This document shows, piece after piece, positions 1 to 64,000 of a stretch of DNA of 64,000 nucleotides (positions are counted from its first letter, which is position 1; each line of letters starts with the position of its first letter). Source of the DNA: Acidiphilium acidophilum. Its GTDB lineage: Bacteria > Pseudomonadota > Alphaproteobacteria > Acetobacterales > Acetobacteraceae. The stretch covers positions 1,595,501 through 1,659,500 of the forward strand of contig NZ_JAWXYB010000018.1 in the NCBI RefSeq assembly GCF_033842475.1, written 5' to 3'. A program made the position numbers and the translations under genes. The notes below the pieces were generated by a model. That model worked only from the letters and a program-made list of their open reading frames with translations. It searched no databases and was not told the origin of the DNA.

Positions 1-570
1 ATCGAGGCGGGGGCCCGGCGCTCGGCTTTCGCCAATATCGATCTCACCCTGGTGCTGGAGGATCTGGCCGAGTTTTTCGAGGCGGTGGCCGAGGAGCGGC
101 ACATTGCGATCGATACCCGCTGGCCGCCCGACCTGCCGATGGTGGGCGACCGGGACATGCTCCAGCAGGCGGTCGCGAATCTGCTGGAAAACGCGATCAA
201 ATTTTCGCCGCCCGATCATCGTGTGGCCATTTCGGCGCGGATGGATGCGGCGGATATCGAGATCGAGATCGCGGATGAGGGGCCGGGGATTCCCGAAGCC
301 GATCGCCCGCGCGCAACCGAGCGGTTCTACCGGGGCGAACTGGCACGCTCGACGCCGGGGACCGGCCTCGGCCTCGCGCTGGTTGCGGCGATCGCGCAGT
401 TGCATGGCGGGGTGTTGCGCCTCGAAGATAATGCGCCGGGACTGCGGGCGGTGTTGGTGCTGCCGCGCCGGGCGCTCAATCCGGAAGCGACCTTGCGGAT
501 CAAGCTGTGGGCCCAGACGGTTCGCAAGGCGGAGACGCAGAGCGGGGCCGACGCTCAGCGCGGGGCATAG
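1..570 (+). CDS. Sensor histidine kinase, C-terminal part (5' truncated by window edge)
   Basis: The open frame runs in from the window edge in frame 1 and stops at 570, so only about 189 C-terminal residues are seen. They form a HATPase_c domain: an N-box (NLLENAIKFS), a G1 box (DEGPGIP) and a G2 box (GTGLGLALV). This is the ATP-binding catalytic half of a two-component sensor kinase that phosphorylates a histidine in the DHp domain, which would lie upstream. The sensory input domain and the partner regulator are outside the window, so the signal cannot be named. About 35 residues after the domain form an unstructured tail. Confidence 0.9.
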   Translation: MEAGARRSAFANIDLTLVLEDLAEFFEAVAEERHIAIDTRWPPDLPMVGDRDMLQQAVANLLENAIKFSPPDHRVAISARMDAADIEIEIADEGPGIPEADRPRATERFYRGELARSTPGTGLGLALVAAIAQLHGGVLRLEDNAPGLRAVLVLPRRALNPEATLRIKLWAQTVRKAETQSGADAQRGA

Positions 571-581
571 GCAACGCGGGA

Positions 582-1040
582 TCAGACGGTGGGGCGCGAT
601 TTCAGCAGATCGCGGATTTCGGTCAGCAACAGTTCCGAAGGCGTCGGCGGTGGTTCGACCGCGGGCGCCGGGGGCGGCTTGCGGTAGAGTTTCTGGATCA
701 GCCGGACCATCCAGAAGATCGCGAAGGCGACGATGACGAAATTGATGATCGCATTGATGAACAGGCCGTAGTTCAGCGTGACCGCGCCGGCTTTCTTGGC
801 TGCCGCGAGGGTGGGTTCGACCGTGCCCTTGAGGGTGATGAAATGGTTGGAGAAATCGACGCCGCCGGTGATCAGGCCGATCACCGGGTTGATGATATTG
901 GCGACCAGACTGGAGACGATGCCGGTGAAGGCGGCACCGATGACGACGGCGACGGCGAGATCGACGACATTGCCGCGCAACAGGAAAGTCTTGAATTCGT
1001 CCACCCAACCGGGGGTTTTTGGCCGGAACGATTGCGACAC
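582..1040 (-). CDS. mscL: Large-conductance mechanosensitive channel MscL
   Basis: This 152-residue protein has the MscL layout: an amphipathic N-terminal helix, then RGNVVDLAVAVVIGAAF starting TM1, a periplasmic loop with NHFITLKG, a second TM segment (FINAIINFVIVAFAIFW) and a charged C-terminal helix. It is a tension-gated inner-membrane pore that releases solutes on hypo-osmotic shock. I chose the GTG start at 1040 because AGGGAG lies 7 nt upstream and the N-terminus then matches family length; an in-frame ATG at 1079 would add 13 residues. It follows queG by 64 nt on the same strand. A proline-rich linker precedes the C-terminal bundle. Confidence 0.95.
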   Translation of the reverse strand: MSQSFRPKTPGWVDEFKTFLLRGNVVDLAVAVVIGAAFTGIVSSLVANIINPVIGLITGGVDFSNHFITLKGTVEPTLAAAKKAGAVTLNYGLFINAIINFVIVAFAIFWMVRLIQKLYRKPPPAPAVEPPPTPSELLLTEIRDLLKSRPTV

Positions 1041-1104
1041 GTCGATCTCCCTGTCTGCTCGCGTTCGCGTGTAAATCATTATCCGATGGCGGGCCAGCTT
1101 CAAA

Positions 1105-2139
1105 TTAGAGACGTGACTGGGCCCATCTTGCGGCTTCCGCAACGACCGGGTCGGGGTCGGCGGCGAGGATCGCGGCGCTTTCGCGCAAGGCGGGATCGCC
1201 AGAATTGCCGATGGCGATGGCGACGTTGCGGACGAAACGGTTGCGGCCGATCCGTTTGATCGGGCTGCCGGCGAACAGGGTGCGAAATCCGGCATCGGTC
1301 AGGCGCGCGAGGCCAGCGAGGGGCGGGGCGACAAGGTCGTCGCGGGCGGCGAGTTTGTGTTCGCGCCCGGCGCTCGCGAATTTGTTCCAGGGGCAGACGG
1401 CGAGGCAGTCGTCGCAGCCATAGATGCGGTTGCCGATGGCGGCGCGGAACCGGTCGGGGATCGGGCCGTCGTGCTCGATGGTGAGGTAGGAGATGCAGCG
1501 GGTCGCGTCGAGCCGGTAGGGGGCGGGGAAGGCATCGGTCGGGCAGGCCGCCTGACATTTGGTGCAGGAGCCGCAGCGATCGGCGTGGGGAGGATCGGCG
1601 GGCAGGTCGAGCGTGGTCATGATTTCGCCGAGCAGCAGCCAGGAGCCGTGGGTGCGGGAGACGAGGTTGGTGTGTTTGCCCTGCCAGCCGAGGCCGGCGG
1701 CGGCGGCCAGCGGTTTTTCCATGACCGGCGCGGTATCGACGAAGACCTTGATGCCGGCGGGTGCGCGCGCGGTGATGAACTGGGCGAGGTGTTTGAGTTT
1801 GCCTTTGATGATGTCGTGATAATCGCGGTTGCGGGCATAGACCGAGATGTTGCCGCGATCGGGGTGGGCGAGTGTCGCGAGCGGGTCGGTGCCCGGGGCG
1901 TAGGACAGGCCGAGGGCGACGACGCTGACCGCTTCGGGCCAGAGGGCGGCGGGGTCGGCGCGTTGGGCGGTGCGTTCGGCGAGCCATGCCATGGTGCCGT
2001 GATGGCCGGCGGCGAGGTAGGACTCGAGGTTCGCGCGATGTTGTGGGGTGAGGCGGGCGGCGGTGAAGCCGATCGCATCGAAGCCGAGCGCTACGGCGCG
2101 GGTGGTGATGGCGGCCTTGAGGCTTGGCGGCTCAGCCAC
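1105..2139 (-). CDS. queG: Epoxyqueuosine reductase QueG
   Basis: QueG reduces epoxyqueuosine to queuosine in the wobble position of tRNA, a cobalamin- and [4Fe-4S]-dependent step in the cytoplasm. The 344-residue product carries two ferredoxin-type cysteine clusters ([12 protein letters not shown] near residues 189-200 and CDDCLAVCP near 242-250) and the conserved Asp in VDTAPVMEK (about 135). A HEAT-like tail follows. The GTG start at 2139 overlaps the queF stop by 8 nt, which suggests translational coupling; a longer upstream frame exists but only reads through queF in another phase. It is the last gene of the queA-tgt-queF-queG block. Confidence 0.95.
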
Positions 2140-2596
2140 GGCCGCGATAGGGGGCGACGCCCTGATCGGGCAGGAAGACGCCTTCAGGCGGGCTGCCGGT
2201 CTGCCAGAACACATCGATCGGGATGCCGCCGCGCGGATACCAGTAGGCACCGATCCGCAGCCAGCGCGGGGCGAGAAGATCGATCAGGCGTTCGGCGATC
2301 ATCATGGTGCAGGCTTCGTGGAAGGCGCCGTGGTTGCGGAACGAGGCGAGGAACAGCTTGAGCGATTTGCTTTCGACGATCCAGGCATCGGGGATGTAAT
2401 CGAGCACGATATGGGCGAAATCGGGCTGACCGGTCATCGGGCAGAGCGAGGTGAATTCGGGGCACGTGAAGCGAATGACGTAGGCGCGGCCTTGGGCGGG
2501 GGCGGCAACGCGTTCGAGCTCGGCCTCTTCGGGGGTTTCCGGCGCTTTGGTGTAGTGGCCGAGCTGGTGGAGGCCGGCGTAACGGTCATCGGTCAT
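2132..2596 (-). CDS. queF: NADPH-dependent 7-cyano-7-deazaguanine reductase QueF
   Basis: QueF reduces the nitrile of preQ0 to the amine of preQ1 with NADPH. At 154 residues it is the short unimodular type. The nucleophilic Cys is in [11 protein letters not shown] (C52, with D59 as proton donor), and the substrate/NADPH motif [20 protein letters not shown] follows. The ATG at 2596 gives MTDDRY and overlaps the end of tgt by 11 nt; an upstream in-frame ATG at 2632 would start deep inside tgt and is less likely. Its presence with queA, tgt and queG shows that this strain makes preQ1 rather than only salvaging the base. Confidence 0.95.
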
Positions 2597-3707
2597 CGGT
2601 CTGGGTCCATCCTTCGCGGGCGGTGGCGGCATAGGCCGCGAAACCGCCGGTCTCGATTGCGTCGCGCGCGCCGCGCATCAGGGTTTGATAATAGGTGAGG
2701 TTATGCCCGGTCAGGAGCATCGGGCCGAGCATTTCCTCGCAGCGGAACAAATGGTGCAGATAGGCGCGGGAGTGGCGGGTGCAGAGAGTGCAGGCGCAGC
2801 CGGGATCGAGCGGGGCGGGATCATCGGCGAAGCGGGCGTTGCGCAGGTTGAACACGCCGCGCGAGGTGTAGGCGCGGCCGGTGCGGCCCGCGCGGGTCGG
2901 CATCACGCAATCGAACATATCGACGCCGCGGGCGATCGATCCGAGCAGATCGTCCGGCGTGCCGACGCCCATGAGGTAGCGCGGGTGGGTGGCGGGCAGG
3001 AGGTGGGTGGTGGCATCGAGGGTTTCGAACATCGCCGCCTGACCTTCGCCGACCGCCAGGCCACCGATGGCGTAGCCTTCGAAGCCGATCGCGGTGAGGG
3101 CGGCGGCGGATTCGGCACGGAGGTCGGGGTAGATGCCGCCCTGGACGATGCCGAACTGGCCGTAGCCGGGGCGGGGGGTGAAGGCATCGCGCGAGCGGGC
3201 GGCCCACCGCATCGACAGGCGCATCGAGGCGGCGGCTTCATCCGGCGTGGCGGGGAATTTGGTGCATTCGTCGAACGCCATGGTGATGGTGGCGTCGAGG
3301 TCGTGCTGGATGGCGGTGGAGGATTCCGGGGTCAGGTGGTGGGCCGAACCGTCGAGATGCGAGCGGAAGGTGACGCCGATTTCGTCGAGCTTGCGGAGTT
3401 TGGCGAGGGACATGACCTGGAATCCGCCGGAATCGGTGAGGATGATCCCGGGCCAGTCCATCATGCGGTGCAGGCCGCCGAGGGCGGCGACGCGGGACGA
3501 GCCCGGGCGGAGCATGAGGTGATAGGTGTTGCCGAGCACGATTTCGGTGCCGGTGGCGCGCACCTGATCGGCGGTCATGGCTTTGACCGTGCCGGCGGTG
3601 CCGACCGCCATGAAAGCGGGGGTTTGCGCGGTGCCGTGGGCGGTAGTGAGGGTGCCACGCCGTGCGGCGCCGTCACGCGCAGTGAGGGTGAAGCCGAACG
3701 CGCTCAT
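2586..3707 (-). CDS. tgt: tRNA-guanine transglycosylase Tgt
   Basis: Tgt exchanges guanine-34 of GUN-anticodon tRNAs for preQ1. The 373-residue protein shows SGGFQVMSL near residue 100, the catalytic region [14 protein letters not shown], and the C-terminal zinc site CACTLC...H. It starts at the ATG at 3707, which overlaps the queA stop in an ATGA, so it is the second gene of the queuosine operon. Length and motifs are complete. A large in-frame extension upstream lies inside queA and is not believed to be translated. Confidence 0.97.
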
Positions 3708-4741
3708 GCCGGTTCCAGCAGGCAGGCATCGCCGTAGGAGTAGAAGCGGTAGCCTGCCGCGATGGCATGGGCGTAGGCGGCGCGGATCGGCGCGATCCCG
3801 GCGAAGGCCGAGACCAGCATCAGCAGGGTGGAGCGGGGCAGATGGAAATTGGTCAGGAGCCGGTCGACCGCGCGGAACCGGTAGCCGGGCAGGATGAACA
3901 GATCGGTCTCGCCCGACCAGGGCGAGAGGTGGCCGGTTTCGTCGCACGCCGATTCGAGGACGCGCAGGCTGGTGGTGCCGACCGCGACGATCCGGCCACC
4001 GGACGCGCGGGCGCGGTTGATCGCGGCGGCGGCGGCGGGCGAGATTTCGCCGCGTTCGGCGTGCATCCGGTGCTCGCTCAGGGTTTCGGTGCGGACCGGC
4101 AGGAAGGTGCCGGCGCCGACATGCAGGGTGATGCGGACGAGGTCGATCCCGCGTGCGGCGAGGGCGTCGAGCAGGGCAGGGGTGAAGTGCAGCCCGGCGG
4201 TGGGGGCGGCGACCGCGCCTTCGCGGGCGGCGAACATGGTCTGGTAATCCGCCGCGTCGGTTTCGGTCACGCCGGTATCGCGCGGGATGTAGGGTGGCAA
4301 GGCCAGGGCTCCGGCAGCGTCGAGCGCGGTGCGGAACGCCTCGCCGGTACGGTCGAACAACAGGTGGGCGGAGCCGTCCTCGTTGCGGGCGGTGACGATG
4401 GCGGTGAAGTCCGTGATGCCGTCGATGACGATGGTTTCGCCGACCCGCGCGCGGCGGGCGTTGCGCAGGAGGACGCGCCAGGTGCCGTCCGGCATCGGCC
4501 GGTCGAGGGTGATGCCGATGGCGGCATCGCCGCGCCGCCCGGTGAGTTGCGCCGGGATGACGCTGGTATCGTTGACCACGAGGCAGTCGCCCGGCTGCAA
4601 CAGGGTGGGCAGATCGCGCACGATCAGGTCAGTTACCCCATCGGGGCGGACGTGGAGCAGGCGTGCGGAATCGCGCGGCCGGGCAGGGGAGGCCGCGATG
4701 CGTTCGGGCGGAAGCCGGTAGTCGAAATCCGACAGGTTCAT
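3704..4741 (-). CDS. queA: S-adenosylmethionine:tRNA ribosyltransferase-isomerase QueA
   Basis: QueA transfers and rearranges the ribosyl group of SAM onto preQ1 in tRNA to give epoxyqueuosine. The 345-residue protein begins with the typical [16 protein letters not shown] and carries [19 protein letters not shown] and [17 protein letters not shown], the family signatures. The start codon overlaps the stop of the VOC gene by 4 nt (ATGA), and its stop overlaps tgt the same way, so VOC-queA-tgt-queF-queG is very probably one transcript. Confidence 0.97.
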
Positions 4742-5133
4742 TCGTCGAGATAGCTGGAAATCTCGATGAGGTTGCCATCGGGGTCGCGGCAGTAGACCGA
4801 GCGCATTGCGCCGAGCGCGCCGATTTTCTGGGCCGGGCCTTCGACGACCGCGACCTTCTGTTCACCGAGATGGGCAACGACATCTTCCATGCCGAGGGCG
4901 GTGATGAAGCAGATGTCGAGCGCGCTGGCCTGGGCCTTGGCGGCTTGCGGGCCGGAATCGGAACCAGCCTGGTGGAGATTGAGTTTCTGCGCGCCGAACC
5001 GCAGCGCGATGCGCTTGTCCGCGCCGAATTCCTCGCGTTCCATGCCGAGCACGCGCTCGTACCAGTCGGCGGTGACGCCGAGGTCGCTGCAGGTGAGGAC
5101 GACGTGATCGATCCGGTCGATGGTGAATTTCAT
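4738..5133 (-). CDS. VOC-superfamily (glyoxalase-like) protein
   Basis: A single-domain 131-residue vicinal-oxygen-chelate protein. It starts IDHVVLTCSDLGVTADWYERVLGM and ends VYCRDPDGNLIEISSY, the paired beta-alpha-beta-beta-beta motifs of the family, with candidate metal ligands in IDHVV and in the terminal LIEIS (Glu). Members include glyoxalase I, dioxygenases and fosfomycin-type enzymes; the substrate cannot be deduced here. It overlaps queA by 4 nt. I choose the ATG at 5133 because the domain begins within a few residues of it. An 88-nt gap with a duplicated piece of fumarase sequence separates it from the upstream gene. Confidence 0.85.
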   Translation of the reverse strand: MKFTIDRIDHVVLTCSDLGVTADWYERVLGMEREEFGADKRIALRFGAQKLNLHQAGSDSGPQAAKAQASALDICFITALGMEDVVAHLGEQKVAVVEGPAQKIGALGAMRSVYCRDPDGNLIEISSYLDE

Positions 5134-5135
5134 GT

Positions 5136-5159
5136 CAGTTCCGCAAAGAAGTCGTTGCC
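5136..5159 (-). repeat. Duplicated 3' end of the fumarase gene
   Basis: These 24 bases match 5228-5251, the end of the fumarase coding sequence, at 22 of 24 positions. On the minus strand the copy still reads Gly-Asn-Asp-Phe-Phe-Ala-Glu-Leu, with synonymous changes in the Phe codons, then reaches a stop overlapping the VOC start. It looks like a remnant of a second fumarase copy or a small local duplication. Confidence 0.6.
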
Positions 5160-5221
5160 GCGCGGCAGTGCCGAAGGCGCTGCGCGCCAAGCTGAGGGAA
5201 GGTGCGCCTCGATGGCCATCG

Positions 5222-6868
5222 TCATACCAGTTCCGCGAAAAAGTCGTTGCCCTTATCGTCGATGACGATGAAGGCCGGGAAGTCCTCCACCTCGATTTTC
5301 CAGATCGCTTCCATGCCGAGTTCGGGATATTCGAGCATCTCGACGTGGCGGATATTGTCGCGGGCGAGCACGGCGGCGGGGCCACCGATCGAGCCGAGGT
5401 AGAAGCCGCCATAGGTCTTGCAGGCATCGCGCACCGCGCGGGAGCGGTTGCCTTTGGCGAGCATGACGAGGGAGCCGCCGGCAGCCTGGAATTCGGCGAC
5501 GTAGGTGTCCATCCGGCCCGCCGTGGTCGGGCCGAAGCTGCCGGTTGCCATGCCTTCGGGGGTTTTGGCCGGGCCGGCGTAATAGACCGGGTGATTCTTG
5601 AAGTAGTCGGGCAGGCCTTCGCCGCGATCGAGCCGCTCCTTGAGTTTGGCGTGGGCGATGTCGCGCGCAACCACGATGGTGCCGGTCAGGGCGACGCGGG
5701 TCTTGATCGGGTGTCTGGACAGTTCAGCGAGAATATCCGGCATCGGGCGGGACAGGTCGATCCGCACGACATCGCCGCCGAGGTGAGAATCGGTGACTTC
5801 GGGCAGGTATTTGGCGGGTTCGGTTTCGAGCTGTTCGAGGAAGACGCCATCCTTCGTGATTTTTGCGCGGATCTGACGATCGGCCGAGCAGGAGACGCCG
5901 ATGCCGACCGGCAGGGACGCGCCGTGGCGGGGCAGGCGGATCACCCGGACATCGTGACAGAAATACTTGCCGCCGAATTGCGCGCCGATGCCGATGCGGC
6001 GGGTGAGGTCGAGGATCTCCTGTTCGAGGGCGAGATCGCGGAAGGCATGGCCGGTGGCATCGCCGGTGGTGGGCAGCGCATCGAGATATTTCGTCGAGGC
6101 GAGTTTGACGGTCTTCATGGTCGCCTCAGCCGACGTGCCGCCGATCACGATGGCCAGATGATAGGGCGGGCAGGCTGATGTTCCGAGTGTTTTTATTTTA
6201 GCTTCAACGAACTCCAGAAGTTTTTTCGGATTTAGGATCGCCCGGGTTTCCTGATACAGGAAGCTCTTGTTGGCCGAGCCGCCGCCTTTGGCGACGAACA
6301 TCAGGTCGAACGCCTCGGCATGGGCTTCGTCGGGGGCGGCGAGGATGTCGCACTGGATCGGCAGGTTGGTACCGGTGTTGACCTCGTCGTACATGGTGAG
6401 CGGCGCCATCTGGGAATAACGCAGGCTGGTTTCGGTGAAGGTGCGGTAGACGCCGTGGGAGAAGGCCGCTTCCTCGTCGCCATCCACCCAGATGCGCTGG
6501 CCTTTTTTGCCGAACACGATGGCGGTGCCGGTGTCCTGGCACATCGGCAGGATGCCACCGGCGGCGATATTCGCGTTCTTGAGGAATTCCATCGCGACGT
6601 AACGGTCGTTCTGCGAGGCTTCGGGATCGTCGAGAATGGCGCGAAGCTGGCGCAGATGGGCCGGACGCAGCAAATGCGAAACCTCGTGGAACGCGGCGAA
6701 GGTGAGGGCGGAGAGCGTTTCCGGGGTGATCCGCACGATGGTTTTGCCGGCAGCCTCGATCGTGGTGATGCCGCCGAGGTCGAGCCGGCGCCAGACGATA
6801 TCGTCATGGCCGAGTGGAAACATCGTCGTGAAGCTGAATTCGGCGGTTTTTTTGACTATCGCATTCAT
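5222..6868 (-). CDS. Class I fumarate hydratase (iron-sulfur type)
   Basis: This 548-residue enzyme interconverts fumarate and malate in the TCA cycle using an oxygen-sensitive [4Fe-4S] cluster. The N-terminal domain has [15 protein letters not shown] (cluster Cys) with further Cys in [18 protein letters not shown] and in the [14 protein letters not shown] region; the C-terminal domain has [13 protein letters not shown] and the signature [14 protein letters not shown]. Length matches single-chain FumA/FumB enzymes. The ATG at 6868 gives MNAIVKK, 28 nt after sspB. The last eight codons are partly duplicated just downstream. Confidence 0.95.
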
Positions 6869-6896
6869 GTGCGGTCTCCGATCGATCCTTCGCGGG

Positions 6897-7406
6897 TCAT
6901 TCCTTGTTGGGCGGGCGGCGGCGGAACGCATCGAGGCTGACCACCTCGGCGGGACCGGCATCGACCGGCGGGGGCGCTGGCTCCGGCGCGGCCTCGGGTT
7001 CCGGTTCTGCGATCGGTTCATCGGTTGCGAGATTGAATTGCAGGCCGAACCGGACCTCGGGGTCGGCGAAACCGGTGAGGGCGGCAAGCGGGATGTCGAG
7101 CGTGGCGGGGACGCCGCCGAAGGAGAGTTTTACCGAGAATCGCTGGGCCGCCATATCGACACGGAGGTCGCGATACTGGTGTTGCAGGACGATCGTCAAG
7201 TCCTCGGGGTATTGGGCGCGGAGCCGGTCCGGCATGGTCACGCCGGGATGGCGGGTGTCGAAGGTGACATAGAAATGGTGGCCGCCGGGCAGGCCTTCGC
7301 GTTCGGCGTGCTGCAGGGCGCGCAGGGCGACGAGGCGCAGGGCCTCTTCGGTCCAGACGTCGTAGGGCAACAGGCTTTCGGGGATCGGGGTATCGTCTTC
7401 GGCCAT
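6897..7406 (-). CDS. sspB: SspB-family ClpXP specificity-enhancing adaptor
   Basis: A 169-residue protein of the alphaproteobacterial SspB type, which binds ssrA-tagged or other substrates and tethers them to ClpX. The conserved core (residues about 10-115) includes [28 protein letters not shown] and FSVKLSFGG, followed by a long acidic Pro/Ala/Glu linker and a C-terminal peptide with VVSLDAFRR, the probable ClpX-docking tail. The ATG at 7406 begins the conserved MAEDD start. The gene sits between olsB (101 nt upstream) and fumarase, on the same strand. Confidence 0.9.
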
Positions 7407-7507
7407 CGGTTCATCTGCTCTGCAATGGATCGGTCGGGGCACGCATAGCGCGCACCGCGCGGAAGGCCAACCTCGTTCGGCGCGGGACAGGGCGGAACGG
7501 GCCGGGG

Positions 7508-8335
7508 TCAGGCGCGCTGGCGGTCGTAATGACGGTAATATTTCTCGGTGACCAGATCGGTCTGGACCACGACGGCGATATCGGTGGTGTTGAACTGCCA
7601 GTCGATCACCGCGCCGTCGCCGACGAATCCGCCGAGGCGGAGGTAACCCTTGATCAGGGGCGGCAGGCCGACGAGGACCTGTTTGGGATCGATCAGGGCG
7701 GGATCGAGGCGGCACATATCGACATAGCGGGCGGCGACCGCGCGGGGTCTGATCGCTTCCGGGGCGAGGTGGTGGGATTGCAGGTAGGTCAGGTCGGGGG
7801 CCAGCAGGTCGGGATCGGTGCCGTGGAGGCTGGCGCAGCCGAACATCAGCTCGATATCGTGCTGGAACACGTAGGCCGCGATGCCGCGCCACATCAATTG
7901 CATCACCGCGCGCGAGCGATAGGCCTGATCGACGCAGGAGCGGCCGAGTTCGAGCAGGCGGCCGGGGAAGCGCTCGAGGGCTGAAAGGTCGTATTCATCG
8001 GCGGAATAGAACCGCCCGATTCGCGCCGCCGCTTCCTGGCGGATCAGGCGATAGGTGCCGACGACGCCGCGCGCATCGTCGGCGATGTCGTGGTCGATGA
8101 CCAGGAGGTGATCGGCATCGGCATCGAAGCGGTCCTGATCGCGGCGGCGGGCGAGGGTATCGGCATCGGGTTTCGCGCCGAGTTCCTCGTAGAAGACCTG
8201 AAAGCGCAGGGCCTGGGCGGCGTCGAGTTCATCGGGCGTCGCCGCGAGTCGGACGCCGAGATTGCCGGCGCGGACCTCCTCGAACCCATCCTCGCCGCAG
8301 AGGGTGGTCGGCAGGGTTGCGGTGCGCATGGTCAT
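7508..8335 (-). CDS. olsB: OlsB-type L-ornithine N-alpha-acyltransferase (GNAT/hemolysin-like)
   Basis: The 275-residue protein matches the acyl-ACP-dependent GNAT family that starts ornithine-lipid synthesis: LRFQVFYEELGAK near residue 45, FDADADHLLVID near 70, VVGTYRLI, then ELGRSCVDQAYRSRAVMQLMWRGIAAY and the CASLHGTDPD segment typical of OlsB. The second enzyme, OlsA, is not in the window. The start overlaps the stop of the Fur-family gene in an ATGA, so the two are co-transcribed and ornithine-lipid formation may respond to the same metal or stress signal. The function is by family; substrate length is unknown. Confidence 0.85.
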   Translation of the reverse strand: MTMRTATLPTTLCGEDGFEEVRAGNLGVRLAATPDELDAAQALRFQVFYEELGAKPDADTLARRRDQDRFDADADHLLVIDHDIADDARGVVGTYRLIRQEAAARIGRFYSADEYDLSALERFPGRLLELGRSCVDQAYRSRAVMQLMWRGIAAYVFQHDIELMFGCASLHGTDPDLLAPDLTYLQSHHLAPEAIRPRAVAARYVDMCRLDPALIDPKQVLVGLPPLIKGYLRLGGFVGDGAVIDWQFNTTDIAVVVQTDLVTEKYYRHYDRQRA

Positions 8336-8805
8336 CGCGGCTCTCCTGCCGGTTCAACGGTCTGCCTGGCATCGTCTGACCGGTCGGGCGGGCTCTCGGA
8401 GCGGAGTTTGCGACCGAACAACTCGATTTTCAGTGAGATGAGATCGAAGCCGTGGCGGGCGGCGACGCGGCGCATCAGCGTTTCGGTTTCGGGTTCGTCG
8501 AATTCGATGACTTTGCCGCTCTCCTGGTCGATGAGATGGAAATGATCGTGCTCGCCGGACATTTCGTAACGCGCCCGGCGGCTGCCGAGGCTGCGCCGTT
8601 CGAGGATGCCGTGCTGCTCGAACAGGCGGACGGTGCGATAGACCGTGGCAAGGGAAATCCTCGGGTCGAGCGTGTGGGCGAGGCGGTGGAGTTCATCGAC
8701 GTCCGGATGACCATCGACCTCGGACAGGATGCGGGCGATGGCGCGGCGCGGGCCGGTCATTTTGAGCCCGTTTTCCACGCATAATCGCTCGATCCGGCTC
8801 TCCAT
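8332..8805 (-). CDS. Fur-family metal-responsive regulator
   Basis: A 157-residue winged-helix repressor. Residues 1-85 hold the DNA-binding domain (GLKMTGPRRAIARIL, ISLATVYRTVRLF), and 85-135 the dimerisation/metal domain with the His-rich GEHDHFHLID and VIEFDEPETE. It lacks the CxxC structural zinc motif of classical Fur, as is common for alphaproteobacterial Fur/Mur proteins, so the sensed metal (Fe or Mn) is open. It overlaps olsB downstream. A 13-bp palindrome lies 65 nt upstream and may be its operator. Confidence 0.9.
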   Translation of the reverse strand: MESRIERLCVENGLKMTGPRRAIARILSEVDGHPDVDELHRLAHTLDPRISLATVYRTVRLFEQHGILERRSLGSRRARYEMSGEHDHFHLIDQESGKVIEFDEPETETLMRRVAARHGFDLISLKIELFGRKLRSESPPDRSDDARQTVEPAGEPR

Positions 8806-8869
8806 CAGGCGCGTTGTGAACTATATGAGCGATCCGGTCCACCCCAAATGAACGCGGGATGAACCGGTG

Positions 8870-8882
8870 GTATCACTGATAC
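8870..8882. promoter_or_regulatory. Perfect odd palindrome upstream of the fur-like gene
   Basis: GTATCACTGATAC is a perfect 6+1+6 inverted repeat in the 114-nt gap between the Fur-family start (8805) and the HiPIP stop (8920). Position and symmetry suit an autoregulatory operator, but it does not resemble a full Fur box and no promoter hexamers are evident. Confidence 0.3.
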
Positions 8883-8919
8883 GAGAGGTAAGGTCAGGCG
8901 GGGGTGTGAAGGGGTCGCG

Positions 8920-9189
8920 TCAGCCTTTGGGCGCGTAATAATTGCAGAACCCGTGCGGGGAGACCACGCCCTGAACCTGCATGCATTTTGATCCCGTGGG
9001 GATGTAGTTCGCACAGGTGGAACACTGGGCTCCGCCGGTGCCGGGATGATCGACATAACCGGCCTGGGCCTTGGTCGCCTTGCTCGACGCTCGGGCGGTG
9101 CCGGCAAAGGCGACCGCCGCCACGGTCCCTGCCAGTCCGGCGGAAGCGGCTTTCAGGTAGGTGCGGCGATTAATCCGAAATTCGGTCAT
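8920..9189 (-). CDS. High-potential iron-sulfur protein (HiPIP), Tat-exported
   Basis: An 89-residue protein with an N-terminal twin-arginine signal (NRRTYLKAASAGLAGT, cleavage after TARA near residue 34) and a 55-residue mature domain with four cysteines, C56, C59, C69 and C82, in the HiPIP spacing. It carries one [4Fe-4S] cluster at high potential and transfers electrons in the periplasm; in acidophiles a related protein (Iro) is linked to iron oxidation, but that role is not shown here. The Tat signal fits export with the cluster already inserted. It is 42 nt downstream of the globin gene. Confidence 0.92.
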   Translation of the reverse strand: MTEFRINRRTYLKAASAGLAGTVAAVAFAGTARASSKATKAQAGYVDHPGTGGAQCSTCANYIPTGSKCMQVQGVVSPHGFCNYYAPKG

Positions 9190-9231
9190 GTCGATCTCCT
9201 TGGCTATCTAAGGTTCGGGAAATGCCGAACC

Positions 9232-9666
9232 TTATCGGGTGACGATCTGCGGTTCCATTGCGGCCAGCTTGGCCAGCAGGTTGTTCTGCGCCGCAGTCGG
9301 GATCTGCTCATGGTCCATCGCGCGGATCATGTCCTCGGCGAGGGCGTTGAACGCGTTCTGGGTCACGCCCATGTGCTCGTGGATGGTCCGCATGTTCATA
9401 TCGAACGCGCACGGGCCACCCTCGGCGTTGCAGACCTGGGCCACCAACGCCGCCTTGAGGGCGGGGATGTTGGTGTGGGCGAAGTAGAAGTTGATCCGCT
9501 TGTCAGCCGCGACGTTCGCGACGAACTGGTTGATCAGGGCGGTGATGCCGGCCTTGCCACCGAACTCCTGATAGTAGTTTGTCGCCGCCTGGGCCGGTAC
9601 GGCGGTGGCCAGACCGAGCGCCAGTGTCATCGCGCCGGACATGAGAGCGAAGCGTAACTTGTTCAT
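9232..9666 (-). CDS. Periplasmic truncated haemoglobin (group 1-like)
   Basis: A 144-residue protein with a Sec signal peptide (ALMSGAMTLALGLATAVPAQAA, cleavage near 28) ahead of a 2-over-2 globin. FGGKAGITALINQFVANVAAD is the B helix region, and the proximal haem ligand is probably H96 in MRTIHEHMGVT. Two extra Cys (79 and 86) flank an insertion and could form a disulfide in the periplasm. Such globins bind O2 or NO. Secretion is unusual for this family. It lies 24 nt after the DUF3034 gene and before the HiPIP gene, suggesting a shared electron-transfer or NO-handling role. Confidence 0.88.
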   Translation of the reverse strand: MNKLRFALMSGAMTLALGLATAVPAQAATNYYQEFGGKAGITALINQFVANVAADKRINFYFAHTNIPALKAALVAQVCNAEGGPCAFDMNMRTIHEHMGVTQNAFNALAEDMIRAMDHEQIPTAAQNNLLAKLAAMEPQIVTR

Positions 9667-9690
9667 TGAGACGATTCCTTCGTTATTGGA

Positions 9691-10701
9691 TCAGAAATAG
9701 GCCGTCAGAGACAGGTAAAGACCATTCGAGTTCTTCACATCGATGACCTGACCGCCGGAGACTGCATTCCCGATCGTGCCGAGATCGACATACGCCGCAG
9801 TGATCGAGAGGTTCTTGTTCGGGAAGTAGGCGAGGAACAGATCTTTCCACGCACCGCCCTGGTTGAGGTTCAGACCGGCGCCGACGCCGACCGGGAAGCT
9901 CGGCTCGTCACGATATTCGCCGCCGATCGCCACTTTGCGGTTGAGGAAATAGGCCGCGGTGACGAAAGGTTCGACATGGTAGCCGGATTTGTACTGGCCG
10001 ACCGCATTGGTGCCGCCGAAGCCGAGGAGGCCTTCGTCGTTGGCGTTGGTCACGTTCAGGCCGGCGCTGAGAACGGTGTAGTGGCCGAACAAGCCATCGA
10101 GCCACAGCTTCGTCGCCACGATATAGAAGGACGTGCCGTCCGGATGGGCGCCGAGCACGTCGACGATGTTGCGGTTGGTGCCGGGGAACGCGGCACTGAC
10201 GTTCTCATGATACTGGAGGCCGACCGAAACGACCGGCTCGAGCGATTCCTGATCATAGACCGGATTGCCGAACAGGCGCGCCTTCACGCTGATGACGTTC
10301 TGTTCGAGGTTGAAATCGGAACCGAGGCCGAGCGATGCGCCGGGATTGCCGAGATCGAAATTGTCGCGCGCCACCGAAACTTCGACGCGATTGTAGAAGC
10401 CGATCAGTGCGCCACCGGCATTCAGGGAGTAGCTGCCGGCAATATCATGCGAGTAGAAAGCGGTGCCGCCGATCTGATCATCGGTTTCGTAGCCGCCGAT
10501 AAACGCGAGAGGATTGAGGCCGCCGCCGGCTGCGCCGGTGATGGAGGTCACGCCGCCGGTGGCGTTGATGCCGCCTTGGGAGAACATGGTGCTGTGGGCC
10601 TGGGCTGCCGGCGATGCGACGAGCGCAGCCGTCGCCATCATTGCGAAGCCGCCGATGATCGATGTGAACTTGAGACGTTTTTTGAGTGGGAACATTCCCA
10701 T
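9691..10701 (-). CDS. DUF3034-family outer-membrane beta-barrel protein
   Basis: The 336-residue product has a signal peptide (FAMMATAALVASPAAQAHS) and then alternating amphipathic beta strands rich in Gly, Tyr and Asn, ending in LSLTAYF; a terminal Phe is the usual outer-membrane insertion signal. It resembles DUF3034 proteins, whose function is unknown; a porin or channel is the simplest reading. A perfect AGGAGGT sits 5 nt before the ATG at 10701, suggesting strong translation. It is the first gene of the DUF3034-globin-HiPIP run and is transcribed away from the ECF sigma gene. Confidence 0.8.
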   Translation of the reverse strand: MGMFPLKKRLKFTSIIGGFAMMATAALVASPAAQAHSTMFSQGGINATGGVTSITGAAGGGLNPLAFIGGYETDDQIGGTAFYSHDIAGSYSLNAGGALIGFYNRVEVSVARDNFDLGNPGASLGLGSDFNLEQNVISVKARLFGNPVYDQESLEPVVSVGLQYHENVSAAFPGTNRNIVDVLGAHPDGTSFYIVATKLWLDGLFGHYTVLSAGLNVTNANDEGLLGFGGTNAVGQYKSGYHVEPFVTAAYFLNRKVAIGGEYRDEPSFPVGVGAGLNLNQGGAWKDLFLAYFPNKNLSITAAYVDLGTIGNAVSGGQVIDVKNSNGLYLSLTAYF

Positions 10702-11121
10702 TTTAACCTCCTAATGCCGAATTATTGGTGCCGACGCACATAATTTAGAGGCGCACACTTAGGCAAGTAAAGTTCCGGATTAAGCTAAGTCACATATTAA
10801 GCCGCGGTGTGTGATTTTGGTGACAATCAAGATCTCGTGTACAGCAGATCAGCGGGAAAATTTCGCAGTGCAACATGAGCCGGCCCCAATCTTCATGAAC
10901 GGGTGACGGGATTAGATTGCGACTCAAGTCCACCTACGATCCAGCCATCCAGTCGGATGCATCCGGTTGTGGATTTTTTTTCTCCTGTCCCCATAATAAT
11001 TGCATACATCCCGCGCGAGGATGCTGCCGTTTCCGTAAGCGTAAGCGCCCGATGATTTCGCCGATCGTCAATAAACGACGGGCTCGTCCGCCGGTGCATC
11101 CGGATTGCTTGTCACGGCGTA
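10702..11121. other. 420-bp divergent intergenic region
   Basis: This gap separates DUF3034 (minus) from the ECF sigma gene (plus) and must hold both promoters. It is visibly richer in A+T than its surroundings, for example around 10735-10800 and a T-run at 10974-10981. I see no coding frame with a credible start, no tRNA and no recognised riboswitch. A sigma-factor autoregulatory promoter and the HiPIP operon promoter are expected here, but no motif is clear enough to mark. Confidence 0.5.
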
Positions 11122-11703
11122 GTGACCTACAAGATGTTTGATGGCACAGGATTTATCGGCTTGAGTGGCAATGCGACCGGTTCGGTTGCGGATGATGGTC
11201 TCGGCCAGCTTCTGCGGCGATGCGCCGAGCGCGATCCTCAGGCTCTCAAGGCGATATATGATGCGATGGCGCCGACGATGCTCGGTGTCGCTTTGCGTCT
11301 TCTGCGTAACCGGCCCCATGCCGAGGAGACCTTGCAGGATGCGTTCCTGCAGATCTGGCGCAATGCCGACCGGTACGATCAGAGCCGGGGATCGCCCAAG
11401 GCCTGGATGATCGGGATTTTGCGCTACCGGGCGCTCGATCGGCTGGAGACGGAACGGCGCCACACCGGCACGGATGAACTGCCCGATGTGGCGGCGGACA
11501 TGCCGGTCGGCATCGAGGACAGCCGGGCGCTGGCGACCTGCATTGAGGAATTGCCGGAAACATGGCGCAAATCCGTGATGCTTTCCTATGTCGAAGGATA
11601 TTCGCACAGTGAGATCGCCGAGCGGACCGATACACCGCTTGGCACCGTCAAAAGCTGGATCGTCCGCGCGCTCGCGGCCCTCAAGAAGTGTATGGAACGA
11701 TGA
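11122..11703 (+). CDS. ECF-type RNA polymerase sigma factor
   Basis: A sigma-70 family protein of 193 residues with region 2 (DPQALKAIYDAMAP...HAEETLQDAFLQIWRNADRYD) and region 4 (ELPETWRKSVMLSYVEGYSHSEIAERTDTPLGTVKSWIVRAL), and no region 1 or 3. It directs RNA polymerase to a dedicated stress promoter. The stop overlaps the start of a membrane anti-sigma factor by 4 nt, the usual arrangement. The start is GTG at 11122 or ATG at 11134; neither has a strong ribosome site. Its likely regulon is its own operon and perhaps the divergent HiPIP operon. Confidence 0.9.
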   Translation: MTYKMFDGTGFIGLSGNATGSVADDGLGQLLRRCAERDPQALKAIYDAMAPTMLGVALRLLRNRPHAEETLQDAFLQIWRNADRYDQSRGSPKAWMIGILRYRALDRLETERRHTGTDELPDVAADMPVGIEDSRALATCIEELPETWRKSVMLSYVEGYSHSEIAERTDTPLGTVKSWIVRALAALKKCMER

Positions 11704-12425
11704 GCGAGATCCTGCCGCAACAGCCGGATCGGGCCGGTCTTTACGTGTTCGGGTTGCTGCGCGGGCAGGAACGCCGGGAGTTCGAGGCTGATCTGGCGGT
11801 CGATCCGGTGCTCGGGCGCGAAGTTGCGGCCTGGCAGGAGAGGATGCTCCCGCTTTCGCTGGCGATTCCGCCGGTCGTGCCGTCCGAGACGATCTGGCCG
11901 GAAATTGCCCGGCTGATCGCGCCGCGTGAGGCTGTAACGACCGGGCCGGTGCGCGCGATGGCGAGCCGTCGTGCCGGCGGATGGGCAGGGTGGTGGGATA
12001 ATGTGGCGGTGTGGCGCGGCATCGGGGCGGTTGCGGTTGCAGCACTCGTCGCGCTCATCGTCGTTCGGCCGCAGCCGGTTTCACCGCCGGGGATGGTCGC
12101 GGTGCTGAGCAGCAAGGCCGGGCCGGTCTTCACCGTCGCTTTGCGCAGCGATGGCGCCATGAGTATCGCGCCGGTCGGCAACGCGAAGCCGCCACCGGGC
12201 AAGGTCTGGCAGCTCTGGGCGGTGGCGGGGGGCGAAAAGCCGGTGCCGGTTGGCTTCGTCGAGCCGGGCAGGACGATTTTGCCGCGTAACGATATGCCGC
12301 CGGACATGCGCAAGCCGCAGATTTTGATGGCGGTGACAGTCGAGCCGCCGGGCGGTTCGCCGACCGGGCAGCCGGATACACCCATCGTGTTCTCAGGGCC
12401 GCTGTTGCCGATCAACGGATCGTGA
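11700..12425 (+). CDS. Membrane anti-sigma factor (RskA-like)
   Basis: The 241-residue protein has an N-terminal cytoplasmic anti-sigma region (GLYVFGLLRGQERREFEADLA, residues about 12-60), one membrane helix (GIGAVAVAALVALIVV, about 107-125) and a periplasmic RskA-type C-terminal domain (GKVWQLWAVAGGEKPVPVGF). It would hold the overlapping ECF sigma factor inactive until a periplasmic signal acts. I see no zinc-binding HxxxCxxC motif. ATGA overlap with the sigma gene fixes the start at 11700. It ends 43 nt from the convergent cytochrome P460 gene. Confidence 0.88.
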   Translation: MSEILPQQPDRAGLYVFGLLRGQERREFEADLAVDPVLGREVAAWQERMLPLSLAIPPVVPSETIWPEIARLIAPREAVTTGPVRAMASRRAGGWAGWWDNVAVWRGIGAVAVAALVALIVVRPQPVSPPGMVAVLSSKAGPVFTVALRSDGAMSIAPVGNAKPPPGKVWQLWAVAGGEKPVPVGFVEPGRTILPRNDMPPDMRKPQILMAVTVEPPGGSPTGQPDTPIVFSGPLLPINGS

Positions 12426-12444
12426 CGTTCGGGGTGTGAGCGCG

Positions 12445-12470
12445 AAATCCAGCGTTTCGGCGCTGGATTT
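12445..12470. terminator. Bidirectional hairpin between convergent genes
   Basis: AAATCCAGCG and CGCTGGATTT form a perfect 10-bp stem with a 6-nt loop, lying between the anti-sigma stop (12425) and the cytochrome P460 stop (12469). A short T-run (12476-12480) follows on the plus strand. Placement between converging genes fits a shared intrinsic terminator. Confidence 0.6.
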
Positions 12471-13077
12471 ACTGGTTTTTGTCGAGCAGCTTCAGATAAG
12501 CGGGCGACATTTTCTGGCCCGGAAAGAAACTCATCACCACCATCGGCGGCAGGCGCTGCAACGGCGGAAACACGAAATCGCTCGACGCCGCGATGGAGTG
12601 GCATTTATCGCATGAGGCGACCTTGCCATAGGCAAGGGCTTTGCCGGTGGGGCTGAACATCGCCATCACCCAGTTGCGATTGGCCTTGTCGTAGCCGGGC
12701 AGTTTCAACATGGCGGTGATGGTGCCGAGTTTCTTGCCCTCGTCGAAGTTTTCCTTGATCAACAGGCTGCCGGGCGGGAACTTAGTGACGCTGGCGATGC
12801 CGTGGGTGGCCGCCGTGAGGGCAGGGGCGTTGGCCCGGTCGATCGTGTAATAATCGGCCATGCGGGAACCGAACATGTCGAGGTGGCTGCCTTCGAGGAG
12901 TTTACCGTGGTCACGCAAGGTCTGGACCTGTCGCCACAGGCTGGCGGGCGTGGGAGCGGAGACGGGGCCGGATTGTGCCGCAGCGGGCGCGATGACCAGC
13001 GCGGTCGCCATGATCACGGCAAGGGCCGGGCCGAGCGTCGCTTTCAGTGAACGGATTTTCATGATTGATCGGTGCAT
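12469..13077 (-). CDS. Cytochrome P460-family c-type haem protein
   Basis: A 202-residue exported protein: signal peptide to about residue 35 (ALVIAPAAAQ), then a beta-rich domain with LLIKENFDEGKKLG and a single haem c site CDKCH (156-160) near the C-terminus, the pattern of the cytochrome P460 family. Characterised members oxidise hydroxylamine or bind NO in the periplasm; the catalytic Lys cross-link cannot be judged from sequence alone. Start is the ATG at 13077 or the one at 13062. It converges on the ECF/anti-sigma pair and may belong with the nearby globin and HiPIP. Confidence 0.8.
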   Translation of the reverse strand: MHRSIMKIRSLKATLGPALAVIMATALVIAPAAAQSGPVSAPTPASLWRQVQTLRDHGKLLEGSHLDMFGSRMADYYTIDRANAPALTAATHGIASVTKFPPGSLLIKENFDEGKKLGTITAMLKLPGYDKANRNWVMAMFSPTGKALAYGKVASCDKCHSIAASSDFVFPPLQRLPPMVVMSFFPGQKMSPAYLKLLDKNQ

Positions 13078-13273
13078 GGCTGGCCGATCAGGTCAAGCGG
13101 CGAAGGGCCGGACCGGGCCGATATCGCGGCGTATTGAACGGCGACTTCCCTGTTGGCGGAAAATTTTCGCGTGGAAAGGATTTGTTAAGGATCGCCGGTT
13201 ATTTGTATTCGGCAGGATGGATGGACGGAGCTGACGTGATTTGATATCGCGGGCGGCAGCACAGGAGACGCTC

Positions 13274-14998
13274 ATGAATCGGCGCGACCCTACGACGCTG
13301 CGGAGTCATCGTTGGTTCGGCGCTGCGGATCTGCGGAGTTTCGGGCATCGGTCCCGGATCAGGCAACTCGGGTTCGGGCTCGATGAGATTGCCGGCAAGC
13401 CGGTGATCGCGATCATCAATACCTGGAACGGTCTGGCACACTGCCACGGGCATTTTCCGGCGCGGGTCGAGGCGATCAAGCGCGGGATTCTGCAGGCGGG
13501 CGGGTTTCCGGTCGAAGTGCCGGTGATGGCGCTGCCGGAAAACTTCGTGAAGCCGACCACCATGCTGTATCGCAATTTGCTGGCAATGGAGGTGGAAGAG
13601 AATTTGCGCTCCCTGCCGGTGGACGGCGCGGTGCTGATGGGCGGGTGTGACAAGACCACGCCCGCGACGATCATGGGCGCGATCAGCGCCGGACTGCCCG
13701 CGATTTTCATGCCGGCCGGGCCGATGCTGCGGGGTAATTGGGGCGGACAGATACTCGGTTCCGGCTCGGATATCTGGAAATACTGGGACGAAAAGCGGGC
13801 AGGGCGGATTTCCGAGGCACAGTGGTCGGAGATGGAGGCGGGGATCGCACGGTCGGACGGCGTGTGCATGACGATGGGCACCGCCATGACCATGACCTCG
13901 CTGGCGGAGGTGCTGGGATTGACGCTGCCGGGGGCGACATCGATTCCGGCACCGGATTCCGGCCATGCGCGGATGGCGGCAGCGACAGGTCAGCGGGCGG
14001 TCGATCTGGTCTGGCAGGATATCAAGCCCGTAGATCTGTTGAGTGCCGCGAGTTTCGACAATGCGATCATCGCCAGCGCGGCGCTTGCCGGTTCGACCAA
14101 TGCGATCATCCATCTGATCGCGATGGCGCGGCGGGCAGGGATCGCGCTGGGGCTCGACCGGTTCGATGAGCTTTCAGCCGGGATCCCGGTGCTGGCCGAT
14201 ATCCGGCCTTCGGGCGCCTGGCTGATGGAGGATTTTTTCTACGCCGGGGGGTTGCCTGCGTTCCTCACCCGGATCGCGGATCGGCTCGACCTGAACGCCG
14301 CAACCGTGAATGGACGCACGCTGGGCGAAAATATCGCGGGCGCGACGGTGTGGAACGCGACCGTTATTCGGCCCTGGGACAATCCGGTGTCATCGGCGGA
14401 AGGATTGGCGGTATTGCAGGGAAATCTGGCACCGGATGGCTGCGTGATGAAGCCCTCGGCGGCCGAATCGCGGCTGCTGCGCCATGAAGGACCGGCGCTG
14501 GTGTTCGATGATTACGACACGATGGCCGCGGCCGTGGCGGACCCGGAACTCGACGTGACGGCGGATACCGTGCTGGTGCTGCGCAATGCCGGGCCGCTCG
14601 GAGGGCCGGGCATGCCGGAATGGGGCATGCTGCCGATTCCGGTGAAGCTGCTGCGGCAGGGGGTGCGGGACATGGTGCGCATTTCAGACGCGCGAATGAG
14701 CGGCACGAGCTATGGTGCCTGTATTCTGCATGTCGCGCCGGAATCATTTATCGGCGGGCCGCTGGCGCTGGTGCGGACCGGCGATATCATCCGGCTCGAT
14801 GTCGCGGCGCGGCGGATCGATGTGCTCATCAGTGACCACGATTTGCAGATGCGCCGGGACGCGTGGAGGCCGCCCGCACCGCGCTATGCGCGTGGGTACG
14901 GCGCAATGGCCGCAGCCCATATCGGCCAGGCCGATACGGGCTGCGATTTCGATTTTCTCCAGCGACCGGGCGTGATCGGCGAACCCGAGATCCACTGA
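13274..14998 (+). CDS. IlvD/Edd-family sugar-acid dehydratase (L-arabinonate dehydratase type)
   Basis: A 574-residue dehydratase with three conserved cysteines for the iron-sulfur cluster: C57 (LAHCHGHF), C125 (GGCDKTTPA) and C198 (DGVCMTMGTAMT). The spacing, the long N-terminus and the SDARMSGTSYGACILHVAPE segment fit the pentonate/aldonate dehydratase branch more than true dihydroxyacid dehydratase IlvD. It would remove water from a sugar acid such as L-arabinonate to give a 2-keto-3-deoxy acid. The ATG at 13274 is preceded by AGGAG with 6-nt spacing. It stands alone, with no other pentose genes in the window, so the substrate is uncertain. Confidence 0.85.
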   Translation: MNRRDPTTLRSHRWFGAADLRSFGHRSRIRQLGFGLDEIAGKPVIAIINTWNGLAHCHGHFPARVEAIKRGILQAGGFPVEVPVMALPENFVKPTTMLYRNLLAMEVEENLRSLPVDGAVLMGGCDKTTPATIMGAISAGLPAIFMPAGPMLRGNWGGQILGSGSDIWKYWDEKRAGRISEAQWSEMEAGIARSDGVCMTMGTAMTMTSLAEVLGLTLPGATSIPAPDSGHARMAAATGQRAVDLVWQDIKPVDLLSAASFDNAIIASAALAGSTNAIIHLIAMARRAGIALGLDRFDELSAGIPVLADIRPSGAWLMEDFFYAGGLPAFLTRIADRLDLNAATVNGRTLGENIAGATVWNATVIRPWDNPVSSAEGLAVLQGNLAPDGCVMKPSAAESRLLRHEGPALVFDDYDTMAAAVADPELDVTADTVLVLRNAGPLGGPGMPEWGMLPIPVKLLRQGVRDMVRISDARMSGTSYGACILHVAPESFIGGPLALVRTGDIIRLDVAARRIDVLISDHDLQMRRDAWRPPAPRYARGYGAMAAAHIGQADTGCDFDFLQRPGVIGEPEIH

Positions 14999-15019
14999 TC
15001 CCCCGCTGCGGAGGCCGAC

Positions 15020-15454
15020 TCAGTTTGCCGGATGGGTGCTGCGCGACTGGTCGCTCATGTGGTGCGACGTGGACGTGGTGGCACCTTCGAGTTGGTTTTG
15101 ATGGGCGGATTTATGGCCCATCGTATTCGAAATTTTGGTCTTGCGGGCGCTGCGCGACATGGTCTTATGCGGCATCCGGCTCGTGTTCATGTGGCTGGTG
15201 TGCATCATATGGGTGGTGCGCATCGGCTTGTGGCCGCTCATCCGGGTCTGACGGCGCGCGGCGGCCCCGGCATCTCTGGTCGTGGAATGCGAGACTGCGG
15301 TGTTGTGCGAGGACGTCATGCCCGGCGACGTCATCTGCGCGTGTGCCGGGGCGAAGGCGAATAGGCCGGCGAGCAGCAACGCGCCGCCGAGGATGAGGGC
15401 AGGTCGGCTTACCGGATTGGGTTGTGAAGAGATTGAAATCGCTTTGGCGCGCAT
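15020..15454 (-). CDS. His/Met/Ser/Thr-rich exported protein, family not recognised
   Basis: A 144-residue protein starting at the ATG at 15454. It has a signal peptide (ALILGGALLLAGLFAFAPAHAQ), so the mature part is periplasmic or secreted. The mature chain is dominated by His, Met, Ser, Thr, Lys and Arg, with many Met-His pairs (THMMHTSHMN, RMPHKTM, HHMSDQ) and no Cys. The composition recalls copper- or silver-binding periplasmic proteins, but no domain is recognised, so metal binding is an inference. It is convergent to the dehydratase gene (21 nt) and divergent from the GT2 gene. Confidence 0.65.
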   Translation of the reverse strand: MRAKAISISSQPNPVSRPALILGGALLLAGLFAFAPAHAQMTSPGMTSSHNTAVSHSTTRDAGAAARRQTRMSGHKPMRTTHMMHTSHMNTSRMPHKTMSRSARKTKISNTMGHKSAHQNQLEGATTSTSHHMSDQSRSTHPAN

Positions 15455-15714
15455 GGTGCTTCTCCCGAAAATGCCCTCAGCATGTGGGAGGCAGCGGAGC
15501 CTGAGCAAAATTACAAAGGCGAAACCGCAGGGTGGAGCGAGCGGCGGTGATCACGGCCCGACACGCAAATGTCGTAGAAGATATATTATGGAAACTCGCA
15601 TTGGTGGCAAGGCGCGATCACGTTTTCCGCCTTGCGTCGACCGGCCATATATCTGCCCGAATTGGATCACAATTCTGCGATCAGCGGACCCGCGACAGAT
15701 CAGGAATTTTTCAC

Positions 15715-16545
15715 ATGCCCCATGCTCCCGACTACAGCCTTGCGGTCGTCGTGCCGGTTCACAACGAGGCCGCCAACATCTCGCCGTTGATCGCGGAAAT
15801 CCGCACGGCGATGAGGACGCTCGACGATCGTTTTGCGGGACGGTTCGATTACCGGATCATCTATGTCGACGATGGCAGCACCGATGCGAGCGACAAACTT
15901 CTGCGCGATCTGGCGCGGCAGAGTGCCGATCTGCGGGTTGTCACGCACCGGACCGGTTGCGGCCAGAGTGCAGCCATCATCAGCGGCGTCAAGGCGGCCG
16001 ATACCGATTGGATCGCGACGATCGATGGTGATGGTCAGAACGATCCGGCGGATATTCCGGCACTTTTCGAAGCGGCGTTGCGGCACGATCAACCTGCGGC
16101 ACCGATCCTGATCGCCGGGCATCGCCAGCGCCGGCAGGACAGTGCGATCAAATTGGTCAGTTCACGGATCGCCAACCGGGTCCGCGCCGGACTGCTCGGC
16201 GATGCGACGCCGGATACCGGATGTGGCCTCAAATTATTCCGTCGGGATGCGTTTCTGGCCCTGCCGCATTTCGATCATATGCATCGTTTTCTCCCTGCCT
16301 TGTTCATTCGGGCCGGTGGTCGCGTGGTGTCGCATCCGGTCGGCCATCGGCCACGGCAATCCGGCGCATCCCATTACGGGACATGGGGACGGCTGAAAGT
16401 CGGCGTGGTCGATCTTGCCGGCGTGATCTGGCTGCAGAACAGGTGGAACCAGCCTGACATCGTCACGACCGACGACACCAGCGGGTTCGAGGCGGCCGAG
16501 GCGATCGCCCGATCGGCGCAGCGGCCGCTCGTGCGCACCGAATGA
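15715..16545 (+). CDS. GT2 family glycosyltransferase (polyprenyl-phosphate type)
   Basis: The 276-residue protein has a GT-A fold: VVVPVHNEAANISPLI at the N-terminus, YVDDGSTDASD (nucleotide-binding Asp), and ATIDGDGQNDPADIP with the DxD-like motif. This pattern is that of dolichol- or undecaprenyl-phosphate hexosyltransferases acting at the inner membrane. There are no clear C-terminal membrane helices, so it may work with the next gene, a VTT membrane protein whose start overlaps its stop (ATGA). I chose the ATG at 15715 after AGGA; the frame is open upstream but without conserved sequence. The 260-bp gap before it holds no other gene. Confidence 0.85.
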   Translation: MPHAPDYSLAVVVPVHNEAANISPLIAEIRTAMRTLDDRFAGRFDYRIIYVDDGSTDASDKLLRDLARQSADLRVVTHRTGCGQSAAIISGVKAADTDWIATIDGDGQNDPADIPALFEAALRHDQPAAPILIAGHRQRRQDSAIKLVSSRIANRVRAGLLGDATPDTGCGLKLFRRDAFLALPHFDHMHRFLPALFIRAGGRVVSHPVGHRPRQSGASHYGTWGRLKVGVVDLAGVIWLQNRWNQPDIVTTDDTSGFEAAEAIARSAQRPLVRTE

Positions 16546-17192
16546 TCCGCCTGATCGGCAAGTCCGCGCTGATGCTGGTCGGGCTGACCGGGGCGGTGCT
16601 CGCTCTGCATCTGCTGCCGTTCGGGACCATCCTGAAATCCCATGCGCGGGCCGATTGGTCGGATACCGCGATTTTCGTGGCGGTTGGGGCGCTGGCCTGC
16701 GGCGTCGGCATGCCGCGTCAGATCGTGGCGTTTGCCGCCGGCTTCGCCTGGGGCGCGGCGTTGGGTGGCGCTTTGGCGTTGCTGGCTCAGGTCATTGGCT
16801 GCCTCGTGGATTTCTACTGGGCGCGGCTGGTGGGGCGGGATTTCGTGCAGGCCCGGCTGCGCGGACGGGCATTGCGGCTCGAACGGATGCTGACACGCCA
16901 GCCCTTTGTGAATGCGCTGACGCTGCGGCTCATGCCGGTCGGCAATAATCTGCTGCTCAATGTGCTGGCCGGGGTTTCGGCGGTGCCGATGCGCGGGTTC
17001 GTGCTGGGTCCGGCGATCGGGTTCATCCCGCAAACGGCAATTTTTGCACTGCTCGGCTCGGGCAGCCGGATTGCACGGTCGACGCAGATCGGCCTCGGGA
17101 TCGGGCTGTTCGTGGTCTCCACCCTTATCGGCATCGTCCTGCTACGCCGCCAGTCGGCCCCACCCCTGCCCCAAGCCAAACTGGCAGACTAA
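16542..17192 (+). CDS. TVP38/TMEM64 (VTT-domain) membrane protein
   Basis: A 216-residue inner-membrane protein with about five hydrophobic segments. The VTT/DedA core is visible in GMPRQIVAFAAGFAWG and in RLMPVGNNLLLNVLAGVSAVP followed by GFIPQTAIFALLGSG. Members move or scramble lipids, including polyprenyl phosphates. Its 4-nt overlap with a polyprenyl-phosphate-type GT2 gene suggests a joint role in lipid-linked sugar handling; that is inference. Confidence 0.85.
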   Translation: MIRLIGKSALMLVGLTGAVLALHLLPFGTILKSHARADWSDTAIFVAVGALACGVGMPRQIVAFAAGFAWGAALGGALALLAQVIGCLVDFYWARLVGRDFVQARLRGRALRLERMLTRQPFVNALTLRLMPVGNNLLLNVLAGVSAVPMRGFVLGPAIGFIPQTAIFALLGSGSRIARSTQIGLGIGLFVVSTLIGIVLLRRQSAPPLPQAKLAD

Positions 17193-17223
17193 ATTCGGCA
17201 TACTCCACCCCACCCCAAACGAC

Positions 17224-17262
17224 AAAAAATTTTTTGCTTCTTTTTTATAAAAAAGAAGTGCT
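17224..17262. repeat. AT-rich palindromic intergenic repeat, copy 1
   Basis: The core 17236-17259 is GCTTCTTTTTT, a 2-nt centre, then AAAAAAGAAGT, preceded by an A6/T6 stretch. It is the right arm of a repeat found at six places in this window, here alone between the VTT gene and zwf (same strand). It could end transcription, but other copies lie between divergent genes. The rest of the 243-bp gap shows nothing else recognisable. Confidence 0.75.
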
Positions 17263-17435
17263 TCCCTTACTGTCTTCACTCCCGATACGAACCTCCGGTT
17301 CGGCCCGCTTGACCTCCTGATCGAATGAAGGGAGTTTGCTGCAATGCCGCAGCAGAGGGGAATTGCAGCGATGATCGACCGGGTTGACGTGCGGGATCGG
17401 AGGACACCCCTGCCCTGTTACCGGGGATCACGCTC

Positions 17436-18899
17436 GTGAGGCCGGTACCCGCCGGGGTGGGGCCGGGTCAGGCGCAGGTTGTGGTGCTGTTCGGGGCGAC
17501 CGGCGATCTGTCGCGGCGGAAACTGTTGCCGGGGCTGTTTCAATTGGTGACCGCCGGGTTCATTCCGGGCTGCCGGATCATCGGGGTTTCGCTCGATGAC
17601 ATCGATGCGGACGGGTTTCGCGCGATTGCCCTGGATGCGCTGCGGCAGTTTTCCAGCCGGGCGGTGAATGACGCGGATTGGGCTCATTTTGCCGGGATGC
17701 TCGACTATGTGGCGCTCGGGGCGGGGCCGGACGCCTTGCGGGGATCGGTGGCGCGGGCGGAACTCGCGCTCGGGGGGGATTCGCGCCGGGTGCATTATCT
17801 GAGCGTGCCGCCGAATGCGGCGCTGCCGGCGGTGCGGCTGCTGGCCGAGGCCGGACTGGTCGAGCGCTCGCGGATCATCATGGAAAAGCCGTTCGGGACT
17901 GATCTGGAAAGTGCGGTTTTGTTGAACGCGCGGCTGCATGAGGTGTTCGCGGAAGATCAGATTTTCCGGATCGATCATTTTCTGGGCAAGGAACCGGCGC
18001 AGAATATTCTGGCCTTCCGCTTCGGCAACGGGCTGTTCGAGCCGATCTGGAACCGCAATTTCATCGATCATGTCCAGATCGACGTCCCGGAAACGCTCGG
18101 TCTCGGGCGGCGCGCCGGGTTTTACGAGCAGACCGGCGCGTACCGGGACATGGTGGTGACGCATCTGTTCCAGATCCTCGCATTCATGGCGATGGAACCG
18201 CCGACGGCGTTGGAACCCGCGCCGATCAGCGAGGAAAAGAACAAGGTGTTCCGCAGCATGGTGGCGATCGATCCGCGCAACGTGGTGCGGGGGCAATATA
18301 CCTCGTACCGCACCGAGGACGGGGTCGATCCGGAATCCGATACCGAGACGTTCATTGCGCTGAAATGCCTGATCGACAACTGGCGCTGGGCGGGGGTGCC
18401 GTTTTTTCTGCGGACCGGCAAGCGCCTCGCCGAAGGGCAGCGGATCATTTCGATCGCGTTCCGCGAACCGCCAAAGAGCATGTTTCCGGCAGGGTCGGGC
18501 GTGGGCGCTCAGGGGCCGGATCATCTGACTTTCGACCTTGCCGATGCATCGCGCATGTCGCTGTCGTTTTATGGCAAGAGGCCGGGTCCCGGTATGCGGC
18601 TCGACAAGCTGAGCCTGCAATTCGCGATGCATGATACCGGGCTGGTGGGTGAAGTGCTCGAAGCCTATGAGCGGCTGATTCTGGATGCGATGCGCGGCGA
18701 CCACACGCTGTTCACCACGGCCGAGGGGATCGAGCGGCTGTGGGATGTGTCAAAGCCGCTGCTCGAAGCGCCGCCGCCAGTCCGGCTTTACGAGCCGGGC
18801 TCGTGGGGGCCGAAATCGATCCATCAGCTGATCGCCCCGCATGCGTGGCGGCTGCCGTTCGAGCGGGTGTGGCGGGGCGGAACGACGGTGACCGGCTGA
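17436..18899 (+). CDS. zwf: Glucose-6-phosphate 1-dehydrogenase
   Basis: A full-length 487-residue Zwf. The NADP-binding motif GATGDLSRRKLLP is near residue 20, the EKPFG motif near 150 and the active-site signature RIDHFLGKEP near 175. It oxidises glucose-6-phosphate to 6-phosphogluconolactone, feeding the Entner-Doudoroff and pentose phosphate routes and supplying NADPH. The start is the GTG at 17436; no strong ribosome site is seen. Unlike in many bacteria, no pgl or edd/eda gene follows; the downstream gene is convergent. Confidence 0.97.
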   Translation: MRPVPAGVGPGQAQVVVLFGATGDLSRRKLLPGLFQLVTAGFIPGCRIIGVSLDDIDADGFRAIALDALRQFSSRAVNDADWAHFAGMLDYVALGAGPDALRGSVARAELALGGDSRRVHYLSVPPNAALPAVRLLAEAGLVERSRIIMEKPFGTDLESAVLLNARLHEVFAEDQIFRIDHFLGKEPAQNILAFRFGNGLFEPIWNRNFIDHVQIDVPETLGLGRRAGFYEQTGAYRDMVVTHLFQILAFMAMEPPTALEPAPISEEKNKVFRSMVAIDPRNVVRGQYTSYRTEDGVDPESDTETFIALKCLIDNWRWAGVPFFLRTGKRLAEGQRIISIAFREPPKSMFPAGSGVGAQGPDHLTFDLADASRMSLSFYGKRPGPGMRLDKLSLQFAMHDTGLVGEVLEAYERLILDAMRGDHTLFTTAEGIERLWDVSKPLLEAPPPVRLYEPGSWGPKSIHQLIAPHAWRLPFERVWRGGTTVTG

Positions 18900-18904
18900 T
18901 CCGC

Positions 18905-20416
18905 CTAATCGCAGGTCGCGGGGTCGGCATCGGCGTTGGAGCAGGCGACGAGGCCGCGTGAGCCGGGATCGATTTGCTCGATGGTGATTTCATCGCCCGC
19001 CTCGATCGGCGCGGCGGTGCCGCCAATGGAGGCGACCCTGGCAAAGAAGGCGCGTTTGCCGGGTGGTTTGCCCTGCCCTGCCGGGCCGTAGACGGCGAAC
19101 ACCCGGTGGCTGGCGGCAAGGGCGGCTTGCGCCTTGCGCAGATGCCTCGTGGCCGGCCAGGGCGGATGGTCGGCCGCGGTTCCGGCGGTTTCGTAGGCAA
19201 GCATTGCCGGCGCGGCCCCATCGCTGACCAGAAGCATGTCGCCGGGCGCGATCCGCTGCGCGAGGATGGTGGCGGCTTCATCCCAGCGCGGCTTGGTTTC
19301 GGCATGGTAGTAGGGCAGCAGATTCACCACCAGCAGGATGCTTGCGGCGGCGGCGAGCGATGTGCGCAGGCGAGGACCGAACGCTTCGATGCCGATGCCG
19401 GCGAGCACGAAAAAGGGTGCTGCGCTCCAGAGCAGATAGCGCGGCAGCAGCACCGGGTGGATCAACGAGACCAGCGCCAGCGTGACCGGCAAGGCGAGGA
19501 ACGCGATGGCCAGGGTGATGAGCGATGCGGCCCGGTCGCGCAAATGCCATGCGCCGAGACCGGCGAGACCGAACATGAGGATCGCAACGGCGCCGAGCGG
19601 CGTCGGGAGCAATCGCATCGTGACCATGGTGGCGTCGCGGATGCCGTAAAGGCTCGCGGCATCGGCCCAGCCGGATCGCCATGACAAAGGCGGAATCCAG
19701 CCGAAGCTGCGCATGACGTGGTCGTGCTCGGCCCGCAGGATTGCCAGATAGACCGGGATGGCGGCTGCGATGATGCCGATCTGGACCGTGGCCCACCGGA
19801 GCAGAAACCGGCTGCGGTCCGGCACGCGGGGCAGGATCGCCACGCCCATCGCGAGGTTGGCCGCGATCAGCCACGGGAGCGCATCGCCCAGGGTCCAGAG
19901 CGCCCCCAGCGTGCCGGCGGCATAGGCGAGCCAGCCGGTAAGCGGACGACGCGCGGGGCTGCGCGTCAGCAGGATCAGCCCCCACAGGCCGAGCAGGATG
20001 ACGGCGGTCATCATCGTGTAGGATCGCGCTTCCTGGGCGAAACCAACCTGAAGCGGGGCGAGGGCCATGAACAGTCCGGCGAGCCAGGCCCCTGCCCTGC
20101 CGCCGATCGTCCAGGCGATGGCGAAAACCAGGCCCGCGGTGATCGCGCCAAAGATGGCGGGGACCAGCCGGAGCGCGAACGGTCCTGCACTGCCGCTGAG
20201 CGCGATGACGGCGTGTTCGATCAGGAAAAAAACCGGCGTGTGGTGATGCGCGAGCGAGTGGGCGATGACCCCGGCGAGCGGACGGGAGGCGCGGTGGACC
20301 GTGAAAACCTCATCGAGCCAGAACGGTTTGAACCCCAGCCCGTGCAGCCGGGCGAGCAGGGCGACCAGAACTATCGCAAGCCCCGACAGCCAGGAAGTGG
20401 CCCGGGCGCGGCTCAC
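18905..20416 (-). CDS. GT39-like (PMT/ArnT-type) membrane glycosyltransferase
   Basis: A 503-residue polytopic protein with about ten to twelve hydrophobic helices. Near the N-terminus PFWLDEVFTVHR carries the acidic catalytic motif of GT-C enzymes, followed by HHHTPVFFLIEH and FAQEARSYTMMTA, typical of the glycosyltransferase 39/DUF2723 group. Such enzymes use a polyprenyl-phosphate sugar donor on the periplasmic face. The C-terminal 90 residues are soluble. Its start overlaps the stop of a 62-residue gene. A role with the nearby GT2 enzyme is possible but unproven. Confidence 0.75.
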   Translation of the reverse strand: MSRARATSWLSGLAIVLVALLARLHGLGFKPFWLDEVFTVHRASRPLAGVIAHSLAHHHTPVFFLIEHAVIALSGSAGPFALRLVPAIFGAITAGLVFAIAWTIGGRAGAWLAGLFMALAPLQVGFAQEARSYTMMTAVILLGLWGLILLTRSPARRPLTGWLAYAAGTLGALWTLGDALPWLIAANLAMGVAILPRVPDRSRFLLRWATVQIGIIAAAIPVYLAILRAEHDHVMRSFGWIPPLSWRSGWADAASLYGIRDATMVTMRLLPTPLGAVAILMFGLAGLGAWHLRDRAASLITLAIAFLALPVTLALVSLIHPVLLPRYLLWSAAPFFVLAGIGIEAFGPRLRTSLAAAASILLVVNLLPYYHAETKPRWDEAATILAQRIAPGDMLLVSDGAAPAMLAYETAGTAADHPPWPATRHLRKAQAALAASHRVFAVYGPAGQGKPPGKRAFFARVASIGGTAAPIEAGDEITIEQIDPGSRGLVACSNADADPATCD

Positions 20417-20601
20417 GCCACGCCATCGCCATTCTGGCCATCATCGGGGCCGATCGCGAGCGAACCCATCCAGTCCTCGTCATCGTCGATCGGGACGGGA
20501 CCTGACTCGCGCTGCGGTTGCTTCACCGTGCCGGGGCCGGCGCCCTCATAGGTGATGCCCATGGCGGCGAAGGCGATCTCGATCAGGGAACGATGATGCA
20601 T
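20413..20601 (-). CDS. Small hypothetical protein overlapping the GT39-like gene
   Basis: A 62-residue frame, with no recognised family, whose stop overlaps the GT39-like start by 4 nt (ATGA), the main support for its being real. The N-terminal half could be a short amphipathic helix (SLIEIAFAAMGITYEG); the C-terminal half is acidic and polar (PIDDDEDW). No signal peptide. It may act as a leader or coupling gene. The 130-bp gap upstream shows nothing recognisable. Confidence 0.45.
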   Translation of the reverse strand: MHHRSLIEIAFAAMGITYEGAGPGTVKQPQRESGPVPIDDDEDWMGSLAIGPDDGQNGDGVA

Positions 20602-20731
20602 GGCGGGGATTCCGGTTTGACCCGATGTATCTGGTATCGAATCATGCCGGAATCATGGCGGCGTCGCGTCACAAATGATTACGGGCCATGCAAAATCGCG
20701 TGGGAGCAAGTCGGGCCGCGGGGCTTGAAGC

Positions 20732-21487
20732 CTAGACGCCAGCGAACCAGTCGTAGCCCTGATTTTCCCAGTATCCACCGGGGTATTTGTTGGTCACCGC
20801 GATGGATTGCAGGTTTTTCGCACTTTTGTAGCCGAGCTTGGTCGGGATACGCAGGCGCAAGGGCGCGCCCCATTCCGGGGTGAGCGGCTTGCTCTCGAAA
20901 TCGAGGGCCAGAATGGTCTGCGATTGCAGGGCGCTCGGCATGTCGATGCTGGTGGAATAGCCATCGAAGCAGGTGAAGCTGACATATTTCGCCCGCAGGT
21001 CGGCACCGATGCGCTTGAGAAAGACATGGAGCGGAACGCCGGACCATTGGCCGATCTGGCTCCAGCCCTCGATGCAGATGTGGCGGGTGATCTGGCTCTG
21101 CTGCGGCAGGGCGCGCAGATCCGCAACGCTCCAGGCGCGGGTTTCGCGCACCAGCCCGCTCACGCCGAGGCGCCAGGTTGCGGGATCGATGATCCGAACC
21201 TGCCATTCCGGGTAATAGGCGTTGAAACGGAACGGATGGGTGATCGCGCTCGCCGGATAGGTTTCCGCGAGCCGCGATTTATCGAACAGGGCTTCCTGGA
21301 TACGGTCGTCGAAACGGAGCATCGCTTCGAGGGCGGCATCGACGCCGGAATGGGTCGAGAGGTCGCAGCCGGTAAGCAGGGTGAGCGCGCCGAGGGAGAA
21401 GCTGCCGCGCAACAGGCCGCGACGGCGGAGGCGGGCGAACCCGGGTTTCAGATCATCGTGCCGCACGATCGGGGGTTTCGGGCTCAT
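20732..21487 (-). CDS. Sulfite-oxidase-fold molybdopterin oxidoreductase, Tat lipoprotein
   Basis: A 251-residue protein of the YedY/MsrP-related Oxidored_molyb family. The N-terminus has a twin-arginine motif (RRRGLLRG) and a lipobox ending at C41 (LLTGC), so it is probably exported folded and lipid-anchored. The molybdenum-ligating Cys is C138 in RHICIEGWSQIGQWSG, followed by FTCFDGYSTSIDMPSAL. The partner cytochrome b gene overlaps its start by 4 nt, giving a membrane route for electrons. The substrate is unknown (methionine sulfoxide, sulfite or another S/N-oxide). It is the last gene of an ECF-headed run. Confidence 0.88.
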   Translation of the reverse strand: MSPKPPIVRHDDLKPGFARLRRRGLLRGSFSLGALTLLTGCDLSTHSGVDAALEAMLRFDDRIQEALFDKSRLAETYPASAITHPFRFNAYYPEWQVRIIDPATWRLGVSGLVRETRAWSVADLRALPQQSQITRHICIEGWSQIGQWSGVPLHVFLKRIGADLRAKYVSFTCFDGYSTSIDMPSALQSQTILALDFESKPLTPEWGAPLRLRIPTKLGYKSAKNLQSIAVTNKYPGGYWENQGYDWFAGV

Positions 21488-22107
21488 GGCGTGGTTTCCG
21501 GATCGGCGCTGGTGTTCGCGATCATCGAGACCAGGGTGCGCGGGTAGAACGCCACCAGCGTGACATGGATCACCACGAAGGTCGCGATCAGGCCCATCAT
21601 GGCGAGGTGGATGCCGCGCGCGATCGGGTAGCCGCCGAACAGCCCGGTAAGCCAGCCGAACTGAACCGGTTTCCAGATCGCGAGCCCGGTGGCGACCGCG
21701 AAAGTGATGACGATGATGATCCCGGCATAGAGCAGGCGCTGCACCGCATTGTAGTGGCCGATCCGGTGCGGCAGGGCGAAGCGAAGTGCGGCGCCGAGAT
21801 CGCGCCCGACCTCGCGCGGATGGGGTGGGGCAAGGTCGCGGCGGAAATGGCCGGTGGCGATGCCGTAGGCGAGATAGGCCAACCCATCGGCGAAGAGCAG
21901 CCACATCGCGCTCAGGTGCCAGGCCAGCGCGCCGCCGAGCCAGCCACCGAGACCGGTCCATTGCGGGAACAGGAACGGCAGGCTGGGCGAGGCATCGTAG
22001 ATTTCCCAGCCGCTGAACATCATGCAGCCGATCGCGTAGACGCCGATCCAGTGCATGATGCGGATCGGGACCGGATGCGCCGGCCGCGCGGATCGAAGCG
22101 GACGCAT
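21484..22107 (-). CDS. Cytochrome b561-type membrane subunit
   Basis: A 207-residue di-haem cytochrome b with four hydrophobic helices. Candidate haem ligands are in IRIMHWIGVYAIGCM (helix 1), LAWHLSAMWLLFADG (helix 2), and the later GHYNAVQRLLY and GIHLAMMGLIATFVVIHV. It is the type that delivers quinol electrons to periplasmic molybdoenzymes or thiosulfate/formate reductases. The ATG at 22107 starts MRPLRSARP. Overlap with the molybdoenzyme gene strongly implies a complex. Confidence 0.87.
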   Translation of the reverse strand: MRPLRSARPAHPVPIRIMHWIGVYAIGCMMFSGWEIYDASPSLPFLFPQWTGLGGWLGGALAWHLSAMWLLFADGLAYLAYGIATGHFRRDLAPPHPREVGRDLGAALRFALPHRIGHYNAVQRLLYAGIIIVITFAVATGLAIWKPVQFGWLTGLFGGYPIARGIHLAMMGLIATFVVIHVTLVAFYPRTLVSMIANTSADPETTP

Positions 22108-22117
22108 CCGGCTCTCC

Positions 22118-22801
22118 TCACATCGGCGGCACGACGCCATCGACACCGACGGCGACGACATCGGCGGTGATTTTACCATCGGTTTCGCCGGCCTTGATGA
22201 ACACGTGCGAGCCATCGGTGGCATCGGCCTTCACGCCGGGGCGGAACTTCACGATCGGCGCCGTTGGCGGGACGATGATGGTCTGCTGGCCACCCTTGTA
22301 GGTGACGGTGAGGCGCTTGACCCCATCGCCCGATCTGGTCGCGGCGACATTGCCGTTGGTCATGGTGCTGGCGACCTTGCTGCCGGCGCCCGACACGGCG
22401 GCGACGTTGCCGTTGGTCATGGTGCTCGGCGTCTTCGCCGCCCCGTCGAGCGTGGTGTCGGGGATTTTGTCCCAGGCGTAGTGGCCTTCGCCGGTGCCGC
22501 GCATCGAATTCGGGAAGATCACCACTTCGAGGGCGATCATCTGATGGCCGACGGTTTTGGTCGCCGTGCCGATGAAGCTGTTCTTGTCGACCATGGCGAG
22601 CGAGGATTTCTCGACCTTGAGGTAGTGGGTGCCGGCCCCGATGCCGACGGTTTCGGTCTTGCCGCTGCCGGTTTTGAGGGTGAGGCTGTCGGCGCTGATC
22701 GCGGTGATGGTCCCGCGCAGGCGGACCGGCGTGGGCGCGGCGATGGCGGTGGCCGATACCATGACGGCGGCGGCGATGCCGAGCAGGAGGGTTGGTTTCA
22801 T
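22118..22801 (-). CDS. Secreted DUF5666-like protein with an internal repeat
   Basis: A 227-residue protein with a signal peptide (LLGIAAAVMVSATAIAA). The N-terminal part (VRLRGTITAISADSLTLKTGSGKTETV) and the C-terminal part (KRLTVTYKGGQQTIIVPPTAPIV) are beta-rich and look like DUF5666/OB-type modules found in exported proteins. In the middle, STMTNGNVAA occurs twice, 20 residues apart. No Cys, no membrane helix. It lies 10 nt upstream of the cytochrome b gene, so it may help assemble or serve the molybdoenzyme, but no function is known. Confidence 0.7.
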   Translation of the reverse strand: MKPTLLLGIAAAVMVSATAIAAPTPVRLRGTITAISADSLTLKTGSGKTETVGIGAGTHYLKVEKSSLAMVDKNSFIGTATKTVGHQMIALEVVIFPNSMRGTGEGHYAWDKIPDTTLDGAAKTPSTMTNGNVAAVSGAGSKVASTMTNGNVAATRSGDGVKRLTVTYKGGQQTIIVPPTAPIVKFRPGVKADATDGSHVFIKAGETDGKITADVVAVGVDGVVPPM

Positions 22802-22889
22802 CGGGTGTCCTTTGCGATGGGGCGAGGTTGCCCCGGGGTGAAATCGGGTCCGGCGAGGTGCCGGATGATGGGTGGGACGGGTAGCCGAG

Positions 22890-23648
22890 TTACTGCCAGC
22901 CCCATTTCGTGAAAATCGCTTTTCCTTTTGCCGAGGCGAGAAATGCCGCGAATTGCCTGACCATGGGGCGCGCTTCGCCGGCATGGGTCAGAGCGATTCC
23001 GGCATCGCGATAAATTGCGTATCGGGGTGCGATCGGCACGGTGGTGGCAAGGCTGGGATTGGCGACCTGCCAGATGTTCCAGATCAGCCAGGCGTCGAGC
23101 GATTTGTCCTTGATCCAGTCGGCGCGCGCGGCGGCGCTGTTGCCGGCGACCATGGCGATGTTGTGCCGGAAGCCGCGGATATCGGCGATGCTGCCGGTGC
23201 GCCCCGCGACATCCTCCCACAATCCCTGCTGACCCGCGCCGTTGACCACCAGAATATGATGCCCCGGCTTGAACAGATCGGTGATGCCGGTGATGTGGTC
23301 CGGGTTGCCGGGGCGGACCAGAATCGCCGCCGGGCGCAGATAGAGCGGTTCGACGCTCGCGGGATCGATCTCGGTGGGCATAGCGGTCTGGAAATCGCTC
23401 ATCATGGTTTCGGCACCGCTGAAGATCAGATCGGCATTGGCCTTTGCCTGATCGAGCCATTTCGGCGTGGGACCGGCGACGACGAGGACCTCGACGTGAT
23501 GCGCCGCGCCGAAGGCCTTTGCCGCCTCCTGCATGGCGGGGGCAGGCCCGCCCGGCCCATAGACATGGATCGGGGCTTCGGCATGGGCGGCTTCGGCACC
23601 GAACAGGGATGCGATGAGGGCGAGACCGATGAAACTGGATTTGAGCAT
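22890..23648 (-). CDS. AcfC-like periplasmic solute-binding protein
   Basis: A 252-residue exported protein (signal LALIASLFGAEAAHAE). It resembles accessory colonization factor AcfC and other type II oxyanion/molybdate-like binding proteins: IHVYGPGGPAPAMQEAAKAF, GPTPKWLDQAKANADLIFSG, ILVRPGNPDHI and KAIFTKWGWQ at the C-terminus. No permease or ATPase gene is nearby, so it may not be part of a full ABC transporter. It sits between the anti-sigma gene (82 nt) and the DUF5666-like gene (88 nt) on the same strand. A role in supplying or sensing the molybdoenzyme's substrate is an inference. Confidence 0.8.
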   Translation of the reverse strand: MLKSSFIGLALIASLFGAEAAHAEAPIHVYGPGGPAPAMQEAAKAFGAAHHVEVLVVAGPTPKWLDQAKANADLIFSGAETMMSDFQTAMPTEIDPASVEPLYLRPAAILVRPGNPDHITGITDLFKPGHHILVVNGAGQQGLWEDVAGRTGSIADIRGFRHNIAMVAGNSAAARADWIKDKSLDAWLIWNIWQVANPSLATTVPIAPRYAIYRDAGIALTHAGEARPMVRQFAAFLASAKGKAIFTKWGWQ

Positions 23649-23730
23649 GGATGGACCTTTTGAAACGTGACGATGGGGGGCGTGACGGCAAGACCTGCGC
23701 GAAGCGGACCGCATCGCGGCACATTCGTGC

Positions 23731-24510
23731 CTACAGCGCATGTTGATCTGCCCTGATCCGGTTGGCGATGCGGTGCAGGCGCGCGGGTTCGACCTCGGCA
23801 GCAACCGAGAAGCCGACACCGTGGCTGATCCAGGTGAACATGGTGTGACCATTGCGATGATCCTCGGTCATGCGGTCGCTGTGCGCGGGGACATCCATCC
23901 GGCGGACCAGAAGAAGCAGCGGGCGCGCATCGGGTGCCCGGTACATCACCACCGCAGCAGGGCCGTGCAGGGTCGCCAGCCATTCGATCCGCCCGACGGT
24001 ATAGCCGGATGCGGTCAGATCGGGCGGGCTGAAATCGTGACCGACCGCCGCTGTGAGGTCGGGCGCCGTCGTGCGTGTGGGCGTGGTGGGGGCGAAAATC
24101 CGGTAGGCGGCGCGGGTTTCGAGTTTCAGGGCGGCAATGCCGGTTGCGGCGGGGTCGCGATGTATCCCCAGATCGGCCCGAACGAACCAGCCCGAGGACG
24201 CCCCGATCCCGAAAGCGAGCAGGACCAGCGCGGCGGCCCGGGCGTGATCGGCAATCCAGCCGAAGCGGCGCTGCCGGCTGGCTGAAGCGAGGTGCGCCAT
24301 CGTCAGTTCGGGCGCGAGCGGCTGTTCGACGATGCCGGCGAGTCCCGCGCGGAGCTGTTCGCGCTGGCGACGCCAGCTCTCGATCCGGCGGTTCTGCCCG
24401 GGATGCTGCGCCAGATACGCGGCGACGATCGCTTCGCGCTCCGGGCCGAGCACGCCATCGACATAGGCGTGAAGATCGTCATCGGTAATCGGGGGGGTAT
24501 TCTGCGTCAT
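23731..24510 (-). CDS. Anti-sigma factor, membrane-anchored
   Basis: A 259-residue protein: N-terminal anti-sigma domain (DDDLHAYVDGVLGPEREAIVAAYLAQHP, residues 10-40, zinc-finger-like but without the Cys pair), a single membrane helix (AAALVLLAFGIGASSGWFV, about 90-110) and a periplasmic domain with YTVGRIEWLATLHGPAAVVMYRAP. This C-terminal pattern is common in anti-sigma factors paired with EcfG-like or ECF26-type sigma factors. Its start overlaps the sigma factor stop by 4 nt. It would sequester that sigma factor until a periplasmic signal is felt. Confidence 0.88.
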   Translation of the reverse strand: MTQNTPPITDDDLHAYVDGVLGPEREAIVAAYLAQHPGQNRRIESWRRQREQLRAGLAGIVEQPLAPELTMAHLASASRQRRFGWIADHARAAALVLLAFGIGASSGWFVRADLGIHRDPAATGIAALKLETRAAYRIFAPTTPTRTTAPDLTAAVGHDFSPPDLTASGYTVGRIEWLATLHGPAAVVMYRAPDARPLLLLVRRMDVPAHSDRMTEDHRNGHTMFTWISHGVGFSVAAEVEPARLHRIANRIRADQHAL

Positions 24511-25013
24511 GAAACGCTCCGCAAGCGGGGACGGGCGGTGCCGTCCATGAAATCGTTGAGCCGGTCGCGGGCGCGGCTGAGCCGCGACATCACCGTGCCG
24601 AGCGGCAGGTCGAGCATCGCCGCCACCTCGGCATAGGTGAAACCCTCGACGGTGACGAGCAGGAGGATTTCGCGCTGCTCCACGGGTAAGCCGGCGAGCC
24701 CGATCGTGAGGTCGCGCATCTGGAGCCCCGCTTCCTGGCCGGGTCGCACGGCGGCAGCCGGGCCGCCCGAGTCATCGAGCGGGGTCGTGGCGCGGTGTTT
24801 GGCGCGCCGACGGTCGCTGAGGAAGCGGTTGCGCAGGATGGCGAACAGCCATGGCCGGACCTGCTGATCCGCCATGCCGAGCCTGGGCCGTGCCAGCGCA
24901 TCGACCAGCGCGTCATGCACCAGATCATCGGCATCCTGCGCGGTGCCGAGCAAAGCACGGGCGAAACGGCGCAACGACGGGATCGTCTGCTCGATGGCAG
25001 CATGCGTGGTCAC
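24507..25013 (-). CDS. ECF-type RNA polymerase sigma factor
   Basis: A 168-residue ECF sigma factor. Region 2 is LRRFARALLGTAQDADDLVHDALVDALAR with VRPWLFAILRNRFLSDRRR, and region 4 is LPVEQREILLLVTVEGFTYAEVAAMLDLPLGTVMSRLSRARDRL. It begins a minus-strand run: sigma, anti-sigma, AcfC-like, DUF5666-like, cytochrome b, molybdoenzyme. It is distinct in sequence from the ECF factor at 11.1 kb. No -35/-10 motif in the 119-bp gap upstream is clear enough to mark. Confidence 0.92.
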   Translation of the reverse strand: MTTHAAIEQTIPSLRRFARALLGTAQDADDLVHDALVDALARPRLGMADQQVRPWLFAILRNRFLSDRRRAKHRATTPLDDSGGPAAAVRPGQEAGLQMRDLTIGLAGLPVEQREILLLVTVEGFTYAEVAAMLDLPLGTVMSRLSRARDRLNDFMDGTARPRLRSVS

Positions 25014-25132
25014 GCCCGAACGGGTTCAGCAGGATAGCGCACGGCACACTCCGAATATCTGGAGCAACAACGCACGAGCCCGCGATTTATTCCACGCGCT
25101 TCGACGATTTTTTGCGCCGGTAGGCGGGGGGA

Positions 25133-26872
25133 TCAGCTCGCGACTTCCTCGGGGATCGCGCAGACATGATGCCGGGCGAGCCATGCGCCGATCCCCGGCT
25201 GGGCGGACAGGGCGGCAAACGGCACCACCGCGAGGCATGGCCCGATCGTCGGCACCGCCCAGGGCAGCGCGCCGGGGGCGACGGCGGCGAGCACGAGCCC
25301 GGCAAAGGCGCCATAGAGCATCACCGGCCAGAGCGTGCGCGCGAATGCCGCCAGCCCGATCCGGCGCGCGGCGCGGTTCTGCGCCTGCCATCCCGCCCTG
25401 CGGCCAAGCGCGAGGCTGAGCATGAACAGTGCCTGGATCACCAGCATGATCGAACCGAGGCAGAGCGAGAAGACCAGATCGATGATCACGCCGGTCAGCA
25501 GCCGTCCCCGCCCGCCATATCGGCGCGACGCCCCCGGGCGGAGCAGCACATCGACCACACCGAGCAGCCGCGGCGCGAAGATCATCGCCATCACGATCAG
25601 ATAGAGCGCGAAGGCGAGACCCGTCGCGAAACCCCGCCCGGTTCCGGTGAAGGCGATGGCGAGGCCCGACATCAGCATGAGGAAATTGAGCGGTGCGCCG
25701 ACATACATCATGATCGCGTTGATCAGTTGAAACCGGCCCATCGGCTGCAACCCGGGCAGGCGCATGAGGTGGATGTATTGCATATTGCCCTGGCACCAGC
25801 GCAGATCGCGTTTGATGAATTCCAGAATGTCCGGCGGGTTTTCCTCGGAACTGCCGAACTCATCGGCGATCACCCGCACCTCGTACCCGGCGATCCGCAT
25901 GAGCACCGCTTCGACCTGATCGTGACTGAGCAAATCCCCCCGGAGCGGGCCGCGCCCGGGGATCACCGGCAGATCGCAACAATCGACGAACGGGCGCAGC
26001 CGGATGATCGCATTGTGGCCCCAGAACGGCCCGCTCGGCCCCTGCCACCACGCGGTGCCGACCGTCTGCATCCGCATTGCGTGACGCATGCCGAACTGAA
26101 AGATCCGCGCGAAGCCGCTCGCCGCCGGACGGCCGACCACGAGCGATTGCAGGATGCCCAGCCGGTCGTTCGCCTGCATCACCCGGACCAGCCGCAGCAT
26201 GGCATCGGCTGACATCATGCTGTCGGCGTCCAGCACGATCATGTAGTCGTGGGTGTCGCGGGCCGTCGTTGCGAAGGCGCGCATATTGCCGGCCTTGAAA
26301 CCGGTATTCGCCTCGCGCCGCCGGTAGATGATCGCGTCCGGCCGGTTCCGCCCGTCCCGCAGGCGTGCAAAGGCCGCCGCTTCATCGGCAATCGCGTCCG
26401 GCAACTGGCTGTCGCTGAGAACATGAAAGGTGAAATGATCGCCGGCGCCGCTCGCGTCGATATCATCGATCATCGCCCCCAGCCGCGCGAAGCAGGGGGT
26501 CACGTCCTCGTGGCGGATCATGAGGCAGATGGCGGTCATCGCCGTGATCGGTGCATCGAGGGCCGTGCGGGCAAGTGCGGGGTTGGTGTAGCGTGCGGGA
26601 TCGGTCACCAGCCGCGCGATCACGAACCCGATCACCGCGTTCCAGAAGCCGAGCAGGGTCCACGGCAGGCCGAGCAGGAACAACAGGAGGAAGCACAGGG
26701 CGGGGATGCTCAGCCCATCGCCACCGAGCACGCGCACCATCATGACACCCAGCAGCACGTAACTGATCAGGTTGAGGGCCAGAACCAGCGCCCGGCGACC
26801 GCGCAGAGCGGCGGGCGGAGCGCCCAATCGGTCGTCCGGGAGGTTCATTGTGCTGGCGTCCATCAACCCCAT
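25133..26872 (-). CDS. opgH: Glucans biosynthesis glucosyltransferase H (OpgH/MdoH)
   Basis: A 579-residue inner-membrane GT2 enzyme that polymerises glucose from UDP-glucose into osmoregulated periplasmic glucans. N-terminal helices (about 30-95) are followed by the cytoplasmic catalytic domain with FHVLSDSQLPD, FKAGNMRAFA, MIVLDADSMMSAD (DxD) and RDLRWCQGNMQYIHLM (the RW motif), then five or six C-terminal helices. It is shorter than enterobacterial OpgH, with a reduced N-terminus. The ATG at 26872 is preferred; alternatives at 26863 and 26848 start the same domain. No opgG is next to it. Confidence 0.9.
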   Translation of the reverse strand: MGLMDASTMNLPDDRLGAPPAALRGRRALVLALNLISYVLLGVMMVRVLGGDGLSIPALCFLLLFLLGLPWTLLGFWNAVIGFVIARLVTDPARYTNPALARTALDAPITAMTAICLMIRHEDVTPCFARLGAMIDDIDASGAGDHFTFHVLSDSQLPDAIADEAAAFARLRDGRNRPDAIIYRRREANTGFKAGNMRAFATTARDTHDYMIVLDADSMMSADAMLRLVRVMQANDRLGILQSLVVGRPAASGFARIFQFGMRHAMRMQTVGTAWWQGPSGPFWGHNAIIRLRPFVDCCDLPVIPGRGPLRGDLLSHDQVEAVLMRIAGYEVRVIADEFGSSEENPPDILEFIKRDLRWCQGNMQYIHLMRLPGLQPMGRFQLINAIMMYVGAPLNFLMLMSGLAIAFTGTGRGFATGLAFALYLIVMAMIFAPRLLGVVDVLLRPGASRRYGGRGRLLTGVIIDLVFSLCLGSIMLVIQALFMLSLALGRRAGWQAQNRAARRIGLAAFARTLWPVMLYGAFAGLVLAAVAPGALPWAVPTIGPCLAVVPFAALSAQPGIGAWLARHHVCAIPEEVAS

Positions 26873-26947
26873 GTGATGGCACGGTGGCGCGACGCAAGCC
26901 AGAACGTTCCGGGAGTCATCGGCCAATTGAACGATCCGCACGTATAG

Positions 26948-27736
26948 ATGGGCATGACGATTGCTTATGATGCCGAAGGCGGCGACGAACGCTGGCAGTC
27001 CGTGCTGCGGGCCTGCCACGATCCGGAGCCCGCGATCGGCCAGCCGGTATGCGGGCTCTGGGATATCTACGGCCCGATCGCGGCTTGTCGGCATTACCCC
27101 TATGTGATCGCCCAGCTCGGACAGTCGCTCGACGGCAGGATCGTCACGGCGCCCGATCAATCTCCCGCGATCAGCGGCCCCGAAGGACTGCGCCATCTGC
27201 ACCGGCTCCGTGCCCTCGTCGATGCCGTGATCGTCGGCGTCGGCACCGTGGTTGCCGATGACCCGCGCCTCACGGTTCGCCTGGCACAGGGCCCCTCCCC
27301 TGCCCGCATCGTCATCGATCCGCGGTTTCGCCTGCCGGAGCGGGCGAAACTGCTGGCTGACGATGGCGTGCCGGTATTTGTGGTCCAGTCCTGCACAGGC
27401 GAACGGGCGCGTCGGGTACAGCCGGTCGTGGTCCCGGCAACGGCGGATCACGCACCCGGCTCGATAGCCCCTGCCGCCATCATCGCGAGCCTCGCGCAAT
27501 TGGGTTTCCGCCGCATTCTGGTGGAAGGCGGCGCACACACGGTCTCTGCCTTTCTGGCGGCGGGAATGATCGATCGGCTTCACGTGACCGTGGCACCAGT
27601 CATCATCGGTCGCGGACTGACCGGTTGCAACCTGACCCCTACGAACGGACAGCATGGCATGATCCGGCCGCAAACGACGATCCATCGTCTCGGCAGCGAT
27701 ATCCTGTTCGATTGCGTCTTCGGCGATATCCGATGA
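26948..27736 (+). CDS. RibD C-terminal-domain (DHFR-fold) reductase, pathway unknown
   Basis: A 262-residue protein consisting of the reductase half of RibD without the deaminase half. Motifs: QLGQSLDGRIVT, ALVDAVIVGVGTVVADDPRLTVRL, and LVEGGAHTVSAFLAAGMIDRLHVTVAPVIIGRG. In riboflavin synthesis this fold reduces a pyrimidinone with NADPH; stand-alone members reduce pterin- or pyrimidine-like compounds. An N-terminal extension of about 48 residues is not explained. Its stop overlaps the MDR dehydrogenase gene (ATGA), so it opens a four-gene operon with a PTPS-like protein and a glycosyltransferase, which argues for pterin-like chemistry rather than riboflavin. Confidence 0.82.
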   Translation: MGMTIAYDAEGGDERWQSVLRACHDPEPAIGQPVCGLWDIYGPIAACRHYPYVIAQLGQSLDGRIVTAPDQSPAISGPEGLRHLHRLRALVDAVIVGVGTVVADDPRLTVRLAQGPSPARIVIDPRFRLPERAKLLADDGVPVFVVQSCTGERARRVQPVVVPATADHAPGSIAPAAIIASLAQLGFRRILVEGGAHTVSAFLAAGMIDRLHVTVAPVIIGRGLTGCNLTPTNGQHGMIRPQTTIHRLGSDILFDCVFGDIR

Positions 27737-28719
27737 CTGGCCCGGCAAAGGCTCAGGCACTCTGGATCACCGCCGCCGGCCACGCCGCCCTGCGTGAGGC
27801 TGTGCTGCCGCCATTGCCGCCGGGATGGGTGCGGGTTCGCGCGGTGACGAGCGGGATCAGCCGGGGGACGGAATCGCTGGTGTTTCGCGGCGGCGTGCCG
27901 GTGAGCGAGCGCAGCCGGATGCGCGCGCCGTTTCAGGACGGCATGTTCGATTATCCGGTCAAATACGGCTACGCGATGGTCGGGGAGATTATCGCCGGAC
28001 CCGATGACCGGGTGGGGGAGACCGTATTCTGCCTTCATCCGCATCAGGATCTGTTCGATGTTCCGGCTGACGCGGCTCTGACCCTGCCCGCAGGCGTCTC
28101 GCCGGCACGCGCCGCTTTGGCGCCGCAGATCGAGACCGCGCTCAACGCTAGCTGGGATGCCGCGATCGGCATCGGTGATACGATCGCGGTCGTGGGCGCT
28201 GGTGTGATCGGTTGCCTCGTCGGTTATTTGTGCGCGAAGCTCCCCGGCGGTGAAGTGATCCTGATCGACCACAACGCTGGCCGCGCCGCGATCGCAACCC
28301 GACTGGGTTGCCGGTTTCAGCAGCCCGGCGCACCGCCCAGCGAGGAGTGCGACGTGGTCTTTCATGCCTCCAGCTCGGGTGCCGGGCTCGACCACGCGCT
28401 GGCCTGGGCCGGGTTCGAGGCACGGATCATCGAGTTGAGCTGGTATGGCGACAGGTCGGTGACGATCGGGCTCGGTGCCGGTTTCCACAGCCGCCGCCTT
28501 GCGATCATCGCCTCGCAAGTCGGTCATATCGCGCCATCGCACCGGGCGCGCTGGACACACGAGCGGCGATTGCGCCTTGCCCTCGCTTTGTGCGCCGATC
28601 CGGTTCTCGATGTCCTCGTTGCGGACGCCACACCGTTCGCGGACAGTGCTGCGCATTACGGCGCCATCCTGTCCGACCCGGCGACGCTGTGCCATCGTTT
28701 TCTCTATCGAGGTGATTGA
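27733..28719 (+). CDS. Medium-chain dehydrogenase/reductase without the usual zinc motifs
   Basis: A 328-residue MDR-family protein. It has the GroES-like N-terminal part (VTSGISRGTESLVFRGGVP), a Rossmann motif VVGAGVIGCLVGYL near residue 155 and the coenzyme strand VILIDHN. It lacks the GHE catalytic-zinc motif and the four-Cys structural zinc loop, resembling BchC-like and other zinc-free MDR proteins. It is probably NAD(P)-dependent, with an unknown alcohol or carbonyl substrate. Start overlaps the RibD-like gene by 4 nt, and its stop directly abuts the PTPS-like start. Confidence 0.8.
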   Translation: MTGPAKAQALWITAAGHAALREAVLPPLPPGWVRVRAVTSGISRGTESLVFRGGVPVSERSRMRAPFQDGMFDYPVKYGYAMVGEIIAGPDDRVGETVFCLHPHQDLFDVPADAALTLPAGVSPARAALAPQIETALNASWDAAIGIGDTIAVVGAGVIGCLVGYLCAKLPGGEVILIDHNAGRAAIATRLGCRFQQPGAPPSEECDVVFHASSSGAGLDHALAWAGFEARIIELSWYGDRSVTIGLGAGFHSRRLAIIASQVGHIAPSHRARWTHERRLRLALALCADPVLDVLVADATPFADSAAHYGAILSDPATLCHRFLYRGD

Positions 28720-29130
28720 ATGTACGCTCTTGAAATTCGCGATCACATCATGATCGCCCATAGTCTGAACGGTGCGGTATTCGGCCCGGCGCAGCGGATG
28801 CACGGGGCGACCTTCGTGATCGATGTCGCGTTCTTTCGCGAAACCCTCGATCCGGACAATATCGTGGTGGATATCGGCCGGGCGGGCGATGCGCTGCGAA
28901 CGGTTCTGGCGGAACTCAACTACGCCAATCTCGATACTCATGAGGCGTTCAAAGGTGCTGTCACCACCACCGAGTTTCTGGCCCGCCACGTGTTCGACCG
29001 GTTGGCGGCTGCGATCCGCGCCGGCGATCTCGGACCGCACGCCGAGGGGATCGGGCGCATGAGGGTCACGCTGCGGGAATCGCATATTGCCCGCGCGTGG
29101 TACGAGGCGTCGCTTGCTCCCCCAGCCTGA
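28720..29130 (+). CDS. 6-pyruvoyl-tetrahydropterin synthase/QueD-fold protein with altered active site
   Basis: A 136-residue single-domain PTPS-like protein. The fold is recognised by MIAHSL (H14), RMHGATFVIDVAFF (H28), TTTEFLARHVFDRL and the pterin-binding Glu in RVTLRESH (E120). By eye against QueD, however, the catalytic Cys is Ala24, the second His of the HGH zinc motif is Ala30, and the Asp-His pair is Asn67-Tyr68. It therefore probably cannot perform standard PTPS or QueD chemistry and may instead bind a pterin or catalyse a different step. It is the third gene of the RibD-MDR-PTPS-GT4 operon. Confidence 0.8.
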   Translation: MYALEIRDHIMIAHSLNGAVFGPAQRMHGATFVIDVAFFRETLDPDNIVVDIGRAGDALRTVLAELNYANLDTHEAFKGAVTTTEFLARHVFDRLAAAIRAGDLGPHAEGIGRMRVTLRESHIARAWYEASLAPPA

Positions 29131-30184
29131 GCCTGAGCCCAGGCTGATCTTCGCGGTTCCGGGCTCGATCACGACACGGACTGGTGGATCGATCTACGAC
29201 CGGCGCGTGAGTGCGGCCTTGCGGGACCGGGGATGGAACGTCGATATCGTCGAATGTTCCGGCCATTTCCCTGCGCCCTCGGAAACCGACCTCCTCGCCC
29301 TCGACCGCGTTCTGGGATCGTGTCCCGATCGGGCGCTGGTCATGATCGATGGACTGATCTTCGGGGCGATCCCCGGCATGGCGGCCCGTCACGCGGCTCG
29401 ATTGCGTCTGGTCGCCCTGGTGCACCACCCGCTCGCGCTGGAGACCGGTCTCGGTATCGAGGCCATCGCGCGGTACCGCGACGCCGAACAACGTGCACTG
29501 CGTTGTGCGGCGGGCGTGATCACCACCAGCGAGACCACCGCTGCCATCCTGATCCGTGACTATGCCGTTGCGCCCGGATGCATAACGATCGCGCCGCCCG
29601 GAACCGATCGCCCGGCCCATCGCGGGCGCGACCCCGCGCAGCCGACGATTGCGCTGCTCGCGGTCGGGGCGGTGATTCCACGAAAAGGATACGACGTGCT
29701 GGTGGAGGCACTCCGCCATCTCGCCGATCTGGATTTCGCCTGCCTGATCATCGGCAATATCGAACGTTGCCCGGCGACGGTGGCTGCGTTGCGCGCGGCG
29801 ATCCGCGCGGGCGGGTTGGATCACCGGATCACCCTGGCCGGTGAAGTGGATGATGTCGACCGCGCTTATGCCAATGCTGACATCTTCGTGCTGCCGAGCC
29901 GGTATGAAGGCTACGGCATGGTCTTCGGCGAAGCGCTTACTCACGGTTTGCCGATCGTCGCGACCGTTGCGGGGGCGATCCCGAGCGTGGTTCCCGCCGA
30001 TGCCGGGCATCTGGTCCCGGTCGATGATCCAATTGCCCTCGCGGACGCTTTGCGTGGAGTGATCACCGAACCGGAGCATCGGGCACGCCTTGCGGCAGGG
30101 TCCCGGCGCGCGGTGCGCGATTTGCCGGACTGGACTGACACTGCGCGATTGATCGGGGAGGCGCTGCGCAAGCTGCCAGACTGA
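29114..30184 (+). CDS. GT4 family glycosyltransferase
   Basis: A GT-B enzyme of about 356 residues. The N-terminal half begins PRLIFAVPGSITTRTGGSIYDRRV; the C-terminal half has LLAVGAVIPRKGYDVLVEAL and the donor-binding EX7E-type region LPSRYEGYGMVFGEAL. It would transfer a sugar from an activated nucleotide donor. The start is uncertain: TTG at 29114 overlaps the PTPS-like gene by 17 nt, while TTG at 29087 overlaps by 44. Tight coupling to pterin-type genes suggests that the acceptor is a small heterocycle rather than a polysaccharide; that is inference. Confidence 0.85.
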   Translation: MLPQPEPEPRLIFAVPGSITTRTGGSIYDRRVSAALRDRGWNVDIVECSGHFPAPSETDLLALDRVLGSCPDRALVMIDGLIFGAIPGMAARHAARLRLVALVHHPLALETGLGIEAIARYRDAEQRALRCAAGVITTSETTAAILIRDYAVAPGCITIAPPGTDRPAHRGRDPAQPTIALLAVGAVIPRKGYDVLVEALRHLADLDFACLIIGNIERCPATVAALRAAIRAGGLDHRITLAGEVDDVDRAYANADIFVLPSRYEGYGMVFGEALTHGLPIVATVAGAIPSVVPADAGHLVPVDDPIALADALRGVITEPEHRARLAAGSRRAVRDLPDWTDTARLIGEALRKLPD

Positions 30185-30224
30185 ATGGGGACCAAGCGTG
30201 AATGAGAAATGGGCCGATCGCTCC

Positions 30225-31433
30225 TCATGCGCGTTCGACCTTGCGACCGACCTCGAACCCGACCTCGCGCGAGAGGTCGTGGATTGACCGAAGCAGCGGA
30301 CCTTTGCCTACCCCCGCGAAGCGACCACCCGCCACGAGGGCCGCGAAGGGTTTTGGTAATTCGGAGATTGCGATGTCGACCTTGCGTTTCAGCGCATCCT
30401 CGATGTGCTTGCGCTTCAACCCGCCGGGCCGACCCTCGCGATTGAGCACGATCGTGGGCCGCTGCGGCTGACCGGGATTGTTGGGAATGGCCAGCAGGCG
30501 CAACGTATCGCGCAACCCGCCGATACTTGGATCGAGGACAATGACCCGATGATGGGTCAGTTCAAGCAATTCGCGCTGCGACTGAACCGGCAGGACCGGT
30601 AGATCGACGATCACGAAATTGAAGCGGAACCGCAGCGCATCAATGATCTGGCGCGCCCGTCCGACCCGCGCCGCGGCTTCCGCACCGGGGTTCGGGGGCG
30701 AGCCGAGCAGATAGAGCCGGTTCTGCACCGGGACCGCCGCCTCCACCACGCGCTCGGGATCGAGCGGCGCATCGTCGTCGAGGAGGTCGCGCAGGGATGT
30801 CCGCGGCTCAACCGCGAATTGTTCGAGCGCCACGCCGATCGAGGGATCGGCATCGAGCAGGAGCGTATGACGGTTGGAATCGACACCGAGGAACCACGCG
30901 AGAGCAAAGGCGATGCTGCTCGCGCCGATCCCGCCACGTGCGCCGGTAACGGCGATCACACGGCCACCGCGCGTCGAATCGGCGACATGACCGTTATTGG
31001 TGATCAGGGAGGCGAAATAGCGGGCGACCATCTCGCGGGTGATCGGCTTGAAAATATAGTCGACCGCGCCGATCCGCCGATTGATCGAGCGGTAGAGTTC
31101 GACATCGTCGATATCGCCGAGCACCAGCACGCTGACCGAGGGCTCGATCACATCGCATAATTCGCCCAGCGTCTGTAATGGCCGGTCATCCCCGGCGATA
31201 TCCACGACCAGGATTTGGGGCGCCGGCATCCGCATCATTGCCGCGATCGTCGATTTCGCGCTGCCGCGCCGGATATCGCAGGTGTTGCCGATGCCGCTCT
31301 GGGCCAGATCGTTCAATCCGTCGCGCAGCACCGTCTCGCTGGCGCTATCGGTGACGAAGCCCAGCACGGTCAACTGGTCGGGTCGTCCGGTCCGGTTCGC
31401 ACCTGCGGCGCGGGAGGGCTGGGAGTCGCTCAT
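30225..31433 (-). CDS. cpaE: CpaE-like pilus assembly ATPase
   Basis: A 402-residue protein with an N-terminal receiver-like domain (TVLGFVTDS...PQILVVDIAGDD, about 20-135) and a MinD/ParA-type ATPase with the deviant Walker A TGARGGIGASSIAFALAW and LLLDADPSIGVAL. CpaE directs the Tad/Flp pilus machine to its site in the cell. The start overlaps the stop of the prepilin peptidase gene (ATGA). No other tad/cpa genes (CpaB, C, F, TadB/C or a pilin) lie in this window, so the pair is detached here. Confidence 0.85.
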   Translation of the reverse strand: MSDSQPSRAAGANRTGRPDQLTVLGFVTDSASETVLRDGLNDLAQSGIGNTCDIRRGSAKSTIAAMMRMPAPQILVVDIAGDDRPLQTLGELCDVIEPSVSVLVLGDIDDVELYRSINRRIGAVDYIFKPITREMVARYFASLITNNGHVADSTRGGRVIAVTGARGGIGASSIAFALAWFLGVDSNRHTLLLDADPSIGVALEQFAVEPRTSLRDLLDDDAPLDPERVVEAAVPVQNRLYLLGSPPNPGAEAAARVGRARQIIDALRFRFNFVIVDLPVLPVQSQRELLELTHHRVIVLDPSIGGLRDTLRLLAIPNNPGQPQRPTIVLNREGRPGGLKRKHIEDALKRKVDIAISELPKPFAALVAGGRFAGVGKGPLLRSIHDLSREVGFEVGRKVERA

Positions 31434-31978
31434 CGCGGTACCTGAGGCCATAAAGTTATAATCGCCGAGGCGGCGATCGCCACGCCATACGGGATCGAGC
31501 CGTTATGCCTTGCCCGCCATTGCTCGGTGCGCCAGATACGCGCGATCAAACTGCGGCGGGGCGGTGGATCGTGTTGCACCGGGACAGCCCTGCGCCCCCG
31601 CAGACGGACGATGGACCGCAGGATCAGGTAGACGACCGCAAGCAGGCCGCCGACCAGCATCACCCGGATCGCGAAACGCCCCTGGTCCAGCCCGTTCGGG
31701 GCGACGAGGAGGGTGCAGGCGGTCCAGAGCTTTACATCGCCGCCTCCGAGCAGCCGCATCATCCAGAACAGGGTCAGCACGGCGAAGATCAGGCCGGCCA
31801 CGAGCAATCCCGGAACCAGCTGGTGATCGGCCAGCCGGAGCGGCACGGCGAGGCCGGCAATCGCCGCACTTATGCGGTTGGGGATCAGGCGCACCGCAAT
31901 GTCGCAGACGGCGGCGTAGATCAGACAAAGCAAAATGACACCGGCCCATGCGAGCGAAAACGGATCGCTCGCGGTCAT
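31430..31978 (-). CDS. cpaA: Type IV prepilin peptidase, CpaA/TadV type
   Basis: A 182-residue A24-family membrane peptidase with about five helices. The two catalytic aspartates are in YAAVCDIAVRLIPN (D26) and LLGGGDVKLWTA (GxGDxK). It lacks the methylase domain of PilD, as CpaA/TadV proteins do. It cleaves the leader of Flp-type pilins at the inner membrane. It is upstream of and coupled to cpaE. An unusually long C-terminal basic stretch follows the last catalytic helix. Confidence 0.88.
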   Translation of the reverse strand: MTASDPFSLAWAGVILLCLIYAAVCDIAVRLIPNRISAAIAGLAVPLRLADHQLVPGLLVAGLIFAVLTLFWMMRLLGGGDVKLWTACTLLVAPNGLDQGRFAIRVMLVGGLLAVVYLILRSIVRLRGRRAVPVQHDPPPRRSLIARIWRTEQWRARHNGSIPYGVAIAASAIITLWPQVPR

Positions 31979-32108
31979 GAGCCGATGTTCCGCGGATGCC
32001 GTTTCAGCCGGGCAGCAGCCGAGAGTTCAAATTCGCAATCCAGCCCGACGAGGAGTCCCGATGCCTGCATGGCACCGGGTTTATCGGACAAAGATTAAGA
32101 AACGATGT

Positions 32109-32531
32109 TCAGCCGACGGTAAAATGGCTTTCGATATTGCCTTTGGTCGCATGGGCATACGGGCAGACGATCTCTGCCTTGCGGACCAGATCCTCGGCCT
32201 GCGCTTTGTCCATGCCCGGAATCGTCACGACCAGCGCTGCGGTGATGCCGAACCCCGTGCCGTCGTCGCGCGGGCCGATGCCGATATCCGCTGTTACCTT
32301 GGCATCGGCGGGGACTTTGATCTTTTCCTGTCCGGCCACGAATTTCAGGGCGCCGAGGAAACAGGCGGAAAAACCGAGCGCGAATAATTGCTCGGGATTG
32401 GTGCCGGGCCCGCTATCGCCGCCGAGTTCCTTCGGCGTGCTGAGATCGAGGTTGAGCTTGCCGTCATCGGTTTCGGCGTGGCCGGTGCGTCCGCCGGTGG
32501 CGTGGCCGTGAGCGTGGTAGAGCGTTTTCAT
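32109..32531 (-). CDS. Organic hydroperoxide resistance protein (Ohr/OsmC family)
   Basis: A 140-residue Ohr-type peroxidase. The two redox cysteines are in LFALGFSACFLGALKFV (about C57) and KAEIVCPYAHATKGN (about C123), and the chain ends with the typical NIES motif. It reduces organic hydroperoxides, usually with lipoyl-dependent recycling. Start at the ATG at 32531 gives MKTLYHAHGHATGGRTGHAE, matching family N-termini. No OhrR-type regulator is adjacent. It follows thiD by 68 nt on the same strand. Confidence 0.92.
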   Translation of the reverse strand: MKTLYHAHGHATGGRTGHAETDDGKLNLDLSTPKELGGDSGPGTNPEQLFALGFSACFLGALKFVAGQEKIKVPADAKVTADIGIGPRDDGTGFGITAALVVTIPGMDKAQAEDLVRKAEIVCPYAHATKGNIESHFTVG

Positions 32532-32599
32532 GGCGTTCGATCTCCTGATTCGATTCAAGCGGAGATCAGAACGATATCGCCCGAAAACAAGGGGTAAGC

Positions 32600-33388
32600 T
32601 CAACGCGCGGCGGCGTGGCCCAGCGGCCCCCTGCCCTGTCCGAAGCCGGGTGCGGCCAGCAGCGCCGCGTGCAGGAAGGTCCGTGCCTGTCCGATCGCGT
32701 CATCGGGCGACAGGCCGCGTGCGAGGCCGATGGCGATCGCGCTCGCGAGCGTGCAGCCGGTGCCGTGGGTGTGCCGTGTCGCGAGGCGCGGCATCCGGAA
32801 CTCGATCATGCGGTCCGGGGTGACCAGATGATCGATCGAGTGGGTGCCCTCGAAATGACCGCCCTTGATCAGCGCGGCACCGGCACCCATTCGGCAGAGG
32901 GCTTCGCCGGCGGCGCGGATGTCCGGCACGGTATCCACGTTCAGCCCGGTCAGGATCGCGGCCTCGGGACGATTGGGCGTGACGAGGGTGATCAGGGGCA
33001 TCAGGGTGTCGCGCAGACGGCCGAGGGCTGCGGGGTCGAGCAGGGTGGTGCCGCTGGTCGAGGCCAGGACCGGGTCGAGCACGATCGGGACCGAACCGGC
33101 GACGGCGCGCAGCGCATCGACGATGGCGGCGAGCATGTCCGGCGTTCCGATCATGCCGATCTTCACCGCATCGAGGCCGATATCGGCGGCAACCAGGCGG
33201 ATTGCGCGGGCGACGAGATCGGGCGCGGTGGGCGCGATCGCCATGATGCCCTGACTGTCCTGGGCGGTGATCGCGGTGATCGCGGTCATGGCATGGCCGC
33301 CGAGCATCGTGATGGTCTTGATGTCCGCCTCGATACCGGCCCCGCCGCTGCTGTCCGAACCGCCAATCGCGAGGATGCGGGGCATCAT
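32600..33388 (-). CDS. thiD: Hydroxymethylpyrimidine/phosphomethylpyrimidine kinase ThiD
   Basis: A complete 262-residue ribokinase-family enzyme that phosphorylates HMP and HMP-P for thiamine synthesis. It begins ILAIGGSDSSGGAGIEADIKT, includes the metal/substrate segment DPVLASTSGTTLL, and has the anion-hole motif HGTGCTLASAIA near residue 210. It follows glmM by 17 nt. No TPP riboswitch is seen, in keeping with its internal operon position. The start is ATG at 33388 or the adjacent ATG at 33385. Confidence 0.95.
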   Translation of the reverse strand: MMPRILAIGGSDSSGGAGIEADIKTITMLGGHAMTAITAITAQDSQGIMAIAPTAPDLVARAIRLVAADIGLDAVKIGMIGTPDMLAAIVDALRAVAGSVPIVLDPVLASTSGTTLLDPAALGRLRDTLMPLITLVTPNRPEAAILTGLNVDTVPDIRAAGEALCRMGAGAALIKGGHFEGTHSIDHLVTPDRMIEFRMPRLATRHTHGTGCTLASAIAIGLARGLSPDDAIGQARTFLHAALLAAPGFGQGRGPLGHAAAR

Positions 33389-33405
33389 GGTCGTGCGCCG
33401 TGCGT

Positions 33406-34794
33406 TCAGGCCACGGCGCTGGCGGGGACCGATGCAGCCTCGATCACGCCGCAGAGTTCGTCGACGAGGCCGATGATCATCGCCTCGTCTTCGCCTTCGG
33501 CCATGACGCGGATCAGCGGTTCGGTGCCGGAGGCGCGGATCAGGAGACGGCCGGTGCCGGAGAGCTTTGCCTCGGCATGAGAGGTGGCGGCGATGACTTT
33601 CGGCGAGAGAAGCGGCGAGGTGCCGGCGAAGCGCACGTTGCGCAGGCGTTGCGGCAGCGGGTCGAACAGGCGGCAGACCTCGCTGGCGGGTCGTCCATCG
33701 CGCACCAGCACGGCGAGAACCTGAAGTGCTGCGATCAGCCCATCGCCGGTAGTGGCGAAGTCGGAGAGGATGATATGGCCCGATTGTTCGCCGCCGAGGT
33801 TTAGGGCACGCGCGCGCATCGCTTCGGCGACGTAGCGGTCGCCGACGGCGGTGCGGTGCAAGGCGAGGCCGAGCGAGGCGAGATAGCGCTCCAGCCCGAG
33901 ATTGGACATGACGGTGGCGACCACCGCTTCGCCCGACAGGCGATGATCGGCCTGGAAGGCGCGGGCGATCAGCGCGAGGACCTGATCGCCATCGATCACG
34001 GTGCCACGCTCATCGACCAGGATCAGCCGGTCGGCATCGCCGTCGAGTGCGATGCCGAGATCGGCGCGGTGTTCGAGCACGGCGGCGGAGAGGAAGCCGG
34101 GGACGGTGGAGCCGCACTCCTTGTTGATGTTGAACCCGTCCGGGTTCACGCCGAGCGCGATCACCTCGACACCGAGTTCCCACAGGGCGGCGGGGGCGAC
34201 CTTGTAGGCGGCACCGTTGGCGCAGTCGAGCACGACGCGCAGCCCGTCGAGGCGGAGGCCGCGCGGCAGGCTCGATTTGGCCGATTCGATATAGCGCCCC
34301 CCGGCATCGACCAGACGCACCGCGCGCCCGAGGGCGGAGGCATGGGCGAGACGGTCGCTGAGATCCTGATCCATCAGGGCTTCGATTTCGGATTCGGTCT
34401 CATCGGAGAGTTTGGCCCCATCGGGTCCGAACAGCTTGATGCCGTTATCCTCGAACGGATTGTGCGACGCCGAGATGACGACGCCGAGATCGGCGCGCAG
34501 GCTGCGGGTGAGCATGGCGATCGCCGGGGTGGGCAGCGGACCCGCGAGGGTGACGTCCATCCCGGCGCCGATGAAGCCCGCGGTCAGCGCGGGTTCCAGC
34601 ATATAGCCCGAAAGGCGGGTGTCCTTGCCGATGATGACCTGATGGCGATGGGTGCCGCGGGTGAACAGCAGACCCGCCGCCTGACCGAGGCGCATCGCGA
34701 TTTCGGCGGTCATCGGGGCGGTATTCGCGCGGCCGCGAATCCCATCGGTGCCGAACAGGCGGCGGGCTCGGCTGGCGGGGGCGACGTGGTTCAT
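33406..34794 (-). CDS. glmM: Phosphoglucosamine mutase GlmM
   Basis: A 462-residue enzyme converting glucosamine-6-phosphate to glucosamine-1-phosphate for peptidoglycan and [11 protein letters not shown] is near residue 14, the phosphoserine loop [16 protein letters not shown] places the active Ser at about 110, the metal loop LDGDADR is in the middle and [15 protein letters not shown] at the phosphate-binding C-terminal domain. The folP-glmM order is common in alphaproteobacteria. A slightly long N-terminus ([11 protein letters not shown]) precedes the conserved RLFGTDG. Confidence 0.97.
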
Positions 34795-34825
34795 GGGACG
34801 AACGAAGTCCTTTTCGGGTCAGGGA

Positions 34826-35683
34826 TCAGATATAGCCGGCATCGGGTTCGAGCGCACGGGCCACGCGGAGGGCCTGGATCGTGCCGGCGACGTCGTGCAC
34901 CCGGAGAATGGCAGCACCATGGCGGGCGGCGAACAGGGCGGCGGCGATGGATGCCGGATCGCGGCGGGCGGGATCGGGTTCGCCGGTGATGTCGCCGAGG
35001 AAGCGCTTGCGCGAGACGCCGACCAGCACCGGGTGGCCGAGCGCGTGGAACCGGGGCAGGCCGCGCAGCAGATCGATGTTCTGCGCCCCGCGTTTGGCGA
35101 AGCCGAAACCGGGGTCGAGGGCGATGGCGGCATCGGCGATACCGGCAGCGCGGGCGGCATCGCGCCTTGCTGTTAGTTCGGCGAGGATCTCGGCGACAAG
35201 GTCGTGATAGTGGGCGTGGCGCGACATGGTCTGGGGTGTGCCGCGCATGTGCATGAGGATCACCGGGCAGCCATTTGCGGCGAGCAGAGGGGCGGCGGCG
35301 GGATCGTGGGTGAGGCCGGAGACGTCGTTGATGATGCGGGCCCCGGCATCGAGTGCTGCCTTCATGGTGGCGGCGTTGCGGGTATCGGCCGAGACGACGG
35401 CGCCGGCGGCGACCATGGCGCGGATGACCGGGAGGATACGTTCGATTTCGAGCGCGGGCTCAATGATCGCGCTGCCGGGGCGGGTCGATTCACCGCCGAT
35501 GTCGAGGATATCGGCACCCTCGTTCAGCATGGCGTGGCCGGCACGGATCACCGCTTCGGGGTCGAAGACGGCACTGGTCGCGGAAAAACTGTCCGGCGTC
35601 GCGTTCAGGATGCCCATGACCAGGGGGCGGGTGAGTTCGAGTCCGGCCCAGACGGGCCGGATGGTGGTGGATGTGGCCGACAT
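34826..35683 (-). CDS. folP: Dihydropteroate synthase FolP
   Basis: A 285-residue TIM-barrel enzyme joining p-aminobenzoate to the dihydropterin pyrophosphate in folate synthesis. Signatures: LVMGILNATPDSFS, EGADILDIGGESTRPGS, RIINDVSGLT, and VGVSRKRFLG near the C-terminus. I place the start at the ATG at 35683 (MSATSTT); an ATG 12 codons upstream is also in frame. It lies 31 nt before glmM. It is the sulfonamide target. Confidence 0.96.
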   Translation of the reverse strand: MSATSTTIRPVWAGLELTRPLVMGILNATPDSFSATSAVFDPEAVIRAGHAMLNEGADILDIGGESTRPGSAIIEPALEIERILPVIRAMVAAGAVVSADTRNAATMKAALDAGARIINDVSGLTHDPAAAPLLAANGCPVILMHMRGTPQTMSRHAHYHDLVAEILAELTARRDAARAAGIADAAIALDPGFGFAKRGAQNIDLLRGLPRFHALGHPVLVGVSRKRFLGDITGEPDPARRDPASIAAALFAARHGAAILRVHDVAGTIQALRVARALEPDAGYI

Positions 35684-35719
35684 GGCCCGCGCAATAGCCG
35701 GGTTTGGCGCGGGGGCCAA

Positions 35720-35977
35720 TCAGAGCGCGGGCATGGTCAGGCCGGATACAGCCCCCGCAGCGGCGGCGAAGGGACTCTGGCTCGGGGATTGGCTTTGATT
35801 GGTGGTGCCGGATTGGTCGTGCTTGTGGTGAAACAGCGCGTTGGTGCCGTGGTTGGTGGCCTGAAGCTGGGCCATGGTGGCCTGAAGCGCGTTGCCGAAG
35901 CTGGGCTTCGCGGTCGAGGGCTGGCCGCCGGCATAGGCGATCGGTTGGGAGATTGCGTTGTTGACGGGAAGGATCAT
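35720..35977 (-). CDS. Small hypothetical Gln/Ser/Ala-rich protein
   Basis: An 85-residue frame starting at the ATG at 35977, with a good AGGAGAT upstream. It begins MILPVNNAISQPIAYAGG and is rich in Asn, Gln, Ser, Thr and Ala, with a His cluster (FHHKHDQ) in the middle. No signal peptide, Cys or recognised domain. It ends 36 nt before folP. The composition recalls short flagellar or secreted-substrate-like proteins, but that is only an impression. The 244-bp gap upstream, to the divergent esterase, shows nothing else clear. Confidence 0.5.
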   Translation of the reverse strand: MILPVNNAISQPIAYAGGQPSTAKPSFGNALQATMAQLQATNHGTNALFHHKHDQSGTTNQSQSPSQSPFAAAAGAVSGLTMPAL

Positions 35978-36221
35978 GGATCGATCTCCTGATTGCGAGG
36001 ATGATTTCAATAGGCAGGCAGCGTCAATGCAGATATCATGCCAGACGATAAGGGCACGGCTTTGTGCGGCTCTGGCTGACGGGTGGGCCGGGCTGGGCCG
36101 GCCACCCGGCAGAATCTGCCGGGCAATTTCTGCCTTGTGTTCCGATTATGCCGACCAGCGGCCTTGCGGTTCGGGCCGATGGGACGATTTTTTGTCCGTC
36201 CGCCAGTTACAGAAGTTTGAC

Positions 36222-37094
36222 ATGAAACTGCCGAGCCAGATCGACCTGCTGAATGCCATCGCACCACGTTACGGAACGGCGGTGACGCGGGATGTGGTTT
36301 ATGGGCCCAATCCCTATCACCGGCTGGATATCTATCGACCGGTACGCCAGCGCCGGGCGCTGCCGGTGGTGGTGTTTTTTTATGGCGGATCGTGGCAGAG
36401 CGGGGCGCGGGCGGATTACCGGTTCATCGGGGCGGCGCTGGCGCGGCTCGGGCTGATCGTGGTTGTTCCGGATTACCGGCTCTATCCCGATGTGCGCTAT
36501 CCCGATTTCATCCACGATGCGGCGAAGGCGACCGCGTGGGTGCTCGGCAATATTCGCGATTATGGCGGGGCGGCGGATGCGGTGTTCGTCGCCGGACATT
36601 CGGCGGGGGCGTATCTGGCGATGATGCTGGCGCTGGCGCCGGCGTATCTGGCCGCGGCGCGGAGCGATCGGGCGGCGCTGGCCGGGGCGATCGGGATGGC
36701 GGGGCCATATGACTTCCTGCCGATCACCGGGCCGGTGTATCGGAAGATTTTCGGCGGGGCGGCGGATCTGGCGGGGACACAACCGATCGCCCATGTCGAT
36801 GCCGAGGCACCGCCCTGTCTGTTGCTCACCGGCGCAAGGGACCGACTCGTGTTGCCCTCGAACACTGCCTCGCTGGCGGCGAAGTTGCGGGCGGCGGGGG
36901 CGGTGGTGGAGACGCGGATCTATCCGGGGATCGGGCATATCAGAATTCTGCTCGCCTGCCTGCCACCGCTGCGGTTCACGATACCGCTGCTCGACGACAT
37001 CGGCTCGTTCATCCGCCAGACGGTGGAGATGCGGCAGCGGGTCGAGCCGGTCGGGGCGCGGCGCGATATGGCGGGGCGGACCAATCCGGGCTAA
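36222..37094 (+). CDS. Alpha/beta hydrolase, esterase/lipase of the BD-FAE/HSL type
   Basis: A 290-residue hydrolase. The oxyanion segment is VVVFFYGGSWQSG near residue 50, the nucleophile elbow FVAGHSAGAYLAMM near 125, the acid LLTGARDRLVLPSN near 210, and the catalytic His probably in YPGIGHIRIL near 240. It cleaves a carboxyl ester; the natural substrate is unknown. Relatives act on arylformamides or esters. No signal peptide at the chosen ATG (36222, MKLPSQI); the frame is open upstream but not conserved. It starts a plus-strand run with gst and the PCu(A)C gene. Confidence 0.85.
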   Translation: MKLPSQIDLLNAIAPRYGTAVTRDVVYGPNPYHRLDIYRPVRQRRALPVVVFFYGGSWQSGARADYRFIGAALARLGLIVVVPDYRLYPDVRYPDFIHDAAKATAWVLGNIRDYGGAADAVFVAGHSAGAYLAMMLALAPAYLAAARSDRAALAGAIGMAGPYDFLPITGPVYRKIFGGAADLAGTQPIAHVDAEAPPCLLLTGARDRLVLPSNTASLAAKLRAAGAVVETRIYPGIGHIRILLACLPPLRFTIPLLDDIGSFIRQTVEMRQRVEPVGARRDMAGRTNPG

Positions 37095-37103
37095 CCTGTT
37101 TCG

Positions 37104-37769
37104 ATGAGCGAGACAAACGATGTTCTCTACCTTGGTAGCCGGCGGTATTCCTCGTGGTCGATGCGCGGGTGGCTGGCGGTGGCGATGGCCGGGATCGAGG
37201 TCGAGGAGCGGGTGATCCCGCTGAATGGTGGGGCGACGCCGGCGATCAAGGCGGTTTCACCTTCGGGTCTGGTGCCGTGCCTCGAACATCGGGGGGCTTT
37301 GATATGGGACAGTCTCGCGATCGTGGAATATGCCGCCGAGTTCAAGCCGGAGATCTGGCCGGGCGAGCGGATCGCGCGGGCACATGCGCGGGCGATCAGT
37401 GCGGAAATGCATAGCGGGTTTCGCGAGTTGCGGATCGCGATGCCGATGAATTGCTGTCGGCATGCGCCGGGAGGCAGTCGGACGCCGGGGGTGCTGGACG
37501 ATATCGGGCGGATCGAGGCGATCTGGGCCGGGACGCGGTCGCGCTTCGGAGCCGGCGGGGATTTTCTGTTCGGGGCGGATTTTACCGGGGCGGATATCAT
37601 GTTCGCGCCGGTGGCGTCGCGGTTTCTGACCTATGATCCGCCGTTGAGCGACGCTTCGCGTGCCTATATCGCCGCTGTGCGGGGGCATAAGCTGGTGGCG
37701 GCGTGGTACGAGGCGGCGGCGGCGGAGCCGGACTCGTGGAAACTTGAAAAATATGAGGCTGTGGAATGA
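37104..37769 (+). CDS. Glutathione S-transferase family protein
   Basis: A 221-residue GST. The thioredoxin-fold half starts VLYLGSRRYSSWSMRGWLAV, with catalytic Ser/Tyr candidates in RYSSWS, and contains SGLVPCLEHRGALIWDSLAIVEYAAE, the glutathione-binding region. The helical half includes FLFGADFTGADIMFAPVASRF. The SSWSMR pattern is typical of a clade found with maleylacetoacetate-like GSTs. The ATG follows the esterase by 9 nt and its stop overlaps the PCu(A)C gene (ATGA). Confidence 0.88.
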   Translation: MSETNDVLYLGSRRYSSWSMRGWLAVAMAGIEVEERVIPLNGGATPAIKAVSPSGLVPCLEHRGALIWDSLAIVEYAAEFKPEIWPGERIARAHARAISAEMHSGFRELRIAMPMNCCRHAPGGSRTPGVLDDIGRIEAIWAGTRSRFGAGGDFLFGADFTGADIMFAPVASRFLTYDPPLSDASRAYIAAVRGHKLVAAWYEAAAAEPDSWKLEKYEAVE

Positions 37770-38284
37770 TTGCGACTCCCAACATTAAATCGGCCGCCCG
37801 GCTGTTGCGCGGGGCGGGTCTGGCGCTGGGGCTCGGCCTGGCCATGACCGCCACGGCGGCGGCGCAGACGAAGATGCCGGGGACCCAGGTGTCGCCGCTC
37901 GGGGTGGTGGTGGATCATGGCTGGACCACACTGACCACCGAAGCGGGGAATTCGACGGAGGGGTATTTCCGCGTCCATAATGTGGGGACCACGCCGGATA
38001 CGCTGCTTTCGACGAGTTGCCCGATCGCGCATCATACCGTGCTGCTCGATGGTTCCGGCAAGAAGCTCGGCGGGATCGTGATCAAGCCGGGGGAGACGCT
38101 GACGATTGCACCGGGGGGGATGCACCTGATGCTGGAGCGGAATCGCTACCGGTTCTATGCACATGGGATGATCCCGTGCAGCGTCGATTTTCTCGATGCC
38201 GGGAAACTGATTTTATATCTGCATGTCGAGCAACCAGGGGCCAAGGCCTACGAGCAGGTGCGCCGTCCTGTCATCAAGGATTGA
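37766..38284 (+). CDS. PCu(A)C-type periplasmic copper chaperone
   Basis: A 172-residue protein with a signal peptide (GLALGLGLAMTATAAAQ) and a cupredoxin-like DUF461 domain. Candidate copper ligands are His/Met residues in SCPIAHHTVLLD and PGGMHLMLERNRYRF; the first Met of the classical H-M...M...HxM motif is not obvious, and two Cys (SCPIA, IPCSV) are present. Members deliver Cu(I) to the CuA/CuB sites of cytochrome oxidase or assist copper homeostasis. No SenC/ScoI gene is adjacent. The downstream UDG-family gene starts inside it. Confidence 0.82.
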   Translation: MIATPNIKSAARLLRGAGLALGLGLAMTATAAAQTKMPGTQVSPLGVVVDHGWTTLTTEAGNSTEGYFRVHNVGTTPDTLLSTSCPIAHHTVLLDGSGKKLGGIVIKPGETLTIAPGGMHLMLERNRYRFYAHGMIPCSVDFLDAGKLILYLHVEQPGAKAYEQVRRPVIKD

Positions 38285-38852
38285 GGTCCTCGCGGCGGAG
38301 GCGCGCGGCTGCACGGTGTGCGCACCGGTGCTGCCGCTCGGACCCCGGCCGATCCTGCGGGTTTCCGACACTGCGCGGCTTTTGATTATCAGTCAGGCGC
38401 CGGGGACGCTGGTTCATGCCAGCGGCACGCCCTGGACCGACGCCTCGGGCGATCGGTTGCGGGGGTGGCTCGGGTTGGAGCCGGCGCGATTTTACGATGT
38501 CAGCCGGGTTGCGATTCTGCCGATGGGGCTGTGTTATCCGGGCCGTTTGCCGCGCGGCGGGGATTGCCCGCCCCGGCCCGAATGTGCGCCGCTCTGGCAG
38601 GCGCGGCTGCGGGCGGCGATGCCCGCGATCCGGTTGACGTTGCTGGTGGGAAGCTACGCGCAGGCGTATCATCTGGGTCCGGGGCGGCTGGAGGACCGGG
38701 TGAGGAATTTCGAGCGGTTTCTGCCGGATTACTTCCCCCTGCCCCACCCCTCGTGGCGGACGCTGGGATGGGCGGCGCGGCGGCCCTGGTTCGAGGCGGA
38801 AACATTGCCGGCGCTGCGGGAGACGATTGCAACATTGCTGGAGGATCACTGA
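38223..38852 (+). CDS. Uracil-DNA glycosylase superfamily protein
   Basis: A 209-residue protein of the COG1573-type family. Motif A is [21 protein letters not shown] near residue 55, followed by DPSGxRL-like [12 protein letters not shown] and [22 protein letters not shown], and motif [12 protein letters not shown] near 175. It would excise uracil or a related base from DNA, although this clade is poorly characterised. The chosen ATG at 38223 overlaps the PCu(A)C gene by 62 nt; a later non-ATG start is possible because the first conserved residues appear near position 20. Confidence 0.8.
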
Positions 38853-38853
38853 C

Positions 38854-39159
38854 ATGGCGAAAATCGAGAAACTGACCGATTCCGAACGCGCGGCACTGGT
38901 GGATCTGCTGCCGGCCTGGAGCTTTGCCCGGACGAATGCCGGACAGAACGACGCGATCGAGCGGAAATTCGTGTTCAAGGATTTTTCGGAAGCGTTCGCG
39001 TTCATGGCCCGCGTGGCATTGCTGGCGGAAAAGCACGATCATCATCCTGAATGGACGAATGTCTATAACCGGGTGGCGATCACACTCTCGACGCATGATG
39101 CCGGAGGATTGTCGGTGCGGGATATCCAGTTGGCTGAGGCGATTGATATGATTGCTTGA
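38854..39159 (+). CDS. phhB: 4a-hydroxytetrahydrobiopterin dehydratase (PCD/PhhB)
   Basis: A 101-residue pterin-4a-carbinolamine dehydratase, which regenerates the pterin cofactor after aromatic hydroxylation. The active-site signature [24 protein letters not shown] is intact, with three His. Start at ATG 38854 (MAKIEKL), 1 nt after the UDG-family stop. No phenylalanine hydroxylase gene is in the window, but a PTPS-like/RibD-like cluster lies 9 kb away, so pterin chemistry may have other uses here. Confidence 0.92.
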
Positions 39160-39175
39160 AGAAGGAGGAAGAAGA

Positions 39176-39296
39176 AGGCTTCTTTTTTGTAAAAAAAAAG
39201 CAAAAAACTTCTTTTCGCTGGGGCACGGGCGCTGAAACCGGCACGGGCCCAGATTAACAAAGTTTTTTTGCTTCTTTTTGTTCACAAAAAGAAGGC
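39176..39296. repeat. AT-rich palindromic intergenic repeat, copy 2 (composite)
   Basis: A full composite copy between two convergent genes (phhB and the 39364 gene). The left arm (39178-39213) has a T-run/A-run hairpin followed by GCAAAAAACTTC; the centre (39217-39254) contains GGCACGGGC twice; the right arm (39262-39296) has GCTTCTTTTTG and CAAAAAGAAGGC around a 5-nt loop. It shares all three parts with copy 6. Confidence 0.75.
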
Positions 39297-39363
39297 TTGC
39301 TTTGCCTTGTACCCTTATTTGTTGCGATAACGTAACATTATAGACGTGCGAAGTTGCCTTCGG

Positions 39364-40026
39364 TCAGGAGTGAATTTTTCGGTATTTTCGTCGGGGCGGC
39401 CAGAAGCGGTTGCCGGGGCCGAAATGGACGCCGTGGTAGTTGGCGTCGGGGACGCGGATGTCGGCGGGGTCGAGGGGGATCGGCCAGATGATGCGTTTGG
39501 GTTTCGGGTTGGGGTTGGGTTTGCGCTGGCGTCGCTCCCGGGGTGGCGGGCGGAGGTGGTCGGGGAGGTTGACCCCGAACATGCGGCAGATCGGGCGGAG
39601 GATGCGACCGAGGCTTGGCTTGGCGGCGAGCAGGGCGATCAGGTCTGGCGAATTGACGAACGCGATCAGGTCATAATGGGCCTGTGCGGCAACGACGCCG
39701 GTGGTCGGGGTGGTCGGCAGCAGATGGAGCAGCCAGCCGAATTGGGTGGAGAACGGCGAGGGTTTGCGCGGGCGGGAGGGTTTCGGCGGCGCGGTCTCCG
39801 CGTTGTCAGGTGCGGGTTCGCGGATCGGGCGGGGTGGCGCTGCGGGTTTTCCGGCGGATCGGGCGAAGCGGATCACCACGCGGTTGAAATAACCCAGCAA
39901 CAGCGTGACCATCGGCATCGCGGCCCGGTGGTGCTGGGCCAGCCGAACCGCCTCGCGATGGAAACCCGCAAAGATGGCTTTGAGGGTTTCGGTCAAGGCT
40001 TCATGAGGGCGGGGGGCTTCGGTCAC
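39364..40026 (-). CDS. Hypothetical protein, basic and proline-rich
   Basis: A 220-residue protein without a family I recognise. Residues 1-60 are helical with a hydrophobic stretch (AAMPMVTLLLGYFNRVVI) too polar around it for a clear membrane anchor; 60-95 is a Pro/Arg/Ala linker; 95-155 is helical (FGWLLHLLPTTPTTGVVAAQAHYDLIAF, SLGRILRPICRMFGV); the C-terminal 60 residues are strongly basic and Pro/Trp-rich, ending RFWPPRRKYRKIHS. No Cys pair, signal peptide or catalytic motif. It lies between two intergenic repeat copies. The length and normal GC suggest a genuine gene of a narrow lineage. Confidence 0.6.
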   Translation of the reverse strand: MTEAPRPHEALTETLKAIFAGFHREAVRLAQHHRAAMPMVTLLLGYFNRVVIRFARSAGKPAAPPRPIREPAPDNAETAPPKPSRPRKPSPFSTQFGWLLHLLPTTPTTGVVAAQAHYDLIAFVNSPDLIALLAAKPSLGRILRPICRMFGVNLPDHLRPPPRERRQRKPNPNPKPKRIIWPIPLDPADIRVPDANYHGVHFGPGNRFWPPRRKYRKIHS

Positions 40027-40103
40027 ATGGGACTATAAGCATAATGGGTGGGGGGTGAGAAAGCGGCAGCGAGACAGGGAAGGCAAGGTAAGGCCAAGGA
40101 AGG

Positions 40104-40134
40104 GCTACTTTTTTGAAAAAAAGTAGCAAAAAAC
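40104..40134. repeat. AT-rich palindromic intergenic repeat, copy 3 (left arm)
   Basis: GCTACTTTTTT, one G, then AAAAAAAGTAGC (40104-40127) followed by AAAAAACTTT. It equals the left arm of copy 6 and lies in a divergent gap, upstream of the 39364 gene and of the AT-rich GNAT pseudogene, so here it cannot be a terminator for either neighbour. Confidence 0.7.
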
Positions 40135-40173
40135 TTTCCTGTTTGCGCGTAAACCTCCGCCGGTTTCAGCAGT

Positions 40174-41139
40174 TTGTATGATATTGGCTGCGCATGGATG
40201 ACAGCGTGCGTTTGGCATGAATATTTGTACAATCATACGATCGGGGGTTGTGTGTCAGATTTCAACAATATCGAGCAGAACCAGCAATCGCTTTTCGAAA
40301 TCAGCCCCATCCGAGACCAAAATATCGATCTATGGTTCCAAGTTGGCCCAAAACCAATAAATCACAGAGCTGCGATAGATCGTGTGACGGCTGACATTTC
40401 CTCGGACTCCCCGCATAAAACTTTTCGCTTGGTCGTTCACAAAGGACACGAAACATACGCCAGAATCGCAGCCAAAGTTGATACCGGCAAACGGTTGGAA
40501 ATCTGGCCTCCTTTCTTCAATCCGAAATTATCTGCAATTTGCAAAGAAGATATATCTAATTTAATTTTAGAATATTTTAAAAGAATACTATCAGAAAATA
40601 CAGTTAAGTACAATCAAGCAAGATTCCTTAAACTCCATCCTGATGCAAAACAATGGCAAGACGCGCTTCTGCGTGATGGTTTTTATTTCGTTGCAGAGGC
40701 CGCTATCCTGAATTATGTGAAATCAGGAATTTACAACTGCGCCGCACATCCCTACGCCATAAGTCGTGGGAATATTTTCACCGAAGCTTGTTTGCTGGAT
40801 CTCTACATCGCGTGCCAAGCCGACACGATGGATCGAGCCGATAGAGATCCCAACGTGGAATTGCAAGCAGATTTCTTTGACTTTCTTGACCCTGCGGAAG
40901 CCAGTGCTGATCGTTCAACCTGGCTTGTTGCCACTACAAATATCGGTCCCGTCGGTTTGCTGATCCCGCAGATCGACCATCCGGCTAGATCAGGATGGAT
41001 CGCGTATATCGGTGTGATCAAACCCTGTAGAGGCCAGCGCGTCGGCACAGCTTTGATCGGTCACTTTCTTAGCGGTCACGATGCGGTAGAGGTTATCAGG
41101 GTTATGGTCGATGTGCACAACCACAACTCCATCCAGTTA
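40174..41139 (+). pseudogene. GNAT-like acetyltransferase gene, 5' fragment broken by an IS630 element
   Basis: This fragment encodes about 322 residues before the IS. The last 75 residues form the start of a GNAT fold (TSWIAYIGV-like strand, then the acetyl-CoA loop CRGQRVGTALIGHFL, then VMVDVHNHNSIQL), while the first 240 are an unrecognised domain. Base composition is far richer in A+T than the flanks, especially 40540-40630, with many AAA/ATT codons: a sign of horizontal transfer. The start may be ATG 40174 or GTG 40252. Joining it to 42312-42380 and 43742-43780 gives a continuous 357-codon frame ending HKSNGFEDSLERFF then a short tail. Confidence 0.75.
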
Positions 41140-41227
41140 TACCAACCTGAGGTTCCGTTGACTCGAATGTGAGTTGGTGCGGCTCGGGCGGGTATGATTC
41201 GCTGGACTTCCCTGGAGGAGGTTTGCG

Positions 41228-41737
41228 ATGACGGTAGCGATAACGCGTTTGGACTTGTCGCCTATGGCGCTGCGCGAGCGGGCGGCTCGCGCGACGGATT
41301 CGAAGATTTCGAGGCGGCTGCTGGCGATTGCTCTTGTTCTCGAAGGCTGGTCTCGGCGCGATGCGGCCGAGGCCTGTGCCATGGACCGGCAGACGCTGCG
41401 CGACTGGGTGCACCGTTACAATGGATTGGGACCTGAAGGACTGGGCGATGCGCCGCGCCGCAACGGCCCGCCACCCCAATTGTCGGCTTCGCAGCAGGCG
41501 CAGATCGCGGCATGGGTCAGGCAGGGCCCGGACCCGGAGCGTGACGGCGTGGTACGGTGGCGCTGTGTCGACCTGCAGCGACGGATCGAGACCGAGTTTG
41601 CGGTTACCCTGCACGAGACGTCGATCAGCCGACTGTTGCGGCGGCTCAAGTTCACGCGAGTCCAGCCGCGTCCGTATCATCCGAAGAAGGACGCTGCGGC
41701 ACAGGACATTTTTAAAAAGACTTCGCTGGCCTGGTAG
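41228..41737 (+). CDS. IS630-family transposase, ORF A (N-terminal half)
   Basis: A 169-residue product with a strong AGGAGG 6 nt before the ATG. It holds two helix-turn-helix regions: ALRERAARATDSKISRRLLAIALVLEG...AAEACAMDRQTLRDWVHRYN and the winged-helix ISRLLRRLKFTRVQPRPYHPKKD, which bind the IS ends. It stops soon after a TTTTTAAAAAG stretch (41708-41718). A -1 shift there would join it to ORF B in the correct phase, giving a full IS630 transposase of about 355 residues. Whether the shift is programmed or a disabling mutation is not decidable from one copy. Confidence 0.85.
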   Translation: MTVAITRLDLSPMALRERAARATDSKISRRLLAIALVLEGWSRRDAAEACAMDRQTLRDWVHRYNGLGPEGLGDAPRRNGPPPQLSASQQAQIAAWVRQGPDPERDGVVRWRCVDLQRRIETEFAVTLHETSISRLLRRLKFTRVQPRPYHPKKDAAAQDIFKKTSLAW

Positions 41738-41778
41738 CGGCGGCGATCCCGGCCACGGCGGCGCGTAAGCCGATCGAG

Positions 41779-42297
41779 GTGTGGTTCGCCGATGAAGCCC
41801 GTGTCGGTCAGAAGGGAACCCTGACCTATGTCTGGGCAGAGCGGGGTTCCCGACCACTGGCTGTGCGCGACAACCGCCATGACTCCGCCTATCTGTTTGG
41901 TGCCGTCTGCCCAGAACGCTGTATTGGTGCCGCCATCATCATGCCGGCGGTCAATAGCGAGGCGATGGCCGAACATCTTCGGGAAATCAGCACGCAGGTC
42001 GCGCCTGGCGCGCACGCCGTGCTGGTGCTCGATGGCGCCGGCTGGCATCAAGCCGGCGAACGGTTGCCGGTGCCCGACAACATCAGCCTGCTATCGCTGC
42101 CGCCCTATTCGCCAGAGCTCAACCCCGTCGAAAACATCTGGCAATTTCTGCGCGGCAACTTCCTGAGCCATCAGGTCTGGAACAGCTACGACGAAATCCT
42201 TGCCGCCTGCCGAAACGCCTGGAACAAGTTCATGCAGATGCCAGAACAAATCGCTTCGATCACCCAACGAGACTGGATCAAAGCGGTCATTGGATAG
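41779..42297 (+). CDS. IS630-family transposase, ORF B (DDE catalytic half)
   Basis: The 172-residue frame from the first ATG carries the DDE core: VWFADEARVGQKG (first Asp), AVLVLDGAGWH (second Asp) and PPYSPELNPVENIWQFLR (Glu). The open phase actually extends back to about 41718, with the conserved KPIEVWFADE block, so it is normally made as a fusion with ORF A by frameshifting rather than from its own start. The stop lies 11 nt inside the right inverted repeat. Confidence 0.85.
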   Translation: MWFADEARVGQKGTLTYVWAERGSRPLAVRDNRHDSAYLFGAVCPERCIGAAIIMPAVNSEAMAEHLREISTQVAPGAHAVLVLDGAGWHQAGERLPVPDNISLLSLPPYSPELNPVENIWQFLRGNFLSHQVWNSYDEILAACRNAWNKFMQMPEQIASITQRDWIKAVIG

Positions 42298-42311
42298 GCA
42301 GGTTGGTATTA

Positions 42312-42380
42312 CACAAATCCAACGGCTTTGAAGATTCTCTCGAAAGATTTTTCACGTACCGCAAACCGATTGGCAAAGCG
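42312..42380 (+). pseudogene. GNAT-like gene, middle fragment between two IS elements
   Basis: These 69 bases read HKSNGFEDSLERFF and then TYRKPIGKA in the phase continued from the 5' fragment after removal of the IS630 element. This is the classic C-terminal GNAT strand (N...L.K.GF). They end with GCAAAGCG (42373-42380), the 8-bp target duplicate of the IS256 element. Confidence 0.65.
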
Positions 42381-42428
42381 GGTGGTGTAACCTGACGTCT
42401 GGAAATTCATTTTGGGTTGGGAGTTGGT

Positions 42429-42458
42429 GCCCTTGCCGGGGCATGCCCCGGCAAGGGC
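42429..42458. promoter_or_regulatory. 30-bp perfect palindrome in the IS256 leader
   Basis: GCCCTTGCCGGGGCA is followed directly by its reverse complement, 15 bp each with no loop, 53 bp before the transposase start. A very GC-rich hairpin here could block read-through transcription from outside into the transposase gene, as known for several IS leaders; or it could be a binding site. Confidence 0.6.
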
Positions 42459-42510
42459 TGTTCATTCTGGTATTCCATGCAGTTGTTCACACCAACATGG
42501 AGACCGATGA

Positions 42511-43692
42511 ATGGACGCCAAAAAGGATACGATTATCGAGGCACTTTTGGAACATCTGATCGAAAACGGCGCAGGCGATATCGCCACGGTATTTGCCAGG
42601 ACCTTCGAACTCGCCATGCAGATCGAGCGCGAACGCTTCCTCCACGCCAGTCACTACGAGCGCAACCCCGATCGTCAGGGTTACGCCAATGGCTACAAGC
42701 CCAAGCGGATCGATACCCCGGCCGGGTCGATCACCGTCGATGTCCCCAAAACCGCCGGTCACGTGGGCGAACCCTTCTACCCACAGTCCCTCGAACGCGG
42801 CCGACGCTCGGTCCGCGCCGTCATGGTCGCCGTCGCCGAAATGTACATCAAAGGCGTCTCCACCCGCGACGTCGAGGCCGTCATGCGCGAATTCGGCATC
42901 GAAAGCCTCTCCTCCGCTCAGGTCAGCCGCGCCAGCAAGCTGCTCGATGACGAACTCGCCGCCTGGCGCACCCGACCCCTCGCCGAGATCCGCTACCTCA
43001 TCCTCGACGCCAGATATGAAAAAATGCGCGATAATGGCGTCGTCCGCGATGCCGCCGTGCTCTCGGCCATCGGCATCGGACCCGATGAACGCCGCCGTGT
43101 CCTCGGCGTCTCGGTCGCCCTTTCCGAGGCCGAAGTCCATTGGCGTGCCTTCCTCGAAAGCCTCCATCAGCGTGGCCTGCGAGGCGTCGAATTCATCGTC
43201 TCCGATGACCATGCCGGATTGCACGCCGCACGCCGCGCCGTCTTCGGCGCCGCACACTGGCAACGATGCCAGTTCCACCTCGCCCAAAACGCCATCCACC
43301 ACGCCCCCAACCACGCCATCCGCAAACGCATCGGCGCAGAACTCCGGACCGTCTGGAACGCAAATTCCCTCGCCGCTGCCCAGATCGCTCTCACAACCCT
43401 CGTCAATGCCTATCGCGACACCGCACCAAAGCTCGCCGATTGGCTCGAACGAAATATCCCCGAAGGCCTCACCGTCTTCACACTGCCAGAACCCCACCAG
43501 CGCCGGCTTCGCACTTCCAACCCCATGGAACGCGGCATCCAGCAGGAACTCAAACGCCGCACCACCAAAATCAGGGTCTTCCCCAACGAAGCCTCCCTCG
43601 AACGCCTCGTCAGCGCCGTCCTCGTCGAAATCGATGAAAAATGGGCCGCCGACACCAAGGGCTACATCAAGTGGGACTACCAGGATGCCTGA
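42511..43692 (+). CDS. IS256-family (mutator-type) transposase
   Basis: A full-length 393-residue transposase. The N-terminal DNA-binding region includes HYERNPDRQGYANGYKPKRI, the DDE core runs through YLILDARYEKMRDNG (first Asp), EFIVSDDHAGLHAARRAVFG (second Asp), the W-R-C-Q-FH motif AHWQRCQFHLAQNAI, and Glu near the RLRTSNPMERGIQQELKRRT signature. GGAGA precedes the ATG. No frameshift is visible, so the element is probably active or was until recently. Confidence 0.95.
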   Translation: MDAKKDTIIEALLEHLIENGAGDIATVFARTFELAMQIERERFLHASHYERNPDRQGYANGYKPKRIDTPAGSITVDVPKTAGHVGEPFYPQSLERGRRSVRAVMVAVAEMYIKGVSTRDVEAVMREFGIESLSSAQVSRASKLLDDELAAWRTRPLAEIRYLILDARYEKMRDNGVVRDAAVLSAIGIGPDERRRVLGVSVALSEAEVHWRAFLESLHQRGLRGVEFIVSDDHAGLHAARRAVFGAAHWQRCQFHLAQNAIHHAPNHAIRKRIGAELRTVWNANSLAAAQIALTTLVNAYRDTAPKLADWLERNIPEGLTVFTLPEPHQRRLRTSNPMERGIQQELKRRTTKIRVFPNEASLERLVSAVLVEIDEKWAADTKGYIKWDYQDA

Positions 43693-43741
43693 CCCCCGCT
43701 CGCCCTATTTTCCAGACATCAGGTTGCTCAATCGCAAAGCG

Positions 43742-43780
43742 TCCATTGACGTCACGGATTTTGCGCATGGCTGCGGATGA
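43742..43780 (+). pseudogene. GNAT-like gene, 3' remnant after the IS256 element
   Basis: After the target repeat, the phase carried through the two earlier fragments reads SIDVTDFAHGCG and then a stop at 43778-43780. Removing both elements thus gives a closed frame. A different join at the IS630 site would instead stay open to 43883, but loses the GNAT-like HKSNGFE segment. Confidence 0.55.
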
Positions 43781-43970
43781 TGTCGCGCAGCTAGAGATAG
43801 GCCTCGCCCATGATCAGAAACCGGCGTTGGCGGCTTCCGATATTCAAGAACGGTCATGCCGCTTTTCAAGCCCATCTATTTGACGGCGCTCCTGATGGTG
43901 TTCGGTATGAAACTTGAACACGTCTCCATATATCGAACACTCAACACCCTGTTCACGAAAGCGACCCGTG

Positions 43971-44525
43971 ATGAGGCTGCCCGCTGACTTTCAGGCCACG
44001 ATCATCCGCACAGCCCGACTTCGCCTGCGCCCCTGGCTCGATCGCGACCGGGAAGCCTTTGCCGCGATGCATGCGGACCCGGACGTCATGGTCGATGAGG
44101 CAAAACTTCTCAGCCGGGAGGAAAGCGATCGAAAGCTCGATCGCTACAGCGCCTGCTTCGAACAATACGGGTTTTGCCGCTGGTGCGTCGAGACTTTGGA
44201 CGGGCAATTCATCGGCTATACCGGCATCATGCGGGCATCCGATCGCCATCCGCTCGGTCCGCACGACGATATCGGATGGCGTCTGACGCGCGCCGCCTGG
44301 GGCTTCGGCTATGCGACCGAAGCCGCAAAGGCCTCGCTCGACGATGCATTCCTGCGGGTGGGTTTGACGGAAGTGCTGGCCTACACCGCCCCGGACAACA
44401 TCCGATCCCAGGGGGTCATGGCTCGGCTGGGCCTCCAACGCGATCCAGCCCGCGACTTTGTCGCGGCATACGATGGCACCAACAAGTGGCAGGGCCTCGT
44501 CTGGGTCAGCCGCCACGCCGCGTAA
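43971..44525 (+). CDS. RimJ/RimL-type GNAT N-acetyltransferase
   Basis: A 184-residue acetyltransferase. It begins TIIRTARLRLRPWLDRDREAFAAMHADP, with the Acetyltransf_3 pattern through FIGYTGIMRAS, DIGWRLTRAAWGFGYATEAAKASLDDAF (acetyl-CoA loop) and AYTAPDNIRSQGVMARLGLQRDPARDF. The substrate is unknown (protein N-terminus or small molecule). The ATG at 43971 is preferred over an in-frame ATG at 43914. GC content is back to normal, so this gene likely predates the island events. Confidence 0.85.
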   Translation: MRLPADFQATIIRTARLRLRPWLDRDREAFAAMHADPDVMVDEAKLLSREESDRKLDRYSACFEQYGFCRWCVETLDGQFIGYTGIMRASDRHPLGPHDDIGWRLTRAAWGFGYATEAAKASLDDAFLRVGLTEVLAYTAPDNIRSQGVMARLGLQRDPARDFVAAYDGTNKWQGLVWVSRHAA

Positions 44526-44619
44526 CCGGTCAACGACATCGGACCGCAGGGGCGGAAAAGCGAAGCATAATCACCTGTTAACCTCAGCCAATTCCTGCAA
44601 GCGATAAGATAAATTTTGT

Positions 44620-44700
44620 TAGCTGGGCTACGGGCGTTGTCACACGCACGGGCCCGGAGTCAGAGAGTTTTTTGCTTCTTTTTTGCAAAAAAGAAGTACT
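44620..44700. repeat. AT-rich palindromic intergenic repeat, copy 4
   Basis: Between convergent genes (RimJ-like and egtD). The centre (44621-44660) has GCTACGGGC and GCACGGGCCC; the right arm core 44674-44697 is GCTTCTTTTTTG, CAAAAAAGAAGT. The left arm is absent. A 60-bp C/T-rich tract (TTCCCTTTCCC repeats) continues to 44745. Confidence 0.75.
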
Positions 44701-44758
44701 TCCTTCCCTTTCCCTTTCCCTTTTTCTTTCCCTTTCCCCTGCCCTGGCGCGCGGGAAG

Positions 44759-45703
44759 TCAGGTCAGCAGGTGGACCGAGAAGAGGTTGTCGGGGTCGGT
44801 CCAGGTGGTGGTGCTGTGCCAGCCGGCTTTTTGGGCGAGGGTTTGGAAGGCGGGGATGCTGAATTTGTGGCTGTTTTCGGTGTGGATGGTTTCGCCGGCT
44901 TTGAAGCGGATGGGGCGACCGGCGAGGTGGATGGTTTGGGCGATGCGGCTTTGCAGGTGCATTTCGATGCGTTTCGCCTGATCGTTCCAGATGGCGCGGT
45001 GGGTGAAGAGGGCTGTGTCGAAATCGGCGTCGGCTTCGCGGTTGAGGCGTTGGAGGATGTTGAGGTTGAAGGCGGCGGTGGTGCCCTGGGCGTCGTCGTA
45101 GGCGGGGATGAGGATGTCGGGGGATTTTTCGAGATCGACGCCGATGAGGAGTGAGGCCCCCTGCCCCAGGGTTTCGCGGACCATGGCGAGGAAGCGGATG
45201 GCTTGATCGTGGTCGAGGTTGCCAATGGTCGAGCCGGGGAAGAAGCCGAGTTTGGGCATGGCGCGGATGGATTTGGGCAGGCGGACCGGGGCGAGGAAAT
45301 CGGCGGCGATGGGGTGGACGGTGATGGCGCGGTGGGTCCAGCGCATGCGGCGGGTGAGTGCGTTCAGGGCGTCGTGGGCGATGTCGATGGGGATGTAGGC
45401 GTCGGCGTCGAGGTGGTCGAGCAGGATGGCGGCTTTGGATTCGTCGCTGGCGCCGTATTCGATGAGGGCGCAGCCGGGCTCGATGCAGGCAGCGATGTCG
45501 GCGGCGCGGGCGCGCAGGATGCCGGTTTCGGCGCGGGTGGGGTAGTATTCGGGCAGTGCGGTGATGGCGCCGAACAGGGCGCAGCCGGTTTCATCGTAGA
45601 AGAGTTTGGGCGGCAGGGTTTTGCGCAAGGCGGTGAGGCCGCGCAGGGCTTCGGCGGCGACGTCGCTGCTGGTGGAAACGCTTTGGATGAAACCTTCGGG
45701 CAT
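44759..45703 (-). CDS. egtD: L-histidine N-alpha-methyltransferase EgtD
   Basis: A 314-residue SAM-dependent enzyme that trimethylates histidine to hercynine, the first step of ergothioneine synthesis. Motifs: LPPKLFYDETGCALFGAITALPEYYPTR (residues 29-55), IEYGASDESKAAILLD for SAM, FFPGSTIGNLDH, LLIGVDLEKSPDIL and the C-terminal ETIHTENSHKFS. It follows egtB on the same strand. No egtA, egtC or egtE is nearby, which fits the EgtB/EgtD-centred sets of many proteobacteria. Confidence 0.95.
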   Translation of the reverse strand: MPEGFIQSVSTSSDVAAEALRGLTALRKTLPPKLFYDETGCALFGAITALPEYYPTRAETGILRARAADIAACIEPGCALIEYGASDESKAAILLDHLDADAYIPIDIAHDALNALTRRMRWTHRAITVHPIAADFLAPVRLPKSIRAMPKLGFFPGSTIGNLDHDQAIRFLAMVRETLGQGASLLIGVDLEKSPDILIPAYDDAQGTTAAFNLNILQRLNREADADFDTALFTHRAIWNDQAKRIEMHLQSRIAQTIHLAGRPIRFKAGETIHTENSHKFSIPAFQTLAQKAGWHSTTTWTDPDNLFSVHLLT

Positions 45704-45742
45704 GGGCGGCGATCCTCGATCAGCGGTTGGGTTTTAGGCGGG

Positions 45743-45820
45743 GAGATCAGCGGTGCTGATCAGCAGTCGTGTTCAACAATCCTGATCAGCAGTTCTGATC
45801 AACAATCCTGATCAACAGTC
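45743..45820. repeat. 13-bp minisatellite in the egtB-egtD spacer
   Basis: Five head-to-tail 13-bp units (45756-45820), consensus CTGATCARCARTC, preceded by one degenerate unit (45743-45755). Each unit centres on TGATCA. The array overlaps the last codons of egtB and ends about 40 nt before the egtD start, so copy number could change egtD expression or the EgtB C-terminus. Confidence 0.8.
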
Positions 45821-46993
45821 TTGGGCGAGACGCAGGCCGGAGAATTGCCAGCGGCGGTCGGGGTGGAAGAAATTGCGGTAGGTGGGGCGGGCGTGGCCGG
45901 GCGGGGTGGCGAGCGAGGAGCCGCGCAGGACCATCTGGTTGATCATGAATTTGCCGTTGTATTCGCCGATCGCGCCGGGGACCGGGCGGAAGCCGGGATA
46001 GGGCGAATAGGCGCTGGCGGTCCATTGCCAGACCTGACCGGTCATGTCGTGCAGGCGGGGATCGCCGTGGGCGGATTCCCATTCGGCTTCGGTGGGCAGG
46101 CGGGCCCAGGCCCAGCGGGCGTAGGCATCGGCCTCGTACCAGGAGATGTGGGCGACCGGGGCTTCGGGGTCGAGGGTGCGGAGGCCTTCGGGGCCGAATT
46201 CGAACCAGACGCCGTCGCGTTTGCGCCAGTGGAACGGGGCGCACCAGGCGTTGATGCGGGCGGCGTCCCACCCTTCGGACATCCAGAGGGTACTGGTGCG
46301 GTAGCCGCCATCGGTCATGAAATCGAGCCAGTCGCGGTTGCGAACGAGGCGGTCCGCGAGGCGGTAAGGGGCAAGATAGGTGGGGTGGTGCGGGGTTTCG
46401 TTATCGAAATGGAAGCCGCCGCCCTGATGGCCGATTTCGGTGAGGCCGGGTTCGAAGGTGATGAAGCGGGCTTCGCCCTGTGTGGCTGCGGGGCGGGTGA
46501 AATGGGGGATGGCGGCGGGGAGGAGTTTGTTGCGGGAGAAAGCGTGGGTGATGTCGGTGATCAGGAGTTCCTGATGCTGTTGTTCGTGCTGGAGGCCGAG
46601 TTCGATCAGGTGGTCGAGATTGGGGCGGTGTTGGGCGATGAGCTGGGTCATCGCGGCATCGACATGGGCGCGGTAGGCGGTGACGTGATCGCAGGAGGGG
46701 CGGGTGATCAGGCCGCGTTCGGGGCGGGACTGACGATCGCCGACGGTTTCGTAATAGGAATTGAACAGGAACTGGAAATCGGGGTCGAACAGCATGTAGC
46801 CGGGCGAATAGGGCACCAGAATGAATTGCTCGAAGAACCAGGTGGTGTGGGCGCGGTGCCATTTGACCGGGCTGGCGTCGTCCATCGACTGGATGCATTG
46901 ATCTTCGGGCGAAAGTGCCGAAGCGAGATGCTCGGTGTGGGCGCGAACGGTGGTGAACCGTGTGGTTCCGACCGTGATGTTGAATCCGTCCAT
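45812..46993 (-). CDS. egtB: Ergothioneine biosynthesis sulfoxide synthase EgtB
   Basis: A 393-residue non-haem iron enzyme that joins hercynine to a thiol donor (gamma-glutamylcysteine or cysteine) with O2. The N-terminal DinB-like domain supplies the iron site: H in WHRAHTTWFFEQFIL and the HxxxHxE motif LQHEQQHQELL (about 140). The C-terminal FGE-sulfatase domain includes HISWYEADAYARWAWARLPTEAEWE and VWQWTASAYSPYPGF, ending FRLAQD-like. Start at ATG 46993 gives MDGFNITV. It is the first gene of egtB-egtD; its 3' end runs into the 13-bp repeat array. Confidence 0.95.
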   Translation of the reverse strand: MDGFNITVGTTRFTTVRAHTEHLASALSPEDQCIQSMDDASPVKWHRAHTTWFFEQFILVPYSPGYMLFDPDFQFLFNSYYETVGDRQSRPERGLITRPSCDHVTAYRAHVDAAMTQLIAQHRPNLDHLIELGLQHEQQHQELLITDITHAFSRNKLLPAAIPHFTRPAATQGEARFITFEPGLTEIGHQGGGFHFDNETPHHPTYLAPYRLADRLVRNRDWLDFMTDGGYRTSTLWMSEGWDAARINAWCAPFHWRKRDGVWFEFGPEGLRTLDPEAPVAHISWYEADAYARWAWARLPTEAEWESAHGDPRLHDMTGQVWQWTASAYSPYPGFRPVPGAIGEYNGKFMINQMVLRGSSLATPPGHARPTYRNFFHPDRRWQFSGLRLAQDC

Positions 46994-47088
46994 GATTGTT
47001 TCCCCCGTCTGATAGGCGAGATGGGGAGCGCAATGTCTGGTGGCGAGATGTTTGGCTGTTTTTTAATCTTTTCGCAGGGGGATGGGGA

Positions 47089-48102
47089 TCAGGCGGGGAC
47101 GCCCTTGGAGGTGGAGTATTCGAAATGCAGGGCGGTGCCGGGATTGACGATCGGGTGGATGGCGTGGGCGGCCATGGCGGCTTCGGCGAAGCCTTGCAGG
47201 ATGAGTTTGAGTTTGCCGGGGTAGGTTGCGACATCGCCGATCGCGAAGATGCCGCGTGTGCTAGTTTCGCAGGTGGAGGGGGTGACGGTGATGTGGTGCT
47301 GGGCGAGGTCGAGCCCCCAGGTGGCGATGGGGCCGAGGTCCATCGCGAGGCCGAAGAAGGGGAGTAGGATGTCGGCTTCGAGGTGGCGGGTTTTGCCGTC
47401 GAGATCGGCGACTTCGACGGTGTGGAGCTGGCCGGATGCGCCGTGCAGGGCGTGGAGCTGGTAGGGGATGACGAGGTCGATTTCGCCGCGTTCGGCGGCC
47501 TGGGCGAGTTGGTCGGCCATTTCGGGGGCGGCGCGGAATTTCGGGCGGCGGTGGACGATGGCGATGCTGGCGGCGATGTCCTTGAGGGCGATGGCCCAGT
47601 CGACCGCGGAATCGCCGCCGCCGGCGATGACGATGCGTTTGTTGCGGAAGGCCTCGCGTTTTTTGACGTAGTATTGGACCGCGCCGGTGGCCTCGTAGGC
47701 GGCGATGCCGTCGAGCGGGGGGCGGTTGGGGCCGAAGGCGCCGGCACCGGCGGCGATGATGATGGTTTTGGCGGCGATGGTGTCGTTCTGATCGGTGGTG
47801 ATGGTGAAGGCGCCGGCGGTGCCGGTGATGGCGGTGACGATGCGGCCGAGCAGGCGCGGCGGCGCGAAGGGTTCGATCTGGCGTTCGAGGTTTTCGATCA
47901 GGGTGGCGGCTTCGATCGCGGGGTGGGCGGGGATGTCGTAGATCGGTTTTTCCGGGTAGAGGGCGGCGCATTGGCCGCCGACTTCGGCCAGCGCGTCGAT
48001 CAGCACCGTGGTGAGTTTGAGCATGCCGCATTCGAAGGCGGCGAAGAGGCCGACCGGGCCGGCGCCGATGATGGCCACATCGGCCATGAGGGGATTTGAC
48101 AT
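47089..48102 (-). CDS. Ferredoxin/flavodoxin-NADP+ reductase, thioredoxin-reductase-like type
   Basis: A 337-residue FAD/NAD(P)-binding protein. FAD motif DVAIIGAGPVGLFAAFECGML near the N-terminus, EVGGQCAALYPEKPIYDIPAHP, the NADPH motif IVIAGGGDSAVDWAIAL near 155, and GIFAIGDVATYPGKLKLILQGFAEAA near 285. It lacks the CxxC disulfide of thioredoxin reductase, which identifies the FNR clade that reduces ferredoxin. It starts at ATG 48102. A ribosome site is weak. It diverges from tsaE. Confidence 0.93.
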   Translation of the reverse strand: MSNPLMADVAIIGAGPVGLFAAFECGMLKLTTVLIDALAEVGGQCAALYPEKPIYDIPAHPAIEAATLIENLERQIEPFAPPRLLGRIVTAITGTAGAFTITTDQNDTIAAKTIIIAAGAGAFGPNRPPLDGIAAYEATGAVQYYVKKREAFRNKRIVIAGGGDSAVDWAIALKDIAASIAIVHRRPKFRAAPEMADQLAQAAERGEIDLVIPYQLHALHGASGQLHTVEVADLDGKTRHLEADILLPFFGLAMDLGPIATWGLDLAQHHITVTPSTCETSTRGIFAIGDVATYPGKLKLILQGFAEAAMAAHAIHPIVNPGTALHFEYSTSKGVPA

Positions 48103-48135
48103 ACGATATCCGTAGCCGATCTGGACAGAAAGAAA

Positions 48136-48221
48136 AGCGCCCCGTGGGGCAGGTGCCGCTGAACCCGCACGAACCCCAAGGAGCAGAAGTTTTTTGCTTC
48201 TTTTTTTCCAAAAAAGAAGTG
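48136..48221. repeat. AT-rich palindromic intergenic repeat, copy 5
   Basis: In the divergent gap between the FNR gene and tsaE. The right arm core (48196-48220) is GCTTCTTTTTTT, CC, AAAAAAGAAGT. The centre (48136-48180) is diverged but keeps the two GC-rich halves. In this place it lies upstream of both genes, so a terminator role is not possible for either. Confidence 0.7.
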
Positions 48222-48289
48222 CTCGCTTCCCCTTCCCTTTTCCGATCCCGTCCTTGCATCGCCGCCCGCCCCCGGCGCAGGATCGGGGC

Positions 48290-48727
48290 ATGGCGATTCG
48301 CGAGATGGTTCTGGAGTCCGAGGCTGAGACGGTTGCGCTGGCGCGGGGTTTGGCGGCGCGGGCGGTGGCGGGGGATGCGTTTTTGTTGAGCGGGCCGCTA
48401 GGGGCGGGGAAATCGACGCTGGCGCGGGCGTTCATTCGGGCGCGGGCGAGGGATGCGGCGCTGGAGGTGCCGAGCCCGAGTTTCACGCTGGTGCAGGTGT
48501 ATGAGTTGGAGCCGCCGGTGGCGCATTTCGATTTGTGGCGGCTGGCGGGGGAGGCCGATGTGGAGGAGCTGGGGTTCGAGGCGGCGCTGGCGGGGATTGT
48601 GCTGGTGGAGTGGCCGGAGCGGCTGGGGGGGTTGATTCCGGCGGAGGCGGTGCGGATCGGGCTTGAGTGGGCGGAGGGCGAGCGGCGGGTGGTGCGGATC
48701 GAGGGTCCGGCGCGGGTGGTTTCGTGA
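48290..48727 (+). CDS. tsaE: tRNA threonylcarbamoyladenosine biosynthesis ATPase TsaE
   Basis: A 145-residue P-loop protein with the Walker A motif LSGPLGAGKSTLARAFIRA near residue 35 and VPSPSFTLVQVYE and HFDLWRLA. TsaE works with TsaB/TsaD to form t6A at position 37 of ANN-decoding tRNAs. It starts at ATG 48290; the stop overlaps the addB GTG start by 4 nt. Placement before addB-addA is frequent in alphaproteobacteria. Confidence 0.94.
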   Translation: MAIREMVLESEAETVALARGLAARAVAGDAFLLSGPLGAGKSTLARAFIRARARDAALEVPSPSFTLVQVYELEPPVAHFDLWRLAGEADVEELGFEAALAGIVLVEWPERLGGLIPAEAVRIGLEWAEGERRVVRIEGPARVVS

Positions 48728-51633
48728 CGCCTGCTGTGACGTTCGTGCCGATGGAGGCGCCGTTTCTGGAGACGCTGGCGCGGGCGTGGATTGGCGCGGC
48801 GCGGGAGGCCGGGCGGGATGTGGCGGAGGGGGTGCTGATTTTGCCGACCCGGCGGGCGGCGCGGGCGGCGGCTTCGGCGTTTCTAGCGGCGAATGGCGGG
48901 CCGCTGATCATGCCGCGGATTGCCGCGATCGGGGCGGCGGATGAGGCGGCGCTGGGGATTGCGGCGGGGCTGGAATTGCCGCCCGCGATACCGGCGGAGG
49001 AGCGGCGGGCGATTCTGGCGCGGTTGATCCTGGGGATGGGCGGGCGGGATGGCGCGCCGACGCGGCTGGCCGAGGCGCTGACGCTGGCGGATGATCTGGC
49101 CGTGCTGATCGATGCGGCGGCGCAGGCGGAGATCGATCTGCATGAGACCTTGCCGGGGATCGTGGCTCCGGAACTGGCGGTGCATTGGCAGCGGACGCTG
49201 GATTTTCTGACGATCGTGACGCGGATGTGGCCGGGGATTCTGGCGGATCGGCGGGCGGTGGACCCGGCGCGGCGGTTGCGGCTGCTGATCGATGCGCAGG
49301 CGGGGTTCTGGGCGGCGGAACCGCCGGATGGGCCGGTGTGGCTCGCGGGGTTGGCGGTGGCGACGCCGGCGGTGGCGCGGCTGGCGCGGGTGGTGGCGGG
49401 GCTGCCGGAGGGGATGGTGGTGCTGGCCGGGTTCGATCCCGGGTTGGGCGAGGCGGACTGGGACGGGTTGGGCACGATGCCGACGCATCCCCAGGCCGGG
49501 TTGTATCGGCTGTTGACGGCGATGGGGGTGGCGCGCGCGGAGGTGCGGGGGTTGGCGGCGGCGGGGGATGACGGGCGGGTGGCGTTGTTGCGGCGGGCGT
49601 TTCTGCCGCCGGATGCGGCCCGGCCGGCGGTTTCGGTGGCGGCGGTTTCGGTGGCGGGGGTGATGCGGCTGGAATCGGCGGATGAGCAGGATGAGGCGCG
49701 GGCGATCGCGCTGGCGTTGCGCGATGCGCTGGAGGAGCCGGGGCGGGATGCGGCGCTGGTGACGCCGGATCGGGGGTTGGCGCAGCGGGTTTCGGCGGAA
49801 TTGCTGCGGCTCGGGATCAGGGCCGAGGATAGCGCGGGGGAGTTGCTGGCGGAGACGCCGCCTGCCGTGCTGCTGCGGCTGCTCGCGGCGGCGCAGGATC
49901 AGGATTATGCGGCGGTGGGGTTGCTGGGGTTGTTGAAGCATCCGCTGGTGTTTGCCGGGCGGAGCCGGGATGAGTGCCGGCGGCTGGCGCGGCAGCTGGA
50001 TTTATGTTTGCGCGAGGTTGCGCCGGGGGCGGGGTTCGCGGCGCTGCTGTTTGCGACGGATCAAGAGATATGTCGTGAGAGATATCCTGAAATCAATGGG
50101 TTTGTGCAGTCGGTTCAGGGATTGCTTGGGCCGTTGATCGGGGCGTGTGCGGCGATTGTGATGGAGCCTGCGGCGGTGATCGGGGCGTTGATCGAGGCGG
50201 CGGAGGCGATCACGCGGGGGGCGGATGGGCGCTCGGTGTTGTGGGACGAGGAGGCCGGGGCGGCGCTTTCGGAGCATCTGGCGGTGCAGATGGCGGCGCT
50301 GGAGGGGTTGCCGCCGGTCGATCCACGGGAGTTGGTGGCGTTGCTCGATGCGGTGCTGGGGAGTGCGCGGTTGCGCCGGCCGCGGGCGCGGGACGCTAAT
50401 CCACGGATTGCGATCTGGGGGATCATGGAGGCGCGGTTGCAGCGGGTGGATACGCTGGTGCTGGGCGGGATGGTCGGGGGGGTGTTTCCGGCAGAGCCCG
50501 ATCCGGGGCCGTGGCTGTCGCGGCCGATGCGGCTGGCAGCGCAATTGCCAGACGATGCCACGCTGATCGGCGAGGCGGCGCATGATGTGACGAGCTTGAT
50601 GGCGAGTTGCGGGACGGTGGTGCTGTCGGCTCCGAAGCGGCGGGGACGGGCGCCGGCGGTGCCGTCGCGGTTTCTGGCGCGGCTGGATCTGGTGTTGCTG
50701 GGGGCGGGGCTGGCGCTGCCGCTGCATCCGGCGGGGAGTTGGGCGGGGCAGCTCGATCAGCCGGGGACGCGGGTGGTGCGGGAGAAGCCCGCACCGCGAC
50801 CGCCGGTGGCGGCGAGGCCGGTTGTTTACTCGATTTCGGAGATTACCACGCTGCTGGCCGATCCCTATGCGATCCATGCGCGGCGGATCATGCGGTTGCG
50901 CCCGGTCGATCCGCTGGAGGCGGAGACCGATGCGGCGCTGTTCGGGACCATCGTGCATGACGGGTTGGCCGCGGTTTCGGTGCGGGCGGATTGGGCGCTG
51001 GCGGGGGATGCGGCGGGGCGGTTGCAGGCGGCGTTCGAGTACGAGTTGGGCAGGCGGCGGATGCGGCGGGCGCTGGCGGCGTTCTGGCGGGTGCGGCTGG
51101 CGCGGATTGCGGCGTGGATCGTGGCGATCGAGCGGGGGCGGATCGGCGAGATGGGGGTGGCCGATGCGATCGCGGTGGAATTGTCGGGGGTGTGGGAGGT
51201 CGATGGGTTTACCGTGAAGGGGCGGGTCGATCGGATCGAGCGGCGGGGGGATGGGGTCGGGATCATCGATTTCAAGACAGGGACGCCGCCGAAGGATGAC
51301 GCGGTGGAGGACGGGAGCGCGCCGCAATTGCCGCTGGAGGCGGTGATCGCGGAGGCGGGCGGGTTTGCCGGGTTCGATGGGCGGGTGGAGGAACTCGCGT
51401 ATTGGAAGCTTTCGGGCGGGGCGACCGAGGGCGAGACGCGGGCGCTGCTGAAGGGGGATGCCATGCGGGTGCGGGCGGTGATCGAGACCGCGCGGACGGC
51501 GGTTCCGGCGTTGCTCGCGCATTATGCCGATCCGGCGACGCCGTTTTTCAGCCGGCCGAGCCCGGCGCGGACGACGTATGACGATCCGTTCGCCGGGGTG
51601 TCACGCCGGGCGGAATGGGAGGATAGCGCGTGA
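48724..51633 (+). CDS. addB: Double-strand break repair protein AddB
   Basis: A 969-residue subunit of the AddAB helicase-nuclease, alphaproteobacterial type. It starts with GTG at 48724, overlapping tsaE (GTGA), and opens FVPMEAPFLETLARAWI. A degenerate helicase core follows (LILPTRRAARAAASAFL; RALEEPGRDAALVTPDR-like). The C-terminal nuclease domain has IIDFKTGTPPK, the PD-(D/E)xK lysine motif, near residue 860. It resects broken ends for RecA loading together with AddA, whose start overlaps its stop. Confidence 0.94.
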   Translation: MTPAVTFVPMEAPFLETLARAWIGAAREAGRDVAEGVLILPTRRAARAAASAFLAANGGPLIMPRIAAIGAADEAALGIAAGLELPPAIPAEERRAILARLILGMGGRDGAPTRLAEALTLADDLAVLIDAAAQAEIDLHETLPGIVAPELAVHWQRTLDFLTIVTRMWPGILADRRAVDPARRLRLLIDAQAGFWAAEPPDGPVWLAGLAVATPAVARLARVVAGLPEGMVVLAGFDPGLGEADWDGLGTMPTHPQAGLYRLLTAMGVARAEVRGLAAAGDDGRVALLRRAFLPPDAARPAVSVAAVSVAGVMRLESADEQDEARAIALALRDALEEPGRDAALVTPDRGLAQRVSAELLRLGIRAEDSAGELLAETPPAVLLRLLAAAQDQDYAAVGLLGLLKHPLVFAGRSRDECRRLARQLDLCLREVAPGAGFAALLFATDQEICRERYPEINGFVQSVQGLLGPLIGACAAIVMEPAAVIGALIEAAEAITRGADGRSVLWDEEAGAALSEHLAVQMAALEGLPPVDPRELVALLDAVLGSARLRRPRARDANPRIAIWGIMEARLQRVDTLVLGGMVGGVFPAEPDPGPWLSRPMRLAAQLPDDATLIGEAAHDVTSLMASCGTVVLSAPKRRGRAPAVPSRFLARLDLVLLGAGLALPLHPAGSWAGQLDQPGTRVVREKPAPRPPVAARPVVYSISEITTLLADPYAIHARRIMRLRPVDPLEAETDAALFGTIVHDGLAAVSVRADWALAGDAAGRLQAAFEYELGRRRMRRALAAFWRVRLARIAAWIVAIERGRIGEMGVADAIAVELSGVWEVDGFTVKGRVDRIERRGDGVGIIDFKTGTPPKDDAVEDGSAPQLPLEAVIAEAGGFAGFDGRVEELAYWKLSGGATEGETRALLKGDAMRVRAVIETARTAVPALLAHYADPATPFFSRPSPARTTYDDPFAGVSRRAEWEDSA

Positions 51634-54600
51634 GCGGGGCGGTGCTGGTGGCGGAGGCGGCGCAGATTGCGGCGTCGAACCCGGCGGTTTCGGCGTTCGT
51701 CGGGGCATCGGCGGGGTCGGGCAAGACCAAGCTGCTGACCGACCGGCTGTTGCGGCTGATGCTGGCGGGGGCGCCGCCGTCGCGGATTTTGTGCCTGACA
51801 TTCACGCGGGCGGCGGCGGCGGAAATGGCGATCCGGTTGCGCGACCGGCTCGGGCGGTGGGCGATTGCATCTGATTCGGCGCTGGATGCGGAGTTGCGGG
51901 CGCTGGATGCGGTGCCGGATGGGGCGATGCGGGCGCGGGCGCGGGGGTTGTTCGGGGTGGTGCTGGATCTGCCGGGGGGGATGCGGATCGATACGATCCA
52001 TGCGTTCTGCCAGTCGCTGTTGCGGCGGTTTCCGCTGGAGGCGGGGATTTCGCCGCATTTTCGGGTGGCGGATGAGGCCGAGGCGGCGGTGCGGCGGCGG
52101 ACGGCGCGCGAGGAGGTGCTGGGCGGACGGGTGGATGAGCCGTTCGAGGCGCTGGAGTTGCTGGCGGGCGAGGTGTCCGAAGTGCAGTTCGGCGCGCTGA
52201 TGGATCGGCTGCTGGGGGATGGCCAGGCGCATCTGGCGCGGCTGCTGGATCGGCATGGCGGGGCGGGTGCGATCATGGCGCTGCAACGGGCGGCGCTGGG
52301 GGCACCGGATGCCAGCATCGCGCAGTTATGGGACGAGGCGGTGCGGCCCGATGAGGCGGCGTTGCTTGCGTGCCTTCGGCGGATTTCGGAGGAGAGTTCG
52401 CCTGCGGCGCGCAACAAGGCGGTGCTGCTGCTGGACTGGCTCGGGTGCGACGCTGGCGATCGGCTGGCGGGGTGGGATTCGTGGGTTGGCGGATTTCTGA
52501 CCGGGACGGGCGAGCCGCGCAAGGCATCGGGGCTGATCAGCAAGGCGCTGGCGGCGGCGGCACCGGAATTGGCGGATGTGCTGGCGGCGGAGCAGGCGCG
52601 GATCCTGCGGTGCCTCGACCGGTTTGCGGCGCGGGAGGTTGCCGCGCTGTCGGCGGCGATGGCGGAGGTGCTGGTGCCGATTTACGCGGTGGCGGCGCAG
52701 GGCAAGGAGCGGGAGTCGCGGTTCGATTATGGCGATCTGATCGCGCGGGCGGCGCGGCTGCTGTTCGATCCGGGGGCGGCGTGGGTGTTGTACAAGCTGG
52801 ATGGCGGGATCGATCATATTCTGCTCGACGAGGTGCAGGATATCGCGCCGGCGCAGTGGGGGGTGATCGATGCGATCGCGGCGGAGTTTTTCGCGGGGAT
52901 GGGGGCGCGGACGGATCGGCAGCGGACGGTGTTTGCGGTGGGGGACCGGAAACAGTCGATCTATTCGTTCCAGGGGGCAGATCTTGCGAGTTTCGATGCG
53001 TGGCGCGGCGGGATCGGGGCGCGGGTGCGCGATGCCGGGGCGCGGTGGCACGAGGGGACGCTGGCGACCTCGTTTCGCACGACCGCGCCAGTGCTGGCGC
53101 TGGTGGACCGGGTGTTCGAGGGCGTGGCGCGCGCGGGCGTGGTGCTGCCGGGCGAGGCGCTGGTGCATGGGGTGAGCCGGGCGGGACAGGCGGGGTCGGT
53201 CGCGCTGTGGCCGCTCGCGGAGCCCGATCCGGACATCGCACCGGCACCCTGGGCGGCGGCGGAGGGATATGCGCGGCAGGATTCGGCGCGGCGGCGGCTG
53301 GCGGAGCAGTTGGCGGGGTGGATTGCGTCGCAGATCGGGGTGTTTCGGCTGGAATCGCGCGGGCGGGCGCTGGCGGCGGGGGATATTCTGATTCTGGTGC
53401 GCAGCCGCAACGAGTTCGGGCCCGCGCTGACGCGGGCGCTGAAGGATGCCGGGGTGCCGGTGGCGGGGCTGGACCGGATGGTGCTGACCGAGACGCGGGC
53501 GGTGGCGGATCTGGTCGCGCTGGCGCAGGCGGTGCTGCTGCCGGAGGATGATGTCGCGGTGGCGACGGTGCTGGCGAGCCCGCTCGGCGGGTTGAGCGAT
53601 GACGAGTTGATGGACCTCGCGATCGGGCGGACGGGGACGCTGCGCGATGCGTTGTTCAGTCGGGCCGGGGAGAGCGAGGCGTATCGGGCGGCGCGGGATT
53701 TTTTCGCGGCGGTGCAGGCGCGGGCGGATTTCGTTTCACCTTACCGGTTGTTCGCCGAGGTGCTCGGGCCGTTGGGCGGGCGGGCAAGGTTGCTGGCGCG
53801 GCTCGGGCCGGAGGCGGCGGAGCCGATCGATGAATTGCTGGCGACGGCGCTGGACTACGGACAGCGCGAGGCACCGGGCTTGCAGGGGTTTATTGCCTCG
53901 CTCGAAGCCTCGGGGGCGGAGATCAAGCGCGAGGCGGAAGCGGCGGGCGACCGGGTGCGGCTGATGACGGTGCATGGCGCGAAGGGATTGCAGGCGCCGC
54001 TGGTGATATTGCCGGATACCACCGGGCTGCCGGTGCAGCGCGAGACGCTGCATTGGCTCGCTGCGCCGCAGGATGAGGTTATGGTGCCGGTGTTCTGTCC
54101 GCGCGCGGATATCCGGTGCGAGGCGGTGAGGGATGCGGTGGCGGCGGCGAAGCAGGCGATGATCGAGGAGTATAACCGGCTGCTGTATGTCGCGCTGACC
54201 CGGGCGGAGGATCATTTGATCGTGTGCGGTGCGGCGCCGAGGAAGGCGTTGCCGGAATTGTGCTGGTACGAGGCGGTGCGGGTCGCGTTCGGGGGGTTGG
54301 AGGCGGTGGAAGGCGAGCCGGGTCTGGTGATCGCGTGCGGTCAGACCGCGCCGCCCGATCGGGTCGGGCGGCAGGTGCAGGCGGTGATGGCCCCCCTGCC
54401 CGGCTGGATCGGGCCGGAACAGGGATGGGTGGCGGCGCCGCCGCCGGAGCCGGCCGAGCGGATCGACCGGCTGGTGCCGAGCCGGAGTGCGGAGGGCGAG
54501 GCGCGCGGGCTGGCGGCGGCCTCGCCCCGTTCCGGCTCGCGCGCGGCGGCGCGGGCGGCGGCGATGGCGCGGGGGCGGTTGATCCATGCGTTGTTGCAGC

Positions 54601-55076
54601 ATCTGCCGGATGTGACGCCGTCAGCACGGCGGGACCGCGCGGCGGCCTATGTGGCGCAGGAGGCGCATGGGCTGGATACGGGGGCGCAGGACCAGGTGGT
54701 GACGGCGGTGATGCGGGTGCTGGAGCATGACGGGCTGGCACCGCTGTTCGGGCCGGGCAGCCGGGCGGAGGCTCCGATTGCCGGGGTGGTGCATGGGGTC
54801 GAGATCGGCGGGTTGATCGACCGGCTGGTGGTGCTGCCGGATGAGATCGTGATCGCGGATTACAAGACCGATCGGCAGCCGCCGCTGGAGGCGGGCGCGA
54901 TTCCCCTGCCCTATCTGGTGCAGCTTGCCGCCTATGCGGCGGTGCTCGGCGCGATCTATCCGGGCCGGCCGGTGCGGGCGTTGCTGGTGTGGACCGCGAC
55001 CGGTGCGGTGATGGCGGTGCCGGACGCATTACTCGCGCGTCATGCGCCGAAACCGCATCTGCCATCGTCCGCTTGA
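51630..55076 (+). CDS. addA: Double-strand break repair helicase-nuclease AddA
   Basis: A 1148-residue UvrD/RecB-like enzyme, starting at GTG 51630 with 4-nt overlap with addB. Walker A is FVGASAGSGKTKLLTDRLL near residue 25; motif Ia is ILCLTFTRAAAAEMAIRL; the Walker B/motif II is HILLDEVQDIAPAQW near 395; motif VI is NRLLYVALTRAEDHLIV near 855; and the C-terminal nuclease motif is IVIADYKTDRQPP near 1080. All are intact, so a functional AddAB complex is expected. Confidence 0.96.
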   Translation: MSGAVLVAEAAQIAASNPAVSAFVGASAGSGKTKLLTDRLLRLMLAGAPPSRILCLTFTRAAAAEMAIRLRDRLGRWAIASDSALDAELRALDAVPDGAMRARARGLFGVVLDLPGGMRIDTIHAFCQSLLRRFPLEAGISPHFRVADEAEAAVRRRTAREEVLGGRVDEPFEALELLAGEVSEVQFGALMDRLLGDGQAHLARLLDRHGGAGAIMALQRAALGAPDASIAQLWDEAVRPDEAALLACLRRISEESSPAARNKAVLLLDWLGCDAGDRLAGWDSWVGGFLTGTGEPRKASGLISKALAAAAPELADVLAAEQARILRCLDRFAAREVAALSAAMAEVLVPIYAVAAQGKERESRFDYGDLIARAARLLFDPGAAWVLYKLDGGIDHILLDEVQDIAPAQWGVIDAIAAEFFAGMGARTDRQRTVFAVGDRKQSIYSFQGADLASFDAWRGGIGARVRDAGARWHEGTLATSFRTTAPVLALVDRVFEGVARAGVVLPGEALVHGVSRAGQAGSVALWPLAEPDPDIAPAPWAAAEGYARQDSARRRLAEQLAGWIASQIGVFRLESRGRALAAGDILILVRSRNEFGPALTRALKDAGVPVAGLDRMVLTETRAVADLVALAQAVLLPEDDVAVATVLASPLGGLSDDELMDLAIGRTGTLRDALFSRAGESEAYRAARDFFAAVQARADFVSPYRLFAEVLGPLGGRARLLARLGPEAAEPIDELLATALDYGQREAPGLQGFIASLEASGAEIKREAEAAGDRVRLMTVHGAKGLQAPLVILPDTTGLPVQRETLHWLAAPQDEVMVPVFCPRADIRCEAVRDAVAAAKQAMIEEYNRLLYVALTRAEDHLIVCGAAPRKALPELCWYEAVRVAFGGLEAVEGEPGLVIACGQTAPPDRVGRQVQAVMAPLPGWIGPEQGWVAAPPPEPAERIDRLVPSRSAEGEARGLAAASPRSGSRAAARAAAMARGRLIHALLQHLPDVTPSARRDRAAAYVAQEAHGLDTGAQDQVVTAVMRVLEHDGLAPLFGPGSRAEAPIAGVVHGVEIGGLIDRLVVLPDEIVIADYKTDRQPPLEAGAIPLPYLVQLAAYAAVLGAIYPGRPVRALLVWTATGAVMAVPDALLARHAPKPHLPSSA

Positions 55077-55130
55077 TCCGGGGGGCGATCCACGCCATTG
55101 TTTCAGGAACGAGAAAGAGGAGTTAGAATC

Positions 55131-55457
55131 ATGAGCGCTGTGACCAAACCAGTGACCGACGCCGAGTTTTCCGTTTCGGTTCTGGATGCAAAAGGGCCCG
55201 TTCTGGTGGATTTCTGGGCCGAGTGGTGTGGGCCGTGCCGCGTGATCGCGCCCGCGCTGGAGGAACTCGGCGGTGAATATGCCGGGAAGCTCTCGATCGC
55301 GAAGGTGAATATCGATGAGAACCCGATGACGCCGACCAAATTCGGCGTGCGGGGGATTCCGACCCTGATTTTGTTCAAGGACGGCAAGGCCGCGGCGACC
55401 CATGTGGGTGCTGCACCGAAAAGCGTTCTGAAGGCGTTCATCGATAAAAATCTTTGA
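55131..55457 (+). CDS. trxA: Thioredoxin 1
   Basis: A 108-residue classical thioredoxin with the active site [19 protein letters not shown] (Cys 32/35 region) and the cis-Pro in [13 protein letters not shown]. It reduces protein disulfides in the cytoplasm with thioredoxin reductase. GAGGAG-like ribosome site precedes ATG 55131. It follows addA by 54 nt and its stop shares one base with the thioesterase start. Confidence 0.97.
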
Positions 55458-55858
55458 TGCCGTCTGACGATCCGGAGGCACCGCCGCCGACCCATCCGAT
55501 GATCCGCGCCATCGCCATGCCCTCCGACGCCAATGCCAATGGCGATATTTTCGGCGGCTGGCTGATGGCGCAGATGGATCTGGGCGGGAGCAATCTGGCC
55601 GGGCGGATCGCCCATGGCCGGATCGCGACCGTGGCGGTGGATGCGATGAGCTTCATTCGCCCGGTGAAGATCGGCGATGAGGTGAGTGTCTATGCCGATC
55701 TGGTTTCGGTGGGGCGGAGCTCGATCAAGGTGAATGTCGAGGCATGGCGGCGGGCGCGCGATTCGGCGAGCGAGCGGCGGGTGACCAAGGCGGTGTTCAC
55801 CTTCGTGGCGATCGACAGCGAGGGGCGGCCACGGCCGATTGCGGCGGGGTCGGTTTAA
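55457..55858 (+). CDS. YciA-type acyl-CoA thioesterase
   Basis: A 133-residue hot-dog-fold protein. The acot motif MPSDANANGDIFGGWLMAQMDLGG carries the catalytic Asn/Asp region; VAVDAMSFIRPVKIGDEVSVYADL follows. It hydrolyses acyl-CoA; YciA homologues prefer medium to long chains, but specificity is unknown. It starts at ATG 55457 in a TGATG junction with trxA. The gap that follows contains a repeat copy. Confidence 0.9.
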   Translation: MPSDDPEAPPPTHPMIRAIAMPSDANANGDIFGGWLMAQMDLGGSNLAGRIAHGRIATVAVDAMSFIRPVKIGDEVSVYADLVSVGRSSIKVNVEAWRRARDSASERRVTKAVFTFVAIDSEGRPRPIAAGSV

Positions 55859-55878
55859 AGGCGAGGCCAGCAAAAAAA

Positions 55879-55996
55879 GGCTACTTTTTTGAAAAAAAGT
55901 AGCAAAAAACTTTTGTGAGTTGGGGCACGGGCGGCTCAAAGGGCACGGGCTAAGATTAATAAGAGTTTTTTGCTTCTTTTTTGCAAAAAAGAAGCC
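55879..55996. repeat. AT-rich palindromic intergenic repeat, copy 6 (composite)
   Basis: The best complete copy. Left arm 55879-55903 is GGCTACTTTTTT, G, AAAAAAAGTAGC; the centre (55920-55955) holds GGCACGGGC twice, 19 bp apart; right arm 55972-55995 is GCTTCTTTTTTG followed by its exact reverse complement. It lies between the thioesterase and hisS, both on the plus strand. Confidence 0.8.
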
Positions 55997-56096
55997 TTCT
56001 TTTCCCCCTTCCTCCCCGCATCGCGCCCCTCCCCTCGCAACGCGCTATGTTTTGCGGCTAAGGACGGGTGTTTTTTCATTTTGGGGATGATTTGTC

Positions 56097-57332
56097 GTGA
56101 CCAAGCTGCAACCTGTGCGCGGAACCCAGGATCTGATCGGCGAGGAGGCGCGGCGGCATGGGCATGTCGTGGCGACGGCGCGACGTGTGGCGGGGCTTTA
56201 CGGGTGTACCGAGTGGTCGACGCCGATTTTCGAGGCGACCTCGGTGTTTTCGCGCAATCTGGGCGAGACGTCGGATGTGGTGACCAAGGAGATGTACACG
56301 TTCGAGGATCGCGGCGGGGATAGTATCACGTTGCGGCCCGAGGGGACGGCGGGGGTGTGCCGGGCGCTGGTGTCGAACGGGCTGACCCAGACCTTGCCGC
56401 AGAAGATTTTCTATACCGGGCCGATGTTTCGCTATGAGCGGCCCCAGAAGGGGCGGTATCGGCAGTTTCACCAGATCGGGCTTGAGATTATCGGCGCGGC
56501 GGAGCCTTTGGCGGATGCCGAGGCGATTGCGTGCGGATGGCAGATTTTGCGGGAACTCGGGATTACCGAGAGTGTGACGCTGAATATCAATACGCTGGGC
56601 GACCGGGAGAGCCGGGATGGGTATCGGGCGGCGCTGGTGGAGTATCTGTCGCGCTACGAGGGGGAGCTGTCGGCGGAGAGCAAGGTGCGGCTGGTGAAAA
56701 ATCCGTTGCGGATTCTGGATACCAAGGATGCGGGGGATATCAGGCTGCTGGAGAAGGCGCCGGTGATCTATCAGCATTTGAATGCGGCGTCGGCGGCGTT
56801 TTATGACGGGTTGAAGGCGGCGTTGCAGCAGATGGGGATCAGGTTCGTCGAGAATCCGCGGATCGTGCGGGGGTTCGATTATTACAATCATACCGCGTTC
56901 GAATTCGTCAGTACCGGGCTCGGGGCGCAGGGGACGGTGCTGGGGGGTGGGCGGTATGACCAGCTGGTCGAGCAGATGGGCGGGCCGCCGACGCCGGGGA
57001 TCGGGTGGGGTGCCGGGATCGAGCGGCTGGCGATGCTGTTGGCGGAACCCCCTGCCCTGCCCCGTCCGGTCGCGGTGATTCCGATGAGCGAGGCGGAGAC
57101 GGAAGAGGCGATCGCGGTGGCGGTATGGTTGCGGAACCAGGGGATAGCGACGGATATCGGGTATCGCGGCAATTTCAAGCGCCGTCTGGAACGAAGCAAT
57201 AAGATCAATGCGATGTATGCCGTTATTATCGGTCAGGATGAGGTTGCGCGCGGGGTGGTGACGCTGAAATCGCTCGATGACGGGACCCAGCGCGAGGTGG
57301 CGGTCGGGGATCTGGCCGCTGCGGTTTCATGA
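56097..57332 (+). CDS. hisS: Histidyl-tRNA synthetase
   Basis: A 411-residue class II synthetase. Motif 1 region [10 protein letters not shown], motif 2 [24 protein letters not shown] near 105, the histidine-binding [15 protein letters not shown] near 260, and motif 3 [14 protein letters not shown] near 300; a C-terminal anticodon-binding domain follows. Start is GTG 56097. Its stop overlaps prfA (ATGA). Shorter than E. coli HisS by about a dozen residues, as in other alphaproteobacteria. Confidence 0.97.
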
Positions 57333-58384
57333 ATCTGGCGGACAAGCTGGATCGGATCGTCGATCGGGCGACCGAGTTGCGGGCGATGCTGTCATCCGGG
57401 CTGGATGGGGAGCGGTTCGTCGCGGCGTCGCGCGAGTTGGCGGAGATCGAGACGATCGAGGCGCAGGTGGTGGCGTTTCGCGAGGCGCAGCGGGCGCGCG
57501 AGGAGGCGGAAGCGGCGCGGGCGGACCCGGAGTTGCGCGAGCTGGCGGATGCCGAGATCGAGGGGTTGCGCGAGCTTTTGCCGAGGCTGGAGCGGGAGAT
57601 CACGCTCTCGCTGTTGCCGCGCGACGAGGCGGATGCGCGCTCCGGCATATTGGAGATCCGTCCGGCGGCGGGGGGTGACGAGGCGGGGCTGTTCGCGGCG
57701 CAGCTGTTCGGGGCTTACCGGCGATATGCCGATGCGAAGGGCTGGCGGTTCGAGGTGATGGATTATGCCGAGACCGAATTGGGCGGGTTGAAGGAGGGGA
57801 TTGCCGAGATCACCGGGCGGTCGGTGTTCGCGCGGCTGAAATACGAGAGCGGGGTGCACCGGGTGCAGCGGGTGCCGACCACCGAGACGCAGGGGCGTAT
57901 CCATACCTCGACGGTGACGGTGGCGGTGCTGCCGGAGGCCGAGGAGGTCGATGTCACGGTGAATGAGAGCGATTTGAGGATCGATGTGTACCGGGCCTCG
58001 GGCGCGGGCGGGCAGCATGTGAACAAGACCGAATCGGCGGTGCGGATTACCCACGTGCCGACCGGGATCGTGGTGGCGATGCAGGAGGAGCGGAGCCAGC
58101 ACAAGAACCGGGCCAAGGCGATGAAGATTTTGCGGGCGCGGCTTTATGAGCAGTCGCGGGCGAGCCTCGCGGCGGACCGGGCGGCGGATCGCAAGTCCCA
58201 GGTGGGGACGGGCGATCGGTCCGAGCGGATCAGGACCTATAATTTTCCGCAGGGGCGGGTGACGGATCATCGGATCAATCTGACGCTGCACAAGATCGAC
58301 CGGGTGATGCTCGGCGAGTTCGACGAGATCATCGATGCGCTGACCGAGGAGGATCAGGCGGCGCGGCTGGCGGCGCTTGAGTGA
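57329..58384 (+). CDS. prfA: Peptide chain release factor 1
   Basis: A 351-residue RF1 that reads UAA/UAG. The GGQ motif is in [22 protein letters not shown] near residue 235, and the stop-codon recognition loop [12 protein letters not shown] has the RF1-type PxT pattern. N-terminal coiled-coil helices are normal. It overlaps hisS by 4 nt and prmC by 8 nt, so its methyltransferase is made from the same transcript. Confidence 0.97.
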
Positions 58385-59237
58385 GCCTGGGCGGGTGATC
58401 CCGGCGGGCGAGGCGATCGCGGCGATTGCGGCGGTGCTGGCGGCGGCGGGGATCGAGGAGGCGCGGCGCGAGGCGCGACTGATTCTGGCGTTTGCGCTGG
58501 GGATCGAGCCGGGGGCGTTGTTCGGGCGGGAGATGGTGCCGCTGGATGACGCGATGGCGCTGGCGCGGCGGCGGGCGGCGCGGGAGCCGCTTGCGTATAT
58601 ATTCGGGCGGCGGGAGTTCTGGAGTCTCGATTTCGAGGTATCGCCCGCGACGCTGATTCCGAGGCCGGATAGCGAGACCTTGATCGAGGCGGCGGTGCGC
58701 GAGGTCGGGAATCGGGCGGTTGTGCGCGCGGTGCTGGATTTGGGGACCGGGACCGGGGCGTTGCTGCTGGCGGCGCTGGCGGAGTTTCCCGGCGCGTTCG
58801 GGGTCGGGCTCGATGTGGTGGGCGCGGCGGCGGCGCTGGCGCGGCGCAATGCGGTGCGGCTGGGGTTCGGGGCGCGATGCGGGTTCGTGGTGGGGGATTG
58901 GGCGGCGGCGCTGGGCGGGCGGTTCGATCTGGTGCTGGCCAATCCGCCTTATGTGCCGCGCGGGGAGATGGCGGGGTTGATGCCGGAGGTGGCGCGGTAT
59001 GAGCCGCAATCGGCGCTGGATGGCGGGGTGGACGGGTTCGATGCGTATCGGGTGATCATTGCGGCATTGCCGCGGCTTTTGCGGGCGGGCGGGATTGCGG
59101 TGATCGAGGCCGGGGCGGGACAGGCGGCGGGGATGATGGGCCTGGCGGCGGCTGCGGGGATGACGGCGCGCGGGCATGAGGATCTGGCCGGGGTGGTGCG
59201 GGCGGTGGTGATGCGGATGCGCGCGGATCAGGGTTGA
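58377..59237 (+). CDS. prmC: Release factor glutamine N5-methyltransferase PrmC
   Basis: A 286-residue SAM enzyme that methylates the Gln of the GGQ motif in release factors. SAM motif [20 protein letters not shown] near residue 120, and the catalytic NPPY in [16 protein letters not shown] near 185. The first 75 residues are the PrmC helical domain. The start is TTG 58377 (8-nt overlap with prfA) or GTG 58395. Coupling with prfA is widely conserved. Confidence 0.95.
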
Positions 59238-59513
59238 AAAAAGAATTTGGTGAATCGGGAGAATCGGATTATTGACCTCGTGCATTCCTCGATACCCGGG
59301 TGGGTTTGATCCGGGTTGGTGGTCATACAGCGCGGCGAGACCGGTTTTGGTTTCAGATTGGGTGCTGTGGTGAAATATCGCCGGATCGAGTGTGTATGAA
59401 CGATCACGCCATGATCAGTCGATGTATCGCCGGGTTTGCGGATCAGTTGATCCGGTAGGCTCATGTAGGCCCGCCATGGTGGGGCCGCACTGCAACAGGA
59501 TGACAGAATTTCG

Positions 59514-59999
59514 ATGAATATCAAACGGATGCGCGGACGCAACAATCGTCATGGCGGTGGTGGTGGCGGCGGTGGCGGTGGCGGCGGGGGTAATTTCCGC
59601 AGTTTCCAGAGCGGCACGCCGCTCAACCGCAACCATGTGTTCGACAGTTCGGGGCCGGAGCAGCGGGTGCGCGGGACGGCGCAGCAGCTTTATGACAAGT
59701 ATCAGCAGATGGGCCGCGATGCGTCGAGCAGCGGCGACCGGGTGCTGGCCGAGGCGTATTATCAGTATGCCGAGCATTATTTCCGGATCATCAGCGCGAT
59801 GAACCAGGCCCAGGGCAATCACCAGGGCGGGTATCAGGGGCAGCAGCCTCAAGGTGGCCAGAATGGCGGCCAGAACGGAGGTGGTTCGTCGCGGCGCGAT
59901 GAGGGTGGGGATGAGGGGGATGCGGCGAACGGGCTGGGAGATCAGCCGAGCATCGATGCGCGGGAGATCCCGATCAACGTGGCACCGCCGGAAGGCTGA
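59514..59999 (+). CDS. DUF4167-domain protein with a poly-glycine tract
   Basis: A 161-residue protein. After NIKRMRGRNN it has about 13 consecutive Gly, then the conserved DUF4167 core (NHVFDSSGPEQRVRGTAQQLYDKYQQMGRDA...AEAYYQYAEHYFRII, residues about 40-95) and a Gln/Gly-rich disordered tail. The family is alphaproteobacterial, of unknown function, possibly RNA-binding because of its RG-rich start, and is regularly found after prmC, as here. The 276-bp gap upstream shows nothing definite. AGGA precedes the ATG. Confidence 0.85.
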   Translation: MNIKRMRGRNNRHGGGGGGGGGGGGGNFRSFQSGTPLNRNHVFDSSGPEQRVRGTAQQLYDKYQQMGRDASSSGDRVLAEAYYQYAEHYFRIISAMNQAQGNHQGGYQGQQPQGGQNGGQNGGGSSRRDEGGDEGDAANGLGDQPSIDAREIPINVAPPEG

Positions 60000-60005
60000 G
60001 ACGCG

Positions 60006-61307
60006 TTACGACCGGACCTCGATCGTGACGTGCGAGAGGTCGGGGATCGCGGCGAGCAGGGTGCGGTAATGGTCCGGCGAGGCGCCGGATGATGCGGGCC
60101 TGCGGGGGTCGAGCGCGATGATCGCGCCGAGATGGCCGGGGCCGAGGCGCCAGACGTGCAGGTCGGTGATGCGGGCGCCGGTGCGTTCCAGGGTGGATGT
60201 GATCCGGCGGGGGATGTCTGCGTTCGGGGTCATGTCGAGCAGGATGGCGCCGGCGGCGCGGCTCAGCCCGTAGGCCCAGTTGGCGATGACGGCGGCGCCG
60301 AGCAGGCCCATGACCGGGTCCATCCAGAGCCAGCCGAACAATTTGGCCGCGAGCAGGCCGACGATCACCAGAATGGAGACGGCGGCGTCCGCGAGGACGT
60401 GGACGTAGGCGGCGCGCATGTTGTTGTCGCGATGGATCGCTGCGTCGTGGGCGGCTTCGGCGAATTCGGTTTCGTGGCGTTCCGGGCCGGAGGGCGTGGT
60501 CAGATGGAGGATGGCGCGGAATTCGTGGGGTTCGGGGATCGGCTCGGCTGATTCGAGGCCGGTTTCGTGCGGGATCATGGCGAAGGACTGGCTGGCGCCG
60601 TTGGGGCGGATGGTTTCGATCACGGCGGCGGCGTGGGGTGCCGTGAGGCGGAAGCGGGGCGGGACGCCGTCTTCGAAGATGGTGAGGGCGAGCGGGCCGA
60701 TGCCGGTTTCGAGGATATGGGGGGCGTCGTCATGGGCGTGGCCGTGATGGGCGTGGTCGTGATGGTCATGCCCATGACCGTGGCTGTGCCCGTGATCGTG
60801 GCCGTGCCCGTGCGCGTGGTCATGGCCGCCGCTGAGCAGGAGGGCGCTGGCGGCGTTGACGATCAGGCCGAGGATGGCGATCGGGATGGCGGCGGCGAAA
60901 TCGATATGTTCGGGGCGGAAGAAGCGGCTGATCGAATCGATTGCGATCAGGATGGCGAAGAAGGCGAGGACGATGGCGCTGGTGAAGGCCGCGAGGTCGC
61001 CGAATTTGCCGGTGCCGAGGGCGAAGCGGGCATCGCCGGCGTAGCGGCGGGCGTAGCGATAGGCGAGTGCGGCGAGCAGCATGGCACCGGCATGGGTGCT
61101 CATGTGGATACCATCGGCGACCAGGGCGATCGAGCCGAAGATGCGGCCACCGACGATTTCGACCACCATCATGACCGTGCAGAGGGCGACGACGAACCAG
61201 GTGCGGCGCTCGTTGCGGGCACTGGTGTGGCCGAGGAATACGTGGGAGTGGCCGGCGGGCGGATCGAACGGGATTTCGGCGTCGGCTGCGGTGATCGGCT
61301 GGGTCAT
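60006..61307 (-). CDS. dmeF: CDF-family divalent metal efflux protein, DmeF type
   Basis: A 433-residue cation diffusion facilitator. TM helices carry the metal site HMSTHAGAMLLAALAYR-type (ALVADGIHM...) and the second-site segment HVLADAAVSILVIVG. A long His-rich cytoplasmic loop (residues about 168-205, more than 20 His alternating with Gly/Asp/Ala) separates TM4 and TM5, typical of DmeF, which exports Co2+ and Ni2+ or Fe2+ using the proton gradient. The gene is 7 nt after dmeR and shares its promoter. Confidence 0.9.
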   Translation of the reverse strand: MTQPITAADAEIPFDPPAGHSHVFLGHTSARNERRTWFVVALCTVMMVVEIVGGRIFGSIALVADGIHMSTHAGAMLLAALAYRYARRYAGDARFALGTGKFGDLAAFTSAIVLAFFAILIAIDSISRFFRPEHIDFAAAIPIAILGLIVNAASALLLSGGHDHAHGHGHDHGHSHGHGHDHHDHAHHGHAHDDAPHILETGIGPLALTIFEDGVPPRFRLTAPHAAAVIETIRPNGASQSFAMIPHETGLESAEPIPEPHEFRAILHLTTPSGPERHETEFAEAAHDAAIHRDNNMRAAYVHVLADAAVSILVIVGLLAAKLFGWLWMDPVMGLLGAAVIANWAYGLSRAAGAILLDMTPNADIPRRITSTLERTGARITDLHVWRLGPGHLGAIIALDPRRPASSGASPDHYRTLLAAIPDLSHVTIEVRS

Positions 61308-61314
61308 GGCGGGT

Positions 61315-61593
61315 TCATTTCAAATAGGTGCGGAGGACCTCGATGAGTTCCTCGGCGCCGCGGGCGCGTTCGGGGTCGGGGTCGGTTGCGGGATCGACGA
61401 CGTGGTGGCGGATGTGGTCTTCCATGACTTCGGTCATGAGGCCGTTCACCGCGCCGCGCACCGAGGCGATCAGCATGAGCACGTCGGCGCAGCCGGTTTC
61501 GGCATCGAGGGCGCGGGTCAGGGCTTCGATCTGGCCCTGAATGCGGCGGATGCGGGCGAGGAGCGGTTTTTTTTCGCGGATCAGGTGGGCCAT
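61315..61593 (-). CDS. dmeR: RcnR/CsoR/FrmR-family metal-sensing repressor, DmeR type
   Basis: A 92-residue all-helical repressor. Conserved residues: the N-terminal His (MAHLIREK), KPLLARIRRIQGQIEAL, the ligand Cys in AETGCADVLMLIASVRGAVNGL, and EDHIRHHV with His ligands. The set of H-C-H-H is that of the Ni/Co-sensing RcnR/DmeR branch rather than copper CsoR. It is the first gene of dmeR-dmeF; a G-tract operator candidate lies just upstream. Confidence 0.9.
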   Translation of the reverse strand: MAHLIREKKPLLARIRRIQGQIEALTRALDAETGCADVLMLIASVRGAVNGLMTEVMEDHIRHHVVDPATDPDPERARGAEELIEVLRTYLK

Positions 61594-61608
61594 GATGTCT
61601 CGGGATTT

Positions 61609-61631
61609 TAGTATAGGGGGGTAGGGTATCC
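61609..61631. promoter_or_regulatory. Candidate DmeR/RcnR-type operator
   Basis: TAGTATAGGGGGGTAGGGTATCC lies 16-38 nt upstream of the dmeR start. A G6 tract flanked by TAT-type A/T-rich half sites is the recognised kind of site for RcnR/FrmR-like repressors; it may overlap the -10 region of the dmeRF promoter. The match is by eye. Confidence 0.5.
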
Positions 61632-61670
61632 GTCAAGGCGCATCGGGGGGGGGGGGCGGCGCGACCGCGA

Positions 61671-62363
61671 TTATTCGCGGGCGAGGAGATGGTCGTTGAG
61701 GAAGCGGGCGATGCGGCGGGGGATGCCGGCGGTGCTGGTGGCGTCGTAGGCGGTGCGCAGGGCGGTTTGGTCGTAATCCTCCGCGACCCAGGCGAGGAAG
61801 GGTTTGCGCCCCTCCCCTTCGCGTTCGTAGAGATCGAGGAAGGCATCGAGGATGCCGGTGTTGGAATGGCGGATGTGGCCGAAGCGCCAGGTGAGCTGGG
61901 TGCGGGCCGCGGCGACGGTGCCGCCTTCGGTGAGGATGAACAGGGCGGCGGCGATGCCCGCGCGGTCGGCACCGGATTTGCAGTGGATCAGGGCCGGGCG
62001 CTGCATGGTGCGGTAGATTTCGGCGAGGCGGAGGATGCGGTCGCGCTGGGGGGCGCCACGGGAGTCGAGCGCCATGTCGTGGAAATCGAGGTGGAAGCGG
62101 TTTGCGGCGTCGCGCGAGAGGGCGTCCGACCCGTTGCGGCACTGGCCGCGCAGGTTGATCAGGGTGCGCAACCCGGCTTCGCGGGTGAATTGCGCGAGGC
62201 GGAACGGGACCGGGTGGTTGGAGCGGTAGAGCGCGCCGGGTTTCACCGCGGCGAAATTGGTCCAGCCGAGGCGGAGGATGGCGTGGTCGATGAACAGCGC
62301 GTCGATCCAGGCGTTGCGGCGGCCTGATCGGGTGGAGATGTCGCCACGATAGATCGTATCCAT
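61671..62363 (-). CDS. Protein tyrosine/dual-specificity phosphatase
   Basis: A 230-residue protein with the signature loop IHCKSGADRAGIAAAL (Cys128, Arg134) preceded by TLINLRGQ, the pattern of eukaryotic-like tyrosine phosphatases. D100 in MALDSRGAP is a possible general acid. No signal peptide; the N-terminal 25 residues are unusual (IYRGDISTRSGRRNAWIDALFIDHAI) and may contact another protein. Targets are unknown; related enzymes act in exopolysaccharide or cell-envelope control. It diverges from a CHAP lipoprotein gene 42 bp away. Confidence 0.85.
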   Translation of the reverse strand: MDTIYRGDISTRSGRRNAWIDALFIDHAILRLGWTNFAAVKPGALYRSNHPVPFRLAQFTREAGLRTLINLRGQCRNGSDALSRDAANRFHLDFHDMALDSRGAPQRDRILRLAEIYRTMQRPALIHCKSGADRAGIAAALFILTEGGTVAAARTQLTWRFGHIRHSNTGILDAFLDLYEREGEGRKPFLAWVAEDYDQTALRTAYDATSTAGIPRRIARFLNDHLLARE

Positions 62364-62405
62364 AATGTTTACCTAGCAGAGAGATCGTTCTGATAAAATC
62401 GCGCC

Positions 62406-62915
62406 ATGCGAGTCGGGTGGTTGGCGCTGGGTGCGGCGGGGCTGGTGGCGGGGTGCGCGGGGGGTGCGCCGCGCACCGGGATGAATGCGTATGGGGCGCG
62501 GACCGATTTGTCGTGCGTGCCGTATGCGCGGACGACTTCCGGGATCGATCTGTCGGGCAATGCCTGGCGGTGGTGGGATGAGGCGGCGGGGCGGTATGTG
62601 CGGAGCCGGGTGCCTGAGGTGGGGGCGGTGCTGGTGCTGCGGCGGCATGGCGACATGGATGAGGGGCATCTGGCGGTGGTGACCCGGATCCTGGGGCCGC
62701 GCGAGATTGCGGTGACCCAGGCGAACTGGGTGGCGCACCGCATCGAGCATGGGCAGCCGGTGGTGGATGTTTCCCCGGCGAATAACTGGACGCTGGTGCG
62801 GGTGTGGTGGCCGCCGGTGCGGGCGCTGGGGATTACCGATTATCCGGCGGACGGGTTCATTCTGCCCGAGCCGGCGGCGGCCGGAGCGGTGGCCAGCGCG
62901 GGGGGTTCGGGGTAG
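62406..62915 (+). CDS. CHAP-domain lipoprotein
   Basis: A 169-residue protein with a lipoprotein signal ending LVAGC (lipid-modified C17), so it is envelope-anchored. The CHAP (cysteine peptidase/amidase) domain shows the catalytic Cys in LSCVPYAR (C37), His in EGHLAVVTRI (H88) and Asn in TQANW (N107). CHAP enzymes cut peptidoglycan peptides; a role in cell-wall turnover next to murJ is plausible. A Pro/Ala-rich tail follows the domain. Confidence 0.88.
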   Translation: MRVGWLALGAAGLVAGCAGGAPRTGMNAYGARTDLSCVPYARTTSGIDLSGNAWRWWDEAAGRYVRSRVPEVGAVLVLRRHGDMDEGHLAVVTRILGPREIAVTQANWVAHRIEHGQPVVDVSPANNWTLVRVWWPPVRALGITDYPADGFILPEPAAAGAVASAGGSG

Positions 62916-62924
62916 TGACGCCGG

Positions 62925-64000
62925 ATGATCCGTAATGCGTTTACCGTGGGCGCCTGGACGATGGGCAGCCGGTTGCTGGGGTTTGCCCGGGATATTCTGA
63001 TTGCGGCGCTGCTCGGCGCGGGGCCGGCGGCGGATGCGTTTTTCGTGGCGTTGCGGCTGCCGAATTTGTTCCGGCGGCTGTTCGGCGAGGGGGCGTTCAG
63101 TGCCGCGTTCATTCCGGCCTATACCGGGACGCTGAGCCATGACGGGGAAGCGCCGGCGCGGCGGCTGGCCGAGGATGTCACCGCGATCATGGTGGTGTTC
63201 CTGTTCGGGCTGATGGTGCTGGGGATGCTGTTCATGCCCTATGTGCTGGATGTGCTGGCGCCGGGGTTTCGGGCGGAGCCGGCGAAATTCGCGCTGGCGG
63301 TGCATCTGTCGCGGATCACGTTTCCTTATTTGTGGCTGATTTGCCTGTGCGCGCTGTTCGCGGGGGTGCTGAACGCGCGGGGGCATTTCGCGGCGGCGGC
63401 GGCGGCACCGATTTTGTTCAATGTGTGCATCATCGGGACGTTGTTCGTGCTGCACGACCGGGGCGAGCGCGTGCCGGAGGCGCTGGCTTATGGCGTGGCT
63501 CTTTCGGGGATCGTGCAGTTCGGGCTGTTGGGGCGGGCGCTGGTGCGGGCGGGCGCGCCGTTGCGGCTGCGCTGGCCGCGCCTGACGCCGGGGGCGATGG
63601 TGGTGATCCGCCGGATCGGGCCGGGATTGATCGGGGCCGGGGTGACGCAGCTGAATTTGACGGTGGATACCATCATTGCCTCGCTGCTGCCGAACGGGAC
63701 GGTTTCGGTGCTGTATTATGCCGACCGGGTGAATCAGTTGCCGTTGGGGGTGATCGGCGCGGCGGTGGGGACGGTGCTGTTGCCGAGCCTGTCGCGGCAT
63801 TTCCGGCGGAACGAGACGGCGGCGGCGCGGGTGACGCTGAACCGGGCGCTGGAATTCGCGGTGCTGCTGACGCTGCCGGCGGCGGTGGCGCTCGGGGCGA
63901 TCGGGCTGCCGATCATGCGGACGTTGTTCGCGCATGGGGCATATTCGGATGCGGATGCGATGCGGAGTGCGGCGGCGCTCGCGGCCTATGCGTTCGGGCT
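62925..64000 (+). CDS. murJ: Lipid II flippase MurJ (3' end beyond the window)
   Basis: Reading from ATG 62925 gives MIRNAFTVGAWTMGSRLLGF, then DAFFVALRLPNLFRRLFGEGAFSAAFIP, the MurJ/MviN signature, and at least eight membrane helices to the window edge (about 358 of some 510 residues). It flips lipid II across the inner membrane for peptidoglycan synthesis. The start is 9 nt after the CHAP stop. No stop is seen, so the gene is only 5' complete. Confidence 0.95.
   Translation, partial: MIRNAFTVGAWTMGSRLLGFARDILIAALLGAGPAADAFFVALRLPNLFRRLFGEGAFSAAFIPAYTGTLSHDGEAPARRLAEDVTAIMVVFLFGLMVLGMLFMPYVLDVLAPGFRAEPAKFALAVHLSRITFPYLWLICLCALFAGVLNARGHFAAAAAAPILFNVCIIGTLFVLHDRGERVPEALAYGVALSGIVQFGLLGRALVRAGAPLRLRWPRLTPGAMVVIRRIGPGLIGAGVTQLNLTVDTIIASLLPNGTVSVLYYADRVNQLPLGVIGAAVGTVLLPSLSRHFRRNETAAARVTLNRALEFAVLLTLPAAVALGAIGLPIMRTLFAHGAYSDADAMRSAAALAAYAFG

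Follow-up and report, generated by a model that had tools for sequence, protein, structure and literature searches.

The genome of Acidiphilium acidophilum contains, on the plus strand at 26948-30184 of the window (the whole stretch of 64,000 nucleotides that was analysed), four tightly overlapping genes for a reductase, a dehydrogenase, a PTPS-fold protein and a glycosyltransferase. This combination raises the question of whether the four genes belong together and, if so, which molecule they make. The first-pass annotation had suggested a reduced, glycosylated pterin-like or deazapurine-like metabolite. The features obtained from ORF calls and profile searches are collected in Table 1.

Table 1. 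Operon genes and divergent neighbour, in window positions
Feature	Position	Strand	Basis
RibD_C-type (DHFR-fold) reductase, stand-alone	26948..27736	+	PF01872 E 1.5e-41, 142.8 bits
BchC-like zinc-free MDR dehydrogenase	27733..28719	+	TIGR01202 bchC E 3.7e-11, below cut-off
PTPS-fold (T-fold) protein, SCO6650 / FGPAQ subfamily	28720..29130	+	PF01242 E 1.6e-20
GT4 glycosyltransferase	29114..30184	+	PF13692 (Glyco_trans_1_4) E 1.2e-28, PF00534 E 8.7e-27
MdoH-type GT2 membrane glucosyltransferase, divergent from operon	25133..26872	-	start by eye
Divergent intergenic region mdoH/operon, 75 bp, presumed promoter region	26873..26947	.	position only

Architecture of the locus

The layout of the four genes was as claimed before, with a four nucleotide overlap (ATGA) between the RibD_C and MDR genes, a direct abutment of the MDR and PTPS-like genes (28719/28720), and a short overlap of the PTPS-like and GT4 genes. 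The latter comprises 17 nt, given the TTG start of GT4 at 29114, which was picked by eye and for which 29087 is a possible alternative. The family calls were also borne out by the profile searches, and inspection of GT4 by eye placed an EX7E motif at EGYGMVFGE. The divergent mdoH gene is part of the conserved neighbourhood, which the first-pass annotation had missed; two NCBIfam models (NF003958, NF003962) exceeded their cut-offs with 25133-26500 alone. An Rfam scan of eight loci at gathering threshold yielded no RNA element beside the operon genes. The same scan detected a cobalamin riboswitch about 2.5 kb past the b561 gene in locus L055 and a tRNA in L040. A PHROGs search returned only a dehydrogenase, a glycosyltransferase, and one unnamed family.

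Conservation of the gene set and its neighbours

Co-occurrence of the families across alphaproteobacteria had been set beforehand as the test of the proposal. Carriers of the gene set were found among Alpha-, Beta- and Gammaproteobacteria as well as Actinomycetes, with some copies located on plasmids. Linkage was quantified for 69 well-flanked loci, host included, that had at least 6.5 kb on either side of the PTPS-like gene. In all 69 loci, the MDR gene lay no more than 8 kb from the T-fold gene, while GT4 was linked in 63, a methyltransferase in 57, and RibD_C in 54; all five core genes were found together in 41. Judged from these counts at PTPS-like loci, the association of the four families appears to be more than chance. 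At the genome level, 36 PTPS-like-positive alphaproteobacteria were compared with 36 negative ones. MDR was found in 36 positive versus no negative genomes, the specific methyltransferase in 33 versus none, and the RibD_C subfamily (>230 bits) in 30 versus none, being missing from six of the positive genomes. The families are kept together as anticipated, also beyond the alphaproteobacteria, and the core consists of MDR, an SCO6650-like T-fold protein, GT4, the methyltransferase and the RibD_C reductase. The four genes of the host represent one copy of a biosynthetic operon (SCO6650 / FGPAQ type) that is widespread and apparently mobile, and carrier genomes can be as small as 1.4-1.6 Mb (G259, G161). 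SCO6650-like genes without the cluster also occur on two Streptomyces plasmids.

The operon of the host does not hold the complete set: the methyltransferase (C18:11244-12011, 1.6 Mb from the operon), which the first-pass annotation had also missed, and GTP cyclohydrolase II (GCHII; C18:2268239-2269306) are encoded elsewhere. A fold search with the methyltransferase gave diverse SAM methyltransferases with TM values of at most 0.65 among the 50 matches listed.

A linked GTP cyclohydrolase had been expected, and it turned out to be type II (PF00925), which is linked in 36 of the 69 well-flanked loci. Of 89 loci, 40 have a GCHII with a score of 290 bits or more, versus a single one with a FolE-like gene (L113; FolE2 lies outside this count). 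GCHII is the likely entry enzyme of the pathway, and its zinc cysteines are invariant in all 18 rows of alignment A1. Tyr105 is replaced in 7 of 40 GCHII sequences, and creatininase is linked in all seven of these versus 5 of the 33 with Tyr (low-scoring rows L039, L049 and L096 left out); this pattern represents one clade (Actinomycetes). Overall, creatininase is linked in 14 of the 69 well-flanked loci. In 3 of 11 sampled genomes with an operon-linked GCHII, a second strong GCHII is encoded elsewhere (G015, G161, G216), and in these genomes the operon-linked copy therefore cannot simply be equated with the riboflavin enzyme. Full-length GCHII of the operon type also exists in PTPS-like-negative genomes, and the link of GCHII to the set therefore rests on synteny. 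Eight of the 36 positive genomes had no GCHII above 230 bits, and five of these eight have a strong creatininase; G095, G096 and G205 have neither. As genome-level markers of the set, creatininase and GCHII were rejected because they are not specific to carriers.

The folate, riboflavin and queuosine routes of the host had been thought to be encoded separately from the operon. FolE (C18:3174395), a full RibD (C18:3006721), and a second PTPS-family protein (C18:1779416) are indeed encoded elsewhere. The latter protein kept the HGH, yet has Ser in place of the QueD catalytic Cys, and its identity as QueD is thus not established.

Envelope-related genes recur around the core. MdoH is encoded within 8 kb in 32 of the 69 well-flanked loci, and in Neorhizobium it is co-directional, with a 2-nt gap to MDR; we propose that it is an export or decoration partner. 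A CDP-alcohol phosphatidyltransferase was found in 22 loci, an NdvA-like ABC protein and an LPG-synthase-like transmembrane protein in 10 each, and cytochrome b561 in 24. MdoH and the phosphatidyltransferase occur together in one locus (Fisher p 9.8e-7), and neither is present within 8 kb in 16. However, a tree-based control, for which gene presence at seven plasmid loci was scored manually from their annotation (with 'cytochrome b' taken as b561, and the methyltransferase assumed to be the unnamed gene that follows GT4), gave 4 supported independent pairs (8 on all branches) and no significance, and the exclusion is therefore treated as lineage-confounded. The association of MdoH with b561 is likewise lineage-confounded. 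MdoG (PF04349) had no match in the host genome and, among 14 control genomes, occurred only in E. coli; an ordinary periplasmic glucan (OpgGH) locus was rejected, as no MdoG accompanies MdoH in the host.

Active sites, proposed pathway and alternatives

The PTPS-like protein gave an E value of 7.5e-62 with PDB entry 3d7j (SCO6650 of Streptomyces coelicolor), and its AlphaFold model matched this structure with TM 0.94, an rmsd of 0.7 A, and 55% identity. The FGPAQ signature occupies residues 21-25; F, G, P and A are present in 87/87 loci, and Q in 85/87. The protein thus belongs to the SCO6650 / FGPAQ subfamily, the PTPS-IV of AGeNNT. QueD and 6PTHBS models matched below their cut-offs (6PTHBS 25.2 vs 125.5 bits). 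In all 87 loci, the catalytic Cys27 and the zinc ligand His33 (QueD numbering) are replaced by Ala and His71 is lost, whereas the pterin-anchoring Glu110 is retained. The QueD (PTPS-I) motif CxxxHGH with the catalytic Cys and three zinc His is absent from 87/87 loci, and the residues of the subfamily also lack the catalytic Cys and His and the zinc triad of PTPS (PTPS-II). Judging from these residues, the protein cannot act as PTPS or QueD via the known mechanism, which makes a biopterin-glycoside or queuosine-type route unlikely. Of the earlier assignment, the PTPS fold (PF01242, 3d7j) remains, but PTPS/QueD activity is not expected with the Cys and zinc His gone. Pterin-like chemistry would suit a T-fold protein in which the pterin-anchoring Glu is preserved. 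The label '6-carboxytetrahydropterin synthase', found at the match in 14 of 20 plasmid records, is not supported by the active site of the subfamily.

No deaminase domain was found by Pfam in the RibD_C protein of the window. The best solved relatives of its profile are 6p8c (DARPP reductase) and 2azn; the best values range from 1e-45 to about 1e-34 for DARPP/RibD reductases, versus 9e-7 at best for DHFRs. The window protein scored 121.5 with the archaeal TIGR01508 (cut-off 186.45) and 108.3 with the bacterial TIGR00326 (cut-off 156.35), and thus remained below equivalog level for DARPP reductase and RibD with both models. It was the only one of six operon reductases scanned for which the archaeal DARPP reductase model outscored bacterial RibD; across the six, the curated models give no preference for the archaeal enzyme over the bacterial one. 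We propose that it may function as a DARPP reductase. The MDR protein reached 42.7 bits with TIGR01202 bchC and thus stayed outside that family (cut-off 291.25). S43, G45-T-E and K77-Y-G-Y are invariant in 25 of 25 aligned rows, at positions where zinc MDRs presumably have Cys and Gly-His-Glu. The better solved relatives of its profile include iditol, galactitol-1-phosphate, xylitol and sorbitol dehydrogenases, matched mainly in the nucleotide-binding half. We propose that the enzyme may oxidise a secondary alcohol of a ribityl chain.

Taken together, the gene set probably builds a modified pterin-like molecule. This part of the earlier proposal agrees with the co-occurrence, the linked GCHII, and the retained Glu. 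The genes, their linkage, their joint presence across genomes and the altered active site are established, and from these we infer the following chemistry. GTP cyclohydrolase II would give DARPP; in loci with creatininase, an FAPy/AFRPP-forming cyclohydrolase and the creatininase-family protein, acting as a BrbF-like deformylase, would do so. The RibD_C protein would convert the ribosyl into a ribityl chain while the ring keeps its amino group, and the BchC-like MDR would turn a secondary alcohol of this chain, most simply the 2'-OH, into a ketone. The T-fold protein could grip the 2-amino-4-oxo-pyrimidine via its conserved Glu while the 5-amino group closes on the ketone, and the resulting dihydropterin, a 7,8-dihydroneopterin-3'-phosphate-type compound, would form without GTP cyclohydrolase I. 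GT4 and the methyltransferase would then decorate it, and MdoH might pass the decorated product to the membrane or periplasm, with the CDP-alcohol phosphatidyltransferase and a flippase-like protein in its place in other lineages. In the host, the cyclohydrolase and methyltransferase would be supplied from elsewhere in the genome. As a whole, this GCHII-fed sequence of DARPP formation, reduction, oxidation, T-fold cyclisation, decoration and transfer to the envelope is tentative, with a chance that we put somewhat below even. It would be a long shot to assume, in addition to a GTP cyclohydrolase I-independent ring, that a methylated, glycosylated product reaches the envelope via MdoH or the phosphatidyltransferase and flippase and is a redox cofactor there, possibly with cytochrome b561.

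The enzymes could also start from a ready-made dihydropterin, the dihydroneopterin phosphate of FolE, so that RibD_C would reduce the ring like a DHFR, MDR would oxidise the side chain, the T-fold protein would isomerise, and GT4 and the methyltransferase would finish the product. This would suit the DHFR fold of RibD_C, the action of other T-fold proteins of the family on dihydroneopterins, and locus L113, in which FolE directly adjoins MDR; its genome (G231) yielded no member of the RibD_C subfamily, and with FolE as the source of the pterin in this case, MDR and the T-fold protein would work on a ring that is already formed. We nevertheless regard it as somewhat unlikely: FolE-like genes are linked in 1 of 89 loci versus 40 for strong GCHII, the T-fold protein has lost three PTPS/QueD residues (the catalytic Cys, the third zinc His and the catalytic His), and the RibD_C profile scores far better on DARPP/RibD reductases than on DHFRs. 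The same residues bear on the public annotation, according to which this would be a QueD/queuosine or PTPS/tetrahydrobiopterin operon. It can draw on the Pfam PTPS domain, on the plasmid record labels, and on no clear QueD having been found elsewhere in the host, but with the catalytic Cys and a zinc His replaced in 87/87 loci and both models below cut-off it is hardly tenable, and the queuosine and biopterin readings were rejected on these grounds.

Quite unlikely, in our estimate, is a flavin-, lumazine- or deazaflavin-type product (F420-like included), for which the genes would alter a riboflavin intermediate and no pterin would be formed. RibD_C and GCHII are indeed riboflavin-pathway families, a passage in a review places PTPS-IV in F420 synthesis as an unpublished result (PMC5041015), AGeNNT gives the name PTPS-IV to the FGPAQ subfamily (PMC5445326), and genome G246 has F420 genes about 10 kb from the operon on the same contig. 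However, of the 36 positive genomes, 6 have F420 ligase and 7 have a CofH that exceeds its cut-off, and neither had a match in the host genome (G000). F420 synthesis was rejected both for this host and as the function of the set in general, because its genes are rare in carriers; moreover, with a RibD_C protein that has no deaminase domain, the 2-amino group would stay. The frequent envelope genes and the absence of MdoG from the host (PF04349 search) would also agree with a glycan or envelope operon of mdoH, GT4 and an ABC exporter whose redox and T-fold genes would help to modify a sugar-nucleotide or lipid, with no pterin being made. Yet these genes are the variable part of the neighbourhood, MDR, T-fold protein, reductase and methyltransferase being more constant, and the 16 loci without MdoH and phosphatidyltransferase also argue against this reading, which we hold to be decidedly improbable.

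Relation to known systems

The conserved set and the matching presence and absence in genomes provide a list of enzymes and a stepwise chemical hypothesis for the SCO6650-type T-fold protein, whose structure has been available since 2008 (release date) and for which no function was found in the literature searched; this old orphan is now testable. Should the proposed ring-closing step prove correct, pterins would have a new route of synthesis; otherwise, the product of a pathway kept even in 1.4-1.6 Mb genomes could still be named.

At the level of titles and abstracts, the literature searched assigned no product to this gene set, in agreement with the first-pass annotation, which knew of no named pathway for it; the subfamily itself, however, was known before, from the SCO6650 structure and from AGeNNT (2017), whose relevant passages include its RibD_C and GCHII neighbours without a product (PMC5445326). 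There, cluster 62 ('PTPS-IV', signature FGPAQ) has the neighbours PF00925, labelled as GTP cyclohydrolase I, and PF01872. FGPAQ is present in the window protein, and the two families likewise recur beside the gene set in other loci; these passages name no product, MDR, GT4, methyltransferase, MdoH or CDP-alcohol phosphatidyltransferase (PMC5445326). When this neighbourhood was tested in the host, RibD_C was adjacent and GCHII was not beside the operon. GCHII, the creatininase-family protein and the stand-alone RibD_C are the enzyme kinds of riboflavin entry (BrbF / archaeal ArfB, DARPP reductase); AFRPP formamidase activity has been proven for BrbF, a member of the creatininase family (PMC9478397). 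In contrast to the riboflavin route, inspection by eye showed no lumazine or riboflavin synthase among the families that recurred in the clustering, and MDR, T-fold protein, GT4 and methyltransferase come instead. With BchC, the bacteriochlorophyllide secondary-alcohol dehydrogenase, which we take to lack zinc, the window MDR shares a zinc-free sequence family; it differs in its low score and in being linked to a T-fold gene in 69/69 loci. Cyanobacterial pterin glycosides are made with a PTPS-fold protein and a pterin glycosyltransferase and need GTP cyclohydrolase I and an active PTPS, whereas the present set has a linked FolE in 1 of 89 loci and lacks the PTPS residues.

Among the closest known systems are those of Streptomyces. 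SCO6650 of S. coelicolor, which belongs to the same T-fold subfamily as the window protein, is reportedly devoid of zinc, the catalytic triad and PTPS activity, and the GCHII homologue SCO6655 is said to make FAPy. A plasmid cluster of Streptomyces fungicidicus comprises genes for CDP-alcohol phosphatidyltransferase, MDR, PTPS-like protein, GT4, methyltransferase, creatininase and GCHII. The window operon, in comparison, has no linked creatininase, GCHII or methyltransferase, but an in-line RibD_C gene and a divergent mdoH.

Conservation of the gene set

The first-pass annotation had described four plus-strand genes as a compact operon for a pterin-like or deazapurine-like metabolite. As noted there, the genes are tightly packed: the first two overlap by 4 nt (ATGA), the second and third abut directly, and the third and fourth overlap by 17 nt. 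Placement with Pfam and NCBIfam reproduced the four families RibD_C (a stand-alone reductase), MDR (a BchC-like dehydrogenase), PTPS fold and GT4. Beyond the divergent mdoH gene, positions 23731-25013 of the minus strand hold an ECF-type sigma factor gene (24507-25013) and then an ORF that, from its position only, may encode an anti-sigma factor.

Genes of the operon and its divergent neighbour in the window
Feature	Position	Strand	Placement
RibD_C reductase	26948-27736	+	Pfam, NCBIfam
MDR dehydrogenase, nearest BchC	27733-28719	+	Pfam, NCBIfam
PTPS-fold protein	28720-29130	+	Pfam, NCBIfam
GT4 glycosyltransferase	29114-30184	+	Pfam, NCBIfam
MdoH-type membrane glucosyltransferase, divergent from operon	25133-26872	-	NCBIfam

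Among 289 sampled genomes of the class, host included, 37 matched the PTPS-like protein; G211 was dropped for its weak match (26%), leaving 36 positives including the host. The comparison set comprised 36 genomes without the gene, taken by handle order together with three from the host's family. Co-occurrence in alphaproteobacteria was scored against these negatives, many of which are small or incomplete and which were unmatched to the positives for size or phylogeny: the MDR subfamily was present in 36/36 positives (E at most 4.3e-108) versus 0/36 negatives (best 4.2e-15), a methyltransferase in 33/36 (E at most 1.5e-58) versus 0/36 (best 4.9e-6), and the RibD_C subfamily, above 230 bits, in 30/36 versus 0/36 (best 165 bits). 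For large genomes, scoring was limited to 31-37 first-look candidates. The methyltransferase was not found in the positives G053, G246 and G277, nor the RibD_C subfamily in G064, G096, G175, G231, G233 and G271. GTP cyclohydrolase II (GCHII, A1) and creatininase (A4) were rejected as carrier markers because their profiles match negatives too.

Linkage was analyzed at 89 PTPS-like loci, whose neighbouring ORFs were clustered and then modelled. GTDB contigs supplied 53 of them; the remaining 36 are stretches of the host genome and 35 related ones, 36 genomes in all. Distinct loci numbered 87, as L034 and L086 are one contig and L085 is truncated; 69 were well flanked, with at least 6.5 kb on either side of the PTPS-like gene. 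In these 69 loci, which were chosen through the PTPS-like gene and are mutually non-independent, MDR occurred 69 times, GT4 63, the SAM methyltransferase 57 and RibD_C 54 times, and all five core genes stood together in 41. Further neighbours were GCHII (36/69), MdoH (32), cytochrome b561 (24), CDP-alcohol phosphatidyltransferase (22), creatininase (14), FkbM methyltransferase (11), an NdvA-like ABC protein (10), LPG-synthase TM (10), YceI (8) and sulfatase (7). Pfam on single representatives names GCHII, creatininase, FkbM, methyltransferase, ABC, GT2, CDP-alcohol phosphatidyltransferase and LPG-synthase TM; b561, YceI, sulfatase and the epithet NdvA-like were named by eye, and annotated relatives carry the labels 'cytochrome b' and 'sulfatase'. 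The gene set is real, conserved and dedicated. A myxococcal locus (L080) has RibD_C, MDR and the PTPS-like gene only. Two loci from genomes of 1.6 and 1.4 Mb (L118 in G161, L119 in G259) show a contiguous seven-gene set of creatininase, MDR, PTPS-like, GT4, methyltransferase, RibD_C and GCHII.

In the 4.16-Mb host genome, the pathway methyltransferase (C18:11244-12011; L131:11238-12014 in its own stretch, where its own model re-detected it) lies near one end of the 3.6-Mb contig C18, which also carries the window, 1.6 Mb away from the operon; by eye, the surrounding ORFs include transposases. The host GCHII (C18:2268239-2269306) was likewise re-detected in its own stretch with its own model. 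A second PTPS-family protein of the host (L128, G000:C18:1779416-1779760) keeps HGH and has Ser at the QueD catalytic Cys position. The host is close to Acidiphilium: the nearest relative found, with 97% identity across residues 1-133 of the PTPS-like protein, is an Acidiphilium MAG contig of 4.1 kb (L033).

The linked GTP cyclohydrolase

A nearby GTP cyclohydrolase, for which the first-pass annotation had suggested looking, was found, and it is GCHII (at least 290 bits in 40/89 loci); a search for FolE proper gave a FolE-like protein in 1/89 (L113). At E. coli position 105, compared in the 40 of 43 GCHII rows scoring at least 290 bits, Tyr occurs in 33, five of them with a linked creatininase. 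The other seven have Gln, Met or His, all come from Actinomycetes, and creatininase is linked in 7/7. In SCO6655, replacement of this Tyr reportedly accompanies FAPy formation. The creatininase-family protein BrbF has been shown to deformylate FAPy to DARPP (PMC9478397).

Eleven sampled genomes have an operon-linked GCHII. Because G015, G161 and G216 contain another strong GCHII, the linked enzyme looks dedicated there; in the remaining eight, for example G189, it is the sole strong match. The profile search found no GCHII above 230 bits in G064, G095, G096, G128, G184, G205, G229 and G231, which presumably make riboflavin. Five of these eight have a strong BrbF-like creatininase and three have neither enzyme; they recall the as yet undiscovered cyclohydrolase mentioned in PMC9478397. 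In G231, the FolE-like gene (L113:10350-11078, plus strand) is the immediate upstream neighbour of MDR and points away from it. As the RibD_C subfamily was not found in this genome, L113 is possibly a natural swap of the entry enzyme.

The PTPS-fold protein and a possible route

Residues of the 87 distinct loci, host included, were counted in an alignment with E. coli QueD, whose numbering is used here. Catalytic Cys27 and zinc ligand His33 are both Ala in 87/87, and catalytic His71 is replaced by Tyr (80), Phe (6) or Leu (1). Retained are zinc ligands His16 (86/87, one gap) and His31 (87/87), and the pterin-anchoring Glu110 (87/87). The FGPAQ signature reads F-G-P-A in 87/87, followed by Q in 85/87. 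In a profile search, the top PDB entry was 3d7j (SCO6650 of Streptomyces coelicolor; E 7.5e-62, runner-up 7.4e-8), and the AlphaFold model of the window protein (pLDDT 94.8) superimposed on it with a TM score of 0.94 and 0.7 A at 55% identity. The authors of 3d7j are said to have described no zinc, no catalytic triad and no PTPS activity, together with pterin-compatible binding residues. The active site is therefore remodelled, yet strictly conserved, and the protein is neither a PTPS nor a decayed form of one.

For RibD_C, the best solved profile matches were 6p8c, a DARPP reductase (1.4e-45), and 2azn (1.3e-41). RibD chains came next, at about 1e-36 to 1e-34, and DHFR ranked last (9e-7 at best); the curated models made no choice between DARPP and the deaminated substrate. 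Compared with the zinc-MDR motif, MDR has lost the residues of the zinc site. Among its relatives of known structure are polyol and secondary-alcohol dehydrogenases, matched mostly in the nucleotide-binding half, which gives little information on the substrate. We infer a chain in which DARPP would be reduced to a ribityl compound, a hydroxyl of which would be oxidised to a ketone, whereupon the T-fold protein would close the pyrazine ring; the GTP cyclohydrolase I skeleton would then arise via a different step order. The reductase and MDR comparisons fit this proposed chain from DARPP to a pterin. L113, with FolE beside MDR and no RibD_C subfamily found in G231, argues against the chain or in favour of a variant starting from a pterin.

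Mobility, neighbours and relation to known systems

PTPS-like relatives occur in 20 plasmid records. Of nine regions viewed, seven contain the cluster (Methylosinus, Streptomyces fungicidicus, Microbacterium, Thiodictyon, Rhizobium, Rhodobacteraceae and Neorhizobium), that of Rhodobacteraceae without GT4. Two other Streptomyces plasmids had, in the viewed regions, an SCO6650-like gene without the rest (L141:10001-10426, L142:9001-9399), annotated as 6-carboxytetrahydropterin synthase. The Neorhizobium plasmid is conjugative; on it mdoH, MDR, PTPS-like and GT share one direction with one more gene, and a gap of 2 nt separates mdoH from MDR. The 59-kb Microbacterium plasmid is mobilizable (pSGAir0570_2, L138), and its compact series of CDP-alcohol phosphatidyltransferase, MDR, PTPS-like, GT4, methyltransferase, LPG-synthase TM and RibD has a Mu-type transposase and a recombinase close by. 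In an MDR tree built by a quick method with midpoint root, in which 18/73 inner branches are open, betaproteobacterial, myxococcal and Thiodictyon plasmid sequences fall among alphaproteobacterial ones. These mixed placements and the plasmid copies point to horizontal transfer.

MdoG was not found in the host genome, though MdoH is present. MdoH and CDP-alcohol phosphatidyltransferase are both present in 1/69 well-flanked loci; mutual exclusion of the two was discarded, as no significance was left on the MDR tree.

F420 ligase was detected in 6/36 carriers and CofH, over the cut-off, in 7/36; neither was found in the host genome. In G246, both are located no more than about 10 kb from the operon (G246:C10:10403-12952), and a CofD-like protein was seen by eye in the left flank of L035. 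According to passages of the AGeNNT paper, an FGPAQ cluster of 561 sequences, named 'PTPS-IV', has PF00925 and PF01872 as neighbours, and those passages give no product (PMC5445326). Zallot et al. ascribe to PTPS-IV, as unpublished, an involvement in archaeal F420 synthesis, and call PTPS-V unclear (PMC5041015). Because FGPAQ has zero occurrences in the main text of the latter, the two 'PTPS-IV' labels may differ. In titles and abstracts, our literature search found no product assigned to the gene set. As far as we searched, the FGPAQ subfamily had been seen but not explained; the operon of the window adds a new member to it.
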